41,192 bases of DNA from a virus, in the IMG/VR virus record IMGVR_UViG_3300050033_000136, positions 1 to 41,192 of that record, one strand, 5' to 3'. Each line of letters starts with the position of its first letter. The stretch's first letter is position 1. Under the pieces are notes generated by a model. That model was not told the origin of the DNA. It did not search any database and saw only the letters and a program-made list of their open reading frames with translations. The position numbers and the translations under genes are program-made. This document shows positions 1 through 41,192 of the stretch, piece after piece.

Positions 1-265
1 GGCTGCGCTCACCAACCTGCAGACGCTGCACCTCGGCGGCAACCAGATCGTGGACCCGTCCGGCCTGGCTGCGCTCACCAACCTGCAGACGCTGGACCTC
101 TACGGCAACCAGATCGTGGACTCGTCCGGCCTGGCTGCGCTCACCAACCTGCAGACGCTGGACCTCGGCGGCAACCAGATCGTGGACCCGTCCGGCCTGG
201 CTGCGCTCACCAACCTGCAGACGCTGGACCTCGGCGGCAACCAGATCGTGGACCCGTCCGGCCTG
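1..265 (+). repeat. 66-bp tandem repeat array encoding LRRs (left part)
   Basis: Four copies of a 66-bp unit, at about 2-67, 68-133, 134-199 and 200-265. They are identical except at three codons per unit: GAC/CAC (first variable codon), GGC/TAC (second) and CCG/TCG (third). The array continues at 41065-41192. No base differs at a silent position between units. Confidence 0.9.
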
Positions 266-316
266 GCTGCGCTGAAGCTCACGCGCATCTACGGCCTGCC
301 GCGAATCGGGAGGTGA
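1..316 (+). CDS. Leucine-rich-repeat protein, 3' part (partial)
   Basis: Carboxy-terminal part of an LRR protein whose start lies at 40900 at the other end of the window. The open frame enters at base 2 and stops at 314-316. It holds four complete 22-residue repeats of the form LTNLQTLxLxGNQIVDxSG plus LAA, then a short cap ending in PRIGR. This is the 22-residue type (LxxLxxLxLxxNxI) found in internalin-like bacterial proteins, which fold into a curved solenoid and bind ligands on the concave face. No signal peptide or membrane segment is visible in either part, so it probably acts inside the cell. Repeats are almost identical in DNA; only codons 29-31, 35-37 and 56-58 and their 66-bp-spaced equivalents differ. 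The ligand is unknown. Whether the two ends are truly adjacent is uncertain. Confidence 0.85.
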   Translation, partial: AALTNLQTLHLGGNQIVDPSGLAALTNLQTLDLYGNQIVDSSGLAALTNLQTLDLGGNQIVDPSGLAALTNLQTLDLGGNQIVDPSGLAALKLTRIYGLPRIGR

Positions 317-381
317 GCGCCCGTCACGCGTGACGCTCGTGACCCCGCCCCGTCGAAAACTTCCACGAAAGGAAGCACCGC

Positions 382-666
382 ATGAGCAAGTCGCTGAGAG
401 CCAAGATGCGCGTCTCCAGTATCGACAAGCACTACCGCCAGAAGAACTGTCCGGACCGGCCGAAGCCGGACGGGGGCGTCGTCGAGAGCATGGAGTTGAA
501 GCTCATGGTCGTCGGCAGCCAGCCCGGCACCGACGACCCGAACAAGGAGTGGAGCGCCAGCACGCCGAGCGGCGAGCTCCGACTGCTGGTCTCCTGCCCT
601 GGCGCGTTCCCCTTCATCGAGTCGATGCCAGGCAAGGAGTTCTACATCGACATCACCGAGGTCTGA
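382..666 (+). CDS. Small conserved phage protein, function unknown
   Basis: 94 residues, ATG start behind a GAAAGGAAG ribosome-binding site. There is no membrane segment or signal peptide. The middle and end (pattern NKEWSASTPSGEL, later PGKEFYIDITEV) resemble, from memory, a family of short phage proteins of unknown role that share a W-S-x-x-T-P-x-G core and an aromatic GKEYYLDF-like end. That family link was not tested. It is the first gene after the LRR gene and is followed by a small membrane protein, all in the same direction with short gaps. Possibly early-expressed; no function is proposed. Confidence 0.7.
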   Translation: MSKSLRAKMRVSSIDKHYRQKNCPDRPKPDGGVVESMELKLMVVGSQPGTDDPNKEWSASTPSGELRLLVSCPGAFPFIESMPGKEFYIDITEV

Positions 667-703
667 CGCACGCCCCCACCTGCCCCGTCGAAAGGACGGC
701 ACC

Positions 704-1030
704 ATGAACCCGACCCTGACCATGATCCTGTCCGTGCCCGTCACCCTCGCGATCGTGAACCTCATGAAGCGCCCGCCCGTGAACCTCGAGGGCGGATGGT
801 CCGCGCTCGTGGCCGTGCTCGTGGCGACCGCCCTGGCCGCGGCGACGTTCCTGCTCGCCGACTCCGGTCTGTACCTGCACATCATGCAGGGCCTCATCGT
901 CGGCCTGTCCGCCGCCGGCGTCTACGACACCGCGACCGCCTCGGCCCAGTACGACAACGGCAAGCTGGCCGCGTTCGACGCCGCCGCCGTCGCCGCGATC
1001 GCGGTGTCGACCCCGCCGGCGGCCAAGTAG
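704..1030 (+). CDS. Small membrane protein, holin-like topology
   Basis: 108 residues. Ribosome-binding site GAAAGGACGG lies just before the ATG. A first hydrophobic stretch covers residues 4-20, a second about 33-52 (rich in Ala, Val, Leu) and a third, weaker one about 58-73, leaving an Ala-rich tail ending PPAAK. The size and multiple membrane segments fit a holin or other small phage inner-membrane protein. However, it lies in the early region far from the lysis cassette at 30.2-32.6 kb, which has its own better holin candidate. A role in exclusion or membrane anchoring is equally possible. Confidence 0.6.
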   Translation: MNPTLTMILSVPVTLAIVNLMKRPPVNLEGGWSALVAVLVATALAAATFLLADSGLYLHIMQGLIVGLSAAGVYDTATASAQYDNGKLAAFDAAAVAAIAVSTPPAAK

Positions 1031-1079
1031 CCACCCGAACGCGCACCATGCCCGACCCCGTCCCGGAAGGAGCTACATC

Positions 1080-1658
1080 GTGAGGCTCGAAAACCTGCGC
1101 CTCGACCAGATCGAGGCCAACCCACACCAGCCCCGCAAGGAGCTGCGCAAGATCGCCGAACTCGCCGCGTCCATCGCCGAGATCGGCGTCACCCAGCCGG
1201 TCATCGTCACCGAGATCATCGACGATGTCTCCTACCGCCTGGTCGACGGACACCGGCGCTACGCCGCGGCCAAGCAGGCCGGCGTGACGCACGTCCCGGC
1301 GATCGTCACCGACACGGACTCCGAGGCGCTCGAGGTCATGCGGCTGTACGCGTCCAACACCCAGCGCGACGACTTCGACGCTGTCGAGTCCTCTCACGTC
1401 GTGCAGTCGATGCTCGAACTCGGGGTGGCCGCGCAGGTGATCGAGAAGGCGTCCGGACTGACGGAGGCCGAGGTCGGCTGGGCGAAGACCGTGGCGGCGT
1501 CGAAGAAGGCGGCGAAGGTCGTGCCGCTCCAGGCGTCCCTCGAGGAAGCCGCCGGCATACTCGAGTTCGAGGACAAGCCCGACCTGGTCAAGAATCTGAC
1601 GGACCAGGTTGGGGCCGGGAGCTTCGCACACACGCTCGAGCCGGGGAGCGCCGAGTGA
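1080..1658 (+). CDS. ParB/sulfiredoxin-fold nuclease-domain protein
   Basis: 192 residues, GTG start behind GAAGGAGC. The first ~90 residues carry the ParB N-terminal signature: IEANPHQPRKEL, then IAEIGVTQPVIV and LVDGHRRYAAAKQAG, with the conserved G-H-R-R motif (residues ~56-59). In this family the domain binds CTP or has nuclease activity. A partition function would need a helix-turn-helix and a ParA partner, and no ParA is present in the window. The C-terminal half is helical and unassigned. Phage-borne ParB-domain proteins of this size are often transcription regulators or nucleases. The gene overlaps the next by 4 bases, so the two are probably translated together. Confidence 0.85.
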   Translation: MRLENLRLDQIEANPHQPRKELRKIAELAASIAEIGVTQPVIVTEIIDDVSYRLVDGHRRYAAAKQAGVTHVPAIVTDTDSEALEVMRLYASNTQRDDFDAVESSHVVQSMLELGVAAQVIEKASGLTEAEVGWAKTVAASKKAAKVVPLQASLEEAAGILEFEDKPDLVKNLTDQVGAGSFAHTLEPGSAE

Positions 1659-1894
1659 TGACCCGCAACAAGCTCACCGACCTCAACGACCACCTGTTCG
1701 TGGCGCTGGAGCGTCTCAACGACGAGGACCTGACGGGCGAGGCGCTGGAGTCCGAGATCCAGCGATCGCGCGCGGTGGCGTCGGTCGCCAACCAGATCAT
1801 CAGCAACGGGAACCTCGTGCTCGGCGCGGCTCGCTTCAACGACGACAAGATGGACGCGGTCCGCAGGCTCCCGAAAATGCTTGGAGGCGAGTAG
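1655..1894 (+). CDS. Small conserved phage protein downstream of ParB-like gene
   Basis: Up to 79 residues. Either GTG at 1655 or ATG at 1658 could start it; both overlap the ParB stop codon. The sequence is mainly helical and acidic, with the core LNDEDLTGEALESEIQRS followed by ANQIISNGNLVLGA. From memory this core resembles a small protein found beside ParB-like and HNH genes in several phages and prophages; its function is not known. There is no Cys, signal peptide or membrane segment. It ends 2 bases before the HNH gene. Confidence 0.7.
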   Translation: MMTRNKLTDLNDHLFVALERLNDEDLTGEALESEIQRSRAVASVANQIISNGNLVLGAARFNDDKMDAVRRLPKMLGGE

Positions 1895-1896
1895 GC

Positions 1897-2553
1897 GTGG
1901 GACGGCCGCCTGGAGTGCCCAGCACCAGCTGGCACCGCTACACCGCCGACCAGGGGGCTTATCTGCGAGAGATCATCCCGGGGCACCCCCACCGCGAGAT
2001 CGCGCGGATGGTCAACGAGCGGTTCGACCTCGGACTCACCGTCAGGCAGATCGCGAGCTTCTGCAAGAACAATGGAATCAGCACGGGACTCACCGGGCGA
2101 TTCCCGAAAGGTCACGAGCCTGCCAACAAGGGCACCCGTGGCATGCACCACGGCAGCAACACCAGCTTCCGCGGGGGCAACGTGCCCGCTAACCGGGTCC
2201 CGATCGGGACTGAGAGGCTGCGCGAGGACGGATACCTGTACGTCAAGGTCGCCGACGGCCGCAAGAACGCCAACTGGCGTCAGAAGCACATCGTCATCTG
2301 GGAAGAGGCGAACGGGCCGCTCCCGCCTGACCACGTCCTGATCTTCGCGAACCGCGACTCGCAGGACGTCAGGCTCGAGAACCTCGTGCTCGCCGAGCGA
2401 GCGGACCTCGCTCCACTCAACAAGCTCGGCCTCATCGGCTGGGACTCGGACTCGACCCGGGCCGGAGTCCTCACGGCCAAGTTGATCCGCAAGGCGTCCA
2501 CACGAGCGGCCCACGTCGGCGCATCAACCAAAGCAGAAGGGACAGCGTCATGA
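1897..2553 (+). CDS. HNH endonuclease (HNH_3-like)
   Basis: 218 residues. GTG at 1897 is chosen because GGAGG at 1883-1887 sits at proper distance and homology-like sequence (GRPPGVPSTSWHRY) begins there; the frame is open further upstream but inside the preceding gene. Residues ~10-60 look like a helix-turn-helix DNA-reading region (HREIARMVNERFDLG then VRQIASFCKNNGIS). A basic Gly-rich linker and the nuclease signature follow: KHIVIWEEANGPLPPDH, then LIFANRDSQDVRLENL. This matches the phage HNH_3 pattern H-x3-W-E-x2-N-G-P-x-P ... N-L, which coordinates a metal and nicks or cuts DNA. Free-standing HNH genes in phages may be homing enzymes or assist packaging or replication. Confidence 0.85.
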   Translation: MGRPPGVPSTSWHRYTADQGAYLREIIPGHPHREIARMVNERFDLGLTVRQIASFCKNNGISTGLTGRFPKGHEPANKGTRGMHHGSNTSFRGGNVPANRVPIGTERLREDGYLYVKVADGRKNANWRQKHIVIWEEANGPLPPDHVLIFANRDSQDVRLENLVLAERADLAPLNKLGLIGWDSDSTRAGVLTAKLIRKASTRAAHVGASTKAEGTAS

Positions 2554-2735
2554 GCGACACGACCGCTCACGATCTGACACTCGAGGAGCTCGGCAAGGCG
2601 CACCTGGAGCTGATCGAGGTCTACTCGCGCCTGCTCATGGCCCAGCTGGACGTCGACCGCCCGCCTGTGGAGCGCACGGACGCGTACGCGACCGCCACGC
2701 GGATCCGCGAGCTCGCGAAGGCGTGTCGGCGATGA
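2550..2735 (+). CDS. Small helical protein, unknown
   Basis: 61 residues, ATG overlapping the stop of the HNH gene (ATGA). Predominantly helical (LEELGKAHLELIEVYSRLL), with no Cys and no membrane segment. It overlaps the next gene by 4 bases in the same manner. No family recognised. Confidence 0.65.
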   Translation: MSDTTAHDLTLEELGKAHLELIEVYSRLLMAQLDVDRPPVERTDAYATATRIRELAKACRR

Positions 2736-3079
2736 GCGACTACGATGCGCTGCAACGGCTACAAGAGCACGGCGTCTACGCTCCGAGCGCGTGTGCCGAG
2801 CCGGGTGACTTCCAGCGCGACCTAGCGACGCTCGTACCGGTGGCGAAGGTGGAGGCGCTGGACACGGCTGCGCGTGCGTTCGCGGCATCGTGCATCGGCC
2901 CCATCCTTGACGAGATAGCGGATTGGGCCACGGTTGACCCGCCGTGGGACGGCACAGAGGACGGCCCGTGCGAGTGTGCGTGCGTCTCCTGCCCCGCGTT
3001 CACGTTCGTCAAGATGTACGAGGGCGAGAAGATGAACGCCGCCCTCGCCGCGCTTTCCGAGGAGGGCGAGGGGACATGA
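2732..3079 (+). CDS. Small protein with Cys cluster, unknown
   Basis: 115 residues from ATG 2732, which overlaps the previous stop as ATGA; a GTG at 2723 would add three residues but gives no such overlap. The C-terminal third holds a tight cysteine cluster, CECACVSC, plus Cys residues at about 18 and 54, which could bind a metal. The N-terminal part is helical. No family recognised. It overlaps the next gene as ATGA. Confidence 0.65.
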   Translation: MSDYDALQRLQEHGVYAPSACAEPGDFQRDLATLVPVAKVEALDTAARAFAASCIGPILDEIADWATVDPPWDGTEDGPCECACVSCPAFTFVKMYEGEKMNAALAALSEEGEGT

Positions 3080-3510
3080 GCCGACGACGGACGCCAAGCG
3101 CCTCAGAAGGCAAGCGGTTCGGCACCACGGGCATCACGCCTGAGAAGTCGCAGTTCGACATCCAAGGCGTGCTCACGAAGTACAAGGCGGAGGCCTCCCA
3201 GTGGACGGTTATGCCGTCCGGATACACGCTGCGCTTCCGCATCAGTGGCCGCAACTACCTGTTCGTGATCCCGCGGCTGGAGAGCGACCCACAAGAGACG
3301 CGCCGGCTGTTCCGCGTCGTGTTCTGGTACCTCGACACGATGTTGGCCGCGATGGACTCCGGGCTGTTCACGCCGGAGAAGGTGTTCCTCGCATTCCTCG
3401 AGGTCGCACCGGAGGTCACGCTGTCGTCTGCTCTAGACGAGCACCTGCCAGAAGTTCGCCGGGCACTCGGCGGCGGGCAGCTGGCGCTCGAGGCAGGTGA
3501 CCCGCGATGA
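3076..3510 (+). CDS. Conserved-looking phage protein, unknown
   Basis: 144 residues; ATG at 3076 overlaps the preceding stop. The basic N-terminus (MSRRRTPSASEGKRFG) is followed by a compact alpha/beta region (SQFDIQGVLTKYK; YTLRFRISGRNYLFVIP) and a helix-rich C-terminal part containing RRLFRVVFWYLDTML. It has no catalytic motif, Cys pair or membrane segment. The strongly patterned hydrophobic core suggests a folded domain, and its place between an HNH gene and the replication gene suggests an accessory role in DNA metabolism. That role is inference only. Confidence 0.65.
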   Translation: MSRRRTPSASEGKRFGTTGITPEKSQFDIQGVLTKYKAEASQWTVMPSGYTLRFRISGRNYLFVIPRLESDPQETRRLFRVVFWYLDTMLAAMDSGLFTPEKVFLAFLEVAPEVTLSSALDEHLPEVRRALGGGQLALEAGDPR

Positions 3511-3743
3511 AGCGTAACGACGCCAAGCCGGGCGTGGTCATCTACGAGTCGAAGGCGGGCAAGGCCATGCGCGCGGTCTGCGAGCCGCACCGCGAGGAGT
3601 GTGTGCACGCGTGGTGGAGCAACGGCGGTGGGCGGCACATGGCGTTCCTCAGCTGCCGACTGTTCGCGTATGACCCGCTCGCGACACGTGACGACCAGCA
3701 CCCTGAGAGATGCCCGTACACAGGTGGGGGAGAGGCGACATAG
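3507..3743 (+). CDS. Small Cys/His-containing protein, unknown
   Basis: 78 residues, ATG overlapping the stop upstream. It contains four Cys and several His (CEPHREECVHAWW, later CRLF and ERCPYTG), which could form a metal site. It directly precedes the DUF1376 replication gene, whose GTG start shares the last base of this gene's TAG stop. No family recognised. Confidence 0.65.
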   Translation: MKRNDAKPGVVIYESKAGKAMRAVCEPHREECVHAWWSNGGGRHMAFLSCRLFAYDPLATRDDQHPERCPYTGGGEAT

Positions 3744-4489
3744 TGCCACGCGCCAACGTTCTACACTTCGAGCCCGGTGCCTATCTGCCCAAGACCCGGC
3801 GCCTGAGCCTGGACGCACGAGGGGCTTACTCCGACCTCCTGTTCACCATGTGGGAGTTCTCGGACGAGCAGTGCATCTTCCCGCTCGACTGCATCGCCCT
3901 TAGTGGGATATGGGGCGTCAACGCTGAGCGCGCGGTGGATCTGATCGATGAGATCCAGCGTCCAGGGATGCCACTTCTGCGCGTCGTGAAACGTCACGGA
4001 ATCGACCACCTTCTTTCATCGCGACTGCAGAGTCAGAAGAAGAAGGCTGAGGCTTTTCGTGCCGCGCAATCGGAGAAGGGCAAGCGTTCAGGGGCCGCAC
4101 GCAGGGAAAAGGCGGTGAACCCCGGTTCAACCCCGGTTAAACCCCGGTTCACACCTGACACGAACCCAGCTGAACCCTCGTATCTCGTAGACCCGTATCT
4201 CGTAGACCCGTGTAAACCCCCGAAGACCTTATGCGCGGCGAGTTATCCACAGGCTGACCCGAACCCGGCCCTGTGCCAGTACGCCGAGAAGGTCGGTGGT
4301 CGAGACCTCACTGCTGACGAAGAGCGTACCATCCGTCGCTGGGTGCTCACCTACGACGAAGGGCCAGTACGCGAGGAGATCGGCGCATGCTTTGAGGCTC
4401 GCAACACGGGCGACATCGACGTGAAGAAGCCGCTTGCGTACATCGAAACGCAGCTCAAGAAGCGTGCGACCACAGGAGGAGCGTCGTGA
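3743..4489 (+). CDS. DUF1376-type replication protein carrying a candidate origin
   Basis: 248 residues; GTG at 3743 is chosen because it abuts the previous stop and the DUF1376-like fold begins immediately. Residues ~8-60 match the DUF1376 pattern (LPKTRRLSLDARGAYSDLL, then FPLDCIALSGIWG), a winged-helix-like domain of phage replication initiators and helicase-loader partners. A basic coiled stretch (LQSQKKKAEAFRAAQSEKG) leads to a low-complexity linker encoded by the repeats at 4117-4212. A helical C-terminal domain follows, probably for partner binding. The arrangement (N-terminal DNA binding, linker coding for iterons, C-terminal partner domain) mirrors lambda O. Recruiting a host helicase is inferred; no phage helicase or polymerase is seen in the window. 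Confidence 0.75.
   Translation: MPRANVLHFEPGAYLPKTRRLSLDARGAYSDLLFTMWEFSDEQCIFPLDCIALSGIWGVNAERAVDLIDEIQRPGMPLLRVVKRHGIDHLLSSRLQSQKKKAEAFRAAQSEKGKRSGAARREKAVNPGSTPVKPRFTPDTNPAEPSYLVDPYLVDPCKPPKTLCAASYPQADPNPALCQYAEKVGGRDLTADEERTIRRWVLTYDEGPVREEIGACFEARNTGDIDVKKPLAYIETQLKKRATTGGAS
4117..4251 (+). other. Candidate replication origin with iterons and DnaA box
   Basis: Three copies of AACCCCGGTT start at 4118, 4129 and 4140, an 11-bp spacing (one helical turn) that is not a multiple of three, so it is not a by-product of protein repeats. GAACCC occurs at 4162 and 4172. A 15-bp unit CGTATCTCGTAGACC is repeated in tandem at 4179-4193 and 4194-4208. A perfect DnaA box TTATCCACA lies at 4243-4251. 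The stretch is visibly richer in A/T than its surroundings and lies inside the replication gene, as in lambda O. Confidence 0.65.
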
Positions 4490-4881
4490 CCGGAGACTCG
4501 CGTCTAGACAAGCCACTCGCTAGGCTGTCCGAACTCTGTGACTTGGCCGCCTGCTACAACGACCCAATGACACGAGGCGGCGGAGTCGGTCGCGCATCCG
4601 GCAAGCCGTCGAGCCGTGAGCCTGGACGGCAGCAGTGTCCGGGCACCATCCGTGCCATCGAACACGAACTAAAGAAGGCCATCACCGAGATCGAGCGCAA
4701 GATCAACAACTCGACCCCACGGGACGCGGGCACGTCCGGGACCGGCATCACGAGCATGGGCGGCGTCAGCATCGTCATCGAATCCGCGCATGGGAAGCAC
4801 GTCGGCCGCCGGAGTGATGGCACGTTCACGGCGCCGGAACGGACACTGAAGATCGAGGAGGAGGCATCCGATGACGCCTGA
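4486..4881 (+). CDS. Hypothetical protein
   Basis: 131 residues, GTG start overlapping the stop of the replication gene (GTGA). It has a helical N-terminus, a Gly/Arg-rich loop (TRGGGVGRASGKPSSR), a charged helix (IEHELKKAITEIERK) and a Gly/Ser-rich C-terminal part. No motif or family recognised. It overlaps the next gene by 11 bases, so it belongs to the same transcript. Confidence 0.6.
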   Translation: MTGDSRLDKPLARLSELCDLAACYNDPMTRGGGVGRASGKPSSREPGRQQCPGTIRAIEHELKKAITEIERKINNSTPRDAGTSGTGITSMGGVSIVIESAHGKHVGRRSDGTFTAPERTLKIEEEASDDA

Positions 4882-5260
4882 CTACACGAGGGAGCAGTTG
4901 GAGGAGGACGCGAAGGCGCTCAGGGATGCCGCCGACATGATGCGGGAGCGGGAGTTTCCGCCAACCCTGCAAGTGTGGCTGGCACCGAAGATAGACCGAA
5001 TCCTCGCCGAGAAGGAGGCCGCTGTGAAGGGCGAAATCCAAGCCATCGCGCTCGTCAACGAGGCGCAGCGCACATCGAAGGACGCACTCGCACTCACGGA
5101 AGCAGCCGAAGCCGCACTCAAGGAGGTCGTGGACGCGCTCACCGTCGAGGTGGAGTTCCCCATTCACCACGCATGGGCGAGCAAGAGTCGCTGTATCGCC
5201 GCCCTTGCCGCCGCCCGTGCGAAGGATGCCCCCTTGACAGGCGCGACCTGCGACGATTGA
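4871..5260 (+). CDS. Coiled-coil protein, unknown
   Basis: 129 residues; ATG behind a very strong GAGGAGGAGG ribosome-binding site. Most of the protein is heptad-like and highly charged with Ala/Leu/Glu (for example RTSKDALALTEAAEAALKEV), suggesting a coiled coil or helical bundle. The end contains CIAALAAARAK. It is the last gene of the early transcription unit; its stop codon overlaps the -35 element of the next promoter. No family recognised. Confidence 0.65.
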   Translation: MTPDYTREQLEEDAKALRDAADMMREREFPPTLQVWLAPKIDRILAEKEAAVKGEIQAIALVNEAQRTSKDALALTEAAEAALKEVVDALTVEVEFPIHHAWASKSRCIAALAAARAKDAPLTGATCDD

Positions 5261-5286
5261 CATATCCGGTAAATCGCGTTTACACT
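5257..5286 (+). promoter_or_regulatory. Sigma70-type promoter of the late operon
   Basis: Perfect -35 TTGACA at 5257-5262 and -10-like TACACT (4 of 6) at 5281-5286 with an 18-bp spacer (other registers give TTTACA or TTACAC with 16-17 bp). It sits at the start of the only long gene-free stretch of the forward strand and points at the terminase and head genes. Confidence 0.6.
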
Positions 5287-5465
5287 GCAGAGCGCGGGGC
5301 GGAATACGCCACAACGAAGCCATTCACATCGGGGTGGCTTCTCGCGTTCACCTGCCGCCCTCACCTCCTTGCACGGCGTCCTCGGTCCCCGCACGTCTCC
5401 CCATCGTGGCGAGCGGGGCTCCTGCCGAGGACGCCCAAGCGATTCCCCGTCCGAGAGGACGCCTC
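5287..5465 (+). promoter_or_regulatory. Structured 5' leader of the late operon
   Basis: About 180 bases between the promoter and the first late gene. A nested stem is visible: CCTCGG (5380-5385) pairs with CCGAGG (5425-5430), and CCCCGC (5387-5392) with GCGGGG (5413-5418) inside it. No T-run follows, so it is not a simple terminator; it could be an antitermination or attenuation element. The frame of the next gene is open back to a GTG at 5334, but the intervening Pro-rich sequence looks non-coding. Confidence 0.45.
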
Positions 5466-5675
5466 ATGCCGAAGTCGCCTACGGTCATCCACTATTGCGC
5501 CGAGTGCGTCGTCGTCGAGGTCAGCACGTCCGAGCGCGCGATGTGTCCGATCTGCGACGGCCCGATGCTCAAGGGCGCTCCTCCGCACGGCACCTACGCG
5601 TCGATGACCGTCAGCGCGGTGCACAGCGTCTTCGCCAGGATGATGAGCGACAACGGCGAGGTGCGAGGGTCATGA
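5466..5675 (+). CDS. Small zinc-ribbon protein upstream of terminase
   Basis: 69 residues. ATG 5466 is preceded by GAGAGGACG. Two Cys pairs, CAEC (residues ~10-13) and CPIC (~27-30), have the spacing of a small zinc ribbon. It is the first gene of the late transcript and overlaps the next gene by 4 bases. A DNA-binding helper for packaging is possible but unproven. Confidence 0.65.
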   Translation: MPKSPTVIHYCAECVVVEVSTSERAMCPICDGPMLKGAPPHGTYASMTVSAVHSVFARMMSDNGEVRGS

Positions 5676-6295
5676 GCACGCGCTGCACGGCCAAGACGGC
5701 CAAGGGCGAGCGGTGCAAGAACGCGCCGATGCACGGCACCAAGCTGTGCGGAACCCACACCAAGAGCACGAACCCGGGCCGCCCGTCCGAGTATCGTCCC
5801 GAGATGCTCGACAAGGTGCTTCTCTCCGCTGTCGACGGGGCGACATGGCAAGCGATCGGCGAGGCATGCGACATCGATCCGCGGACTGCCGAGCGTTGGT
5901 GTGACGCGGATGAGACCTGCTACAACGAGGAGTTCCGCCGAGCGGTCACGCGCGCGAAGGCCAAAGCCGACGAGGCCGTGCTGACGTCTCACTTCCACAC
6001 GGCCATCGGTTTCGACTACACGGAGGATGTGGCGGTGCCGGGTCTGGGGCTGCTCAAGGCGACCAAGCGCAAGCATGGCGAGACCGCCGCTCAGAAGTCC
6101 TGGCTCGCCAACCGCATCGGCTGGGTCGGCGAGAAGAGCACATCCGAGGTGACGATGAATGGCCGCGTCTCAGTCGCCCCCGAAGCCCCCGAGGAAGAGC
6201 TGCTCGCGGAAGCGGAAGCCATCCTCCGAGCTGCTGCTGCCCGAAGAGCGTCGGCGATTGGCGCGGATCACGGCGCAGCTGAAGACCTGGAATGA
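5672..6295 (+). CDS. Probable terminase small subunit
   Basis: 207 residues, ATG overlapping the preceding stop. Three parts are visible: an N-terminal Cys/His finger (CTAKTAKGERCKNAP then KLCGTH, residues ~5-33); a helix-turn-helix resembling terminase small subunits (EMLDKVLLSAVDGATWQAIG, then IDPRTAERWCDADE); and a helical/acidic tail. Position immediately upstream of the large terminase supports the assignment: such proteins recognise the packaging site and load the large subunit onto DNA. Its 3' end overlaps the large terminase by 137 bases if that gene starts at 6159. The zinc-finger-like N-terminus is an addition to the usual small-subunit layout. Confidence 0.75.
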   Translation: MSTRCTAKTAKGERCKNAPMHGTKLCGTHTKSTNPGRPSEYRPEMLDKVLLSAVDGATWQAIGEACDIDPRTAERWCDADETCYNEEFRRAVTRAKAKADEAVLTSHFHTAIGFDYTEDVAVPGLGLLKATKRKHGETAAQKSWLANRIGWVGEKSTSEVTMNGRVSVAPEAPEEELLAEAEAILRAAAARRASAIGADHGAAEDLE

Positions 6296-7733
6296 GCTCT
6301 GGCCGGCCTTCACGCCGAACAACCCCCGGCCTGACTGCCCGCAACTGCTGTTCTGGGATTCGGACGCCAAGCACCGTTGCTTCAACGGCGGGTTCGGCGC
6401 GGGCAAGACATACGTCGGCGCCCAGCAGGCATGGGACACGGCTCGCAGGTTCCCCGGTAGCGTCGGGCTGGTGATCGCGCCGTCCTACCCGGCTCTGCGC
6501 GACTACACGCAGAAGACGTTCTTCGAGCAGGCGGGCTGCGGCGCCGACACGATCGAGCAGCATCCGCTCGTGGCACGGTGGAACAAGAACGAGCAGTACC
6601 TGAAGCTGGTCAACGGATCCGAGCTCTACTTCCGATCCGCCGAGTCCCTCATCATCGGCTTCACCGTCGACTGGTTCTGGATAGACGAGCCGGCCGACTG
6701 CCCGTCGCACACGTGGAAGTTCTGCCTGGGGCGCCTCAGAGGGCAGACGGGGCCGCGGCGCGGATGGGCGACGGGCACACCGAAGGGCCGCAACTGGGTC
6801 TGGCGCGAGTTTGCCGAGCACGACCGTCCCGGCTATGTGCTCTTCACGGGATCCTCGCTCGACAACGAGCGCACGCCCGAGGACTACAAGGACGGCCTCG
6901 TCGAGAGCTACACCGGGGCGTTCGCGAGAGCCAACATCTTCGGCGAGTTCGCCGAGTTCGAGGGGCAGGTCTACGCGTTCAATCGCAAGACTCACGTGCT
7001 CGACGAGGACTGGACGCCGGAGCCTCAGATCGCCTTCGACCGCACGGCAGACTTCGGAACGAACAACCCCACCGCGTGGCTGTGGATCCAGGAGATCGCC
7101 GGGACGGTCTACGTGTTCGACGAGCTCGAGGTGCGCCGGCAGCCGGTCGACGTGATCGCCGCAGAGGTCAAGAGCCGATGGACCGAACTTAGGCACGGCG
7201 GGGACTTCGGCGACATCGCCGGCACTCAGCGCGACAGCAACCTGGAAAGCTACGTGAGCAACTACGCACGTGCGGGCATCCCGATACACTCCCGGTCGGG
7301 TGGGGCGGTCAAGGCGGGCGTCGAGGTCGTCACTCGCTACCTGGTGCCGCCCGTTATGCACTTGGTGGGGCCGCAGCCCGCGAATCCCGACACTCCGATA
7401 CAGCGCCCGCGTCTGTTCATCCATCCGCGATGCACGCGGCTCATGGCCGCCTTCGAGACGTACCGCTGGCCCGAGGACAAGGACGGCAAGGCGATCGCCG
7501 ACGAGCCGGTCAAAGACGGCGAGAGCGACCACCTGATGGACGCGCTGCGCTATTGGTTCGTCAACCGGCACCCGGAGCAGTTCGTCCGGCCGTCGGCGCC
7601 AGCAGCAGCCGGATCATACAAGCCGCAGGAAAGGAACGCGCATGGCGAATCGAGCACAGAGAGCCCTGCGCAGCCTGGCCGCGGGCGCAGGTCGCCTGCT
7701 GCTGGGCGACGGGGATACTTCGGCGTGGGGTAG
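6159..7733 (+). CDS. terL: Terminase large subunit
   Basis: 524 residues. DNA-packaging motor ATPase and nuclease. Walker A GGFGAGKT is at residues 77-84 and Walker B is the hydrophobic strand ending WFWIDEP. The nuclease (RNase H-like) domain begins with DFGTNNP, its first catalytic Asp, and ends with ESDHLMDALRYW, which carries the last acidic metal ligand. Length is normal. ATG 6159 gives a long overlap with the small subunit; the conserved region starts only near ARITAQLKTWNELW, so a TTG at 6258 is an alternative. The 3' end overlaps the portal start by 92 bases, and the last ~35 residues (Pro/Arg/Gly-rich) are unlikely to be conserved. Confidence 0.95.
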   Translation: MAASQSPPKPPRKSCSRKRKPSSELLLPEERRRLARITAQLKTWNELWPAFTPNNPRPDCPQLLFWDSDAKHRCFNGGFGAGKTYVGAQQAWDTARRFPGSVGLVIAPSYPALRDYTQKTFFEQAGCGADTIEQHPLVARWNKNEQYLKLVNGSELYFRSAESLIIGFTVDWFWIDEPADCPSHTWKFCLGRLRGQTGPRRGWATGTPKGRNWVWREFAEHDRPGYVLFTGSSLDNERTPEDYKDGLVESYTGAFARANIFGEFAEFEGQVYAFNRKTHVLDEDWTPEPQIAFDRTADFGTNNPTAWLWIQEIAGTVYVFDELEVRRQPVDVIAAEVKSRWTELRHGGDFGDIAGTQRDSNLESYVSNYARAGIPIHSRSGGAVKAGVEVVTRYLVPPVMHLVGPQPANPDTPIQRPRLFIHPRCTRLMAAFETYRWPEDKDGKAIADEPVKDGESDHLMDALRYWFVNRHPEQFVRPSAPAAAGSYKPQERNAHGESSTESPAQPGRGRRSPAAGRRGYFGVG

Positions 7734-9264
7734 CTCAGGCAAGCCGTCCACCTCAGACCAAGCCCTCCAGCGCCGCGCCTCCTACGCCGGCGCCATCTTC
7801 CGCACAAGCGACGACTCGCTGCGCGTGCCGGCCTTCTCCGAGGACAAGATCGACCAGGAGACGTACGACGCGATGGAGGTCGATCCCATCGTGCGCATCT
7901 GCCAGCGGTTCAGGAAGGCATCCATCCAAGAGGCTCCCCGCAAGTGCGAAGGTCCTTCCCCGCGAACCGCCGCTCTCGTCGAAGCCATCATGGCGCCGCA
8001 CTGGGACGCGCTGTTCGACTCATGCGTCCGCACGGGGCTGTTCCGCGGCTACGCGCCTCACGAGGACGTGTGGGAGCGGGGCGACATCGAGATCACGTAC
8101 ACGCCCGACACCGAGCAGGTCGAGCCCGGCGCCGTCGACGCGCAGGGCATGCCGATCATCCCGGACAAGGCCGAACCGATCACCGAGACGGTCAACGTCT
8201 GGAAGATCGCGCGCCTCAAGCCCATCCAACCGGCGAACATCATCAGCGTCGAGATGGATCGCGTCGAGCACCTTGCGGGGTTCACGCCCGTCTCGCCGGG
8301 CACACCGGTACGCGTCGAGGACGCCGCGGTGTTCTGGTTCCAGCACCAGGGCCGTTGGGCAGGCGCCGGCTACTTCGGCGAGCCTGACGGTGCGGCCGTC
8401 TACGACCCGTGGTACCGCAAGCGCATCCTGGCAGACGCGCTGCAGACGTGGGCCAAGCGGTTCGGCAAGCCGATCCCGCACATTGGGTTCGCTCCCGGCG
8501 AGCAGCCGGACAGCGCGGTCGGCGAGGATGGGCGGGCTGTTCCCGGCTCCGGCACGAGCAACGCCACGATTGCCGGGCAGATGGTCAAGGACCTGCTCGA
8601 GCAGGACGACCCGGGCATCTGGTACCCCACGGGTTCGACGATGGACTCAGAGGGCAACGCCGGCGAGTGGAAGATCGACTTCCTCGAGATGCACGGCGAC
8701 GGCGCCAAGGTCTACATGGACGCGATCCACTACTACGACGTGCAGATCTCCTACGCGATGCTGACGCCCGAGAAGACCTACTCCGGCGAGGGCACGACCG
8801 GCACCTACGCCATGAGCCAGACGCACAAGGACGTCGCCGACACGATCACCGTGGGCGACCTGAAAGAGATCCTCGCGGCGGTCAACAAGCAGCTCGTGCC
8901 GACCATCGTCAAGCTCAACCTCGGCCCCGACGAGCCGTCTCCGAGCTACACGACGCCCGGACTGGACGACGCCCGCCAGCTCCGTCTGTGGCAGGTGCTC
9001 GAGACCGTGCTCGGCCGCGCGATCGCGACCGGCGCCGTCGAGATGGACTGGGACGAGATCGACGACCTCGGCTTGCCGGTGAAGAACGTCAGCAAGGAGT
9101 CGACGGTCGTGGAGAACCCGACCGACCCGACCAAGGGCACGTCCGCCATGGACATGTCCGAGGCCACGCTGCTGCTCGCCGAGATCCGCGAGGCCACGAC
9201 CGCGCTGAAGGCTGGCCGACAGGAGACGCGGCTGAAGGAGGCCATCGGTGGCCGTCCACGCTAA
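7642..9264 (+). CDS. Portal protein (Mu Gp29-like, DUF935)
   Basis: 540 residues; ATG behind GCAGGAAAGGAACG. Forms the dodecameric channel at the capsid vertex through which DNA enters. Resemblance to the Mu Gp29/DUF935 family is seen in EVDPIVRICQRFRKASIQ near the N-terminus, the central IARLKPIQPANI, the PWYRKRILADALQTWAKRFG helix and PGIWYPTGSTMDSEG. Context (terminase before, MuF protein after) fits. Residues 49-64 (AGAIFRTSDDSLRVPA) are encoded by a 49-bp segment, 7784-7832, that recurs exactly at 39849-39897 in the same reading frame, at the end of an unrelated small gene. Confidence 0.9.
   Translation: MANRAQRALRSLAAGAGRLLLGDGDTSAWGSSGKPSTSDQALQRRASYAGAIFRTSDDSLRVPAFSEDKIDQETYDAMEVDPIVRICQRFRKASIQEAPRKCEGPSPRTAALVEAIMAPHWDALFDSCVRTGLFRGYAPHEDVWERGDIEITYTPDTEQVEPGAVDAQGMPIIPDKAEPITETVNVWKIARLKPIQPANIISVEMDRVEHLAGFTPVSPGTPVRVEDAAVFWFQHQGRWAGAGYFGEPDGAAVYDPWYRKRILADALQTWAKRFGKPIPHIGFAPGEQPDSAVGEDGRAVPGSGTSNATIAGQMVKDLLEQDDPGIWYPTGSTMDSEGNAGEWKIDFLEMHGDGAKVYMDAIHYYDVQISYAMLTPEKTYSGEGTTGTYAMSQTHKDVADTITVGDLKEILAAVNKQLVPTIVKLNLGPDEPSPSYTTPGLDDARQLRLWQVLETVLGRAIATGAVEMDWDEIDDLGLPVKNVSKESTVVENPTDPTKGTSAMDMSEATLLLAEIREATTALKAGRQETRLKEAIGGRPR
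7784..7832 (+). repeat. 49-bp exact direct repeat, copy 1 (in portal gene)
   Basis: Identical base for base with 39849-39897. It is read in the same frame in both genes and gives the same 16 residues. The flanking bases differ on both sides. Confidence 0.95.
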
Positions 9265-9655
9265 CGACGTGCATGCGGAGATCAGGGCGTGCGAGTCGAC
9301 CATCGCCAGGTTCAACCGCTGGCTCGGCGGCAAGATCACCAACGGCGTGGCGACGATGTGGGCGGCATACCTGTTCGCCATCATCGCGCTCATCTCGCTG
9401 CCGGCCGCAATCGCATCCGGTCAGGTGCTCGTCATCGTCGCGTGGCTCGCCCAGACGTTCCTCCAGCTCGTGCTGCTGGCCATCATCCTGTTCGGCCAGA
9501 ATCTCGCCGCCGAGAAGGCCGACGCCCGTGCTGAGGCCACGTACCGCAACACGACCGACGCCGAGGATGCACTGACCGCGCTGGCGAAGCTGCAAGCCGA
9601 GCAGATGGACATGCTCGCGGGCATCGCGCGCATCGAGAAGGCGCTGAAGTCATGA
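9248..9655 (+). CDS. Two-helix membrane protein in head module
   Basis: 135 residues, GTG start overlapping the portal gene by 17 bases. Two adjacent membrane helices (about residues 37-58 and 61-82, containing YLFAIIALISLPAAI and VLVIVAWLAQTFLQLVL) are followed by an acidic coiled-coil tail. From memory, similar TNGVATMWAAYLFA-containing proteins occur in other phages of GC-rich hosts; the role is unknown. A membrane protein between portal and MuF is unusual and is not a recognised capsid component. It might act in exclusion or in DNA entry. Confidence 0.65.
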   Translation: MAVHANDVHAEIRACESTIARFNRWLGGKITNGVATMWAAYLFAIIALISLPAAIASGQVLVIVAWLAQTFLQLVLLAIILFGQNLAAEKADARAEATYRNTTDAEDALTALAKLQAEQMDMLAGIARIEKALKS

Positions 9656-10584
9656 CGGGCGACGCGCTCAGGCTCGCTGACAGCCTCACCGACGCCATCC
9701 CGTCCGCGCTGCGCTACCATCGGGCACTGACGCCGCTGGAGGCCCTGCACGGCGACGTGGCGCGCGTGGAGGCCGACTTCGACGCCGCGGAGGTGCTCGT
9801 CGCCTCCAAGGCCGGACCCGTCGTGGGCAAGATGCGCAAGCAGCTGGCCGAGGAAGCCCGCGTGCTGGTGAAGAAGCGCGACCTGGCGGCAGTGGCGTCC
9901 CTGAGCGCGTCCTACGTCGGCGAGCTTTCCACGGCGCTGTACGAGGCCGCGCTACGGGGACTCGCGATGGGGCGGAAGCAGATCGCGGACCGCCGAGGTG
10001 CCCTCAAGCTCGCCGAGGCCCTGAACCTGGCGGAGACCGACGCCCGTTTGCTGGCTGCACAGGCAGTCCTGCAGGGGCGAGCGGCCATCGCCGCCGCCAA
10101 GGTCGCCGAACAGACACAGGCGGCGGTCAGGACCGCGGCGCAGAACGCGATCGTCTCAGGCGCCGAGGACTTCGCCGATGAGCAGCTCACCGTCGCCGAC
10201 GCGGTGTCTGATTCCTCGCTCGTCTCGCTTGCGATCGCGATCGGTCGTGCCGCCATCGGCGCCGGACGCGACGTCGGCGTAGGGGAGATGAAGGACGAGG
10301 GCCTCGCTGTGCGCATCACGCGCTCGAGCGTGCTCGACGACAACACGTGCGACGTCTGCTCGGACGCCGACGGCGAGGTCTACAGCGAGAACCCGGACGA
10401 CGATCCGGACGGCGGCGTGGACGATCTGACGCTACCGGATCCCGACTGCGAGGGTGCGGCCTACGGCCACGAGTGCCGGTGCATCGGCGTGGTCGAGGCC
10501 GCGTCGTCGTATGATGACCTTGGCAGCGCCGGCGCGATCTCGCAGACCGGAGCCGACTGGGCAGCGGAAGGAGGGGGCGAATGA
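9652..10584 (+). CDS. MuF-like head morphogenesis / minor capsid protein
   Basis: 310 residues; ATGA-type overlap with the previous gene. The N-terminal two-thirds is helical and Ala-rich. The C-terminal third has the Cys/His signature of the Mu F/SPP1 gp7 family: VLDDNTCDVCSDADGEVY, then DCEGAAYGHECRC, forming a likely metal-stabilised fold. These proteins attach to the portal, enter the capsid interior and may be ejected with DNA. The order portal - this - protease/scaffold - capsid is the standard Mu-type order. After the motif a short acidic tail ends AAEGGGE. Confidence 0.85.
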   Translation: MTGDALRLADSLTDAIPSALRYHRALTPLEALHGDVARVEADFDAAEVLVASKAGPVVGKMRKQLAEEARVLVKKRDLAAVASLSASYVGELSTALYEAALRGLAMGRKQIADRRGALKLAEALNLAETDARLLAAQAVLQGRAAIAAAKVAEQTQAAVRTAAQNAIVSGAEDFADEQLTVADAVSDSSLVSLAIAIGRAAIGAGRDVGVGEMKDEGLAVRITRSSVLDDNTCDVCSDADGEVYSENPDDDPDGGVDDLTLPDPDCEGAAYGHECRCIGVVEAASSYDDLGSAGAISQTGADWAAEGGGE

Positions 10585-10585
10585 C

Positions 10586-10816
10586 ATGGCGCTGAATCCT
10601 CGTTGGATCCACATCCCCGACACGCACACACTCGCCTTCACGGAGGTCGCAAACTTCGACGGGCCCGACGGGGGCTACCTCGACCCCGACAAGAGGACGA
10701 GGTTCGTCTGGTCCGGGTACGACAGCGGTCTGCCGTCCCACGAGCAGCTCGACGACTTGGCGCGTCACCTGAACGCAACGGGATACATCCCTCCGTTCTT
10801 CGAGGATGAGTACTGA
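10586..10816 (+). CDS. Small hypothetical protein
   Basis: 76 residues. ATG 10586 is chosen because AAGGAGGGGG lies just upstream. The sequence is acidic and aromatic (WIHIPDTHTLAF; RTRFVWSGYDSGLPSHEQL), with no Cys and no membrane segment. It may be a small structural or regulatory protein of the head region. No family recognised. Confidence 0.65.
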   Translation: MALNPRWIHIPDTHTLAFTEVANFDGPDGGYLDPDKRTRFVWSGYDSGLPSHEQLDDLARHLNATGYIPPFFEDEY

Positions 10817-10932
10817 TGACAGCGTCGAGCACCAAGCCGTATCCCTGGCCGATCAAGGCCGCGTTCGGCGTGGCCACGGGCTTCCTCAAGGGCCTGACGT
10901 GGCTCATCAACCAGATACCGCGGTCGAAGTGA
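10816..10932 (+). CDS. Very small protein (38 residues), unknown
   Basis: A 38-codon frame whose ATG overlaps the previous stop (TGATG) and whose stop overlaps the next ATG in the same way. The sequence is mildly hydrophobic and basic (PWPIKAAFGVATGFLKG then TWLINQIPRSK), compatible with an amphipathic membrane-surface helix. Supported mainly by the tight overlap on both sides. Confidence 0.5.
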   Translation: MTASSTKPYPWPIKAAFGVATGFLKGLTWLINQIPRSK

Positions 10933-11099
10933 TGGCCAGCCTTCCGACGATCTCCGCCGTCCTCGCGCTTGTCGCAGCCGGAGCGATTCTTGTGGGAATA
11001 GCCGTTCACAGTCCGCGTCTCATGTACGCGGGTCTCGCCCTGCTGGCCCTCGCGAGTCTGGGCCTGCCGCTGGTAGCACTGATGTCGAGCGTCGCGTGA
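10932..11099 (+). CDS. Small two-helix membrane protein
   Basis: 55 residues, ATG at 10932 overlapping the stop before it. Two hydrophobic helices fill nearly the whole protein (ISAVLALVAAGAILVGIAV and LMYAGLALLALASLGLPLV). Unknown function. A cluster of three tiny membrane-related proteins lies here in the middle of the head module. Confidence 0.6.
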   Translation: MASLPTISAVLALVAAGAILVGIAVHSPRLMYAGLALLALASLGLPLVALMSSVA

Positions 11100-11317
11100 G
11101 GCGCACGCTCCTCGACGACCTGGAGGTCCTCGGCATCCCGTGCCCGAGGTGGAGGGAGTGCCTCGAGGACAGCCGTGAGATGCGCTTCGAGGCGTGGGCC
11201 GTGCGCTGGATGAAGCCGTGCCCCCGCGGCATGGACAAGGCCGTATGGGCGAAGACCGCACACGAGGTCTACGACAACGGACCGCTCACCGTCTTCAAGG
11301 CGCTGCACATCAACTGA
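11096..11317 (+). CDS. Small hypothetical protein
   Basis: 73 residues, GTG start overlapping the preceding stop (GTGA). Soluble, basic and Trp-rich (PRWRECLEDSREM; FEAWAVRWMKPC), with three Cys. It is the last forward gene before a reverse-strand pair. No family recognised. Confidence 0.6.
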   Translation: MRRTLLDDLEVLGIPCPRWRECLEDSREMRFEAWAVRWMKPCPRGMDKAVWAKTAHEVYDNGPLTVFKALHIN

Positions 11318-11330
11318 CCTTCGGACGACG

Positions 11331-11441
11331 CTAGAGCGGCCCGAACATCCAGTCCATGATGGCGTAGCCGAGTCGGCGACCCACGTAGTACGCAACGCCA
11401 CAAGCGATTGCGACGAGAAGGCATGTCAGCGCGTCGCTCAT
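11331..11441 (-). CDS. Reverse-strand mini membrane protein (36 residues)
   Basis: Read from ATG at 11441 to TAG at 11331: one hydrophobic helix (LTCLLVAIACGVAYYVG) flanked by a short start and an Arg-containing tail ending DWMFGPL. It overlaps the stop of the upstream reverse gene by 4 bases, so the two form a small operon opposite to all surrounding genes. Unknown function. Confidence 0.5.
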   Translation of the reverse strand: MSDALTCLLVAIACGVAYYVGRRLGYAIMDWMFGPL

Positions 11442-11773
11442 AGCCTCATCGCCTTCAGTTCCAAGTCGGGGAAGAGCTCCTGCGAGGTATAGGCGGGTTC
11501 CCCGTCGATGAATCCTCTGACCCGGAGCAGGTGTGCGCGACCAAACGGCAGCGCGTACTCTTCGGCCGTCGCCGTGCAGGGCGAGTCATGCGTCACGTAG
11601 ACGTCCTCGGCTACAAGGTCGATGTGCTCCGCAAGATGCGGGCACGCCTCGAATCGCCATTCCTGCACAGCGGAGAAGTTGGCGCACCCCTCGGCGGGCG
11701 GTCTCTTGGTCTGCTCGCGCAGCTTCCATAGGCCGAATGCTATCGGTCCGTCGATTGCGCTAGAATCGTCCAC
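11438..11773 (-). CDS. Reverse-strand accessory (moron-like) protein
   Basis: 111 residues from GTG at 11773, preceded on its own strand by GGGAGG at good distance; the frame is open further upstream only through the antisense of the protease gene. The start (IDGPIAFGLWKLRE) is followed by a Cys/His-containing middle (WRFEACPHLAEHIDL) and a folded C-terminal half (HLLRVRGFIDGEPAY). It and the 36-residue partner are the only reverse genes within the late operon, which is typical of independently expressed accessory genes added to phages. No family recognised. Confidence 0.6.
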   Translation of the reverse strand: MDDSSAIDGPIAFGLWKLREQTKRPPAEGCANFSAVQEWRFEACPHLAEHIDLVAEDVYVTHDSPCTATAEEYALPFGRAHLLRVRGFIDGEPAYTSQELFPDLELKAMRL

Positions 11774-11801
11774 GTCGAACCTCCCGTAAGGTTTGGCCGT
11801 G

Positions 11802-11836
11802 CCCCGAGCGGACTCAACTACGCTGCGGGGTTTTCC
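11802..11836 (+). terminator. Rho-independent-type hairpin before protease gene
   Basis: CCCCGAGCG (11802-11810) pairs with CGCTGCGGGG (11821-11830), with one bulged C and a 10-base loop; TTTT follows at 11831-11834. On the forward strand it could end transcripts just before the protease gene. On the reverse strand it lies upstream of the reverse pair. Confidence 0.55.
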
Positions 11837-11870
11837 TATGCCCCGATTGTACTCCGAAAGGAGGCGCCAC

Positions 11871-13322
11871 GTGGACCAGTTCACCTCACTGGCACTCGCG
11901 GTAGACCAGGCTGCCGACGTCATCTCGATGCCCGTCGTGCAGATGGGCGAGTTCGTCAGCTCGAAGCACAAGTTCGGGAGCCGGGTCAAGATCGGACGCG
12001 ACCGGCTCGACCGCATCGCGGCCAACGCCAACTCCAACGTGTCCGGCGTCGGCGTGATGCTCGACCTGAGCAACGACCACTCGCGCGGCGACTCGGCGGG
12101 CTGGATGGTGCCGGGTTCCGCCAAGGTCGCGCCGTTCATCAGCCCGAAGACGAAGCGCGAGGAGCTCGGGGTCTGGATGGACTTCAAGCTCAACGACACC
12201 GGCAAGAACGTGGTCGACAACCTGAAGCGCCGGTTCGTGTCGATCGACACGCAGCCCTACACCGACGAGCAGTCGCAGGTGACGACGGCCGACGTCCCGT
12301 TCGCCGTCGCGCTGACCAACAGGCCGATCATCAAGAGCCTGCCCGGGCTGGACGCCGCGCAGCGCATCGCGGCCGCCGAGGACGACGACGACAGAAGCTG
12401 GCTCGTTCTCGGCGAGGTGCTCGACGAGGTGACCCGTCAGGACGGCATGGACCCTCCGCCTGAGCTGCAGACTGCGGGCTGGAGCGTCTACAAGGCCACG
12501 AGCGCCTTCGAGTCGCTCGTTCGCAAAGCCATGGCAGACGGTCTGACGGGCGAGGAGCTCAAGGCCCGCATCGAGGAGCTCGCGGCGGACCTGCCGGCTG
12601 CCGCCATCGCGGCCATCTCTGAAGGCGTCGCGAACGCCAACGAAGCCACACCAGCGACGGAGGTTCAGCCCGCAGTCAAGCAGGTCGACCCGGTCGCTCT
12701 CGCAGAAGATCCCGAGGCCGCAGAGGCCACCCCAGACGACGAGGGCAAGACTCCGGCCGAGCAGGCTTTCGAGGCCCTCGACGATGCATGGCAGTCCCTG
12801 GAGGCATTGTGCAAGGGCGGCAAGGGTGCCCCTGCGATGCGCCAGCTGCACAAAGAGGCTCGCCAGAAGGCAGCCACAATCCTCACTCCGAAAGGAGGCA
12901 CCACCCAGATGGCCGAGACCGACACCGAACTCCAGCTTGCCGAGCTCAAGGCCACGAACGAGCGCATCAGCGCAGAGCTGAAGGCGTCTCGTTTGGACCG
13001 CATCAAGGACCGCGTCCAGCGGCTCCCGTACGACAAGGCCACGCAAGAGGGTCTGATGCTGCTCGCAGAGGCGAGCGACGGCGACACCCTGGCACTGGCC
13101 GAGGGCGACGAGGTCAAGAACGTGCCCATGATCGACTACGCGCTGGCGCTCTTCGAGAACGCGCAGCGCGTCCACATCGAGGTCACGTCCGTCGAAGGCC
13201 CCGGCGCGCTCGAGAGCGGCGAGGCCCTGAAGCTCGCCGAGTCCATCCCCGGCATCGACTCCGAGAAGGCCGCGAAGGTCGCAGCCCGCATCGAGGCCCG
13301 CCGGTCCGCCGACAAGGGTTAA
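11871..13322 (+). CDS. Mu-type prohead protease with fused scaffold
   Basis: 483 residues from GTG 11871, which has an ideal AAAGGAGG site; earlier in-frame ATGs lie before that site. Residues ~20-170 resemble the Mu gpI protease family: a beta-rich N-terminal part and the segment LDLSNDHSRGDSAGWMVPG around His70, then YTDEQSQVTTADVPFAVALT. The protease matures the capsid by removing scaffold. The middle is Ala/Glu-rich, and the C-terminal 137 residues form a helical, charged scaffold-like region with its own ribosome-binding site (see nested entry). This matches Mu, where protease and scaffold share one frame. Confidence 0.85.
   Translation: MDQFTSLALAVDQAADVISMPVVQMGEFVSSKHKFGSRVKIGRDRLDRIAANANSNVSGVGVMLDLSNDHSRGDSAGWMVPGSAKVAPFISPKTKREELGVWMDFKLNDTGKNVVDNLKRRFVSIDTQPYTDEQSQVTTADVPFAVALTNRPIIKSLPGLDAAQRIAAAEDDDDRSWLVLGEVLDEVTRQDGMDPPPELQTAGWSVYKATSAFESLVRKAMADGLTGEELKARIEELAADLPAAAIAAISEGVANANEATPATEVQPAVKQVDPVALAEDPEAAEATPDDEGKTPAEQAFEALDDAWQSLEALCKGGKGAPAMRQLHKEARQKAATILTPKGGTTQMAETDTELQLAELKATNERISAELKASRLDRIKDRVQRLPYDKATQEGLMLLAEASDGDTLALAEGDEVKNVPMIDYALALFENAQRVHIEVTSVEGPGALESGEALKLAESIPGIDSEKAAKVAARIEARRSADKG
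12909..13322 (+). CDS. Nested scaffold protein (in-frame internal start)
   Basis: 137 residues from ATG 12909, in the same frame as the protease gene. AAAGGAGG at 12891-12898, identical to the site of the parent gene, lies 10 bases upstream. The product (starting MAETDTELQLAELK) is a charged helical protein, as expected of a capsid scaffold, and matches the Mu gpI/gpZ arrangement in which free scaffold is made in excess from an internal start. Confidence 0.75.
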   Translation: MAETDTELQLAELKATNERISAELKASRLDRIKDRVQRLPYDKATQEGLMLLAEASDGDTLALAEGDEVKNVPMIDYALALFENAQRVHIEVTSVEGPGALESGEALKLAESIPGIDSEKAAKVAARIEARRSADKG

Positions 13323-13337
13323 GAGAGGAGGAACGAC

Positions 13338-13754
13338 ATGGCTCTTTCCGCAGATCGCGCCACCTCCATGCGTGGCATCGATCCCAAGGTCACCCCTGAC
13401 AAGGCGGCCGCCAACACCACGATCTATCTCGGTTCGCTCGTTGGCCGCGATGACGACACCGGCCTGTGCCTGCCCGCGACTGACGACGCCGACGCCGGGG
13501 ATCTCGCCGGTGTCGCGCTGTCCCACGTCACGGCCGATGGCCTCTCGGACACCCCGAAGGTCATCATCGCCCAGGGCGGCGACTTCCTGTTCGACACGTC
13601 GGACACGTTCAGCCAGGCCCTCATCGGCACGGCTCGCTACGTCTCCGACGACCACACCACCAAGGCCAGCGGCAACGTGCAGTGCGGCGTCGCCGTTGCC
13701 CCGTTCGTCGACACCAGCCACTGCTTCGTCCGCATCGACGGCTACGCCAAGTAG
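13338..13754 (+). CDS. Head decoration-like protein
   Basis: 138 residues, ATG behind AGAGGAGG. A beta-rich small protein with IYLGSLVGRDDDTGL near the start and VRIDGYAK at the end, reminiscent of head-decoration proteins (DUF2190/HDPD class) that trim the capsid surface. Location between protease/scaffold and major capsid gene is the normal place for these. Expected to be made in capsid-like amounts. Confidence 0.65.
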   Translation: MALSADRATSMRGIDPKVTPDKAAANTTIYLGSLVGRDDDTGLCLPATDDADAGDLAGVALSHVTADGLSDTPKVIIAQGGDFLFDTSDTFSQALIGTARYVSDDHTTKASGNVQCGVAVAPFVDTSHCFVRIDGYAK

Positions 13755-13779
13755 CCCGACTGAAGAGAGGAGATGACAC

Positions 13780-14766
13780 ATGCCTGACATGCACGCATCG
13801 ACCGCGATGCTCAACGCCGCCGGTCTGCGCGGCGAGTTCGAGAAGTTCGCCGCGCTCTTCGACGTCGAGCTTCAGACCGCTCCCGGCTTCGACATCGCGA
13901 AGTTCATCCAGCAGGTCCCGACCGGCGGCGCGACGCTGGTCAACCTCAACACCGTCCGCGGCGTCCCGATCATGAAGCCGTGGGACGGCGACAAGGTCGT
14001 CGAGTCCGCCATCAAGGGCTTCTGGAACATCATCGAGTGCCAGAAGTACGAGGCGACCGAGAAGATCGAGCGCCGGCTGTACAACGCCGACCAGCTCGGT
14101 CTGCTCCCGCCGAAGATCGCCGGTCTCGCCGGTGAGGCGGAGAACCACCGCCTGCGCATGTTCGCCGCGGCGTTCGAGGGCAACCCCTCGGCCGCTCCGA
14201 GCGGCACGGAGGCCGGACTGACCGACATCGGCACGCAGAAGTGCCTCGACGGTCACCCGCTGTGGTCGACCATCCACCCGAAGTTCGGCGGCGACACGTT
14301 CGCCAACGTCGTGACCGACAACCTCGACTTCCAGCCGCTCTACGACGCGTGGGTCGCGATGTCGCTGTTTTCCGACGAGCTGCACAACCGCGTCATGGGC
14401 ATCATGGCCGACACCCTGATGGTGCACCCGCACAACAAGGGCAAGGCCGAGCGCCTGCTCAAGAGCGAGAAGCTCCCGGGCAAGAGCGTCAACGACGCCA
14501 ACCCGATCCAGAACCTCGTCGAGGTCGTCGTCAACCCGTACCTCAAGAACCCGAACTTCTGGGCTCTGGTCGACTCCAAGCGCGGGATGATGAAGCCCGT
14601 CATCGACGTGGTCAACGTCCCGGCGCACCTCGTGCCCTACATCGACCCGCAGAGCTGGCCCGTGTTCAGCCGCGGCGACTTCCTGTACTCCGCCGAGGGC
14701 GACTACTGGATGAAGCCGGGCCACCCGTTCACGTGCTTCGCCGGCGGCTTCTCGCCGGACGAGTAG
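13780..14766 (+). CDS. Major capsid protein (Mu GpT-like)
   Basis: 328 residues; ATG behind AGAGAGGAG. The Mu-type major head subunit family fits in size and in landmarks: WSTIHPKFGGDTFANV, DTLMVHPHNKGKAERLLKSE (loop and helix before the P-domain strands), NPNFWALVDSKRGMMKPVI and the end DYWMKPGHPFTCFAGG. It forms the icosahedral shell. It precedes a block of accessory virion genes instead of the usual head-tail connector genes, which are displaced to 21.6 kb. Confidence 0.85.
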   Translation: MPDMHASTAMLNAAGLRGEFEKFAALFDVELQTAPGFDIAKFIQQVPTGGATLVNLNTVRGVPIMKPWDGDKVVESAIKGFWNIIECQKYEATEKIERRLYNADQLGLLPPKIAGLAGEAENHRLRMFAAAFEGNPSAAPSGTEAGLTDIGTQKCLDGHPLWSTIHPKFGGDTFANVVTDNLDFQPLYDAWVAMSLFSDELHNRVMGIMADTLMVHPHNKGKAERLLKSEKLPGKSVNDANPIQNLVEVVVNPYLKNPNFWALVDSKRGMMKPVIDVVNVPAHLVPYIDPQSWPVFSRGDFLYSAEGDYWMKPGHPFTCFAGGFSPDE

Positions 14767-14778
14767 GGGGTGTCGACT

Positions 14779-15111
14779 GTGCCTGATACCGACACCTCTC
14801 CAGGAGCCGACTTCCGCAACGACGAAGGCACCGGCACCGTCTACGCCGACGGCTACTTCACCACCTCTGGCGCCACGCTCGCAGGCGCCAGGGGCGCAAC
14901 CGGACCGACAGGCCCCACAGGCCCGACGGGCGCGGCCGGACCGACAGGCCCCACAGGCCCGACGGGCGCGGCCGGACCGACCGGGGCTGGGCTGCTCTCG
15001 ACTACGCAGGCCACCATCGGCACCATCGCCACCACGGCCACCGGCACGCAGATCGCAACGGCGGTCAACGCCCTCATCACGGAGATCCAGACCCGTGGGG
15101 TCACCTACTAG
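14779..15111 (+). CDS. Collagen-like (Gly-Pro-Thr) virion protein
   Basis: 110 residues. GTG 14779 is preferred over GTG 14770 because AGGGGG then has proper spacing. The centre (about residues 37-73) is a perfect Gly-X-Y series of Gly-Ala-Thr, Gly-Pro-Thr and Gly-Ala-Ala triplets, encoded by a near-perfect DNA repeat (14908-14981). It is followed by a Thr/Ala-rich helical end. Such stretches trimerise as collagen triple helices and are common in phage head or tail fibres. Thr in the Y position is the residue glycosylated in bacterial collagen-like filaments, and a glycosyltransferase gene lies two genes downstream. Role as a fibre on the capsid is inference. Confidence 0.75.
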   Translation: MPDTDTSPGADFRNDEGTGTVYADGYFTTSGATLAGARGATGPTGPTGPTGAAGPTGPTGPTGAAGPTGAGLLSTTQATIGTIATTATGTQIATAVNALITEIQTRGVTY

Positions 15112-15124
15112 GGAGGCGGTCAGC

Positions 15125-15514
15125 ATGCTCGACCGCATCTCTCCTGCCGTCACGCTCACCACCACGGACGCTTATGCCGTGGCCGGTCGCGTGCTCGGCG
15201 CGGGCCCGAAGAACGACATGCCGGGGCTCGACCAGACCGGAGCCGTCAACTTCGTGCTTGTCAACCACGACGACGCGCACGGCGTCGCGTGGCAACTCCA
15301 GGTCTCCAACGACGACCCGACGCGCGGCACTCCACTGTGGATCGACCTCGTCGCCCTGGCTGGCGGACAGGCGACCAGCGGAACGCTCGCGGCAAGCGGC
15401 GTCGTCACGTACGTCGAGGACCACGCGCACTACCCGCTCTACCGGCTGATGGTCTCCTCGGCGGTCGGCGGGGCTTCGGCCTCCGTCACCGTCAGCGCAG
15501 CAGCCAAGGAGTAA
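15125..15514 (+). CDS. Probable virion protein, unknown
   Basis: 129 residues, ATG behind GGGAGGCGG. Beta-rich, no Cys or membrane segment. The pattern (FVLVNHDDAHGVAWQLQVS ... YPLYRLMVSSAVGG) suggests a beta-sandwich. Position after the collagen-like gene suggests a capsid-surface or accessory structural role. No family recognised. Confidence 0.6.
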   Translation: MLDRISPAVTLTTTDAYAVAGRVLGAGPKNDMPGLDQTGAVNFVLVNHDDAHGVAWQLQVSNDDPTRGTPLWIDLVALAGGQATSGTLAASGVVTYVEDHAHYPLYRLMVSSAVGGASASVTVSAAAKE

Positions 15515-15539
15515 CACCGGCGGGGCAGGGGCGCTCCTG

Positions 15540-15612
15540 CCCGGCCGCCGAAGAGCGGCTCAAGGCGACCAGTTAAGGAGTTCAGACATGGCATCGTTCA
15601 CCTTTGTCAACG
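15540..15612 (+). repeat. 73-bp exact direct repeat, copy 1 (before glycosyltransferase)
   Basis: Identical to 16577-16649. This copy holds a non-coding ghost of the glycosyltransferase's last codons, a ribosome-binding site (AAGGAG) and the first eight codons (MASFTFVN). Just upstream, GGGCAGG pairs with CCTGCCC (about 15525-15542) as a small hairpin. Confidence 0.95.
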
Positions 15613-16613
15613 TCAGCGTGGTCGTGTGCGCCTACAACGAGGAGGAGAACATCGAGCGGATCCTCGCTCCGTTCTCCGACGCGGTGGTGCTCGACAACGG
15701 CTCCACGGACCACACCGTGGCACTGGCGGAAGCGATGGGCGCGCGGGTGTTCGATACCTCGCGGCGCTTCATGCTGAGCCCGACGCTTCAGGACGTGGAC
15801 TCCTTCGCGGAGCGGTTCGGCTATCCGCCGTCCTTCGAGGTCGGCCAGTCGTTCCAGGACTCGGGAGCACGCCGAGCGTGGGGCGCCGGGCAGGCGACCT
15901 ACGACTGGTGTTACTTCCCGGACTGTGATGAGCACCTGACCGAGTTCGACGCTGAGGCGATAGAGGCGCTGCTGCCCACGTGCGACCGGCTGACCTACCG
16001 CTTCGTGCATGCGCACGACGAGGACGGCAACCCGACCGTGGAGTTCGCGAACAGCAAGCTCTTCCGCAAGAGCAAGACACACTGGGAAGGCATCGCGCAC
16101 GAGGTCGGCGTTCCCGATCCCGACGCCCGCGAGGTCTTCACGACCGCGATGCGCGTCGACCACTGGCAGCGGGCCAACCCCGACCGCGGGATCCCGCGCC
16201 TGCAGGTCATCGAGTACATGGCGCTCAAGCAACCGTCCGCGCGCAACAGCTACTACTGCGGGCGGACGTACATGGAACACGGCGACGCCCCGAAGGCCGC
16301 TACGCTTCTGCTCGAGGCCACCAAGTTCCCGCAGTGGCGACCGGAACGCTCCGAGGTCTATCGGCTCTTGGCCCAGTGCGTGGACAACCCGGAGATGCAG
16401 CAGGCGTACTCCTACGCGGCGATCTCCGAGGACCCGACCCGGCGCGAGTGCTGGACGTCCCTCGGCGACTTCTACTCTCGGGGCGGCAACGAGCAGGCGG
16501 CCCGCGCGTTCTACGCGGCGGCCCTGACCGTGCCGTTCGACCCAACGTCGTTCCTGACCGACGCGACGCAGTTCTCCCCGGCCGCCGAAGAGCGGCTCAA
16601 GGCGACCAGTTAA
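15588..16613 (+). CDS. Family-2 glycosyltransferase with helical repeat tail
   Basis: 341 residues. The GT-A fold begins at residue 9 (VSVVVCAYNEEENI), continues with VVLDNGSTDHT (nucleotide-sugar site) and has the DxD-like metal motif in FPDCDEHLTEFD. The C-terminal third has TPR-like helix pairs (SYYCGRTYMEHGDAPKAATL, YRLLAQCVDNPE, AARAFYAAAL). Such enzymes move a sugar from a nucleotide donor to a protein or glycan. Placed among virion genes beside a Thr-rich collagen-like protein, it may modify virion proteins. The first eight residues are identical to those of the next gene and the gene is bounded by 73-bp direct repeats, so it was probably added by duplication or recombination. Its original start appears to have been replaced. 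Confidence 0.85.
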   Translation: MASFTFVNVSVVVCAYNEEENIERILAPFSDAVVLDNGSTDHTVALAEAMGARVFDTSRRFMLSPTLQDVDSFAERFGYPPSFEVGQSFQDSGARRAWGAGQATYDWCYFPDCDEHLTEFDAEAIEALLPTCDRLTYRFVHAHDEDGNPTVEFANSKLFRKSKTHWEGIAHEVGVPDPDAREVFTTAMRVDHWQRANPDRGIPRLQVIEYMALKQPSARNSYYCGRTYMEHGDAPKAATLLLEATKFPQWRPERSEVYRLLAQCVDNPEMQQAYSYAAISEDPTRRECWTSLGDFYSRGGNEQAARAFYAAALTVPFDPTSFLTDATQFSPAAEERLKATS

Positions 16614-16649
16614 GGAGTTCAGACATGGCATCGTTCACCTTTGTCAACG
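16577..16649 (+). repeat. 73-bp exact direct repeat, copy 2 (after glycosyltransferase)
   Basis: Identical to 15540-15612. This copy encodes the glycosyltransferase C-terminus (PAAEERLKATS), its stop, the ribosome-binding site and the first eight codons of the next gene. Confidence 0.95.
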
Positions 16650-17059
16650 GGCGCAAGCTGCTGCTCACGGGCGTCATGAACCTCGCGAGCGACACGATCA
16701 AGCTCGCGCTGCTTCAGGGTACGCTCGCCGCCACAGCCGCCACCACCATGACGTCGCTGGCCAACGCCACCGCAAGCGCCACGGAAGCGGTCGGCACGGG
16801 CTACTCGGCGGGCGGCACGACCGTCACCGGCGCGACATGCGGCTCGGACGGCACGAACAACGACGCGTACTTCTGGAGCAACCCGGCCGCATGGGCCACC
16901 GCAACGATCTCCGCAGTCGCAGGCGTGCTCTACGACGCCAGCCAGGGCAACGCGCTCATCGGCTACCTGGACTTCGCGGGCACCAAGGCGTCCACGGCCG
17001 GCAACTTCACCGTGACGCCCGCCGCCACGGCATCCGGTGGATGGCTGAAGTCCGCGTAA
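16625..17059 (+). CDS. Phage structural protein of the DTIK-type family
   Basis: 144 residues, ATG behind AAGGAG. The pattern is SDTIKLALLQG near the start, then GTGYSAGGTTVTG, WATATISAVAGVLYD and LIGYLDFAGTKA. It matches, from memory, a widespread small virion protein of tailed phages, with E-x-x-x-x-G-Y-x-x-G-G, a W-x-x-x-T strand and an LIxYxDF strand. Its exact place on the particle is not established. Beta-rich, no membrane segment. Its first eight codons and ribosome-binding site were copied in front of the glycosyltransferase. Confidence 0.7.
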   Translation: MASFTFVNGRKLLLTGVMNLASDTIKLALLQGTLAATAATTMTSLANATASATEAVGTGYSAGGTTVTGATCGSDGTNNDAYFWSNPAAWATATISAVAGVLYDASQGNALIGYLDFAGTKASTAGNFTVTPAATASGGWLKSA

Positions 17060-17089
17060 CCGACCCCCGTCTGTAAGAGAGGGGGCCTC

Positions 17090-18586
17090 ATGGCTGACCC
17101 ACGCCTCATAGTCGTCGACAACGGCGGCACCATCCTGTCCGAGAACAACGCCGAGACCCACTCTCTCTTCTCGGGTGAGCCGCACCTGCACGACACGGCA
17201 TCGTGTCGCGTCAAGGTGGACACCGCCGGGTGGCAGCGCATCAACGCGCCCATCGGCTGCTCGCCCGGTATCGCGCTGTCCTTCGACGGCGTGAACTACG
17301 GCACCGAGGGTTCGCTCGACGGCTCCACGGGGAACATCGTCTACTCCGGCCCGGTGTTCTTCGCTGGCGTGCTGCTGTACGTGCAGTGCGTCTCGGTTCA
17401 GGCTGGCCCGGTGTGGATCTCGCTGCCGCAAGGCGGGTGCACCATCATCGAGGTCGACACCGCCATGTCCGCCGACGTGCTTGCCGATGCGCTGTCGCTC
17501 GTCGGTCCAGCCGTCACCTCCGACGCGAACCTTGCGAGCGACGTGCTGGCGAACACGGCCACGTTGCCGAGCGTGCAGGTGCTCATCGCCGGGCAGGTCT
17601 ATGCGGACGTGCTCACGCTTTCCGGGACCGTTCCGGCGCCGAGCGTCGTTCCCACCACGCCCGTAACAGCCGACGTGCTGACGATGATGGCCGCGATGGG
17701 CGGCGTGCTGTTCTCTGGTCTGCTGTTCGAGGACAGCTTCGCCTCGCTCGCCAACTGGTGCGCGGTCGACGCGGCCACCGGCAACATCTCCGACTCGAAC
17801 ACGGTCCACCCCGAGTACACGGCCGCATCTTCGATGCTGCATTGGCACGGCGATGACCTGAACGCCTACTTGGAGGCCGTCAAGTCCACGGCGCTGTCCA
17901 ACGTCCTGGCGGACTGCGTCGTGCAGATGAAGCTCGCCACCGGGGCGTCTGCTTGGGGCACCGGCACCGACAACAACGACTCGCACGCCATCATTGTCCG
18001 GCACGGCGACGTGTACGCCACGAGCGGCCAGGGCTACATGCTCCTGTTCGGGCGCATGGGAACAGCGGACGCATCCAACCAGAAGCTCTACGTGGGCAAC
18101 CCCGGGTGGGCGCAGCTCGGCAGCACGCAGAGCAACGCGCTCGCGGCCGCTTCAGTGGTGTCCTTGTCCGCCCTCGGGACCGCGATCGCGGCGTACCGCA
18201 ACGGCGTGGCCATCGTGTCGGCTACCGACGTGCTCCAGACCGCTGGTCGCGTCGTCGTCTGGTCGCAGAACTACTCCGGCAACGGCACGAGCCACGACAT
18301 CGCAGACAAGGTGACGGTCATGGCCGGTCCGGCTGTCACGGTCACGAGCCTGCCGAGTGGCTACAAGGCCGAACTCACCGACGCCTGGGGAGTCGTCACC
18401 GTCAAGGTCACAGCCTCCTCTGGGACCGCCGTGGTCAACGGACTGGATACCTCTGTCACCGCGCTGGCCTCCGGCTCGAACTTCTGCTACTCGGGTGGGG
18501 CCACGCTCAAGATCTACGACGGCAGCAACACACTCATGCGGACCTACACCGGCATGTTCGGTGGCGGCACCATCGTCTACGCATAG
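17090..18586 (+). CDS. Lectin-like tail/fibre protein with DANLASDVL repeats
   Basis: 498 residues, ATG behind AGAGAGGGGG. The N-terminal ~120 residues are beta-rich (VWISLPQGGCTIIEV). Residues ~120-205 form a degenerate repeat region with motifs SADVLADAL, SDANLASDVLA, YADVLTL and TADVLTM. Residues ~210-410 look like a concanavalin-type jelly roll (LFEDSFASLANW; DSHAIIVRHGDVYA; GYMLLFGRMG; SQNYSGNGTSHD). A small C-terminal beta domain follows. Such architecture suits a carbohydrate-binding virion protein. A 35-bp DNA segment in the repeat region (17516-17550) recurs exactly in the next gene. Confidence 0.65.
   Translation: MADPRLIVVDNGGTILSENNAETHSLFSGEPHLHDTASCRVKVDTAGWQRINAPIGCSPGIALSFDGVNYGTEGSLDGSTGNIVYSGPVFFAGVLLYVQCVSVQAGPVWISLPQGGCTIIEVDTAMSADVLADALSLVGPAVTSDANLASDVLANTATLPSVQVLIAGQVYADVLTLSGTVPAPSVVPTTPVTADVLTMMAAMGGVLFSGLLFEDSFASLANWCAVDAATGNISDSNTVHPEYTAASSMLHWHGDDLNAYLEAVKSTALSNVLADCVVQMKLATGASAWGTGTDNNDSHAIIVRHGDVYATSGQGYMLLFGRMGTADASNQKLYVGNPGWAQLGSTQSNALAAASVVSLSALGTAIAAYRNGVAIVSATDVLQTAGRVVVWSQNYSGNGTSHDIADKVTVMAGPAVTVTSLPSGYKAELTDAWGVVTVKVTASSGTAVVNGLDTSVTALASGSNFCYSGGATLKIYDGSNTLMRTYTGMFGGGTIVYA
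17516..17550 (+). repeat. 35-bp exact repeat, copy 1 (lectin-like gene)
   Basis: Identical to 21221-21255. It encodes the same SDANLASDVL motif in both virion proteins. Confidence 0.9.
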
Positions 18587-18595
18587 GGCGGTCAC

Positions 18596-21500
18596 ATGAG
18601 CCTGTCGGTCACAGACAACGGTGCGGCGCTGGCCCTCAACGGCTGGACCGACGCCGTCACGCTCTACAAGGCGCCGGGTTCTTCGAGTTCGACCGTCCTG
18701 GCCGTCGGCTCGAAGTTCACGGTCAAGGCCAACGCGCTGGCCGCGTACATCGGCACGGCCGGGACCGCCCACATCGCGAGCATCGACAGCTACACGACGG
18801 CGACCGGCTCCGACGGCCTGGGCAACTACCTCGACCTGACGCTTTCCTGCACCGTGTCGCTGGGCACAAGCGCGTCCGAGACCATCCGCATCCGCTTCTA
18901 CGACGGCCTGCCCGTCTTCGACGTGAAGGTGACTACGGCCGGCAGCTGGGCCGGATTCTCCAAGCGCCTGCTCGCGCTGACGTACCCCTCGTCGGCGTTC
19001 CCGTGGTTCACCGTCTCGGCTCCCTACGCTTTCGGCCCGACATACTGGGCGCTGCCGTGTTCGATGGTGGACTACGGCGACTTCTCGTCCACGGCACGGT
19101 CATCGTGGACCAACCAGCTCGACCTGTCCGCCTCTCCGCTCCCGAGCGGGACCGGCGCAGGAGAGTTCTGGGGACTGCCATTCGTGAGTGAGTCGGGCGG
19201 CGGCATCGGGCCGTATGTGGCCTTCGGCTCAGGTGTGCTCTACGACTCGTGCTTCGAGTACCAGACGGCCACGACCGCGCTCTCGGCGCGCTGCAACGGC
19301 ACGGGCACCAACCCGGGTGCCGCGGTCTCTCCCCTCGGCGGATTCTTCGTCACGACCGACAGTGGGTACTCGGCGCTCAATCGTTACGCCCTGTGGCAGC
19401 AGCGCGACTACCCGGCAGGGACGCTCCCGGCCAACGCCGTCCGACCGTTCATGGCGCTCGCCGCGGTCAACCCCGTGACGGGGGTCAACCAGCAGCCCGC
19501 GTCGTCCTTCAACTACACCACGGCGAACATCTCGGCCGACATCGCATCCGTGGCGTCCGCCTATCCGAACCTTGTCGGCTCGACCAAGCCGATCCGCGTG
19601 TTCGAGGCCGACCTCGCGTGGTTCGACTGGCTGGGCCAATGCGCCCCCAAGTCAGCCGGCGGCGGTCACTACGGCGGCGACTCGAACGGTGCGGGACTCG
19701 TCACCGCCGTCAACGGCGCCGGATTCGACGCGTGGTGCTACATGCAGCCCTACGTCGAGACGCAATGGTGCGCCGCGGCGGGAGTCCCGTCTGACGCCTA
19801 CGTCACGGCGACCGTAGCAGGCTGGGATGCGACCGTCACGCACATCTGGGACCACACGACCGCCAACGGCCGTGCGCAGATCGCGGCGATGGCACAGCGG
19901 GTCCACGACCTCGGATTCGCGGGCTGCCGCTGGGACTGGATGAGCAACGAGCCGTGGCGCGAGTTCGGCATCCTGTACTACTTCCGCCAGGCCATCAAGG
20001 CGCTCGACCCGAACTTCGTCATCGAGTGCGGCGACGGCTACGTACAGGCCATCGGTGACATCCTCGACAACGCGGGGCAGTTCGGCTACGGCGCCGGCAC
20101 GAACGCCCAGTGGGACGTCATGCTCCTGCACCGCGCCAAGATCATGGCGCTGTCGGCTCCGAACAAGTCACTGTGCTGCGACCTGCTCGCAAACGCCGAC
20201 GACACGACGGTCATCCGGCCCCTCGCGACCGTCCAGAAGCAAGCGCGCATCATGTTCGGCTACGGCTTCCCGTCGATGGGATGGATGGACCCGGCCGTCT
20301 TCAGCGGCGGCAACCCGTTCACCGACCCGACCGTGACGGGCTACTTCGCCAGCTACGAGGCGATCGTCGCACGCAACGCGACCAACCCGGTACCGACGCG
20401 CTCCATCGTCGGCAACATCGACACTTCCTACAGCGTCGTGCAGACGTGGGCGGACGGCTCGACCGTCACCTACGACGCGACCGCCGACACGCTGACGTTC
20501 GCGACGAACGTCCCAGCCGACACGCTGACTCTCGCGCTCGCGCCCTCGGCATCAGTGAGCGCGGACGCGAACATGACGGCATGCAAGCTCACGGAGACGA
20601 TGGCCATCCCACCGCTGCTCTCGGTCTTCGACGTGGCACCCGGAGTCCTGTCGCCCCCAGCGTCGGTGTACGTCATCGCCGACGTGCTGACGATGACGCT
20701 GACCGCTGCGGGTTCAGAGACCGACGACGCCAACGTCATCGCCGACGTGCTGGGCATCTCCGGCACGATGCTGATCTCCACGTGGTCGTACTTCGACGTC
20801 GCGGCCGGCGTCCTCGCCTTCACGCAGGACGTATACGTCGCGGCCCAGGCCCTTTCGATGCTCGACTCCGTGGGCGGCACCACACAGCGCGGGGACGCCG
20901 CGACCGTCGCGGACACGCTGGCTCAGACCTTCGCGGAGCCGGACACGTCGCTGTCGGTCGACGCGAACCTGCTGGCGCAAGCGTTCTCGGTACTCGACAG
21001 CCTGCCCGATGTCACGTTCTCCTTCGGCATCCCCGCCGCTGTCCTCGCCGACACGCTGTCGCTGATCGAGGCCGTCAACGACGTCGGGCTCACATCCGAC
21101 GCGAACCTGCTCGCCGATGGGTTGGCCCAGGCATTCTCCATCGCCGGAACCGTGGCGGGCGACGCGAACGCCACGAGCGACGTGCTGGCGGAGACTGCGA
21201 GCATGCAGAACCCGGCGGCGACCTCCGACGCGAACCTTGCGAGCGACGTGCTGGCACTTGCCGAGACACTCGGCAGCTTCACGTGGAGAGTCGACGCGAT
21301 ACTCACCGCCGACCTGCTCTCAGTCCTGCACGCGATGGTCGATCCTGCCATCACCGGTGACGCGGGGAGCACCCCGGACGTGCTGGCGATCCTCGCGGGC
21401 ATCGAAGAAGCGACGCTGACGTTCGATGCCAACCTCGCACCCGATGCGCTCCTCGTGTCCGATGTGCTCTCACAGGTCGGTTTCTCCGTCGAGGTCTACC

Positions 21501-21601
21501 ACCTGCACCTAGCGCCCGGCGCGCTTCGCACAGCGGCTCCTCCACGCGGCTCACAGCACTTGAGTTACCTGCCCGTCGGCATCCCCACGATGAAGGACTA
21601 G
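18596..21601 (+). CDS. Virion glycosidase-like protein (clan-D-like barrel)
   Basis: 1001 residues, the longest gene. Residues 1-~300 form a beta-sandwich like the N-terminal domain of alpha-galactosidase-type enzymes. Residues ~330-600 look like a TIM barrel: RVFEADLAWFDW, AGFDAWCYMQPYVETQW, RAQIAAMAQRVHDLGFAG then CRWDWMSNEPW (Asp447 as candidate nucleophile), and DPNFVIECGDGY (Glu477/Asp480 as candidate acid). This order resembles GH36/GH31-type retaining glycosidases. From ~630 to ~970 runs a long degenerate repeat region (DANLLADGL, DANLASDVLA, DANLAPDALL). It probably degrades host surface glycan during adsorption. The enzyme class is inference from pattern only. Confidence 0.55.
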   Translation: MSLSVTDNGAALALNGWTDAVTLYKAPGSSSSTVLAVGSKFTVKANALAAYIGTAGTAHIASIDSYTTATGSDGLGNYLDLTLSCTVSLGTSASETIRIRFYDGLPVFDVKVTTAGSWAGFSKRLLALTYPSSAFPWFTVSAPYAFGPTYWALPCSMVDYGDFSSTARSSWTNQLDLSASPLPSGTGAGEFWGLPFVSESGGGIGPYVAFGSGVLYDSCFEYQTATTALSARCNGTGTNPGAAVSPLGGFFVTTDSGYSALNRYALWQQRDYPAGTLPANAVRPFMALAAVNPVTGVNQQPASSFNYTTANISADIASVASAYPNLVGSTKPIRVFEADLAWFDWLGQCAPKSAGGGHYGGDSNGAGLVTAVNGAGFDAWCYMQPYVETQWCAAAGVPSDAYVTATVAGWDATVTHIWDHTTANGRAQIAAMAQRVHDLGFAGCRWDWMSNEPWREFGILYYFRQAIKALDPNFVIECGDGYVQAIGDILDNAGQFGYGAGTNAQWDVMLLHRAKIMALSAPNKSLCCDLLANADDTTVIRPLATVQKQARIMFGYGFPSMGWMDPAVFSGGNPFTDPTVTGYFASYEAIVARNATNPVPTRSIVGNIDTSYSVVQTWADGSTVTYDATADTLTFATNVPADTLTLALAPSASVSADANMTACKLTETMAIPPLLSVFDVAPGVLSPPASVYVIADVLTMTLTAAGSETDDANVIADVLGISGTMLISTWSYFDVAAGVLAFTQDVYVAAQALSMLDSVGGTTQRGDAATVADTLAQTFAEPDTSLSVDANLLAQAFSVLDSLPDVTFSFGIPAAVLADTLSLIEAVNDVGLTSDANLLADGLAQAFSIAGTVAGDANATSDVLAETASMQNPAATSDANLASDVLALAETLGSFTWRVDAILTADLLSVLHAMVDPAITGDAGSTPDVLAILAGIEEATLTFDANLAPDALLVSDVLSQVGFSVEVYHLHLAPGALRTAAPPRGSQHLSYLPVGIPTMKD
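21221..21255 (+). repeat. 35-bp exact repeat, copy 2 (glycosidase-like gene)
   Basis: Identical to 17516-17550 in the neighbouring lectin-like gene, 3.7 kb upstream. Confidence 0.9.
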
Positions 21602-21612
21602 AGGGGCGCGAA

Positions 21613-22371
21613 ATGGACACACTGATCGCCGACAGCTCCGGCTTCTGGTCGTGGACCGCACCCGAGGCGGTCGATCTGCTCACGCTGGTCGTGACCGACC
21701 CGAACGGGCAGCTGGTCGACGTCGGGACTCCAACCAACGACGGGCTGCTGTTCTCCCTGACGATCCCGGCGGCGCTGATCCCGCGCTCCAAGATGGGGCG
21801 CTGGGTCTTCGACCCGCAATACCAAGTCACCGTCTCCGGTGACCCGGCCAAGCGGTCTGACCCCCGCGAGGTCTGGCTGCTCGACGCCGCCTATGGCGAC
21901 TATGGCGACCTGTCCGACATCCTCGGCTATCTCGGACTGTTGCTGCCGGCACTCACCGCCACGAGCAACCCCACGCTCTCAGAGGTCACCTCGCTCATGG
22001 CGCGTCAGTCCGAGGAGTACGACCTGCGCCTGTCGGTGGCGGGCTACACCGTTCCGCTCGCGTCGGTCGTGGGACTGAGCCAGGCCGGCCGCGCGGTGTC
22101 GCTGGCCGTCGCCGGACAGATACTGCGCCGGTTCATGACCGGCCGCGGCGACTGGCCGGGCGTGGCGACCGCCAAGGGATACGAGGCCGACGCCGAGGAC
22201 GTCATCATGCGCATCATCCGCGGCTCCGTCGTCCTGCCTGAGAAACAGGCGCCGGCCACCTCGAACTTCCGTCGCCCAGGTGTGATCGGCACGTCTCCCG
22301 CAACGCCGACGAGCCGCACGCGCGAGTTCGAGGAGCGGCACGGCACGGCGTTCGACCGCGGGTCGTGGTAG
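21613..22371 (+). CDS. Probable head-tail connector/adaptor protein
   Basis: 252 residues, ATG behind GAGGGGCG. The N-terminal ~75 residues form a small beta domain (VDLLTLVVTDPNGQL). The C-terminal part is helical, with LSEVTSLMARQSEEYDLRL and GYEADAEDVIMRIIRGS. It occupies the slot of the Mu Gp36-type connector, between capsid genes and the gpG-like completion protein. The helical part could be the adaptor, but no firm motif was recognised. The 3' end overlaps the next gene slightly. Confidence 0.5.
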   Translation: MDTLIADSSGFWSWTAPEAVDLLTLVVTDPNGQLVDVGTPTNDGLLFSLTIPAALIPRSKMGRWVFDPQYQVTVSGDPAKRSDPREVWLLDAAYGDYGDLSDILGYLGLLLPALTATSNPTLSEVTSLMARQSEEYDLRLSVAGYTVPLASVVGLSQAGRAVSLAVAGQILRRFMTGRGDWPGVATAKGYEADAEDVIMRIIRGSVVLPEKQAPATSNFRRPGVIGTSPATPTSRTREFEERHGTAFDRGSW

Positions 22372-22862
22372 ACGTGGCCGCCATGTTCACGTTCGCCTTC
22401 GAGGACGCGCCGATCATGATGGGCATCGAGCGCCTCGGCGCGATGCTCACCGACATGGACTGGGCCTGGGACGCGATCATCCCGGAGCTGCAGGCCGTCA
22501 TGCGCGAGGAGAAGGCCTACGAGGGCGACGTCGGCGGCATCGGGCCGTGGGCGGACCTGTCCGAGCCCTACGGCATGTACAAGGCGCTCCAGTGGGGCGA
22601 CCAGCCGATACTGACCGCCTCGGGCGCGGGCTTCGACGCGCTGACGGGCGAGACTTCCGACACCATCACTGAGAAGACGCCGGACTCGCTCGTGTGGGGC
22701 GTCGGCGGGCAGGCCGGCTACATGGCCTACCACCAGACCGGCACCACGCGTATGCCCCAGCGCAAGGTCTTCGACGAGGAGCTCCTGCGCGAGGCCATCG
22801 CTCAGGGCTTCGTGACGATCGGCAAGGGCCTGTCGGGCGCGTTCAGCGGCAAGGAGGTGTAA
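22365..22862 (+). CDS. Virion morphogenesis / tail completion protein (Mu gpG-like)
   Basis: Up to 165 residues. GTG 22365 overlaps the previous stop; ATG 22383 is the alternative start. The C-terminal motif GYMAYHQTGTTRMPQRKVF is the hallmark of Mu gpG/phage virion morphogenesis proteins (HQxGT then MPxR), which complete the tail-proximal end of the head or tail. Size fits the family. Next to tail terminator and tube genes as expected. Confidence 0.8.
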   Translation: MVDVAAMFTFAFEDAPIMMGIERLGAMLTDMDWAWDAIIPELQAVMREEKAYEGDVGGIGPWADLSEPYGMYKALQWGDQPILTASGAGFDALTGETSDTITEKTPDSLVWGVGGQAGYMAYHQTGTTRMPQRKVFDEELLREAIAQGFVTIGKGLSGAFSGKEV

Positions 22863-22867
22863 GTGGG

Positions 22868-23386
22868 ATGCCTCTCGATGGTGACTTCATCCCGCTGCAG
22901 ATCATCCGCGACCTGATGGCCACGGACTTCCAGGCCCACTGCGCCGCGATCGCGACGGCACGAGGGGAGCCGGTGCCCGCACCACTCACCGAGATCCGCG
23001 ACGACCCGAGACCATTCTCGGGTCTTTCTGTGAACGGACCCTCGGCGCGTATCGGGCCGTTCGACCTCGCTGTGGACGACCAGCACGTGGAGTCGACCAC
23101 GCTGTCCGAAGTCCTGCTCGGCTCCGTCGTCATCGCGGACATGACCGGAGGCCCCGATTCGGTGGCACTCGCCAACGTGATGCGGATCCGAAAGGTCGCG
23201 CTCCTGCGCACGTTCGCAGCCAGCGCCGTCCACCCTGTCTACGGCGCTCCGCCCTACCGAGGCGTGCTGCGCTACAAGTTCGTCAAGTCGGTAGGCACAC
23301 CCGGACTGCCGAAGGGCGCCGACGGCGCGTGGTGGCAGGCCGTAGGCGCTCAGGTCCGCTTCACGTTCTTCGACACCATCGACTGA
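22868..23386 (+). CDS. Probable tail terminator (DUF1834/Mu Gp37-like)
   Basis: 172 residues from ATG 22868. Purine-rich AAGGAGG is just upstream, inside the preceding gene's end. An alpha/beta protein with an unusual helical N-terminus (QIIRDLMATDFQAHCAAI) and a strand-rich core (VALLRTFAASAVHPV; YRGVLRYKFVKSVG) ending in VRFTFFDTID. The position between completion protein and tube gene is that of a tail terminator, which stops tube growth and joins the tail to the head. Assignment rests mostly on position and fold pattern. Confidence 0.55.
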   Translation: MPLDGDFIPLQIIRDLMATDFQAHCAAIATARGEPVPAPLTEIRDDPRPFSGLSVNGPSARIGPFDLAVDDQHVESTTLSEVLLGSVVIADMTGGPDSVALANVMRIRKVALLRTFAASAVHPVYGAPPYRGVLRYKFVKSVGTPGLPKGADGAWWQAVGAQVRFTFFDTID

Positions 23387-23404
23387 GAAAGAGGAGGCAA
23401 GCTC

Positions 23405-24313
23405 ATGGGGCTCCCTGAGAACGGCGTAGCGATCGGCCAGATCACGGCTGTCTACGCGTACCCCTGGACGGCCGGCCAGACCGGTCCCCCGACGATCGAC
23501 GGCTCCAAGGCTGTCGGCAACAGCATGCAGGAGTTCGAGATCGTCCCCAAGGCGAAGGCCGAGCCCACCCGCGCTGCCGCCTACCAGAACGCCATCACGG
23601 GCTACTTCATCTCGGAGAAGGAAGCCGCCATCGTCATGAAGGGCGACCAGCTCACCCCGAACGACCTCGCGCTGGCGGCCGGTGCTCAGACGGCGAACAG
23701 TGGTAACGACGTCTATGACTCCGGTCTGGGCGGCGTGCCCGGGGACTACATCCTGCTCGTTACCGGTCTGGTGCTGACCGGTCCCAGCGCCAACAAGATC
23801 AAGACGTTGTGGGTTCCGAAGCTCGTGTTCACTCCCGACACGAGCTACAAGGGTGACTTCAAGCAGATCATGCTCGGCTACAAGGCCGGGTGTGTTATCG
23901 ACGGCTCGGCGAGCTACCCCGCGCAGAGCGTCCCGGCGCCGCTGCTGTGGTACCTGGTCGACACGCCTGTCGTGGCGCCGACCACACTGCTGCTCGCCGC
24001 GAGCAACCCGATCACCCCGGCCGACACGGCTACCGGCGTGGCCATCGGTATCGCTCCGACGGTCGCGTTCCGTCAGGTGCTCAACGGCCTGCACGTCAAC
24101 GGCAGCAACTTCTTCCTGGTGCGCGATGACACCGACGCGCTCGTGCCGGCCACGGTCGGCTTCCAGGACTCGGCGCATCTGGTGGTGCAGATCACGCCCA
24201 CATCCAACCTCGTGAGCGGAAAGAAGTACCGCCTCGTGGTCGCCCCCAACCGCGTCGCCGACATCTACGGCAACGTGTTCGCAGGCTCAGTGACGTACTT
24301 CACCTGCGCCTAG
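23405..24313 (+). CDS. Major tail tube protein with C-terminal Ig-like domain
   Basis: 302 residues; ATG behind GAGGAGG. The first ~190 residues are the tube domain (GSKAVGNSMQEFEIVPKAK; KTLWVPKLVFTPDTSYKGD). The last ~105 residues form an Ig-like domain of the Big_5/SbsA type, with NPITPADTATGVAIGIAP, FQDSAHLVVQITPTS and SGKKYRLVVAPNRVADIYG. Ig-like tails on tube proteins decorate the outside of siphovirus tails and may bind host or environmental glycans. A long hairpin follows the stop. It should be among the most abundant late proteins. Confidence 0.8.
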   Translation: MGLPENGVAIGQITAVYAYPWTAGQTGPPTIDGSKAVGNSMQEFEIVPKAKAEPTRAAAYQNAITGYFISEKEAAIVMKGDQLTPNDLALAAGAQTANSGNDVYDSGLGGVPGDYILLVTGLVLTGPSANKIKTLWVPKLVFTPDTSYKGDFKQIMLGYKAGCVIDGSASYPAQSVPAPLLWYLVDTPVVAPTTLLLAASNPITPADTATGVAIGIAPTVAFRQVLNGLHVNGSNFFLVRDDTDALVPATVGFQDSAHLVVQITPTSNLVSGKKYRLVVAPNRVADIYGNVFAGSVTYFTCA

Positions 24314-24328
24314 TCCGAACCCCCATCT

Positions 24329-24370
24329 TGCTGTGGGCCCTTGCGCAGCGCCGCGTGAGGGCTCACAGCA
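24329..24370 (+). terminator. Long hairpin after tail tube gene
   Basis: An 18-bp stem (24329-24346 with 24353-24370, including three G-U pairs in RNA) closes a 6-base loop. No T-run follows, so it may act as a partial terminator or as a 3' stabiliser that lets tube mRNA exceed that of the downstream chaperone. Confidence 0.55.
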
Positions 24371-24397
24371 TCCACCTACCGACATGGAGGCGCTTCC

Positions 24398-24976
24398 ATG
24401 ACCGACATCATCGCCAAGACCGTGACCCTGCTCGTCGACGGGGCCGAGCAGGACTTCACCCTGCGCACCCCGACCGTGTTCGCCCGCGAGGTATTGCTCG
24501 AGCTCGCGCTCGAGGCTGGCATCGACGTCTTCAACGCCGGGCGCATCCCTGAGGGCGTCGTCAACCCGAAGGGACTCGCCGACAACCTCGCGACCCTGGA
24601 CGCAATGAGCCGCGAGACTCGCCGTACCGCGGAGTGGAAGACCACGCGCGCAGAGGCGGCCGCGAAGGTCGACGCGCTGCCCACGAGCCCTGCCGAGCTC
24701 GCGAAGCTGCAGCGCGAGGCCAACCTCGCGAAGATGCGTTCCACCAGCGAGAACATGAAGGCCGTCACCGCCATGCTCGCGGCACTGCTGACCGACGCCG
24801 CCGAGAAGGACCCGGTGACGCATCGGCCCCTCTACGTCTACTCGCGCGAGGAGGCGTCGGCGATGATCCCGAGCGACGCCATGGAGGCGGTCTTCAATAC
24901 CGTCGGCTCGCTGTGGCCGGATGACTCGAAAGAGGCGACCCCGGGAAACCCTCCGGCGGCTCCGGCCGCCGAATAG
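24398..24976 (+). CDS. Tail assembly chaperone (short form, gpG-like)
   Basis: 192 residues, ATG behind ATGGAGG. Helical protein with VFAREVLLELALEAGIDVF near the start, a central coiled region (PAELAKLQREANLAKM) and a Pro/Ala-rich end. Short form of the tail assembly chaperone that coats the tape measure during tail assembly. It stops at 24974-24976; a slip at GGGAAAC (24943-24949) gives the long form. Identified by position between tube and tape measure and by the frameshift signal. Confidence 0.8.
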   Translation: MTDIIAKTVTLLVDGAEQDFTLRTPTVFAREVLLELALEAGIDVFNAGRIPEGVVNPKGLADNLATLDAMSRETRRTAEWKTTRAEAAAKVDALPTSPAELAKLQREANLAKMRSTSENMKAVTAMLAALLTDAAEKDPVTHRPLYVYSREEASAMIPSDAMEAVFNTVGSLWPDDSKEATPGNPPAAPAAE

Positions 24977-25149
24977 TAACCGCGCAGGACTTCTACGAGG
25001 AGCTCGTCTGGAACGCCCACGTCCTGTGCCCGCGCTACGGCATCAGCCTCTCGGAGCTGCGCTACCTCACCACCTGGACCGACTACCGACGCCTCCTCGA
25101 CGCGAGCAACCTCGTCGAGGAGCACCTGAGCGCGCTACAAGAGGGGTGA
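24398..25149 (+). CDS. Tail assembly chaperone, -1 frameshift product (gpGT-like)
   Basis: 250 residues if the ribosome slips back one base at G-GGA-AAC (24943-24949), which is correctly phased in the short form (Gly-Asn). A 6-bp GC stem (24954-24959 with 24966-24971) begins 4 bases downstream as a likely stimulator. After the slip, translation continues through 24977-25149, which has no ATG or GTG start of its own but encodes a clean protein segment (AQDFYEELVWNAHVLCPRYG ... SALQEG). This is the lambda G/GT arrangement; the extension contacts the tube protein. Confidence 0.8.
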
Positions 25150-25150
25150 G

Positions 25151-26728
25151 ATGATGGCCGACGCAGAGGTCTCGCTGCTCGCGCGGATAGGTGCCGACGT
25201 CACCGGTGCGCTCGGCGGACTCGGGCAGCTCGGCGAGGGCATCAAGGGCATGGCCGCGAAAGCTGCCTCGGCACTTGTGGCGGTGGGCCTGGCGAAGTTC
25301 GCCGACGACTCCATCAAGGTCGCCGAGAAGGCGCAGCTCTCGGTCGAGCAGATGACCAACACCGTCAACAACGCGCTGACCAGCGGGAGCAAGAACGCTT
25401 CTGCCGCGATGCAGAACGACGCGCAGGCATCCGCGTCGGCGACGGACAAGGCCGCTGCCGCCTTGGACAAGTACGGCGTGGGATCGGCACAGTATAAGGC
25501 CGCCGCCGACAAGGCCCACGACGCCGAGGCCAAGCTCGCCGACGACCGACGGAACATGGCCGAGCTCAACACGCAGACGGGCAAGACATTCGCCACGTAT
25601 GCGACGCAGATCACGGACTCCATCGCCGCCGAGTCCGACCTGTCGAGCTTCACCAAGGGCGACCTGCGCCAGGCGTTCACCGGCCTTGTGGGCGTCACCG
25701 GCAACGTCCAGCAATCCCTGAAGCTCACCAACGAAGCCGCGGACCTGTCGGCCTTCGCCACCGCCGCCGGCAAGAGCATGTCGCTGGGTCAGGCGGGCAT
25801 CCTGCTCGGCAAGGTCTACGACGGCAACACCACGGCGCTGCAGCGGTTCGGCATCACGATCCCTAAGGGCGCCACCGCGATGGAGGCGCTCCACGCGGTC
25901 CAGCTCAAGACCGCCGGGAGCGCCAAGACGTTCGGCGACTCCGAGGTCGGCACGAACAACAAGCTGAAGAACGCGTATACCGACCTGCAGGTCGCCGTCG
26001 GGACGGCGTTGCTCCCCGCGTTGCGAGGGGCCACCACATGGCTGACCAACACGCTCGACGGGTTCAACAAACTCCCGGGCCCGGTCAAGTCGATCATCAT
26101 CGGCATCGTCGGAGTCGCTGCCGCCATCGGCATCCTCGCCCCGTGGATCTCCACCATCGCCACGATCGTCGGCCTCGTCCAAAGCTGGGGCCTCATCACC
26201 AAGGCGGCAACGGTCTTCCAGTGGCTCTTCAACGTCGCGATGGATGCCAACCCGGTCGCACTCGTGGTCATCGGCATCGTCGCGCTCATCGCCGTCATCG
26301 TGCTGCTCGTGACCCACTGGAAGGCCGTCGTGGAGTGGGTCACGAAGGCGTGGGATGCCGTCTCGAAGTTCGTCGGCGGCGTCGGTAGTGCCATCGGCAA
26401 CTTCTTCACCGGCGGCGGGTCGCCGAGTCCGGGCAAGGGCTACGCGTCCGGCGGCGTGCTGTCGGGCCCGTCGAGCGGCTACGGCGTCTCGGCGACCTTC
26501 CACGGCGACGAGGTCATCGCCCCGCTCTCGGGACGCATCGCCCCGTCAGCGCGCCCGGCGCTGGCACAGGCCGCCGCGAACAACGGCATCGGCGGTGGTG
26601 GAAGCACACAGTACGGGCCGTTCGTCTTCCCCGGCGTCACGTCGCGCAGCGAGGCCAACGGCATCGCGAACAAGGTCAACGCTCTCATCGGCGGCACGGG
26701 TGCACCGGTGATGGATTTCGGAGGCTAG
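25151..26728 (+). CDS. Tape measure protein
   Basis: Up to 525 residues (ATG 25151 or 25154), directly after the chaperone. The N-terminal half is Ala-rich and helical, with repeats of charged heptads (AADKAHDAEAKLADD). Near residues 313-335 and 370-392 are hydrophobic segments (IIIGIVGVAAAIGILAPW; LVVIGIVALIAVIVLLV), typical of tape measures that insert into the host membrane. The end is Gly-rich, with YASGGVLSGPSSGYG. It sets tail length; this is short for a siphovirus tape measure, so a tail well below 100 nm would be expected. Confidence 0.85.
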   Translation: MMADAEVSLLARIGADVTGALGGLGQLGEGIKGMAAKAASALVAVGLAKFADDSIKVAEKAQLSVEQMTNTVNNALTSGSKNASAAMQNDAQASASATDKAAAALDKYGVGSAQYKAAADKAHDAEAKLADDRRNMAELNTQTGKTFATYATQITDSIAAESDLSSFTKGDLRQAFTGLVGVTGNVQQSLKLTNEAADLSAFATAAGKSMSLGQAGILLGKVYDGNTTALQRFGITIPKGATAMEALHAVQLKTAGSAKTFGDSEVGTNNKLKNAYTDLQVAVGTALLPALRGATTWLTNTLDGFNKLPGPVKSIIIGIVGVAAAIGILAPWISTIATIVGLVQSWGLITKAATVFQWLFNVAMDANPVALVVIGIVALIAVIVLLVTHWKAVVEWVTKAWDAVSKFVGGVGSAIGNFFTGGGSPSPGKGYASGGVLSGPSSGYGVSATFHGDEVIAPLSGRIAPSARPALAQAAANNGIGGGGSTQYGPFVFPGVTSRSEANGIANKVNALIGGTGAPVMDFGG

Positions 26729-26732
26729 GCGC

Positions 26733-28091
26733 ATGACGGTACCTCTGCAGATCCACGCCAACGGCAACGACTACAACGACGGGCTCGTCTACGAGCTGCA
26801 GCCGGGGTTCTCCTTCGGCACGGCCGCCAAGACGCCTGAGGCCCTGCGCCTCGAGGCCGGTGGCGGCGCGGTGATGCCCGACGCCTGGGAAGACGCGGCA
26901 TGGGTGCTCACGTGGAAGGTCTACGGCGCGACGGGCGGGCAGGTGCAGGACCGCATCCGCGCGCTTCTCGCCGACTTCGCCCCGTGGACCGAGGTATCGG
27001 TGCAGCTGCCCGCGATGCCGGTCGCACACGTGATGTTCCTGACCTCGCTCGACGCGCCTTCCAACTTCGCGCTTCAGCCTGCGCTGCCGGGCGGCCTGCC
27101 CTTCGCGCTCTTCACGCTGACCGGGACGCGCTACGGACTATGGCTCGACGCCGGGCTGCACTCGCCGGTGCTCGCTTCCGACGGCACGACGCCGGTGACC
27201 AACATCGCGGTGGCGTTCCCCGGTACCGTGAACTGCATCGCCTCGAAAGGGACCACCTACGGCTTCGTGACAGCCACGCTGACGGCCGACAGTGCCCCGG
27301 CGGCAGCATTGGCCCTCGGCTTCAGACCCACGCCGCCTTCGGGCTACCAGCCGTGGCAGAAGTACAGCGGCGTGTCTGTCGCGGGCGCCTACGGCGGAGT
27401 CGCCTCGAAGATCACCACGCTCGTGTCCTCCGGGTTCACGAAACCACCGATGGCCGCCACCGAGATAGACAGCGTGGGCTACGCCGGGCAGGTCCTCGCG
27501 CTGCTGCGGGCGTGCACCGACTCGACGCTTGCGGCCAACCCCGTCTTCTACCAAGCGTTGGTCGAGAGCCATTCGAGCGCGTTTACGAGCAACCCGATGG
27601 ACGCGGTTGGCGACTCCGTCCCGGCCGGGCAGTACGGCTCCATCTTCGAGCTCGCGCAGCTCGGCGTGCTGCCTCTCCCGGCGGACTTGATGCCGAAAGC
27701 CGGTGGCACGTTCACGAGCCACGTCGGAGTGCAGGCGGAGGGAACGCTCGCGTCGGCCAACGCCGCATGGGTCGATACCGTCGTGTGGATGCCAGCGGCG
27801 CTCTGCGAGGTCGTGACGGCGGCATTCGCCGCGAACGGCTACGGCTTCACGGTCGAGAACCTCTCGCCGATCGCCTCGCAGCGCCGCGCGTACCTCTCAA
27901 AGTTCACGAGCGGCGTCCCGGTGCTGGGCCCGACGCTCTCGCGCACGCCCTACGGAAGCGGCCTCTGGTGCCCGAACGGCACCTTCGCGGCCGTCACGAT
28001 GGTGGACTCGCGCGCCACCACACCATGCGCCACGGGGCGCCTGACGCTGCAGTACCGACCACTTTACTGCGACCTTCTTGGCAGCTCCTGA
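26733..28091 (+). CDS. Distal tail / minor tail protein
   Basis: 452 residues, ATG 4 bases after the tape measure. The first ~150 residues look like the start of a tail-tip protein (VYELQPGFSFGTAAKTPE; WEDAAWVLTWKVYGATG). The remainder is beta-rich and possibly carries a carbohydrate-binding region (GFRPTPPSGYQPWQKYSG). First gene after the tape measure, the usual place of the distal tail (Dit-like) protein linking tube and hub. The family was not recognised with certainty. Confidence 0.6.
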   Translation: MTVPLQIHANGNDYNDGLVYELQPGFSFGTAAKTPEALRLEAGGGAVMPDAWEDAAWVLTWKVYGATGGQVQDRIRALLADFAPWTEVSVQLPAMPVAHVMFLTSLDAPSNFALQPALPGGLPFALFTLTGTRYGLWLDAGLHSPVLASDGTTPVTNIAVAFPGTVNCIASKGTTYGFVTATLTADSAPAAALALGFRPTPPSGYQPWQKYSGVSVAGAYGGVASKITTLVSSGFTKPPMAATEIDSVGYAGQVLALLRACTDSTLAANPVFYQALVESHSSAFTSNPMDAVGDSVPAGQYGSIFELAQLGVLPLPADLMPKAGGTFTSHVGVQAEGTLASANAAWVDTVVWMPAALCEVVTAAFAANGYGFTVENLSPIASQRRAYLSKFTSGVPVLGPTLSRTPYGSGLWCPNGTFAAVTMVDSRATTPCATGRLTLQYRPLYCDLLGSS

Positions 28092-30178
28092 TGAGCGGGA
28101 TAGAGGCGTTCACCGCGCCCGCGCTTTCGGGACCGTGGGCGCCACTCGCCACCGACCGGGACGCTCCCCCGACCTGGACCGACAACGACCCCGGCGGCTA
28201 CGGCGAGGCGCACGTCAAGACGCTCGCCATCCCCGCCGGCGTGCGCGACCAGCTGCAGGGAACCTTTCTCAAGCTGGTCGGGCCGAGCCGTCCGGTGTTC
28301 CTCGGCCGTATCGAGTCAAAGCCTCTACCTGACGGTGAGGTCATGGCCTACGGGCACCAGACGTGGCTCGACGACCTTGTGTGGCAGGCCGGGCTCGCGG
28401 GCAGCGGTGCCTACACGCATGACTTCGGCGACGGACCCGGAGCGACGGTCTACCAGCCCATGTACGGGCAGGGGACGTACCTCGAGACCTGCATGGCCGC
28501 GTTCCAGATGTTCTCGGGGCACAACACTGCGACGAGCGGCTCCGACGTCTTCCAGACCGACCTGAAGAACGGGATCAACTGCTCGTTCAAGGACTGGATA
28601 GAGCTGCCGCTTGCCACCACCTACCAAGCGGACTTCTACATCCCGATCGGGGCGACCACCAAGGCGTCCTTCGCCTTCGGCGTGAACATCACCGGCTGCA
28701 CCGGAACGGTGTCCGTAAGCATCGGCCCGGCCCGCCACCTCGCCACGCCGGACCCCACGACGCTGGACGCCTACCAGATGACGGGGGTCGCGTCGGCGTT
28801 GCCTTGGACGTGGGGGACGAACTACACCGGGACGGCGGCGCTGAACCTGGTCGACACCATCCCCTTCGACGGCATCTGGGTGAGCGTCAAGTACCTGACC
28901 AACGCCGACTTCCTCTACGCCGGCGGCCCGAACATCTCGATCACCCCGGCGCCGGGCATCTTCGGGGTCGTCGGCACCGACGGCGCGACCATCGTCGGCG
29001 GCGACACGCTCGGGGCCTCGGACGTCATCACCGACCTGTGGTCGCGGGTGCCTGCCGCGATCTCCGACGGCACGGAGGTGTGGACGGAGATCGAGACCAA
29101 CGACAGCACCTCCGGGTCGAGTGTCATGGGCCTCTCATCGACCCCCGCGGCGTTTGGCACGATCACAACGACGCACCAGACGGTCCAAATCGCCATCGAC
29201 ACCGCCGCCCCTCATGGAGTTCGACTCGGGGTCTACTCAGGTTCGACTCTCGTGTACCAAGAGGACATCCCGAACGCGGCAGGCTACGGGGCCTATCCCA
29301 GAAGCAGCCTCTTCTCTCTGACTCCGGGCACGTACACGCTCGAGCTCTCCGGCTTCGGCGGGGTTGGCTACGGCGCCTTCTACAAATCGTCAGGTGGCGT
29401 CGCTAACCGCAAGGTCTTCGAGCAGTTCAACAGAGCCGCCGTGAACCTGTCGTTCATCCAAGACGACGCCACCGACCTCGGGCGCTTCATCATGGGCGCG
29501 ACCGACAAGTTCAACGACACGATCGCCAAGGTGCTCGGCTACACGGACGCGCGCTACGGCTGCTGGTACCGCCTCGTCGGCGGCGAATGGGCATGCGTCC
29601 CGGTCTACGAGGACCACACCACCACGCCCGACTACGAGGCCACGGAGGATCTGCGAGCCGACGGCTCTTCCGGAGGCGTGAGCGCGTCTTTGCAGCCGGG
29701 CGGCATCAAGGACATGTGCTCGATGACCCGCACGGAGTACAAGGCCCCCGACGGCACGACCCTCTACCTCGACACGCCCGACGCCGACGCGACGCACCTG
29801 CTGACGCAACGTGGCATCACACGCGTGCGCACCGCTTCGGCCGACACCGACCTGGACACCGCCGCCGCGCAAGCCGGGGCGACGAGCAACGCCACGTACG
29901 GCCGCTCGTCGATGCCCGGCACCGTGACCGTCACCCGCTCGATCCTGTCGATGGCAGGCGGCGTCGTGGAGCCGTGTGACATCCAGACAGGCATGAACCT
30001 GCTGCTGCATTCCGCCCGCTACGGCGAGGTGCTCGACCGGATCGTCAGCGTCGACCACGAGGGCCGCAGCAAGGCCATGCTCACGCTGGCATCCAACCCG
30101 TTCTCACCCAAGCGTCTCAAGCGCGCGCTGCGCAAGGGGTCCATCGGATCCGGCGGCCAAGTCGCCGGGCTAGCGTAG
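28091..30178 (+). CDS. Tail tip hub / tail-associated protein
   Basis: 695 residues; ATG 28091 overlaps the previous stop (TGATG). The frame is open upstream through the previous gene but only as a shadow. The N-terminal hub-like part (LKLVGPSRPVFLGRIES; MAYGHQTWLDDLVWQ) is followed by a beta-rich middle inserted domain (~150-420), then a long C-terminal part that returns to hub-like sequence (QDDATDLGRFIMGATDKFND; DARYGCWYRLVGGEW; MNLLLHSARYGEVLDRIVS). Probable Tal/hub protein closing the tail tube. The middle domain could be a receptor- or glycan-binding insert. Confidence 0.6.
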   Translation: MSGIEAFTAPALSGPWAPLATDRDAPPTWTDNDPGGYGEAHVKTLAIPAGVRDQLQGTFLKLVGPSRPVFLGRIESKPLPDGEVMAYGHQTWLDDLVWQAGLAGSGAYTHDFGDGPGATVYQPMYGQGTYLETCMAAFQMFSGHNTATSGSDVFQTDLKNGINCSFKDWIELPLATTYQADFYIPIGATTKASFAFGVNITGCTGTVSVSIGPARHLATPDPTTLDAYQMTGVASALPWTWGTNYTGTAALNLVDTIPFDGIWVSVKYLTNADFLYAGGPNISITPAPGIFGVVGTDGATIVGGDTLGASDVITDLWSRVPAAISDGTEVWTEIETNDSTSGSSVMGLSSTPAAFGTITTTHQTVQIAIDTAAPHGVRLGVYSGSTLVYQEDIPNAAGYGAYPRSSLFSLTPGTYTLELSGFGGVGYGAFYKSSGGVANRKVFEQFNRAAVNLSFIQDDATDLGRFIMGATDKFNDTIAKVLGYTDARYGCWYRLVGGEWACVPVYEDHTTTPDYEATEDLRADGSSGGVSASLQPGGIKDMCSMTRTEYKAPDGTTLYLDTPDADATHLLTQRGITRVRTASADTDLDTAAAQAGATSNATYGRSSMPGTVTVTRSILSMAGGVVEPCDIQTGMNLLLHSARYGEVLDRIVSVDHEGRSKAMLTLASNPFSPKRLKRALRKGSIGSGGQVAGLA

Positions 30179-30188
30179 AGGAGAGGTC

Positions 30189-30320
30189 ATGAGGCGCTGC
30201 ACGATCTGTCTCGCACTTGCCTTGTCCGTCGCCCTGGTCGGCTGCGCCGCTCCGCACTACATCGTCCACGAGCTGCTCAAGGGCGACTTCTACTACATCA
30301 CGTGGCGCCTGGTCGCGTGA
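30189..30320 (+). CDS. Tiny lipoprotein (43 residues)
   Basis: A complete frame with a GAGGAGAGG ribosome-binding site. MRR is followed by a hydrophobic stretch and a lipobox, LVGC, with Cys19 as lipid-attachment site. The mature part would be only about 25 residues (AAPHYIVHELLKGDFYY ...). It is the first gene of the lysis cassette. Two roles fit: an outer-membrane spanin of the Rz1 type, paired with the coiled-coil protein at 31183, or an exclusion lipoprotein. The choice depends on the host envelope, which is unknown. Confidence 0.6.
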   Translation: MRRCTICLALALSVALVGCAAPHYIVHELLKGDFYYITWRLVA

Positions 30321-30343
30321 CACACCTACAGGAGGTAGGAAGC

Positions 30344-31183
30344 ATGGCATTCTCGACGAACGCAATCCTCCTGCATCAACGGCTCGACGCGCAGGTGGGC
30401 CATCCGTACATCTGGGGGACCGCGGATTGCTCGGAACTCGTCACCGACGTCATGGGGCCGGAGGGCTTCGGCGTTGTGCGCTCGCGCCTGACCGCCGACG
30501 GCTTCTACCACATCTCCTCGCGCATCGGGACGCCGGGGCTGGTGGGCGACTGCTTCGTGGAGCTGGACCCTGGCACGAACCACGCGCACCACATCGGCAT
30601 GTTCTACGGCCCGGACGACGCCGGGGTGCTGTGGACGGTGGAGGCGCGAGGTGTTGCCTACGGCACACCGAAGTACCGGCTCGACGACCCGAAGAATGGC
30701 GCCAATCACCGCCACGTGATCTGGATCCGCCTCAACAACTGCGCACTCGGCGAGTTCTATGCTCCCGCGCCGCCGGTCGTTCTGGCGACCCCACGGGTGC
30801 CGGGCAACATCGTCGTGCATCGGACGCTCCGCGCCAACGGCGAGCACTTCTTGACCATCCGCGGCGACGAGGCACTCCGAGCCGGACGGTATGAGGGCTA
30901 CGCCTTCGAGTTCGACCCGAAGACGGCCACCGTTCCGGTCATGCGGCTCCACAACGAGCAGACCGACCGCCACTTCTACACGCTGGACCCTGGCGAGCAG
31001 TCGAACCTCGCCAACCGGCTCGGCTACGTCCCCGAGGGCACGGCGTTCGGCGCCGACCCGAACGGCAAGACGCCCGTGCTGCGCTGGACGAGTCCGGCAC
31101 CAGCCAGCCAGCGGCTGTGGACGGCCGACCCTGCTGAGCGCCCGAGCGGGTGGAAGAACGACGGCACCGCTTGGAGGGTGTGA
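30344..31183 (+). CDS. Endolysin: NlpC/P60-like peptidase with DUF5648 domain
   Basis: 279 residues, ATG behind a perfect AGGAGG. Residues ~17-130 follow the NlpC/P60 plan: GHPYIWGTADCSELV with Cys29 as nucleophile and HAHHIGMFYG with His83 as base. The C-terminal ~100 residues match the DUF5648 pattern (MRLHNEQTDRHFYTLDPGEQ, YVPEGTAFG, RLWTADPAERPSGWKNDG), which commonly ends cell-wall enzymes and probably binds the envelope. It cleaves peptide bonds in peptidoglycan. No signal peptide, so it would need the holin. Confidence 0.75.
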   Translation: MAFSTNAILLHQRLDAQVGHPYIWGTADCSELVTDVMGPEGFGVVRSRLTADGFYHISSRIGTPGLVGDCFVELDPGTNHAHHIGMFYGPDDAGVLWTVEARGVAYGTPKYRLDDPKNGANHRHVIWIRLNNCALGEFYAPAPPVVLATPRVPGNIVVHRTLRANGEHFLTIRGDEALRAGRYEGYAFEFDPKTATVPVMRLHNEQTDRHFYTLDPGEQSNLANRLGYVPEGTAFGADPNGKTPVLRWTSPAPASQRLWTADPAERPSGWKNDGTAWRV

Positions 31184-31626
31184 TGAGCACCCTGGCGCCG
31201 TCCCTCAACGCTTGGTACGTCCTCGCCGCCGTCATAGCCGCCGTCTTCACCGCGCTCGGCGTCATGGGCACGCAGTGGTACAACCACCGCACCGCCAAGG
31301 ACGCGGAGGATGTGGCCGATCGTCACCGCGCGCGCGAGGACGACGCCCTGTCCGACCGCATCAACCGGCTCGTACAGGAAGAGGCCGACAAGCGCATCGC
31401 CGTCATCAAGACGGACTTCGAACTCAAGATCATAAGGGCGGAAGTGAGGCATCAGGACCAGCTCACGAGCATGCGCCTCGAGTTCGAGACGAAGCTCAAG
31501 GAGCAGGCGCGGAAGATCGGCGCGCTCGCGAGTTCGCTCGAGATCCGCGGTTGCGACGTGGTCGACTGCCCGAATCGCGTCAAGGTGGACGGCTTCATCA
31601 AGGTCGGCGGCACGGACAGCGACTAA
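31183..31626 (+). CDS. Membrane-anchored coiled-coil protein (i-spanin-like)
   Basis: 147 residues, ATG overlapping the endolysin stop. One N-terminal membrane helix (WYVLAAVIAAVFTALGVMG) is followed by a long charged coiled coil to about residue 115 and a short tail with a Cys pair (CDVVDCPN). Topology and size match an Rz-like inner-membrane spanin. With the lipoprotein upstream this would be a two-component spanin, but in a monoderm host it would need another explanation, such as holin regulation. Confidence 0.6.
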   Translation: MSTLAPSLNAWYVLAAVIAAVFTALGVMGTQWYNHRTAKDAEDVADRHRAREDDALSDRINRLVQEEADKRIAVIKTDFELKIIRAEVRHQDQLTSMRLEFETKLKEQARKIGALASSLEIRGCDVVDCPNRVKVDGFIKVGGTDSD

Positions 31627-31638
31627 GAAGGAGAGGAC

Positions 31639-31875
31639 ATGACCATCCAACAGTTCTGGAGCAACACCATCGTCCGGGCCATCCTGACCGCACTCGGAGC
31701 GGGTGTCATGGCGGCACTCTCGCCGCTCGTCCCCGTGTTCGCGACTGGCGTGATGCCGTCGCAGGAGGCGCTCTTCTCGGCCGCCATGATCGGCGTCGCC
31801 GCGCTCATCTCGGTCGGCGTGTCGCTGCTGAGCCGCTTGACCGGCGATCCGAACTCGGGGACGTTCACCAGATGA
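31639..31875 (+). CDS. Probable holin
   Basis: 78 residues, ATG behind AAGGAGAGG. Two membrane helices: about residues 14-33 (ILTALGAGVMAALSPLVPVF) and 43-63 (ALFSAAMIGVAALISVGVS), with a charged, short C-terminus. Size, topology and position between the endolysin-type genes fit a class II holin. It overlaps the next gene by 4 bases. Confidence 0.7.
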   Translation: MTIQQFWSNTIVRAILTALGAGVMAALSPLVPVFATGVMPSQEALFSAAMIGVAALISVGVSLLSRLTGDPNSGTFTR

Positions 31876-32615
31876 TGAAGCTCGGGAAGACACCAGCTCG
31901 CCCGGGAGCGGTCACGTTCAAGCTCGTGGACTACCTGACGGCGCTCCCGAAGCCGCCGACGACGTTCGGGCACGAGACCCTCATCCCGACATGGGGCATG
32001 AACGGCAACGACGCCGTGGGTGATTGCGTCATCGCCTCCAAGGCGCACCTCATCGAGATGTGGAACGCCGAGGCAGGCCGACCGGTCGTCGTCACGACGA
32101 AGGACAGCTTGGCCGACTACTCGGCCATCACCGGGTACGACCCCACCGACCCGAACAGCGACCAGGGCACGGACATGTCGGTGGCCGCGAGCTACTTCCG
32201 CAAGACCGGCTACCGGGACTCGGCCGGCACCCGACACAAGATCGGCGCCTACCTGTCCATCACGCCGGGTAACTGGTCGGAGCACCTTCAGGCGCTCTAC
32301 CTATTCGGGGCCGTGGAGATCGGCATCAACTTCCCGGCCTCAGCGATGGCTCAGTTCAACGCCGGCAAGGAGTGGTCGTACAACTCGCGGTCCAAGATAG
32401 AGGGCGGCCACTGCATCCCGCTCGTGGCGCATCGGACCCCTCAGTCGCTGACATGCGTCACGTGGGGCGCGCTCGAGCGCATGACCCCGCGGTTCTTCAC
32501 GGCGTTCAACGACGAGTCCCTCGTGTACCTGTCGCCGGAGATGCTCACGGGCGGCAGAAGCCCGGAAGGGTTCAACCTCGCTCAGTTGCAGGCCGACTTG
32601 AGCCAGCTCCACTAG
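31872..32615 (+). CDS. C1-like (papain-fold) cysteine peptidase
   Basis: 247 residues; ATG 31872 or 31875 overlaps the holin stop. The catalytic Cys lies in NDAVGDCVIASKAH (Cys52) and the His in KIEGGHCIPLVAH (His180); a Trp-containing strand, CVTWGALERMTPRF, follows. This is the pattern of a family of papain-fold proteins seen in phages and bacteria. As the last gene of the lysis cassette it may be a second lytic enzyme or may act on host proteins; no secretion signal is seen. Confidence 0.65.
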   Translation: MMKLGKTPARPGAVTFKLVDYLTALPKPPTTFGHETLIPTWGMNGNDAVGDCVIASKAHLIEMWNAEAGRPVVVTTKDSLADYSAITGYDPTDPNSDQGTDMSVAASYFRKTGYRDSAGTRHKIGAYLSITPGNWSEHLQALYLFGAVEIGINFPASAMAQFNAGKEWSYNSRSKIEGGHCIPLVAHRTPQSLTCVTWGALERMTPRFFTAFNDESLVYLSPEMLTGGRSPEGFNLAQLQADLSQLH

Positions 32616-32638
32616 GCACGGCAGCACGAACAGACGAA

Positions 32639-32667
32639 GGCCCCGCTACCGTGATGGTGGCGGGGCC
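32639..32667 (+). terminator. Hairpin between converging late and reverse genes
   Basis: GGCCCCGCTACC (32639-32650) pairs with GGTGGCGGGGCC (32656-32667), a 12-bp stem including one wobble pair, with a 5-base loop. It lies between the last late gene and the end of the reverse-strand genes, so it can serve both strands. T-runs are short on both sides. Confidence 0.7.
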
Positions 32668-32686
32668 CCTTCGCGTCCACGGACCG

Positions 32687-33166
32687 CTACTTTCGCGTCG
32701 TGAGCTCGAGCATCTTGTTGTCCGCGTCGAAGGTGGAAACCGACGTCGCCGCCGGGACCTTGGCCAGCACGACGCTGTTGTATGCCGCGCCCACCTTCTC
32801 GGCTCCGTTCGCGCCCGCGCTCCCAGCCAGCGCCGCGGACGTCTGGTTCAGGGTGATGATGACCGTGCCGTCCGCGTGCGCGGTGATGTGGTCAACGAGA
32901 CTCGACACGGGCGACCCGGCGGCGTCGATCGCTGTCTGTGCCTTCGCAACCAGCGCCGGGTTGTCCGCCAGGTCGGCCGCGCCCGACGCCGCGCAGTAGT
33001 TGAATCCCCACACGACCAGCCCGCCGAGGATGAGCACGACCAGGCAGCCGATCGCGGTCGCCTTCGGGCTGGCCTTCGCCTTGGCCTTCGGCTCACGCTT
33101 CGCACACTCCGGGCAGCCGTCGAACTCGTCCGCGTACTCGGCCCCACACTTCGCACACTTCTTCAT
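32687..33166 (-). CDS. Zinc-ribbon, single-pass membrane protein
   Basis: 159 residues on the reverse strand, ATG at 33166 behind GAGGGGAG. The start is an N-terminal zinc ribbon (CAKCGAEY then CPEC), followed by a Lys/Ala-rich linker and one membrane helix (~39-60, AIGCLVVLILGGLVVWGF). The outer C-terminal domain of about 95 residues contains GTVIITLNQTSAAL. The layout resembles small bacterial membrane proteins with a cytoplasmic zinc ribbon. In the lysogeny region such a gene is a candidate for expression from the prophage, for example superinfection exclusion; this is inference. Confidence 0.7.
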   Translation of the reverse strand: MKKCAKCGAEYADEFDGCPECAKREPKAKAKASPKATAIGCLVVLILGGLVVWGFNYCAASGAADLADNPALVAKAQTAIDAAGSPVSSLVDHITAHADGTVIITLNQTSAALAGSAGANGAEKVGAAYNSVVLAKVPAATSVSTFDADNKMLELTTRK

Positions 33167-33178
33167 GTCGCGCTCCCC

Positions 33179-33743
33179 TCATCGTCCGGCGTTCATGCGT
33201 CGCATCGTGTCCGGGTCCGCATGCAGGTAGTACTTTGCCGTCGTCAGGACGCTCGAGTGCCCCAGCGCCGCCGAGATGTCAGCGATGGCCTCGCCCTTGT
33301 GCATGAGATCCGTCGCGTACGTGTGCCTCAGAGCGTACGGCTTGAATGGCGGGATGCCCAGCTTCTCGCAGTAGCGGGTGATCGTCACGTGGTAGGTGTT
33401 GACCCGGATCGCCTTCACGCCGCCGAACAGGAATGGTCCGTCGGGGCGCACGGCTATCCAGCCTCGCAGGGCATCGGCGCACGGCCCCGCTGTGTCGAAG
33501 CACAGCCGTCGCTCCCCTGTCTTGCCGTCGCGCGGCGTGACGAGCGCCCGTCTCAATGTCCAGGTCGCACAGCCGCATCCTGCACGCCTCGCCGGGACGC
33601 AGCCCGACCGCGTACTGGAGCATCATCATCGTCCGGTACGGTTCGAGGATGGCGGCGGCCACCGCGTCGAAGTGGTCCCGGCGCACCGTCTGCGGCACCG
33701 CGTGTCTGGGTTCCGCCCGTTTCGGACGATGCTGTATGCTCAC
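33179..33743 (-). pseudogene. int: Tyrosine recombinase (integrase), short and frameshifted
   Basis: Reverse strand. GTG at 33743 follows GGAGGGAAAGG. The first frame encodes MMMLQYAVGLRPGEACRMRL, with the first catalytic Arg. The second, from about 33550 to 33179, encodes the rest: YALRHTYATDL (Arg-His box; the first His of HxxR is Tyr here), LGHSSV and the nucleophile Tyr in TAKYYLH. Reading DLDIET then ALVTPRDGKTGERR requires removal of one base from the GGG run (CCC at 33547-33549 on the forward strand). Even when joined it is only about 187 residues, lacking the usual N-terminal core-binding and arm-binding parts. It is a decayed gene, a sequencing error, or a minimal recombinase. Confidence 0.75.
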
Positions 33744-33898
33744 CCGCGCTGTCCCTTTCCCTCCTGCGGATAGTGACAGCATCATACCACGTCGAAACTT
33801 TCTCAAGATTACCCCTTGCATGGCGTCCCCCCTTCGGTGTACGGTGTCACTATCCCCGTAGGTGACGGGGACTAACCGATGAATCGGAGCCTCCGCCC
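33744..33898. promoter_or_regulatory. Divergent control region between integrase and early genes
   Basis: A lower-GC stretch. GGATAGTGACA (33768-33778) and TGTCACTATCC (33845-33855) form a perfect 11-bp inverted repeat around the centre. On the reverse strand an extended -10, TGGTATGAT (reverse complement at 33781-33789), points at the integrase. A hairpin/inverted repeat, TCCCCGT (33853-33859) with ACGGGGA (33865-33871), and a smaller CCGAT-GA-ATCGG (about 33877-33888) lie before the forward gene. A weak forward promoter, TTGCAT (33816-33821) with TACGGT (33840-33845), is possible. Likely operator or integrase-binding sites; attP could also lie here. Confidence 0.5.
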
Positions 33899-34102
33899 AT
33901 GGACGACAGCGTACTCATTTCGCAGCGTCAGGCAGTCAAGATGCTCCGGGACGTGGGCCTGTCCCGGACCGCCGCGTATCAGCGGCTCAACAAGCTCCCG
34001 TCGCGCATCCTCGTGGACTCACGGGTGTGGTCGCGCATCGACGTCGAGCTCTTGGTCGAGAAGCTGACGCGCGACGGTGAGCAGGTGCCGCATGTTCTCT
34101 GA
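33899..34102 (+). CDS. Small helix-turn-helix protein (excisionase/regulator-like)
   Basis: 67 residues, ATG 33899. The sequence ISQRQAVKMLRDVGLSRTAA followed by LNKLPSRILVDSRVW has the form of a MerR/excisionase-type winged helix-turn-helix. First gene of the forward early region and divergent from the integrase, the usual place of an excisionase or early regulator. The ribosome-binding site is weak (GGAGCC). It overlaps the next gene. Confidence 0.7.
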   Translation: MDDSVLISQRQAVKMLRDVGLSRTAAYQRLNKLPSRILVDSRVWSRIDVELLVEKLTRDGEQVPHVL

Positions 34103-34277
34103 CTACGACCGGACCCACGTCCGCGAGATCGTCGAGGGCGAAGGCACATGGTTCACCGCGCAGCTGTTGCGGCTGATCGCCAAGGCTGACGACGAGCACT
34201 GCGCCCGGATCGCACTCGGCTTCCCGGAAGAGGTCGCGGCCTTTGAGGCGTGGCAGCGGGGCACCCCGAGTTTCTAG
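34092..34277 (+). CDS. Small conserved-looking phage protein
   Basis: 61 residues from ATG 34092 (AGGTG upstream); a GTG at 34077 would add five residues. The core is TWFTAQLLRLIAKADDEHCA then GFPEEVAAFEAWQRG. From memory, similar short proteins with a GFPEEVxAxxxW ending occur in many phages of GC-rich hosts near recombination genes; function unknown. Confidence 0.65.
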   Translation: MFSDYDRTHVREIVEGEGTWFTAQLLRLIAKADDEHCARIALGFPEEVAAFEAWQRGTPSF

Positions 34278-34335
34278 CACGACAAGAAACGCGGTCAGGA
34301 GCCGCGCACGCCACCAACGCAAGGAGGGGGACACG

Positions 34336-34452
34336 ATGGGGACCGGACTCACCAAGATCATCAGTGCGGCGATGGCCGCCTGTGCGAGGAAGGGCGAGCG
34401 CAAAGCCTGCAAGGACTGCCCGCTCGCGATGTACTGCTCGGCGGTGAAGTAG
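34336..34452 (+). CDS. Mini protein with CxxC-x5-C motif
   Basis: 38 residues behind a strong AAGGAGGGGG site, ending 2 bases before the ATPase gene. The C-terminal half has three Cys in CKDCPLAMYC plus one more in ACARKGE, enough to bind a zinc ion or an iron-sulfur cluster. Unknown function; perhaps a small partner of the recombination genes downstream. Confidence 0.55.
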   Translation: MGTGLTKIISAAMAACARKGERKACKDCPLAMYCSAVK

Positions 34453-34454
34453 CC

Positions 34455-36425
34455 ATGAAGCTGGACAAGCTCCAACTCCACAACTTCAAGGGCCTCCGCG
34501 ACTTCACGCTGACGCCCGACGGCCAAAGCCTCAACGTCTTCGGCGACAACGCCACCGGCAAGACCACCCTGTCCGACGCGCTTCACTGGCTGCTCTTCGA
34601 CAAGGACAGCACCGGCGCCAAGGACTTCGCGATCAAGACGACCGACGAGTCCGGCGAGGCGATCCACAACCTCGACCACTCCGTGAAGGCCACGCTCGAC
34701 GTCGGCAGCAACTCGCCGATCGTGCTGGAGAAGGTCTACCGCGAGCAGTGGACCAAGAAGCGCGGATCCGCGACGTCCTCGTTCACCGGCCACACGACCG
34801 ACTACTTCGTCGACGGCGTGCCGGTGCCGCTCAAGGACTACAAGGCGCGCATCGCCGAGTTGGGCGACGAGGAGACCTTCCGCCTGCTGACCAACCCGAG
34901 CCACTTCAACTCGCTGCACTGGGCCGACCGCCGGCGCATCCTGCTCGAGGTCTGCGGCGACATCGACGACGCCGAGGTCATCGCGTCGAGCAAGAAGCTC
35001 AAGCGCCTGCCGGAGCTGCTCGGCAACCGCTCACTGGACGACGAGCGCAAGGTGCTCGCCGCGCGCCGCAAGGAGATCAACGCCGAGCTCGAGCGGATCC
35101 CCGTGCGGATCTCGGAAGTCGGGCGCGGCCTGCCCGAGACGCCCGCCACCGTGCAGCCGCTCGCCACCATCGACTCCTACATCGCCAAGACCCGCGAGGA
35201 GATCGCACGCATCGAGGCCGGGGGAGAGGTCGCCGAGGCCACGAAGCGCAAGCGCGAGATCGAGGCAGAGCTGCTCGAGCTGGACAACGCCGATCGCGCC
35301 GCCGTCAACGGCGCTCTCGCTGACGCCGACGCCGTGACCTCCGCCAAGCGCCGTGAGGCATCCAAGGCTCGCGACCTCCTCGCCGAGATGGTCTCGGAGC
35401 GCGACCGCACCCAGCGGACGATCGACGAGAACTCGGCCGAGCTCACCCGCAAGCAGGAGCGCATGGCCGCTCTGCGCGACCGGTGGTCGAAGGTCGATGC
35501 CGATACGTTCACCACACCTGACTCCGACACGGTCTGTGCCGCGTGCGGCCAGGAGCTTCCGGCGGACCGCATCAAGGCCGCCCACGACAAGGCGCTCGCC
35601 GACTTCAACCGCATCAAGGCCGAGCAGCTCGAGGCGATCACCGCCGAGGGCAAGACGCTGAAGCTCGCCGCCGACGAGCTCGCAGGCAAGACCGAATCCT
35701 GGCGCTCGTGGCTAGTCAACTTCGAGTCAGGTATCGCGGAACAGCAGGCGGACGTGGACGGGCTGAGCAAGAAGGAGGCCGCGGCGCCCGTCCACGAGAC
35801 CGTCGTCGAGATCCCCGGGAACGCGCTGCGCGCCGCCGGCCTCAAGGCGCTCGCTGCCACCGAGGTCGAGATCGCGGCGCTTACCGCCGACGTCGCCCCC
35901 AAGCTCGCTGAGCTGCGAGCAGAGATCGACGGACTTCTCGACGAGCGCACAGCCGCCGAGCAGGCAGCCCGCGACCTGGACGCCATCGACAAGGGCCACG
36001 CCCGCATCAAGGAGCTCGCCGCCGAGGAGAAGGCGCTCGCCAAGGAGTTCGAGCAGCTGGAGGCCGACTTGTTCCTGACCGAGGAGTTCGTCCGCGCCAA
36101 GGTCGAGCTGCTGGAGTCCCGCATCAACGCCCGCTTCTCACTCGTGCGCTTCCGGCTCTTCGAGCAGCAGATCAACGGCGGCCTGGCTGAGTGCTGCGAG
36201 ACGCTCGTGGGCGGGATCGGCTACAGCGACATGAACTCCGCTGCGAAGGTCCAGGCCGGCATGGACATCATCAAGACCCTGTCGGAGTTCTACGGCCTCA
36301 CGGCGCCCATCTTCGTGGACAACCGGGAGTCCGTCGTCGAGCTGCCCGCCATGGACTGCCAGGTCATCTCACTGTACGTGAGCGCCGACGACAAGGTGCT
36401 CAGGGTCGAGAAGGTCTCGGCATGA
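34455..36425 (+). CDS. Rad50/SbcC-like AAA ATPase with zinc hook
   Basis: 656 residues. N-terminal DKLQLHNFKGLRDFTL and Walker A GDNATGKT (residues 30-37) are typical of the RecF/SbcC/Rad50 group. A long coiled coil, about 180-560, is interrupted by CAACGQEL (Cys361 and Cys364), a zinc hook that pairs two molecules. The C-terminal lobe has APIFVDNRESV in the Walker-B position. Such ATPases work with a nuclease on DNA ends. Here the partner may be the metallo-beta-lactamase-fold protein three genes downstream, and RecT would use the single strand produced. It overlaps the next gene as ATGA. Confidence 0.85.
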   Translation: MKLDKLQLHNFKGLRDFTLTPDGQSLNVFGDNATGKTTLSDALHWLLFDKDSTGAKDFAIKTTDESGEAIHNLDHSVKATLDVGSNSPIVLEKVYREQWTKKRGSATSSFTGHTTDYFVDGVPVPLKDYKARIAELGDEETFRLLTNPSHFNSLHWADRRRILLEVCGDIDDAEVIASSKKLKRLPELLGNRSLDDERKVLAARRKEINAELERIPVRISEVGRGLPETPATVQPLATIDSYIAKTREEIARIEAGGEVAEATKRKREIEAELLELDNADRAAVNGALADADAVTSAKRREASKARDLLAEMVSERDRTQRTIDENSAELTRKQERMAALRDRWSKVDADTFTTPDSDTVCAACGQELPADRIKAAHDKALADFNRIKAEQLEAITAEGKTLKLAADELAGKTESWRSWLVNFESGIAEQQADVDGLSKKEAAAPVHETVVEIPGNALRAAGLKALAATEVEIAALTADVAPKLAELRAEIDGLLDERTAAEQAARDLDAIDKGHARIKELAAEEKALAKEFEQLEADLFLTEEFVRAKVELLESRINARFSLVRFRLFEQQINGGLAECCETLVGGIGYSDMNSAAKVQAGMDIIKTLSEFYGLTAPIFVDNRESVVELPAMDCQVISLYVSADDKVLRVEKVSA

Positions 36426-36967
36426 CGGCGGCCGTTGACATCACCGCGCGCCGTTTCGGACGGCTGGTCGCTGTAAGAAGCACTGGCAGCAACCATCGCA
36501 AGCAGCGCCTCTGGCTCTGCATCTGCGACTGCGGAGAGACCACCGAAGTGCCGACAAGCGCGCTGCTCATGGGCAACACGAAGAGCTGCGGGTGCCGCCA
36601 TCGCCAAGTGCTGGCTGAGGGGTCTCGCACTCACGGGAAGTCAGTCGATCCGGCAACCGGCAGGCGAGCCCGCCTCTACAACACCTGGCGAAAGATGCGC
36701 CAACGCTGCTTCAACCCCAATGACCCGAAGCACCCGGACTACGGCGGCCGAGGGATCACCGTCTGCCCGGAATGGCTCGGCTACCCCGCTTTCCACACTT
36801 GGGCCATGGCCAACGGCTACGAGGCCCATCTGTCCATCGACCGCATCGACGTCAACGGCAACTACGAGCCCTCCAACTGCCGGTGGGCGGATGCGAAGAC
36901 GCAGGCCAACAACAGACGGCCTCGTCGCTGGAAGACCAAACCCATCATCGAAAGGACCGCGTCATGA
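36422..36967 (+). CDS. HNH-like zinc protein of the YGGRGI type
   Basis: 181 residues, ATG overlapping the ATPase stop. Residues ~10-60 form a Cys-rich finger (WLCICDCGETTEV, then KSCGCRHRQV). A second part carries the strongly conserved block RLYNTWRKMRQRCFNPND, DYGGRGITVC, IDRIDVNGNYEPSNCRW and ANNR. This family is widespread in phages and resembles HNH/AP2-type homing endonucleases; activity has not been inferred beyond DNA binding or cutting. It separates the ATPase from RecT and is probably a later insertion, though it is fully integrated by stop/start overlaps. Confidence 0.75.
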   Translation: MTAAVDITARRFGRLVAVRSTGSNHRKQRLWLCICDCGETTEVPTSALLMGNTKSCGCRHRQVLAEGSRTHGKSVDPATGRRARLYNTWRKMRQRCFNPNDPKHPDYGGRGITVCPEWLGYPAFHTWAMANGYEAHLSIDRIDVNGNYEPSNCRWADAKTQANNRRPRRWKTKPIIERTAS

Positions 36968-37884
36968 CTGACACCCCCGCGGGCGCCCAGCTCGCAACGA
37001 CCAAGAACCAGATCGTCGACCTGGTGGCCGACAAGGTCCGCCAGTTCGCGACCAATGGACAGCTCAACTTCCCCGCCAACTACAGCCCAGAGAACGCGCT
37101 TAAGAGCGCGTGGCTGATCCTGCAGGAGACCGTCGACAAGGACAAGCGCCCGGTGCTCTCGGTCTGCACGACGCCGTCCGTCGCCAACGCGCTGCTCAAC
37201 ATGGTGGTCCAAGGCCTGAACCCCGCCAAGAAGCAGGGCTACTTCATCGCCTACGGCTCCGTCCTCGTCTTCCAGCGTTCCTACTTCGGGACGATGGCCG
37301 TCGCCATGCGCGTGGACCCGAACATCGAGGACATCACCGCGCAGGTCGTCTACGCGGGTGACACGTTCAAGTACGCCATCGAGCGCGGTCGCAAGCGCGT
37401 CGTCGAGCACGTGCAGGATCTGGCGAACATCGAGAAGGCCAAGGCCATCGCCGCGTACTGCACGGTCTACTACCGCGACGGTCGCGAGATCTCCGAGGTC
37501 ATGACGCTCGACGAGATCAAGCAGGCTTGGAAGCAGTCGCAGATGCGTCCGGTCGGCGACGACGGCGGGATCAAGGCCGGGTCTACGCACGACAAGTTCC
37601 AGGCCGAGATGATGATGAAGACCGTCATCAACCGCACCTGCAAGCGCATCGTCAACGCCTCCGACGACTCCGACCTGGTCATCAAGGCGTTCGTCGCCAG
37701 CGACCAGGACACGGCCGAGGCGATTGCCACCGAGCAGATCTCAGTCAACGCCAACACCGACGAGATCATCGACGTGCCGGTGCACGTACTTGCCGACACT
37801 CCCGCCTCCGAGCAGCCGGACGTCGACTGGGACGCCGAAGCCGCAGCGCGCGCGGCCGAGGGCGCCGATGGGCCGGGCTTCTGA
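36964..37884 (+). CDS. recT: RecT single-strand annealing protein
   Basis: 306 residues, ATG overlapping the stop before it, with AAAGGA upstream. Core family features: SAWLILQETVDKDKRPVLSV, VVQGLNPAKKQGYFIAYG, RSYFGTMAVAMRV and EMMMKTVINRTCKR. RecT coats single-stranded DNA and pairs it with complementary strands during replication or end repair. No RecE-type exonuclease is next to it; the flanking ATPase and metallo-beta-lactamase-fold genes are the likely end-processing partners. The last ~60 residues are acidic. Confidence 0.95.
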   Translation: MTDTPAGAQLATTKNQIVDLVADKVRQFATNGQLNFPANYSPENALKSAWLILQETVDKDKRPVLSVCTTPSVANALLNMVVQGLNPAKKQGYFIAYGSVLVFQRSYFGTMAVAMRVDPNIEDITAQVVYAGDTFKYAIERGRKRVVEHVQDLANIEKAKAIAAYCTVYYRDGREISEVMTLDEIKQAWKQSQMRPVGDDGGIKAGSTHDKFQAEMMMKTVINRTCKRIVNASDDSDLVIKAFVASDQDTAEAIATEQISVNANTDEIIDVPVHVLADTPASEQPDVDWDAEAAARAAEGADGPGF

Positions 37885-38585
37885 TGGAGATCCGCATCCT
37901 CGGCTCCGGCTCGTCGGGCAACTGCTACTGGGTCAGTGACGGCGTCTCGCCGCTCCTGATCGAGTGCGGCCTGCCGGTGCGCAAGATCCGCGAGGCGCTC
38001 GACTTCAAGCTGTCCGATCTGGCCGGCTGCCTCGTCAGCCACGAGCACGGCGACCATTCCAAGGCCGCGCGAGATCTGATGAAGGCCGGGGTGGACATCT
38101 ACGCGAGCGCCGGCACGCTCGACGTGCTCGGCCTCGAAGGGCATCGGACTCTGTCGCTCTGGAAGGCGAACGGGGAGTACGTCGAGGTGAACGTCGGTAG
38201 CTGGCTTGTAACTCCCTTCGCCGCCGTGCACGACGCGGCCGAGCCGCTCGGCTTCATCCTCGACTCCGATGCAACCGGCGAGCGCCTGTTCTACTCCGGC
38301 GACACCGGCTACATCAGTCCGCGTATAGCCGGCATGACGGACATCCTCGTGGAAGCGAACAACACCTGGGAGGCCGTACGGGCGGGCGAGGCGCCGCGAT
38401 CGCTCAAGGAGCGCGTCGTCGCCAACCACATGAGCCTCGAGACCGTCAAAGGCTTCCTCGCTGCCAACGACCTCTCCCGGGTCAAGGTCATCTACCTGCT
38501 GCACCTCTCAGACGAGCACTCCGACGCCGACCTGTTCCGCCGCGAGGTCATGGAGCAGACCGGCAAAGAGGTGCGCATCGGATGA
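37884..38585 (+). CDS. Metallo-beta-lactamase-fold nuclease
   Basis: 233 residues, ATG sharing the last base of the RecT stop. Metal-binding motif SHEHGDH (HxHxDH class) at residues ~53-59, the Asp in YSGDTGY, and a late His in LHLSDEHSD. The N-terminus MEIRILGSGSSGNCYWV is typical of the YycJ/WalJ-like branch, whose members cut DNA or RNA ends. Immediately after RecT, it probably resects double-strand ends to give RecT a substrate. This coupling is inferred from gene order. Confidence 0.85.
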   Translation: MEIRILGSGSSGNCYWVSDGVSPLLIECGLPVRKIREALDFKLSDLAGCLVSHEHGDHSKAARDLMKAGVDIYASAGTLDVLGLEGHRTLSLWKANGEYVEVNVGSWLVTPFAAVHDAAEPLGFILDSDATGERLFYSGDTGYISPRIAGMTDILVEANNTWEAVRAGEAPRSLKERVVANHMSLETVKGFLAANDLSRVKVIYLLHLSDEHSDADLFRREVMEQTGKEVRIG

Positions 38586-38785
38586 CCGCACCCAAGTCCC
38601 CCCTCGTGGGACCCGTCGCAGACAGCGCCCCCCACGCTGACGCGGCTCTGTCCCCCCTCACCGCACCTGCGGCGGGTTCCGCCCCTCTCGGTTCCGAGTG
38701 CCCGTGGAAGCCGTGCGGCTACGGGCTGTGCTGCGAGTTCGGCCCTGCCGACTGCGTCGCACGGTTTGCGGGCGTCGAGCTATGA
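38582..38785 (+). CDS. Small protein with C-terminal Cys cluster
   Basis: 67 residues, ATGA overlap. Pro/Ala-rich N-terminal half of low complexity, then a compact cluster CPWKPCGYGLCCEFGPADC with six Cys in total, probably metal-binding. First of three consecutive Cys-rich mini-genes. Unknown function. Confidence 0.55.
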   Translation: MTAPKSPLVGPVADSAPHADAALSPLTAPAAGSAPLGSECPWKPCGYGLCCEFGPADCVARFAGVEL

Positions 38786-38988
38786 CCTGCGGATTCACAC
38801 AGGAGGCCAGACGGGTGCACCCGCTGTGCTCGGCGTGCCTCATGGCGAGCTCGTGCAGGCTCGTTCCCCGATCGCGGACGGCCTGCGACGGACTGGTGCA
38901 ACGCGGGCGGCACCGGACAGAGCACGGCATGCTGCTGAGTCGGGACAACTGGAACATCCCGTGGCCGGGCACCGCTGCCGGTCGATGA
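38782..38988 (+). CDS. Small Cys-rich protein
   Basis: 68 residues, ATG overlapping the stop before it. Cys at about 3, 16, 19, 25 and 35 (CSACLMASSC), then a basic region and an aromatic end (NWNIPWPG). Possibly a zinc-binding DNA-interacting protein; no family recognised. Confidence 0.5.
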   Translation: MTCGFTQEARRVHPLCSACLMASSCRLVPRSRTACDGLVQRGRHRTEHGMLLSRDNWNIPWPGTAAGR

Positions 38989-39003
38989 GAAGGAGCTGAA
39001 GAC

Positions 39004-39165
39004 GTGAAGTGTGCGAACTGCGAGTACGGGCAGGAGGGGTGCATCGAATCGTGCATCGACTGTGAATGCGCGCGGTGCATCCGGTACGAGAGCAATTCCG
39101 ATTGCTGTCTCGGTGCGATGTTCGACCGCTACGCCCCGTTCGATGGCGTCGAGGAGGAGCAATGA
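39004..39165 (+). CDS. Very Cys-rich mini protein (53 residues)
   Basis: GTG start behind AGAAGGAG. Nine Cys in 53 residues, at 3, 6, 13, 17, 20, 22, 25, 34 and 35 (CANCEYGQEGC then CIDCECARC), followed by an acidic end. The spacing CxxC-x6-C-x3-C-x2-C suggests two metal ions or an iron-sulfur centre. It overlaps the next gene as ATGA, which supports that it is real. Confidence 0.6.
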   Translation: MKCANCEYGQEGCIESCIDCECARCIRYESNSDCCLGAMFDRYAPFDGVEEEQ

Positions 39166-39617
39166 AGGCTGCAAGTACCAAGGTGACCATCGACGCGCTG
39201 AAGGCGCTGGCACCACAACAGGTCATGGAGGACGACGCCAACCCGGAGCGGGTCGGATTGTTGCTCGGCGGCCAGGTCCTGTGGGTGATGCTCCGAGGCG
39301 CCGCCCTGATAGACCCGTACGTCTCAAAGGCCATCGTCCGGAGACACGCGAGGCTCCACGGGGAGCTGCCCGTCCCTGAGCCGGTGAAGATGCCGACCAT
39401 GAACGTCTTCAGCCCGGACTTCGAGGCCAAAGCGTTCTCCGCCGACGACGTGGCCGGCGCGAGTCCGGCGCCCGCCATGGAGTTCGACATGGGGCCGGGG
39501 TCCATCGCCGACCGGATGAAGCACTTCACGGGCGTGGACGAAGAGCCGGAGCTTCCCGCGTGGCTCCAGGGCGTGACCGGCACGGTCGAGGCCCCGAGCA
39601 CCGGAAGGGAGTGGTAG
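39162..39617 (+). CDS. Hypothetical protein
   Basis: 151 residues, ATGA overlap with the Cys-rich mini gene and GAGGAGGAG upstream. The N-terminal part has hydrophobic strands and helices (VGLLLGGQVLWVMLRGAALI), and the C-terminal half is Pro/Asp/Met-rich and probably loose. No motif or family recognised. Confidence 0.6.
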   Translation: MKAASTKVTIDALKALAPQQVMEDDANPERVGLLLGGQVLWVMLRGAALIDPYVSKAIVRRHARLHGELPVPEPVKMPTMNVFSPDFEAKAFSADDVAGASPAPAMEFDMGPGSIADRMKHFTGVDEEPELPAWLQGVTGTVEAPSTGREW

Positions 39618-39619
39618 CC

Positions 39620-39901
39620 GTGAGCGACTTGGACACCACCCGACTGGCGGACTTCATTCTCCTGACCGACCGCATGGCGGCCACGCTCCGGGACATGGGG
39701 GAGTCGCTGCACGGCGACCCCGATGCCGTCGAGCTCGCGGATGAGTACGACCGGTTCAAGGCCAGCGAGGCCGCGGATGGCGCCGTCGACGCCGCGGACT
39801 TCAACGCCGACGAGCCGGTCGAGGAACGCGAGTGCCCGGAGTGCGCCGACGCCGGCGCCATCTTCCGCACAAGCGACGACTCGCTGCGCGTGCCGGCATG
39901 A
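39620..39901 (+). CDS. Small protein ending in a copied portal segment
   Basis: 93 residues, GTG 39620 behind GGAAGGGAGTGG, 2 bases after the previous stop. Acidic helical body (LADFILLTDRMAATLRDMG) and a CPEC pair at about 73-76. The last 16 residues (AGAIFRTSDDSLRVPA) and their 49-bp DNA are identical to portal residues 49-64. The stop follows directly after the copied part. The gene therefore looks like a fusion created by recombination with, or donating to, the portal gene. Confidence 0.65.
   Translation: MSDLDTTRLADFILLTDRMAATLRDMGESLHGDPDAVELADEYDRFKASEAADGAVDAADFNADEPVEERECPECADAGAIFRTSDDSLRVPA
39849..39897 (+). repeat. 49-bp exact direct repeat, copy 2
   Basis: Identical to 7784-7832 in the portal gene, in the same reading frame. 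The next base starts the ATG of the following gene. Confidence 0.95.
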
Positions 39902-40014
39902 ACGGACTCGTGCATGTCGGCAAGCATCCCGTCAACGTGGCCTTCTGGCGCGACGCCCTGCTCATCATCGCGACCGCCGCGCTCATCGTCATCATCGTGC
40001 TGGTCCTCAGGTGA
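39898..40014 (+). CDS. Mini membrane protein (38 residues)
   Basis: ATG 39898 overlaps the previous stop (ATGA) and the stop overlaps the next GTG. A short soluble N-terminus with two His (HVGKHPVNVAF) precedes one membrane helix (ALLIIATAALIVIIVLVL). Unknown function. Confidence 0.55.
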   Translation: MNGLVHVGKHPVNVAFWRDALLIIATAALIVIIVLVLR

Positions 40015-40496
40015 GCTCGACCGAGATAGTCGCCGCGATCGACCCTGGACTCGCGAACTGCGGCGTCCTGATATGGGACGGCCGGCGCATCATCGCCGCG
40101 CGCACGTTCACGAGTGGCGGAGACGGCTACCGGACGGACTTCGATCTCGCGTATCAGCGGTCGCGCGCGACCGCTGACGACGTCGCCGAGTACCTGCTGG
40201 CCTACCACGTCGAGCGGGCGGTCGTCGAGAAGTACCGCGACATCCCCGGCGATCTCCGTAAGGCGCGCAACCGCTGGACGACGCCGCTCGCGATCGGGGT
40301 GCTGCTCTCGAGGATCGACGTCGACGGCCGCACGATCATCTTCCAAGACCCGGAGTACGTGATGACCGCGTACTCGCAGGCGAAGTCGCTGTGGAAGGCG
40401 GGTCGGCACGGGATACTGCCCGGCGACGAGCTCATCACGAACGACCACCTGCGCAGCGCCGGTTGCCACCTGCTGTCCTACACGGCGCGCTCATGA
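40011..40496 (+). CDS. RuvC-like Holliday junction resolvase
   Basis: 161 residues, GTG overlapping the stop before it (GTGA). RNase H-like fold: IVAAIDPGLANCGVLIW (Asp11 as first catalytic acid), then RAVVEKYRD (Glu73), and a C-terminal region with TAYSQAKSLWKAG and LITNDHLRSAG where a further Asp (in TNDH) may complete the metal site. Cuts four-way DNA junctions; in phages it clears branched DNA before packaging. Position with recombination genes fits. Confidence 0.75.
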   Translation: MSSTEIVAAIDPGLANCGVLIWDGRRIIAARTFTSGGDGYRTDFDLAYQRSRATADDVAEYLLAYHVERAVVEKYRDIPGDLRKARNRWTTPLAIGVLLSRIDVDGRTIIFQDPEYVMTAYSQAKSLWKAGRHGILPGDELITNDHLRSAGCHLLSYTARS

Positions 40497-40864
40497 CCGC
40501 CGACCAGATGACACTCGGCAGGATCGAGGACGACCTCCCGACCGGTAAGCGCACCGACCCCGCGATCGAGGCGCGCCGGTTCATCGCAGAGAACCCGGAA
40601 GCGTACGGCCTGTTGGTCAGGTGGGCGCGCCGGGACATGGCCGAGGGCACGCGCCCGGAGCTGCACGGCTACCTGTACCTGCTGCGGAAGATGCCGTGGA
40701 TCAAGCGCGGCGCCCGGGCCTACAAGGTGAACCACAACTGGTCTCGCTACCTGGTCGACATCCTCATCGCGGACTACCCCGAACTCGGAGACGAGCGCCG
40801 GGGATTCGTGCGCCGGAACCCGGTCCCCAAGCCGCGCCGCGGGGGTGGTGCCGCCCAGGAGTAG
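40493..40864 (+). CDS. Hypothetical DNA-metabolism protein
   Basis: 123 residues, ATGA overlap with the resolvase. Patterned core: IAENPEAYGLLVRWARRDMA, then YLYLLRKMPWIKRGARAYKV and NHNWSRYLVDILI; the very basic C-terminus PVPKPRRGGG suggests nucleic-acid contact. From memory the NPEAYxxF/LxxxA block followed by a helical domain occurs in small phage proteins near resolvases. No function is assigned. Confidence 0.6.
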   Translation: MTADQMTLGRIEDDLPTGKRTDPAIEARRFIAENPEAYGLLVRWARRDMAEGTRPELHGYLYLLRKMPWIKRGARAYKVNHNWSRYLVDILIADYPELGDERRGFVRRNPVPKPRRGGGAAQE

Positions 40865-40899
40865 CGCACGACCCGACACACCCGTAGAGAGGAATCCCG

Positions 40900-41192
40900 A
40901 TGAAGAACGACATCATCACCTTCGAGGACCAGAGGATCGAGAAGCGCGTCCGCGCGGCACTGCGCCAGGCGAAGGGCGACCTGCTCGCCGTCGACGTCGC
41001 CAAGATCAAGGAGCTCGATCTGGCGTACCTCTACGGCAACCAGATCGTGGACCCGTCCGGCCTGGCTGCGCTCACCAACCTGCAGACGCTGTACCTCGGC
41101 GGCAACCAGATCGTGGACCCGTCCGGCCTGGCTGCGCTCACCAACCTGCAGACGCTGCACCTCTACGGCAACCAGATCGTGGACTCGTCCGG
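40900..41192 (+). CDS. Leucine-rich-repeat protein, 5' part (partial)
   Basis: Amino-terminal part of the protein that continues at base 1. ATG 40900 behind AGAGAGGAA. Residues 1-36 form a charged, helical cap (ITFEDQRIEKRVRAALRQAK) with no signal peptide. Repeats follow from IKELDLAYLYGNQIVD, then LTNLQTLYLGGNQIVD and LTNLQTLHLYGNQIVD. Joined to base 1 the frame is kept, but the junction lacks the one codon (Leu) present between all other repeats, so a few bases or whole repeats may be missing. The full protein would be about 200 residues with at least seven repeats. Probably cytoplasmic; the binding partner is unknown. Confidence 0.85.
   Translation, partial: MKNDIITFEDQRIEKRVRAALRQAKGDLLAVDVAKIKELDLAYLYGNQIVDPSGLAALTNLQTLYLGGNQIVDPSGLAALTNLQTLHLYGNQIVDSS
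41065..41192 (+). repeat. 66-bp tandem repeat array encoding LRRs (right part)
   Basis: One full unit from 41065 and one nearly full unit from 41131, cut by the window end. Variable codons are TAC/GGC/CCG in the first and CAC/TAC/TCG in the second; all other bases equal those in 2-265. Confidence 0.9.

Follow-up and report, generated by a model that had tools for sequence, protein, structure and literature searches.

The window, i.e. the whole stretch of DNA that was analysed, is a viral contig of 41,192 nt. At the locus in question a 93-codon open reading frame (ORF) with a GTG start is followed directly by a 38-codon ORF, and the TGA of the first overlaps the ATG of the second as ATGA (Table 1). 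The next two operon junctions overlap by 4 bp as well (GTGA at 40011 and ATGA at 40493). The 38-codon ORF is not preceded by a Shine-Dalgarno sequence, and the same applies to the next two overlapping genes. The coding bias of the 93-codon ORF is as strong as that of its neighbours, while searches of the small ORFs with Pfam, PHROGs and PADLOC gave no match.

A 49-bp stretch that takes in the final 16 codons of the small ORF is found a second time, exact and in direct orientation, inside the portal protein gene, which is otherwise unrelated to it. Both copies are read in one frame, as residues 49-64 of the portal and residues 78-93 of the small protein, and mismatches occur right outside each end (CTCCT and CTTCT flank the portal copy, CGCCG and ATGAA the other). 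Direct comparison of the two copies confirmed the identity, the shared frame and the abrupt ends given in the preliminary description, and the small gene was found to stop as it had stated, with the TGA following the repeat at once. It had further taken the lack of silent differences to mean a copy that is either recent or kept by selection; recency fits our results, and selection would fit the missing differences equally well.

Table 1. Positions in the window of the features discussed in the text.
Feature	Position	Strand	Evidence
Portal protein gene, Mu gp29 / DUF935-like, 540 aa	7642..9264	+	PF06074 E 3.1e-29; phrog_113 E 5.8e-29
49-bp repeat, donor copy, inside portal gene (residues 49-64)	7784..7832	+	exact match; segment matched in portal relatives
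GCCGGC, left outer end of donor segment	7786..7791	.	
GCCGGC, right outer end of donor segment	7827..7832	.	
73-bp repeat, copy 1: ribosome-binding site, start codon and first 8 codons of glycosyltransferase gene	15540..15612	+	
73-bp repeat, copy 2: end of glycosyltransferase ORF and start of phrog_644 gene	16577..16649	+	
SbcC-like nuclease subunit, candidate contributor (putative role)	34455..36425	+	phrog_77 E 3.5e-72
RecT-like annealing protein, candidate contributor to ectopic annealing (putative role)	36772..37884	+	PF03837 E 1.2e-35; phrog_148
Small ORF, 93 aa, GTG start; predicted helical hairpin 6-53, then low-confidence tail; no family found	39620..39901	+	
49-bp repeat, ectopic copy, last 16 codons of small ORF	39849..39897	+	exact match
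Putative acceptor GCCGGC, within 8-nt left microhomology ACGCCGGC (39849-39856)	39851..39856	.	
Putative 41-bp templated insertion, ending in second GCCGGC (39892-39897)	39857..39897	+	frame and microhomology analysis
38-codon ORF, one hydrophobic stretch, probably the former C-terminus of a split gene	39898..40014	+	

A match of 49 bp far exceeds what chance would give. No other dispersed exact repeat of the genome is as long, and the longest repeat obtained by chance in 100 order-5 Markov genomes of equal length was 22 bp. None of 23 other phage records contained an exact direct repeat longer than 32 bp with copies more than 1.5 kb apart. The comparison phage TM4 carries a 32-bp repeat, of which one copy is at a gene end and the other where nothing is annotated; it differs from the present case, where both copies are coding. 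The distance between the two copies is 9.1 kb by the short path if the genome is circular, otherwise 32 kb.

As to which copy is native, a search of portal relatives for the segment encoded by the repeat showed that the matching stretch is kept, and the portal copy was judged to be the native one. Alignment gave 27 distant loci. The stretch was read in 20 distant relatives at an identity of only about 20%; here '..WAGRD....LPGGG.VQFDLSKL' aligns with AGAIFRTSDDSLRVPAFSEDKI of this portal, and P63 and F65 are near-invariant. Taken alone, this sequence comparison provides moderate evidence. The stronger argument comes from the frame, as the portal region around the repeat is coding and removal of 41 bp from it shifts the frame of everything past residue 50. 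On both grounds we regard the portal as donor, and copying in the opposite direction, from the small locus to the portal, was rejected. The position of residues 49-64 within the fold could not be read from the AF2 model of the portal, which was poor (pLDDT 47).

One observation goes beyond the preliminary description: the repeat has GCCGGC at both of its outer ends, the 49-mer being composed of ACGCCGGC, 35 bases and GCCGGC. Elsewhere in the genome neighbouring GCCGGC sites are always at least 80 bp apart, the pair in the portal gene and its copy being the only exceptions. An end-microhomology of at least 6 is found in only 0.57% of the genome's 49-mers, where it should be noted that the microhomology statistics were devised after the sequence had been seen. 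The donor ends ACGCCGGC and GCCGGC are consistent with a single acceptor ACGCCGGC, which we infer to have been present at the small locus before insertion. Further, when 41 bp are taken out, the small ORF joins the 38-codon ORF in frame, giving 117 codons that end in a hydrophobic segment.

The best explanation of the locus as a whole is that a short templated insertion, with the portal gene as its source, entered the small locus recently; to this we assign a probability of roughly 0.7. That some copying event from the portal gene took place seems very probable, and it is likely that it had the form of an insertion at GCCGGC; the event is recent. A recombination scar was among the earlier suggestions, and this reading is supported and made specific here as a 41-bp microhomology-flanked templated insertion with the portal gene as source. 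A function as recombination substrate, suggested at the same time, is conceivable in principle and found no support; exchange between the copies would delete essential genes.

The insertion might have proceeded as follows. A nascent strand of the small locus, formed during replication or through annealing by a RecT-like protein, would end in ACGCCGGC and slip onto the identical 8 bases in the portal gene, 41 portal bases would be copied up to the next GCCGGC, and the strand would return to the original GCCGGC of the small locus, so that microhomologies of 8 and 6 nt are used at the joints. The empty site would accordingly have been ...GTGCGCCGACGCCGGC^ATGAACGG..., and at the level of reads the expected junction would be ...GACGCCGGC followed at once by ATGAACGG.... 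As for the enzymes behind the copying we can only guess; a RecT-like and an SbcC-like protein are present, and ordinary replication slippage would suffice.

Since 41 is not a multiple of three, such an insertion would shift the frame. The ancestral gene of about 117 codons may have encoded a helical hairpin, an acidic linker and a C-terminal hydrophobic anchor, and the result would be the 93-codon ORF with a portal-derived tail together with a 38-codon ORF whose start lies in the ATGA overlap; after the insertion the downstream part would be translatable only from the ATG of this overlap. Hence one protein of about 117 residues with a membrane anchor was probably broken in two by the insertion, although the existence of the fused ancestor, which is read from a single sequence, is put somewhat less firmly than the insertion itself. 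The portal-derived peptide sits in the low-confidence tail of a single-sequence structure model of the small protein, and this tail is probably without a function of its own.

The ATGA directly after the junction would be a coincidence if a gene was split here; it also fits an ATGA that was already there and had its upstream end overwritten. In such a gene-conversion-like replacement the portal copy would have overwritten the 3' end of the small gene next to an already separate 38-codon gene. A pre-existing ATGA is natural in view of the 4-bp overlaps at the next two operon junctions, but both GCCGGC at the two donor ends and the in-frame fusion obtained by removing 41 bp become coincidences, and we consider the replacement unlikely. 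Less probable still is that a host enzyme of the NaeI/NgoMIV type cut at GCCGGC and that ligation joined the 41-bp portal fragment, lying between two sites, to the small locus, itself cut at such a site. In favour of this, the repeat ends at the one pair of GCCGGC sites in the genome that lie close together, but GCCGGC is just mildly depleted (44 observed against 61.5 expected), unlike AGCGCT (0 against 25.2), hence it does not appear as a clear restriction target, and two extra matching bases (AC) at the left are left unexplained.

The window is a contig from a virus collection, and a second assembly of the phage was not found in the viral contigs, which speaks for considering an assembly or library chimera. 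This would need two junctions just 49 bp apart, in spite of both flanks being coding with the same bias and frame and of the downstream flank continuing the run of genes that overlap by 4 bp. A flank-swapped assembly was rejected, as it would give the portal an unrelated N-terminus, whereas the N-terminus as it stands resembles that of relatives. Judged from these sequence features, an assembly or library chimera is very unlikely.

It was also proposed that the peptide mimics part of the portal. On such a reading it would be kept by selection, and the tail of the small protein would act as decoy or competitor, aimed at a host defence that senses the portal or at a phage partner that binds it. 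The shared reading frame, the exact identity and an operon with recombination genes are in line with this, and portal-sensing defences do exist in the form of SpbK and Avs4 (PMC8880864, PMC12847820); from the SpbK-YonE and Avs4 cases (PMC12847820) it can be seen that a phage could be affected by a free surface resembling the portal. SpbK and Avs4, however, bind the clip, the stem and part of the wing (PMC12847820), while the copied residues 49-64 of 540 form an N-terminal segment outside these surfaces, and any sensor or decoy here would be hypothetical. Moreover, the tail is predicted at low confidence, a peptide mimic needs no DNA identity at every codon, and GCCGGC at the ends speaks for an origin by mutation. 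The proposal found no positive support, and we give it very little credence. A regulatory or site-specific recombination repeat (operator, att or pac) was rejected on account of there being only two copies, both within coding sequence.

Searches for relatives covered viral contigs and genome contigs. In the viral contigs no relatives of the small gene, the portal, the terminase or the RuvC-like protein were found, and the 47-bp exact core of the repeat was absent from those searched; the genome contigs gave no relatives of the portal or the small gene. Neither collection yielded a relative with the empty site, so that a single sequence is the basis on which the ancestral state is inferred. When the 38-codon ORF was sought with a degenerate DNA pattern, only short, unrelated frames matched. 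The RecT search returned 54 loci, the best of which, L033, shares the SbcC-RecT-hydrolase module; the small gene is absent from the L033 record, and a 14-bit match there was taken as chance.

Among known processes, the proposed templated insertion resembles template switching and microhomology-mediated replication of the FoSTeS/MMBIR type, short-range template switches (PMC7954356) being one example, in the short exact copy, the probable microhomology at both joints, the direct orientation and the intact source. Indeed the ectopic stretch is an exact copy of a source in the same genome, and that source is intact. The present case differs in that it concerns a phage, that 9 or 32 kb separate the source from the copy according to which path is taken, and that a gene was given a chimeric 3' end. 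Phage mosaicism by relaxed annealing of the RecT/Red type (PMC2327257, PMC3945230) is related in so far as this phage encodes a RecT-like protein that could promote short-homology exchange; by comparison, the exchange is here intragenomic and of 41-49 bp, and the role of RecT is putative. Most likely the 49-bp copy is an ordinary kind of mutation caught fresh, a mutational scar rather than a new system. If this reading is right, the locus is a clean natural record of a phage gene that gained a new end and was split by one copying slip, in which donor, acceptor and probable microhomologies can all be read.

A second exact ectopic repeat in the genome, of 73 bp (76 bp at 99%), points to a repeated tendency. 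It flanks, in direct orientation, a glycosyltransferase gene (phrog_13126) that lies among structural genes, and the start region of this gene, with ribosome-binding site, start codon and 8 codons, reads exactly like that of the phrog_644 gene which comes next. Homologues of the glycosyltransferase align to residues 7-330 of 341 only, which is essentially the part between the repeats. The two ends of the 73-bp repeat have no matching microhomology, hence its detailed mechanism may differ. Taken with the 49-bp copy, and if the reading given above is right, it suggests that phages which carry annealing proteins of the RecT type can be supplied with start signals and protein tails by short self-copies.

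Some further features of the genome were observed. A leucine-rich-repeat (LRR) gene with 66-bp tandem repeats spans both contig ends (40900-41192 and 1-316), which suggests that the genome is circular, or circularly permuted, and was broken within the LRR repeat; an exact terminal overlap between the contig ends was not found. Over the whole window AGCGCT is absent, where an order-4 Markov model predicts 25.2 occurrences, and AGGCCT occurs 3 times against 17.7 expected, a depletion that suggests avoidance of host restriction sites. Two near-identical ribosome-binding-site regions of 20 bp (11851-11870 and 12885-12904), one upstream of the point where a large ORF probably starts and one within this ORF just ahead of an internal ATG, suggest a scaffold gene nested in a head protease gene. 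Finally, the adjoining large proteins encoded at 17090-18586 and 18596-21601 have many imperfect 'SDANLASDVLA'-like motifs in common, and a 35-bp exact repeat (17516/21221) is located within these two genes.
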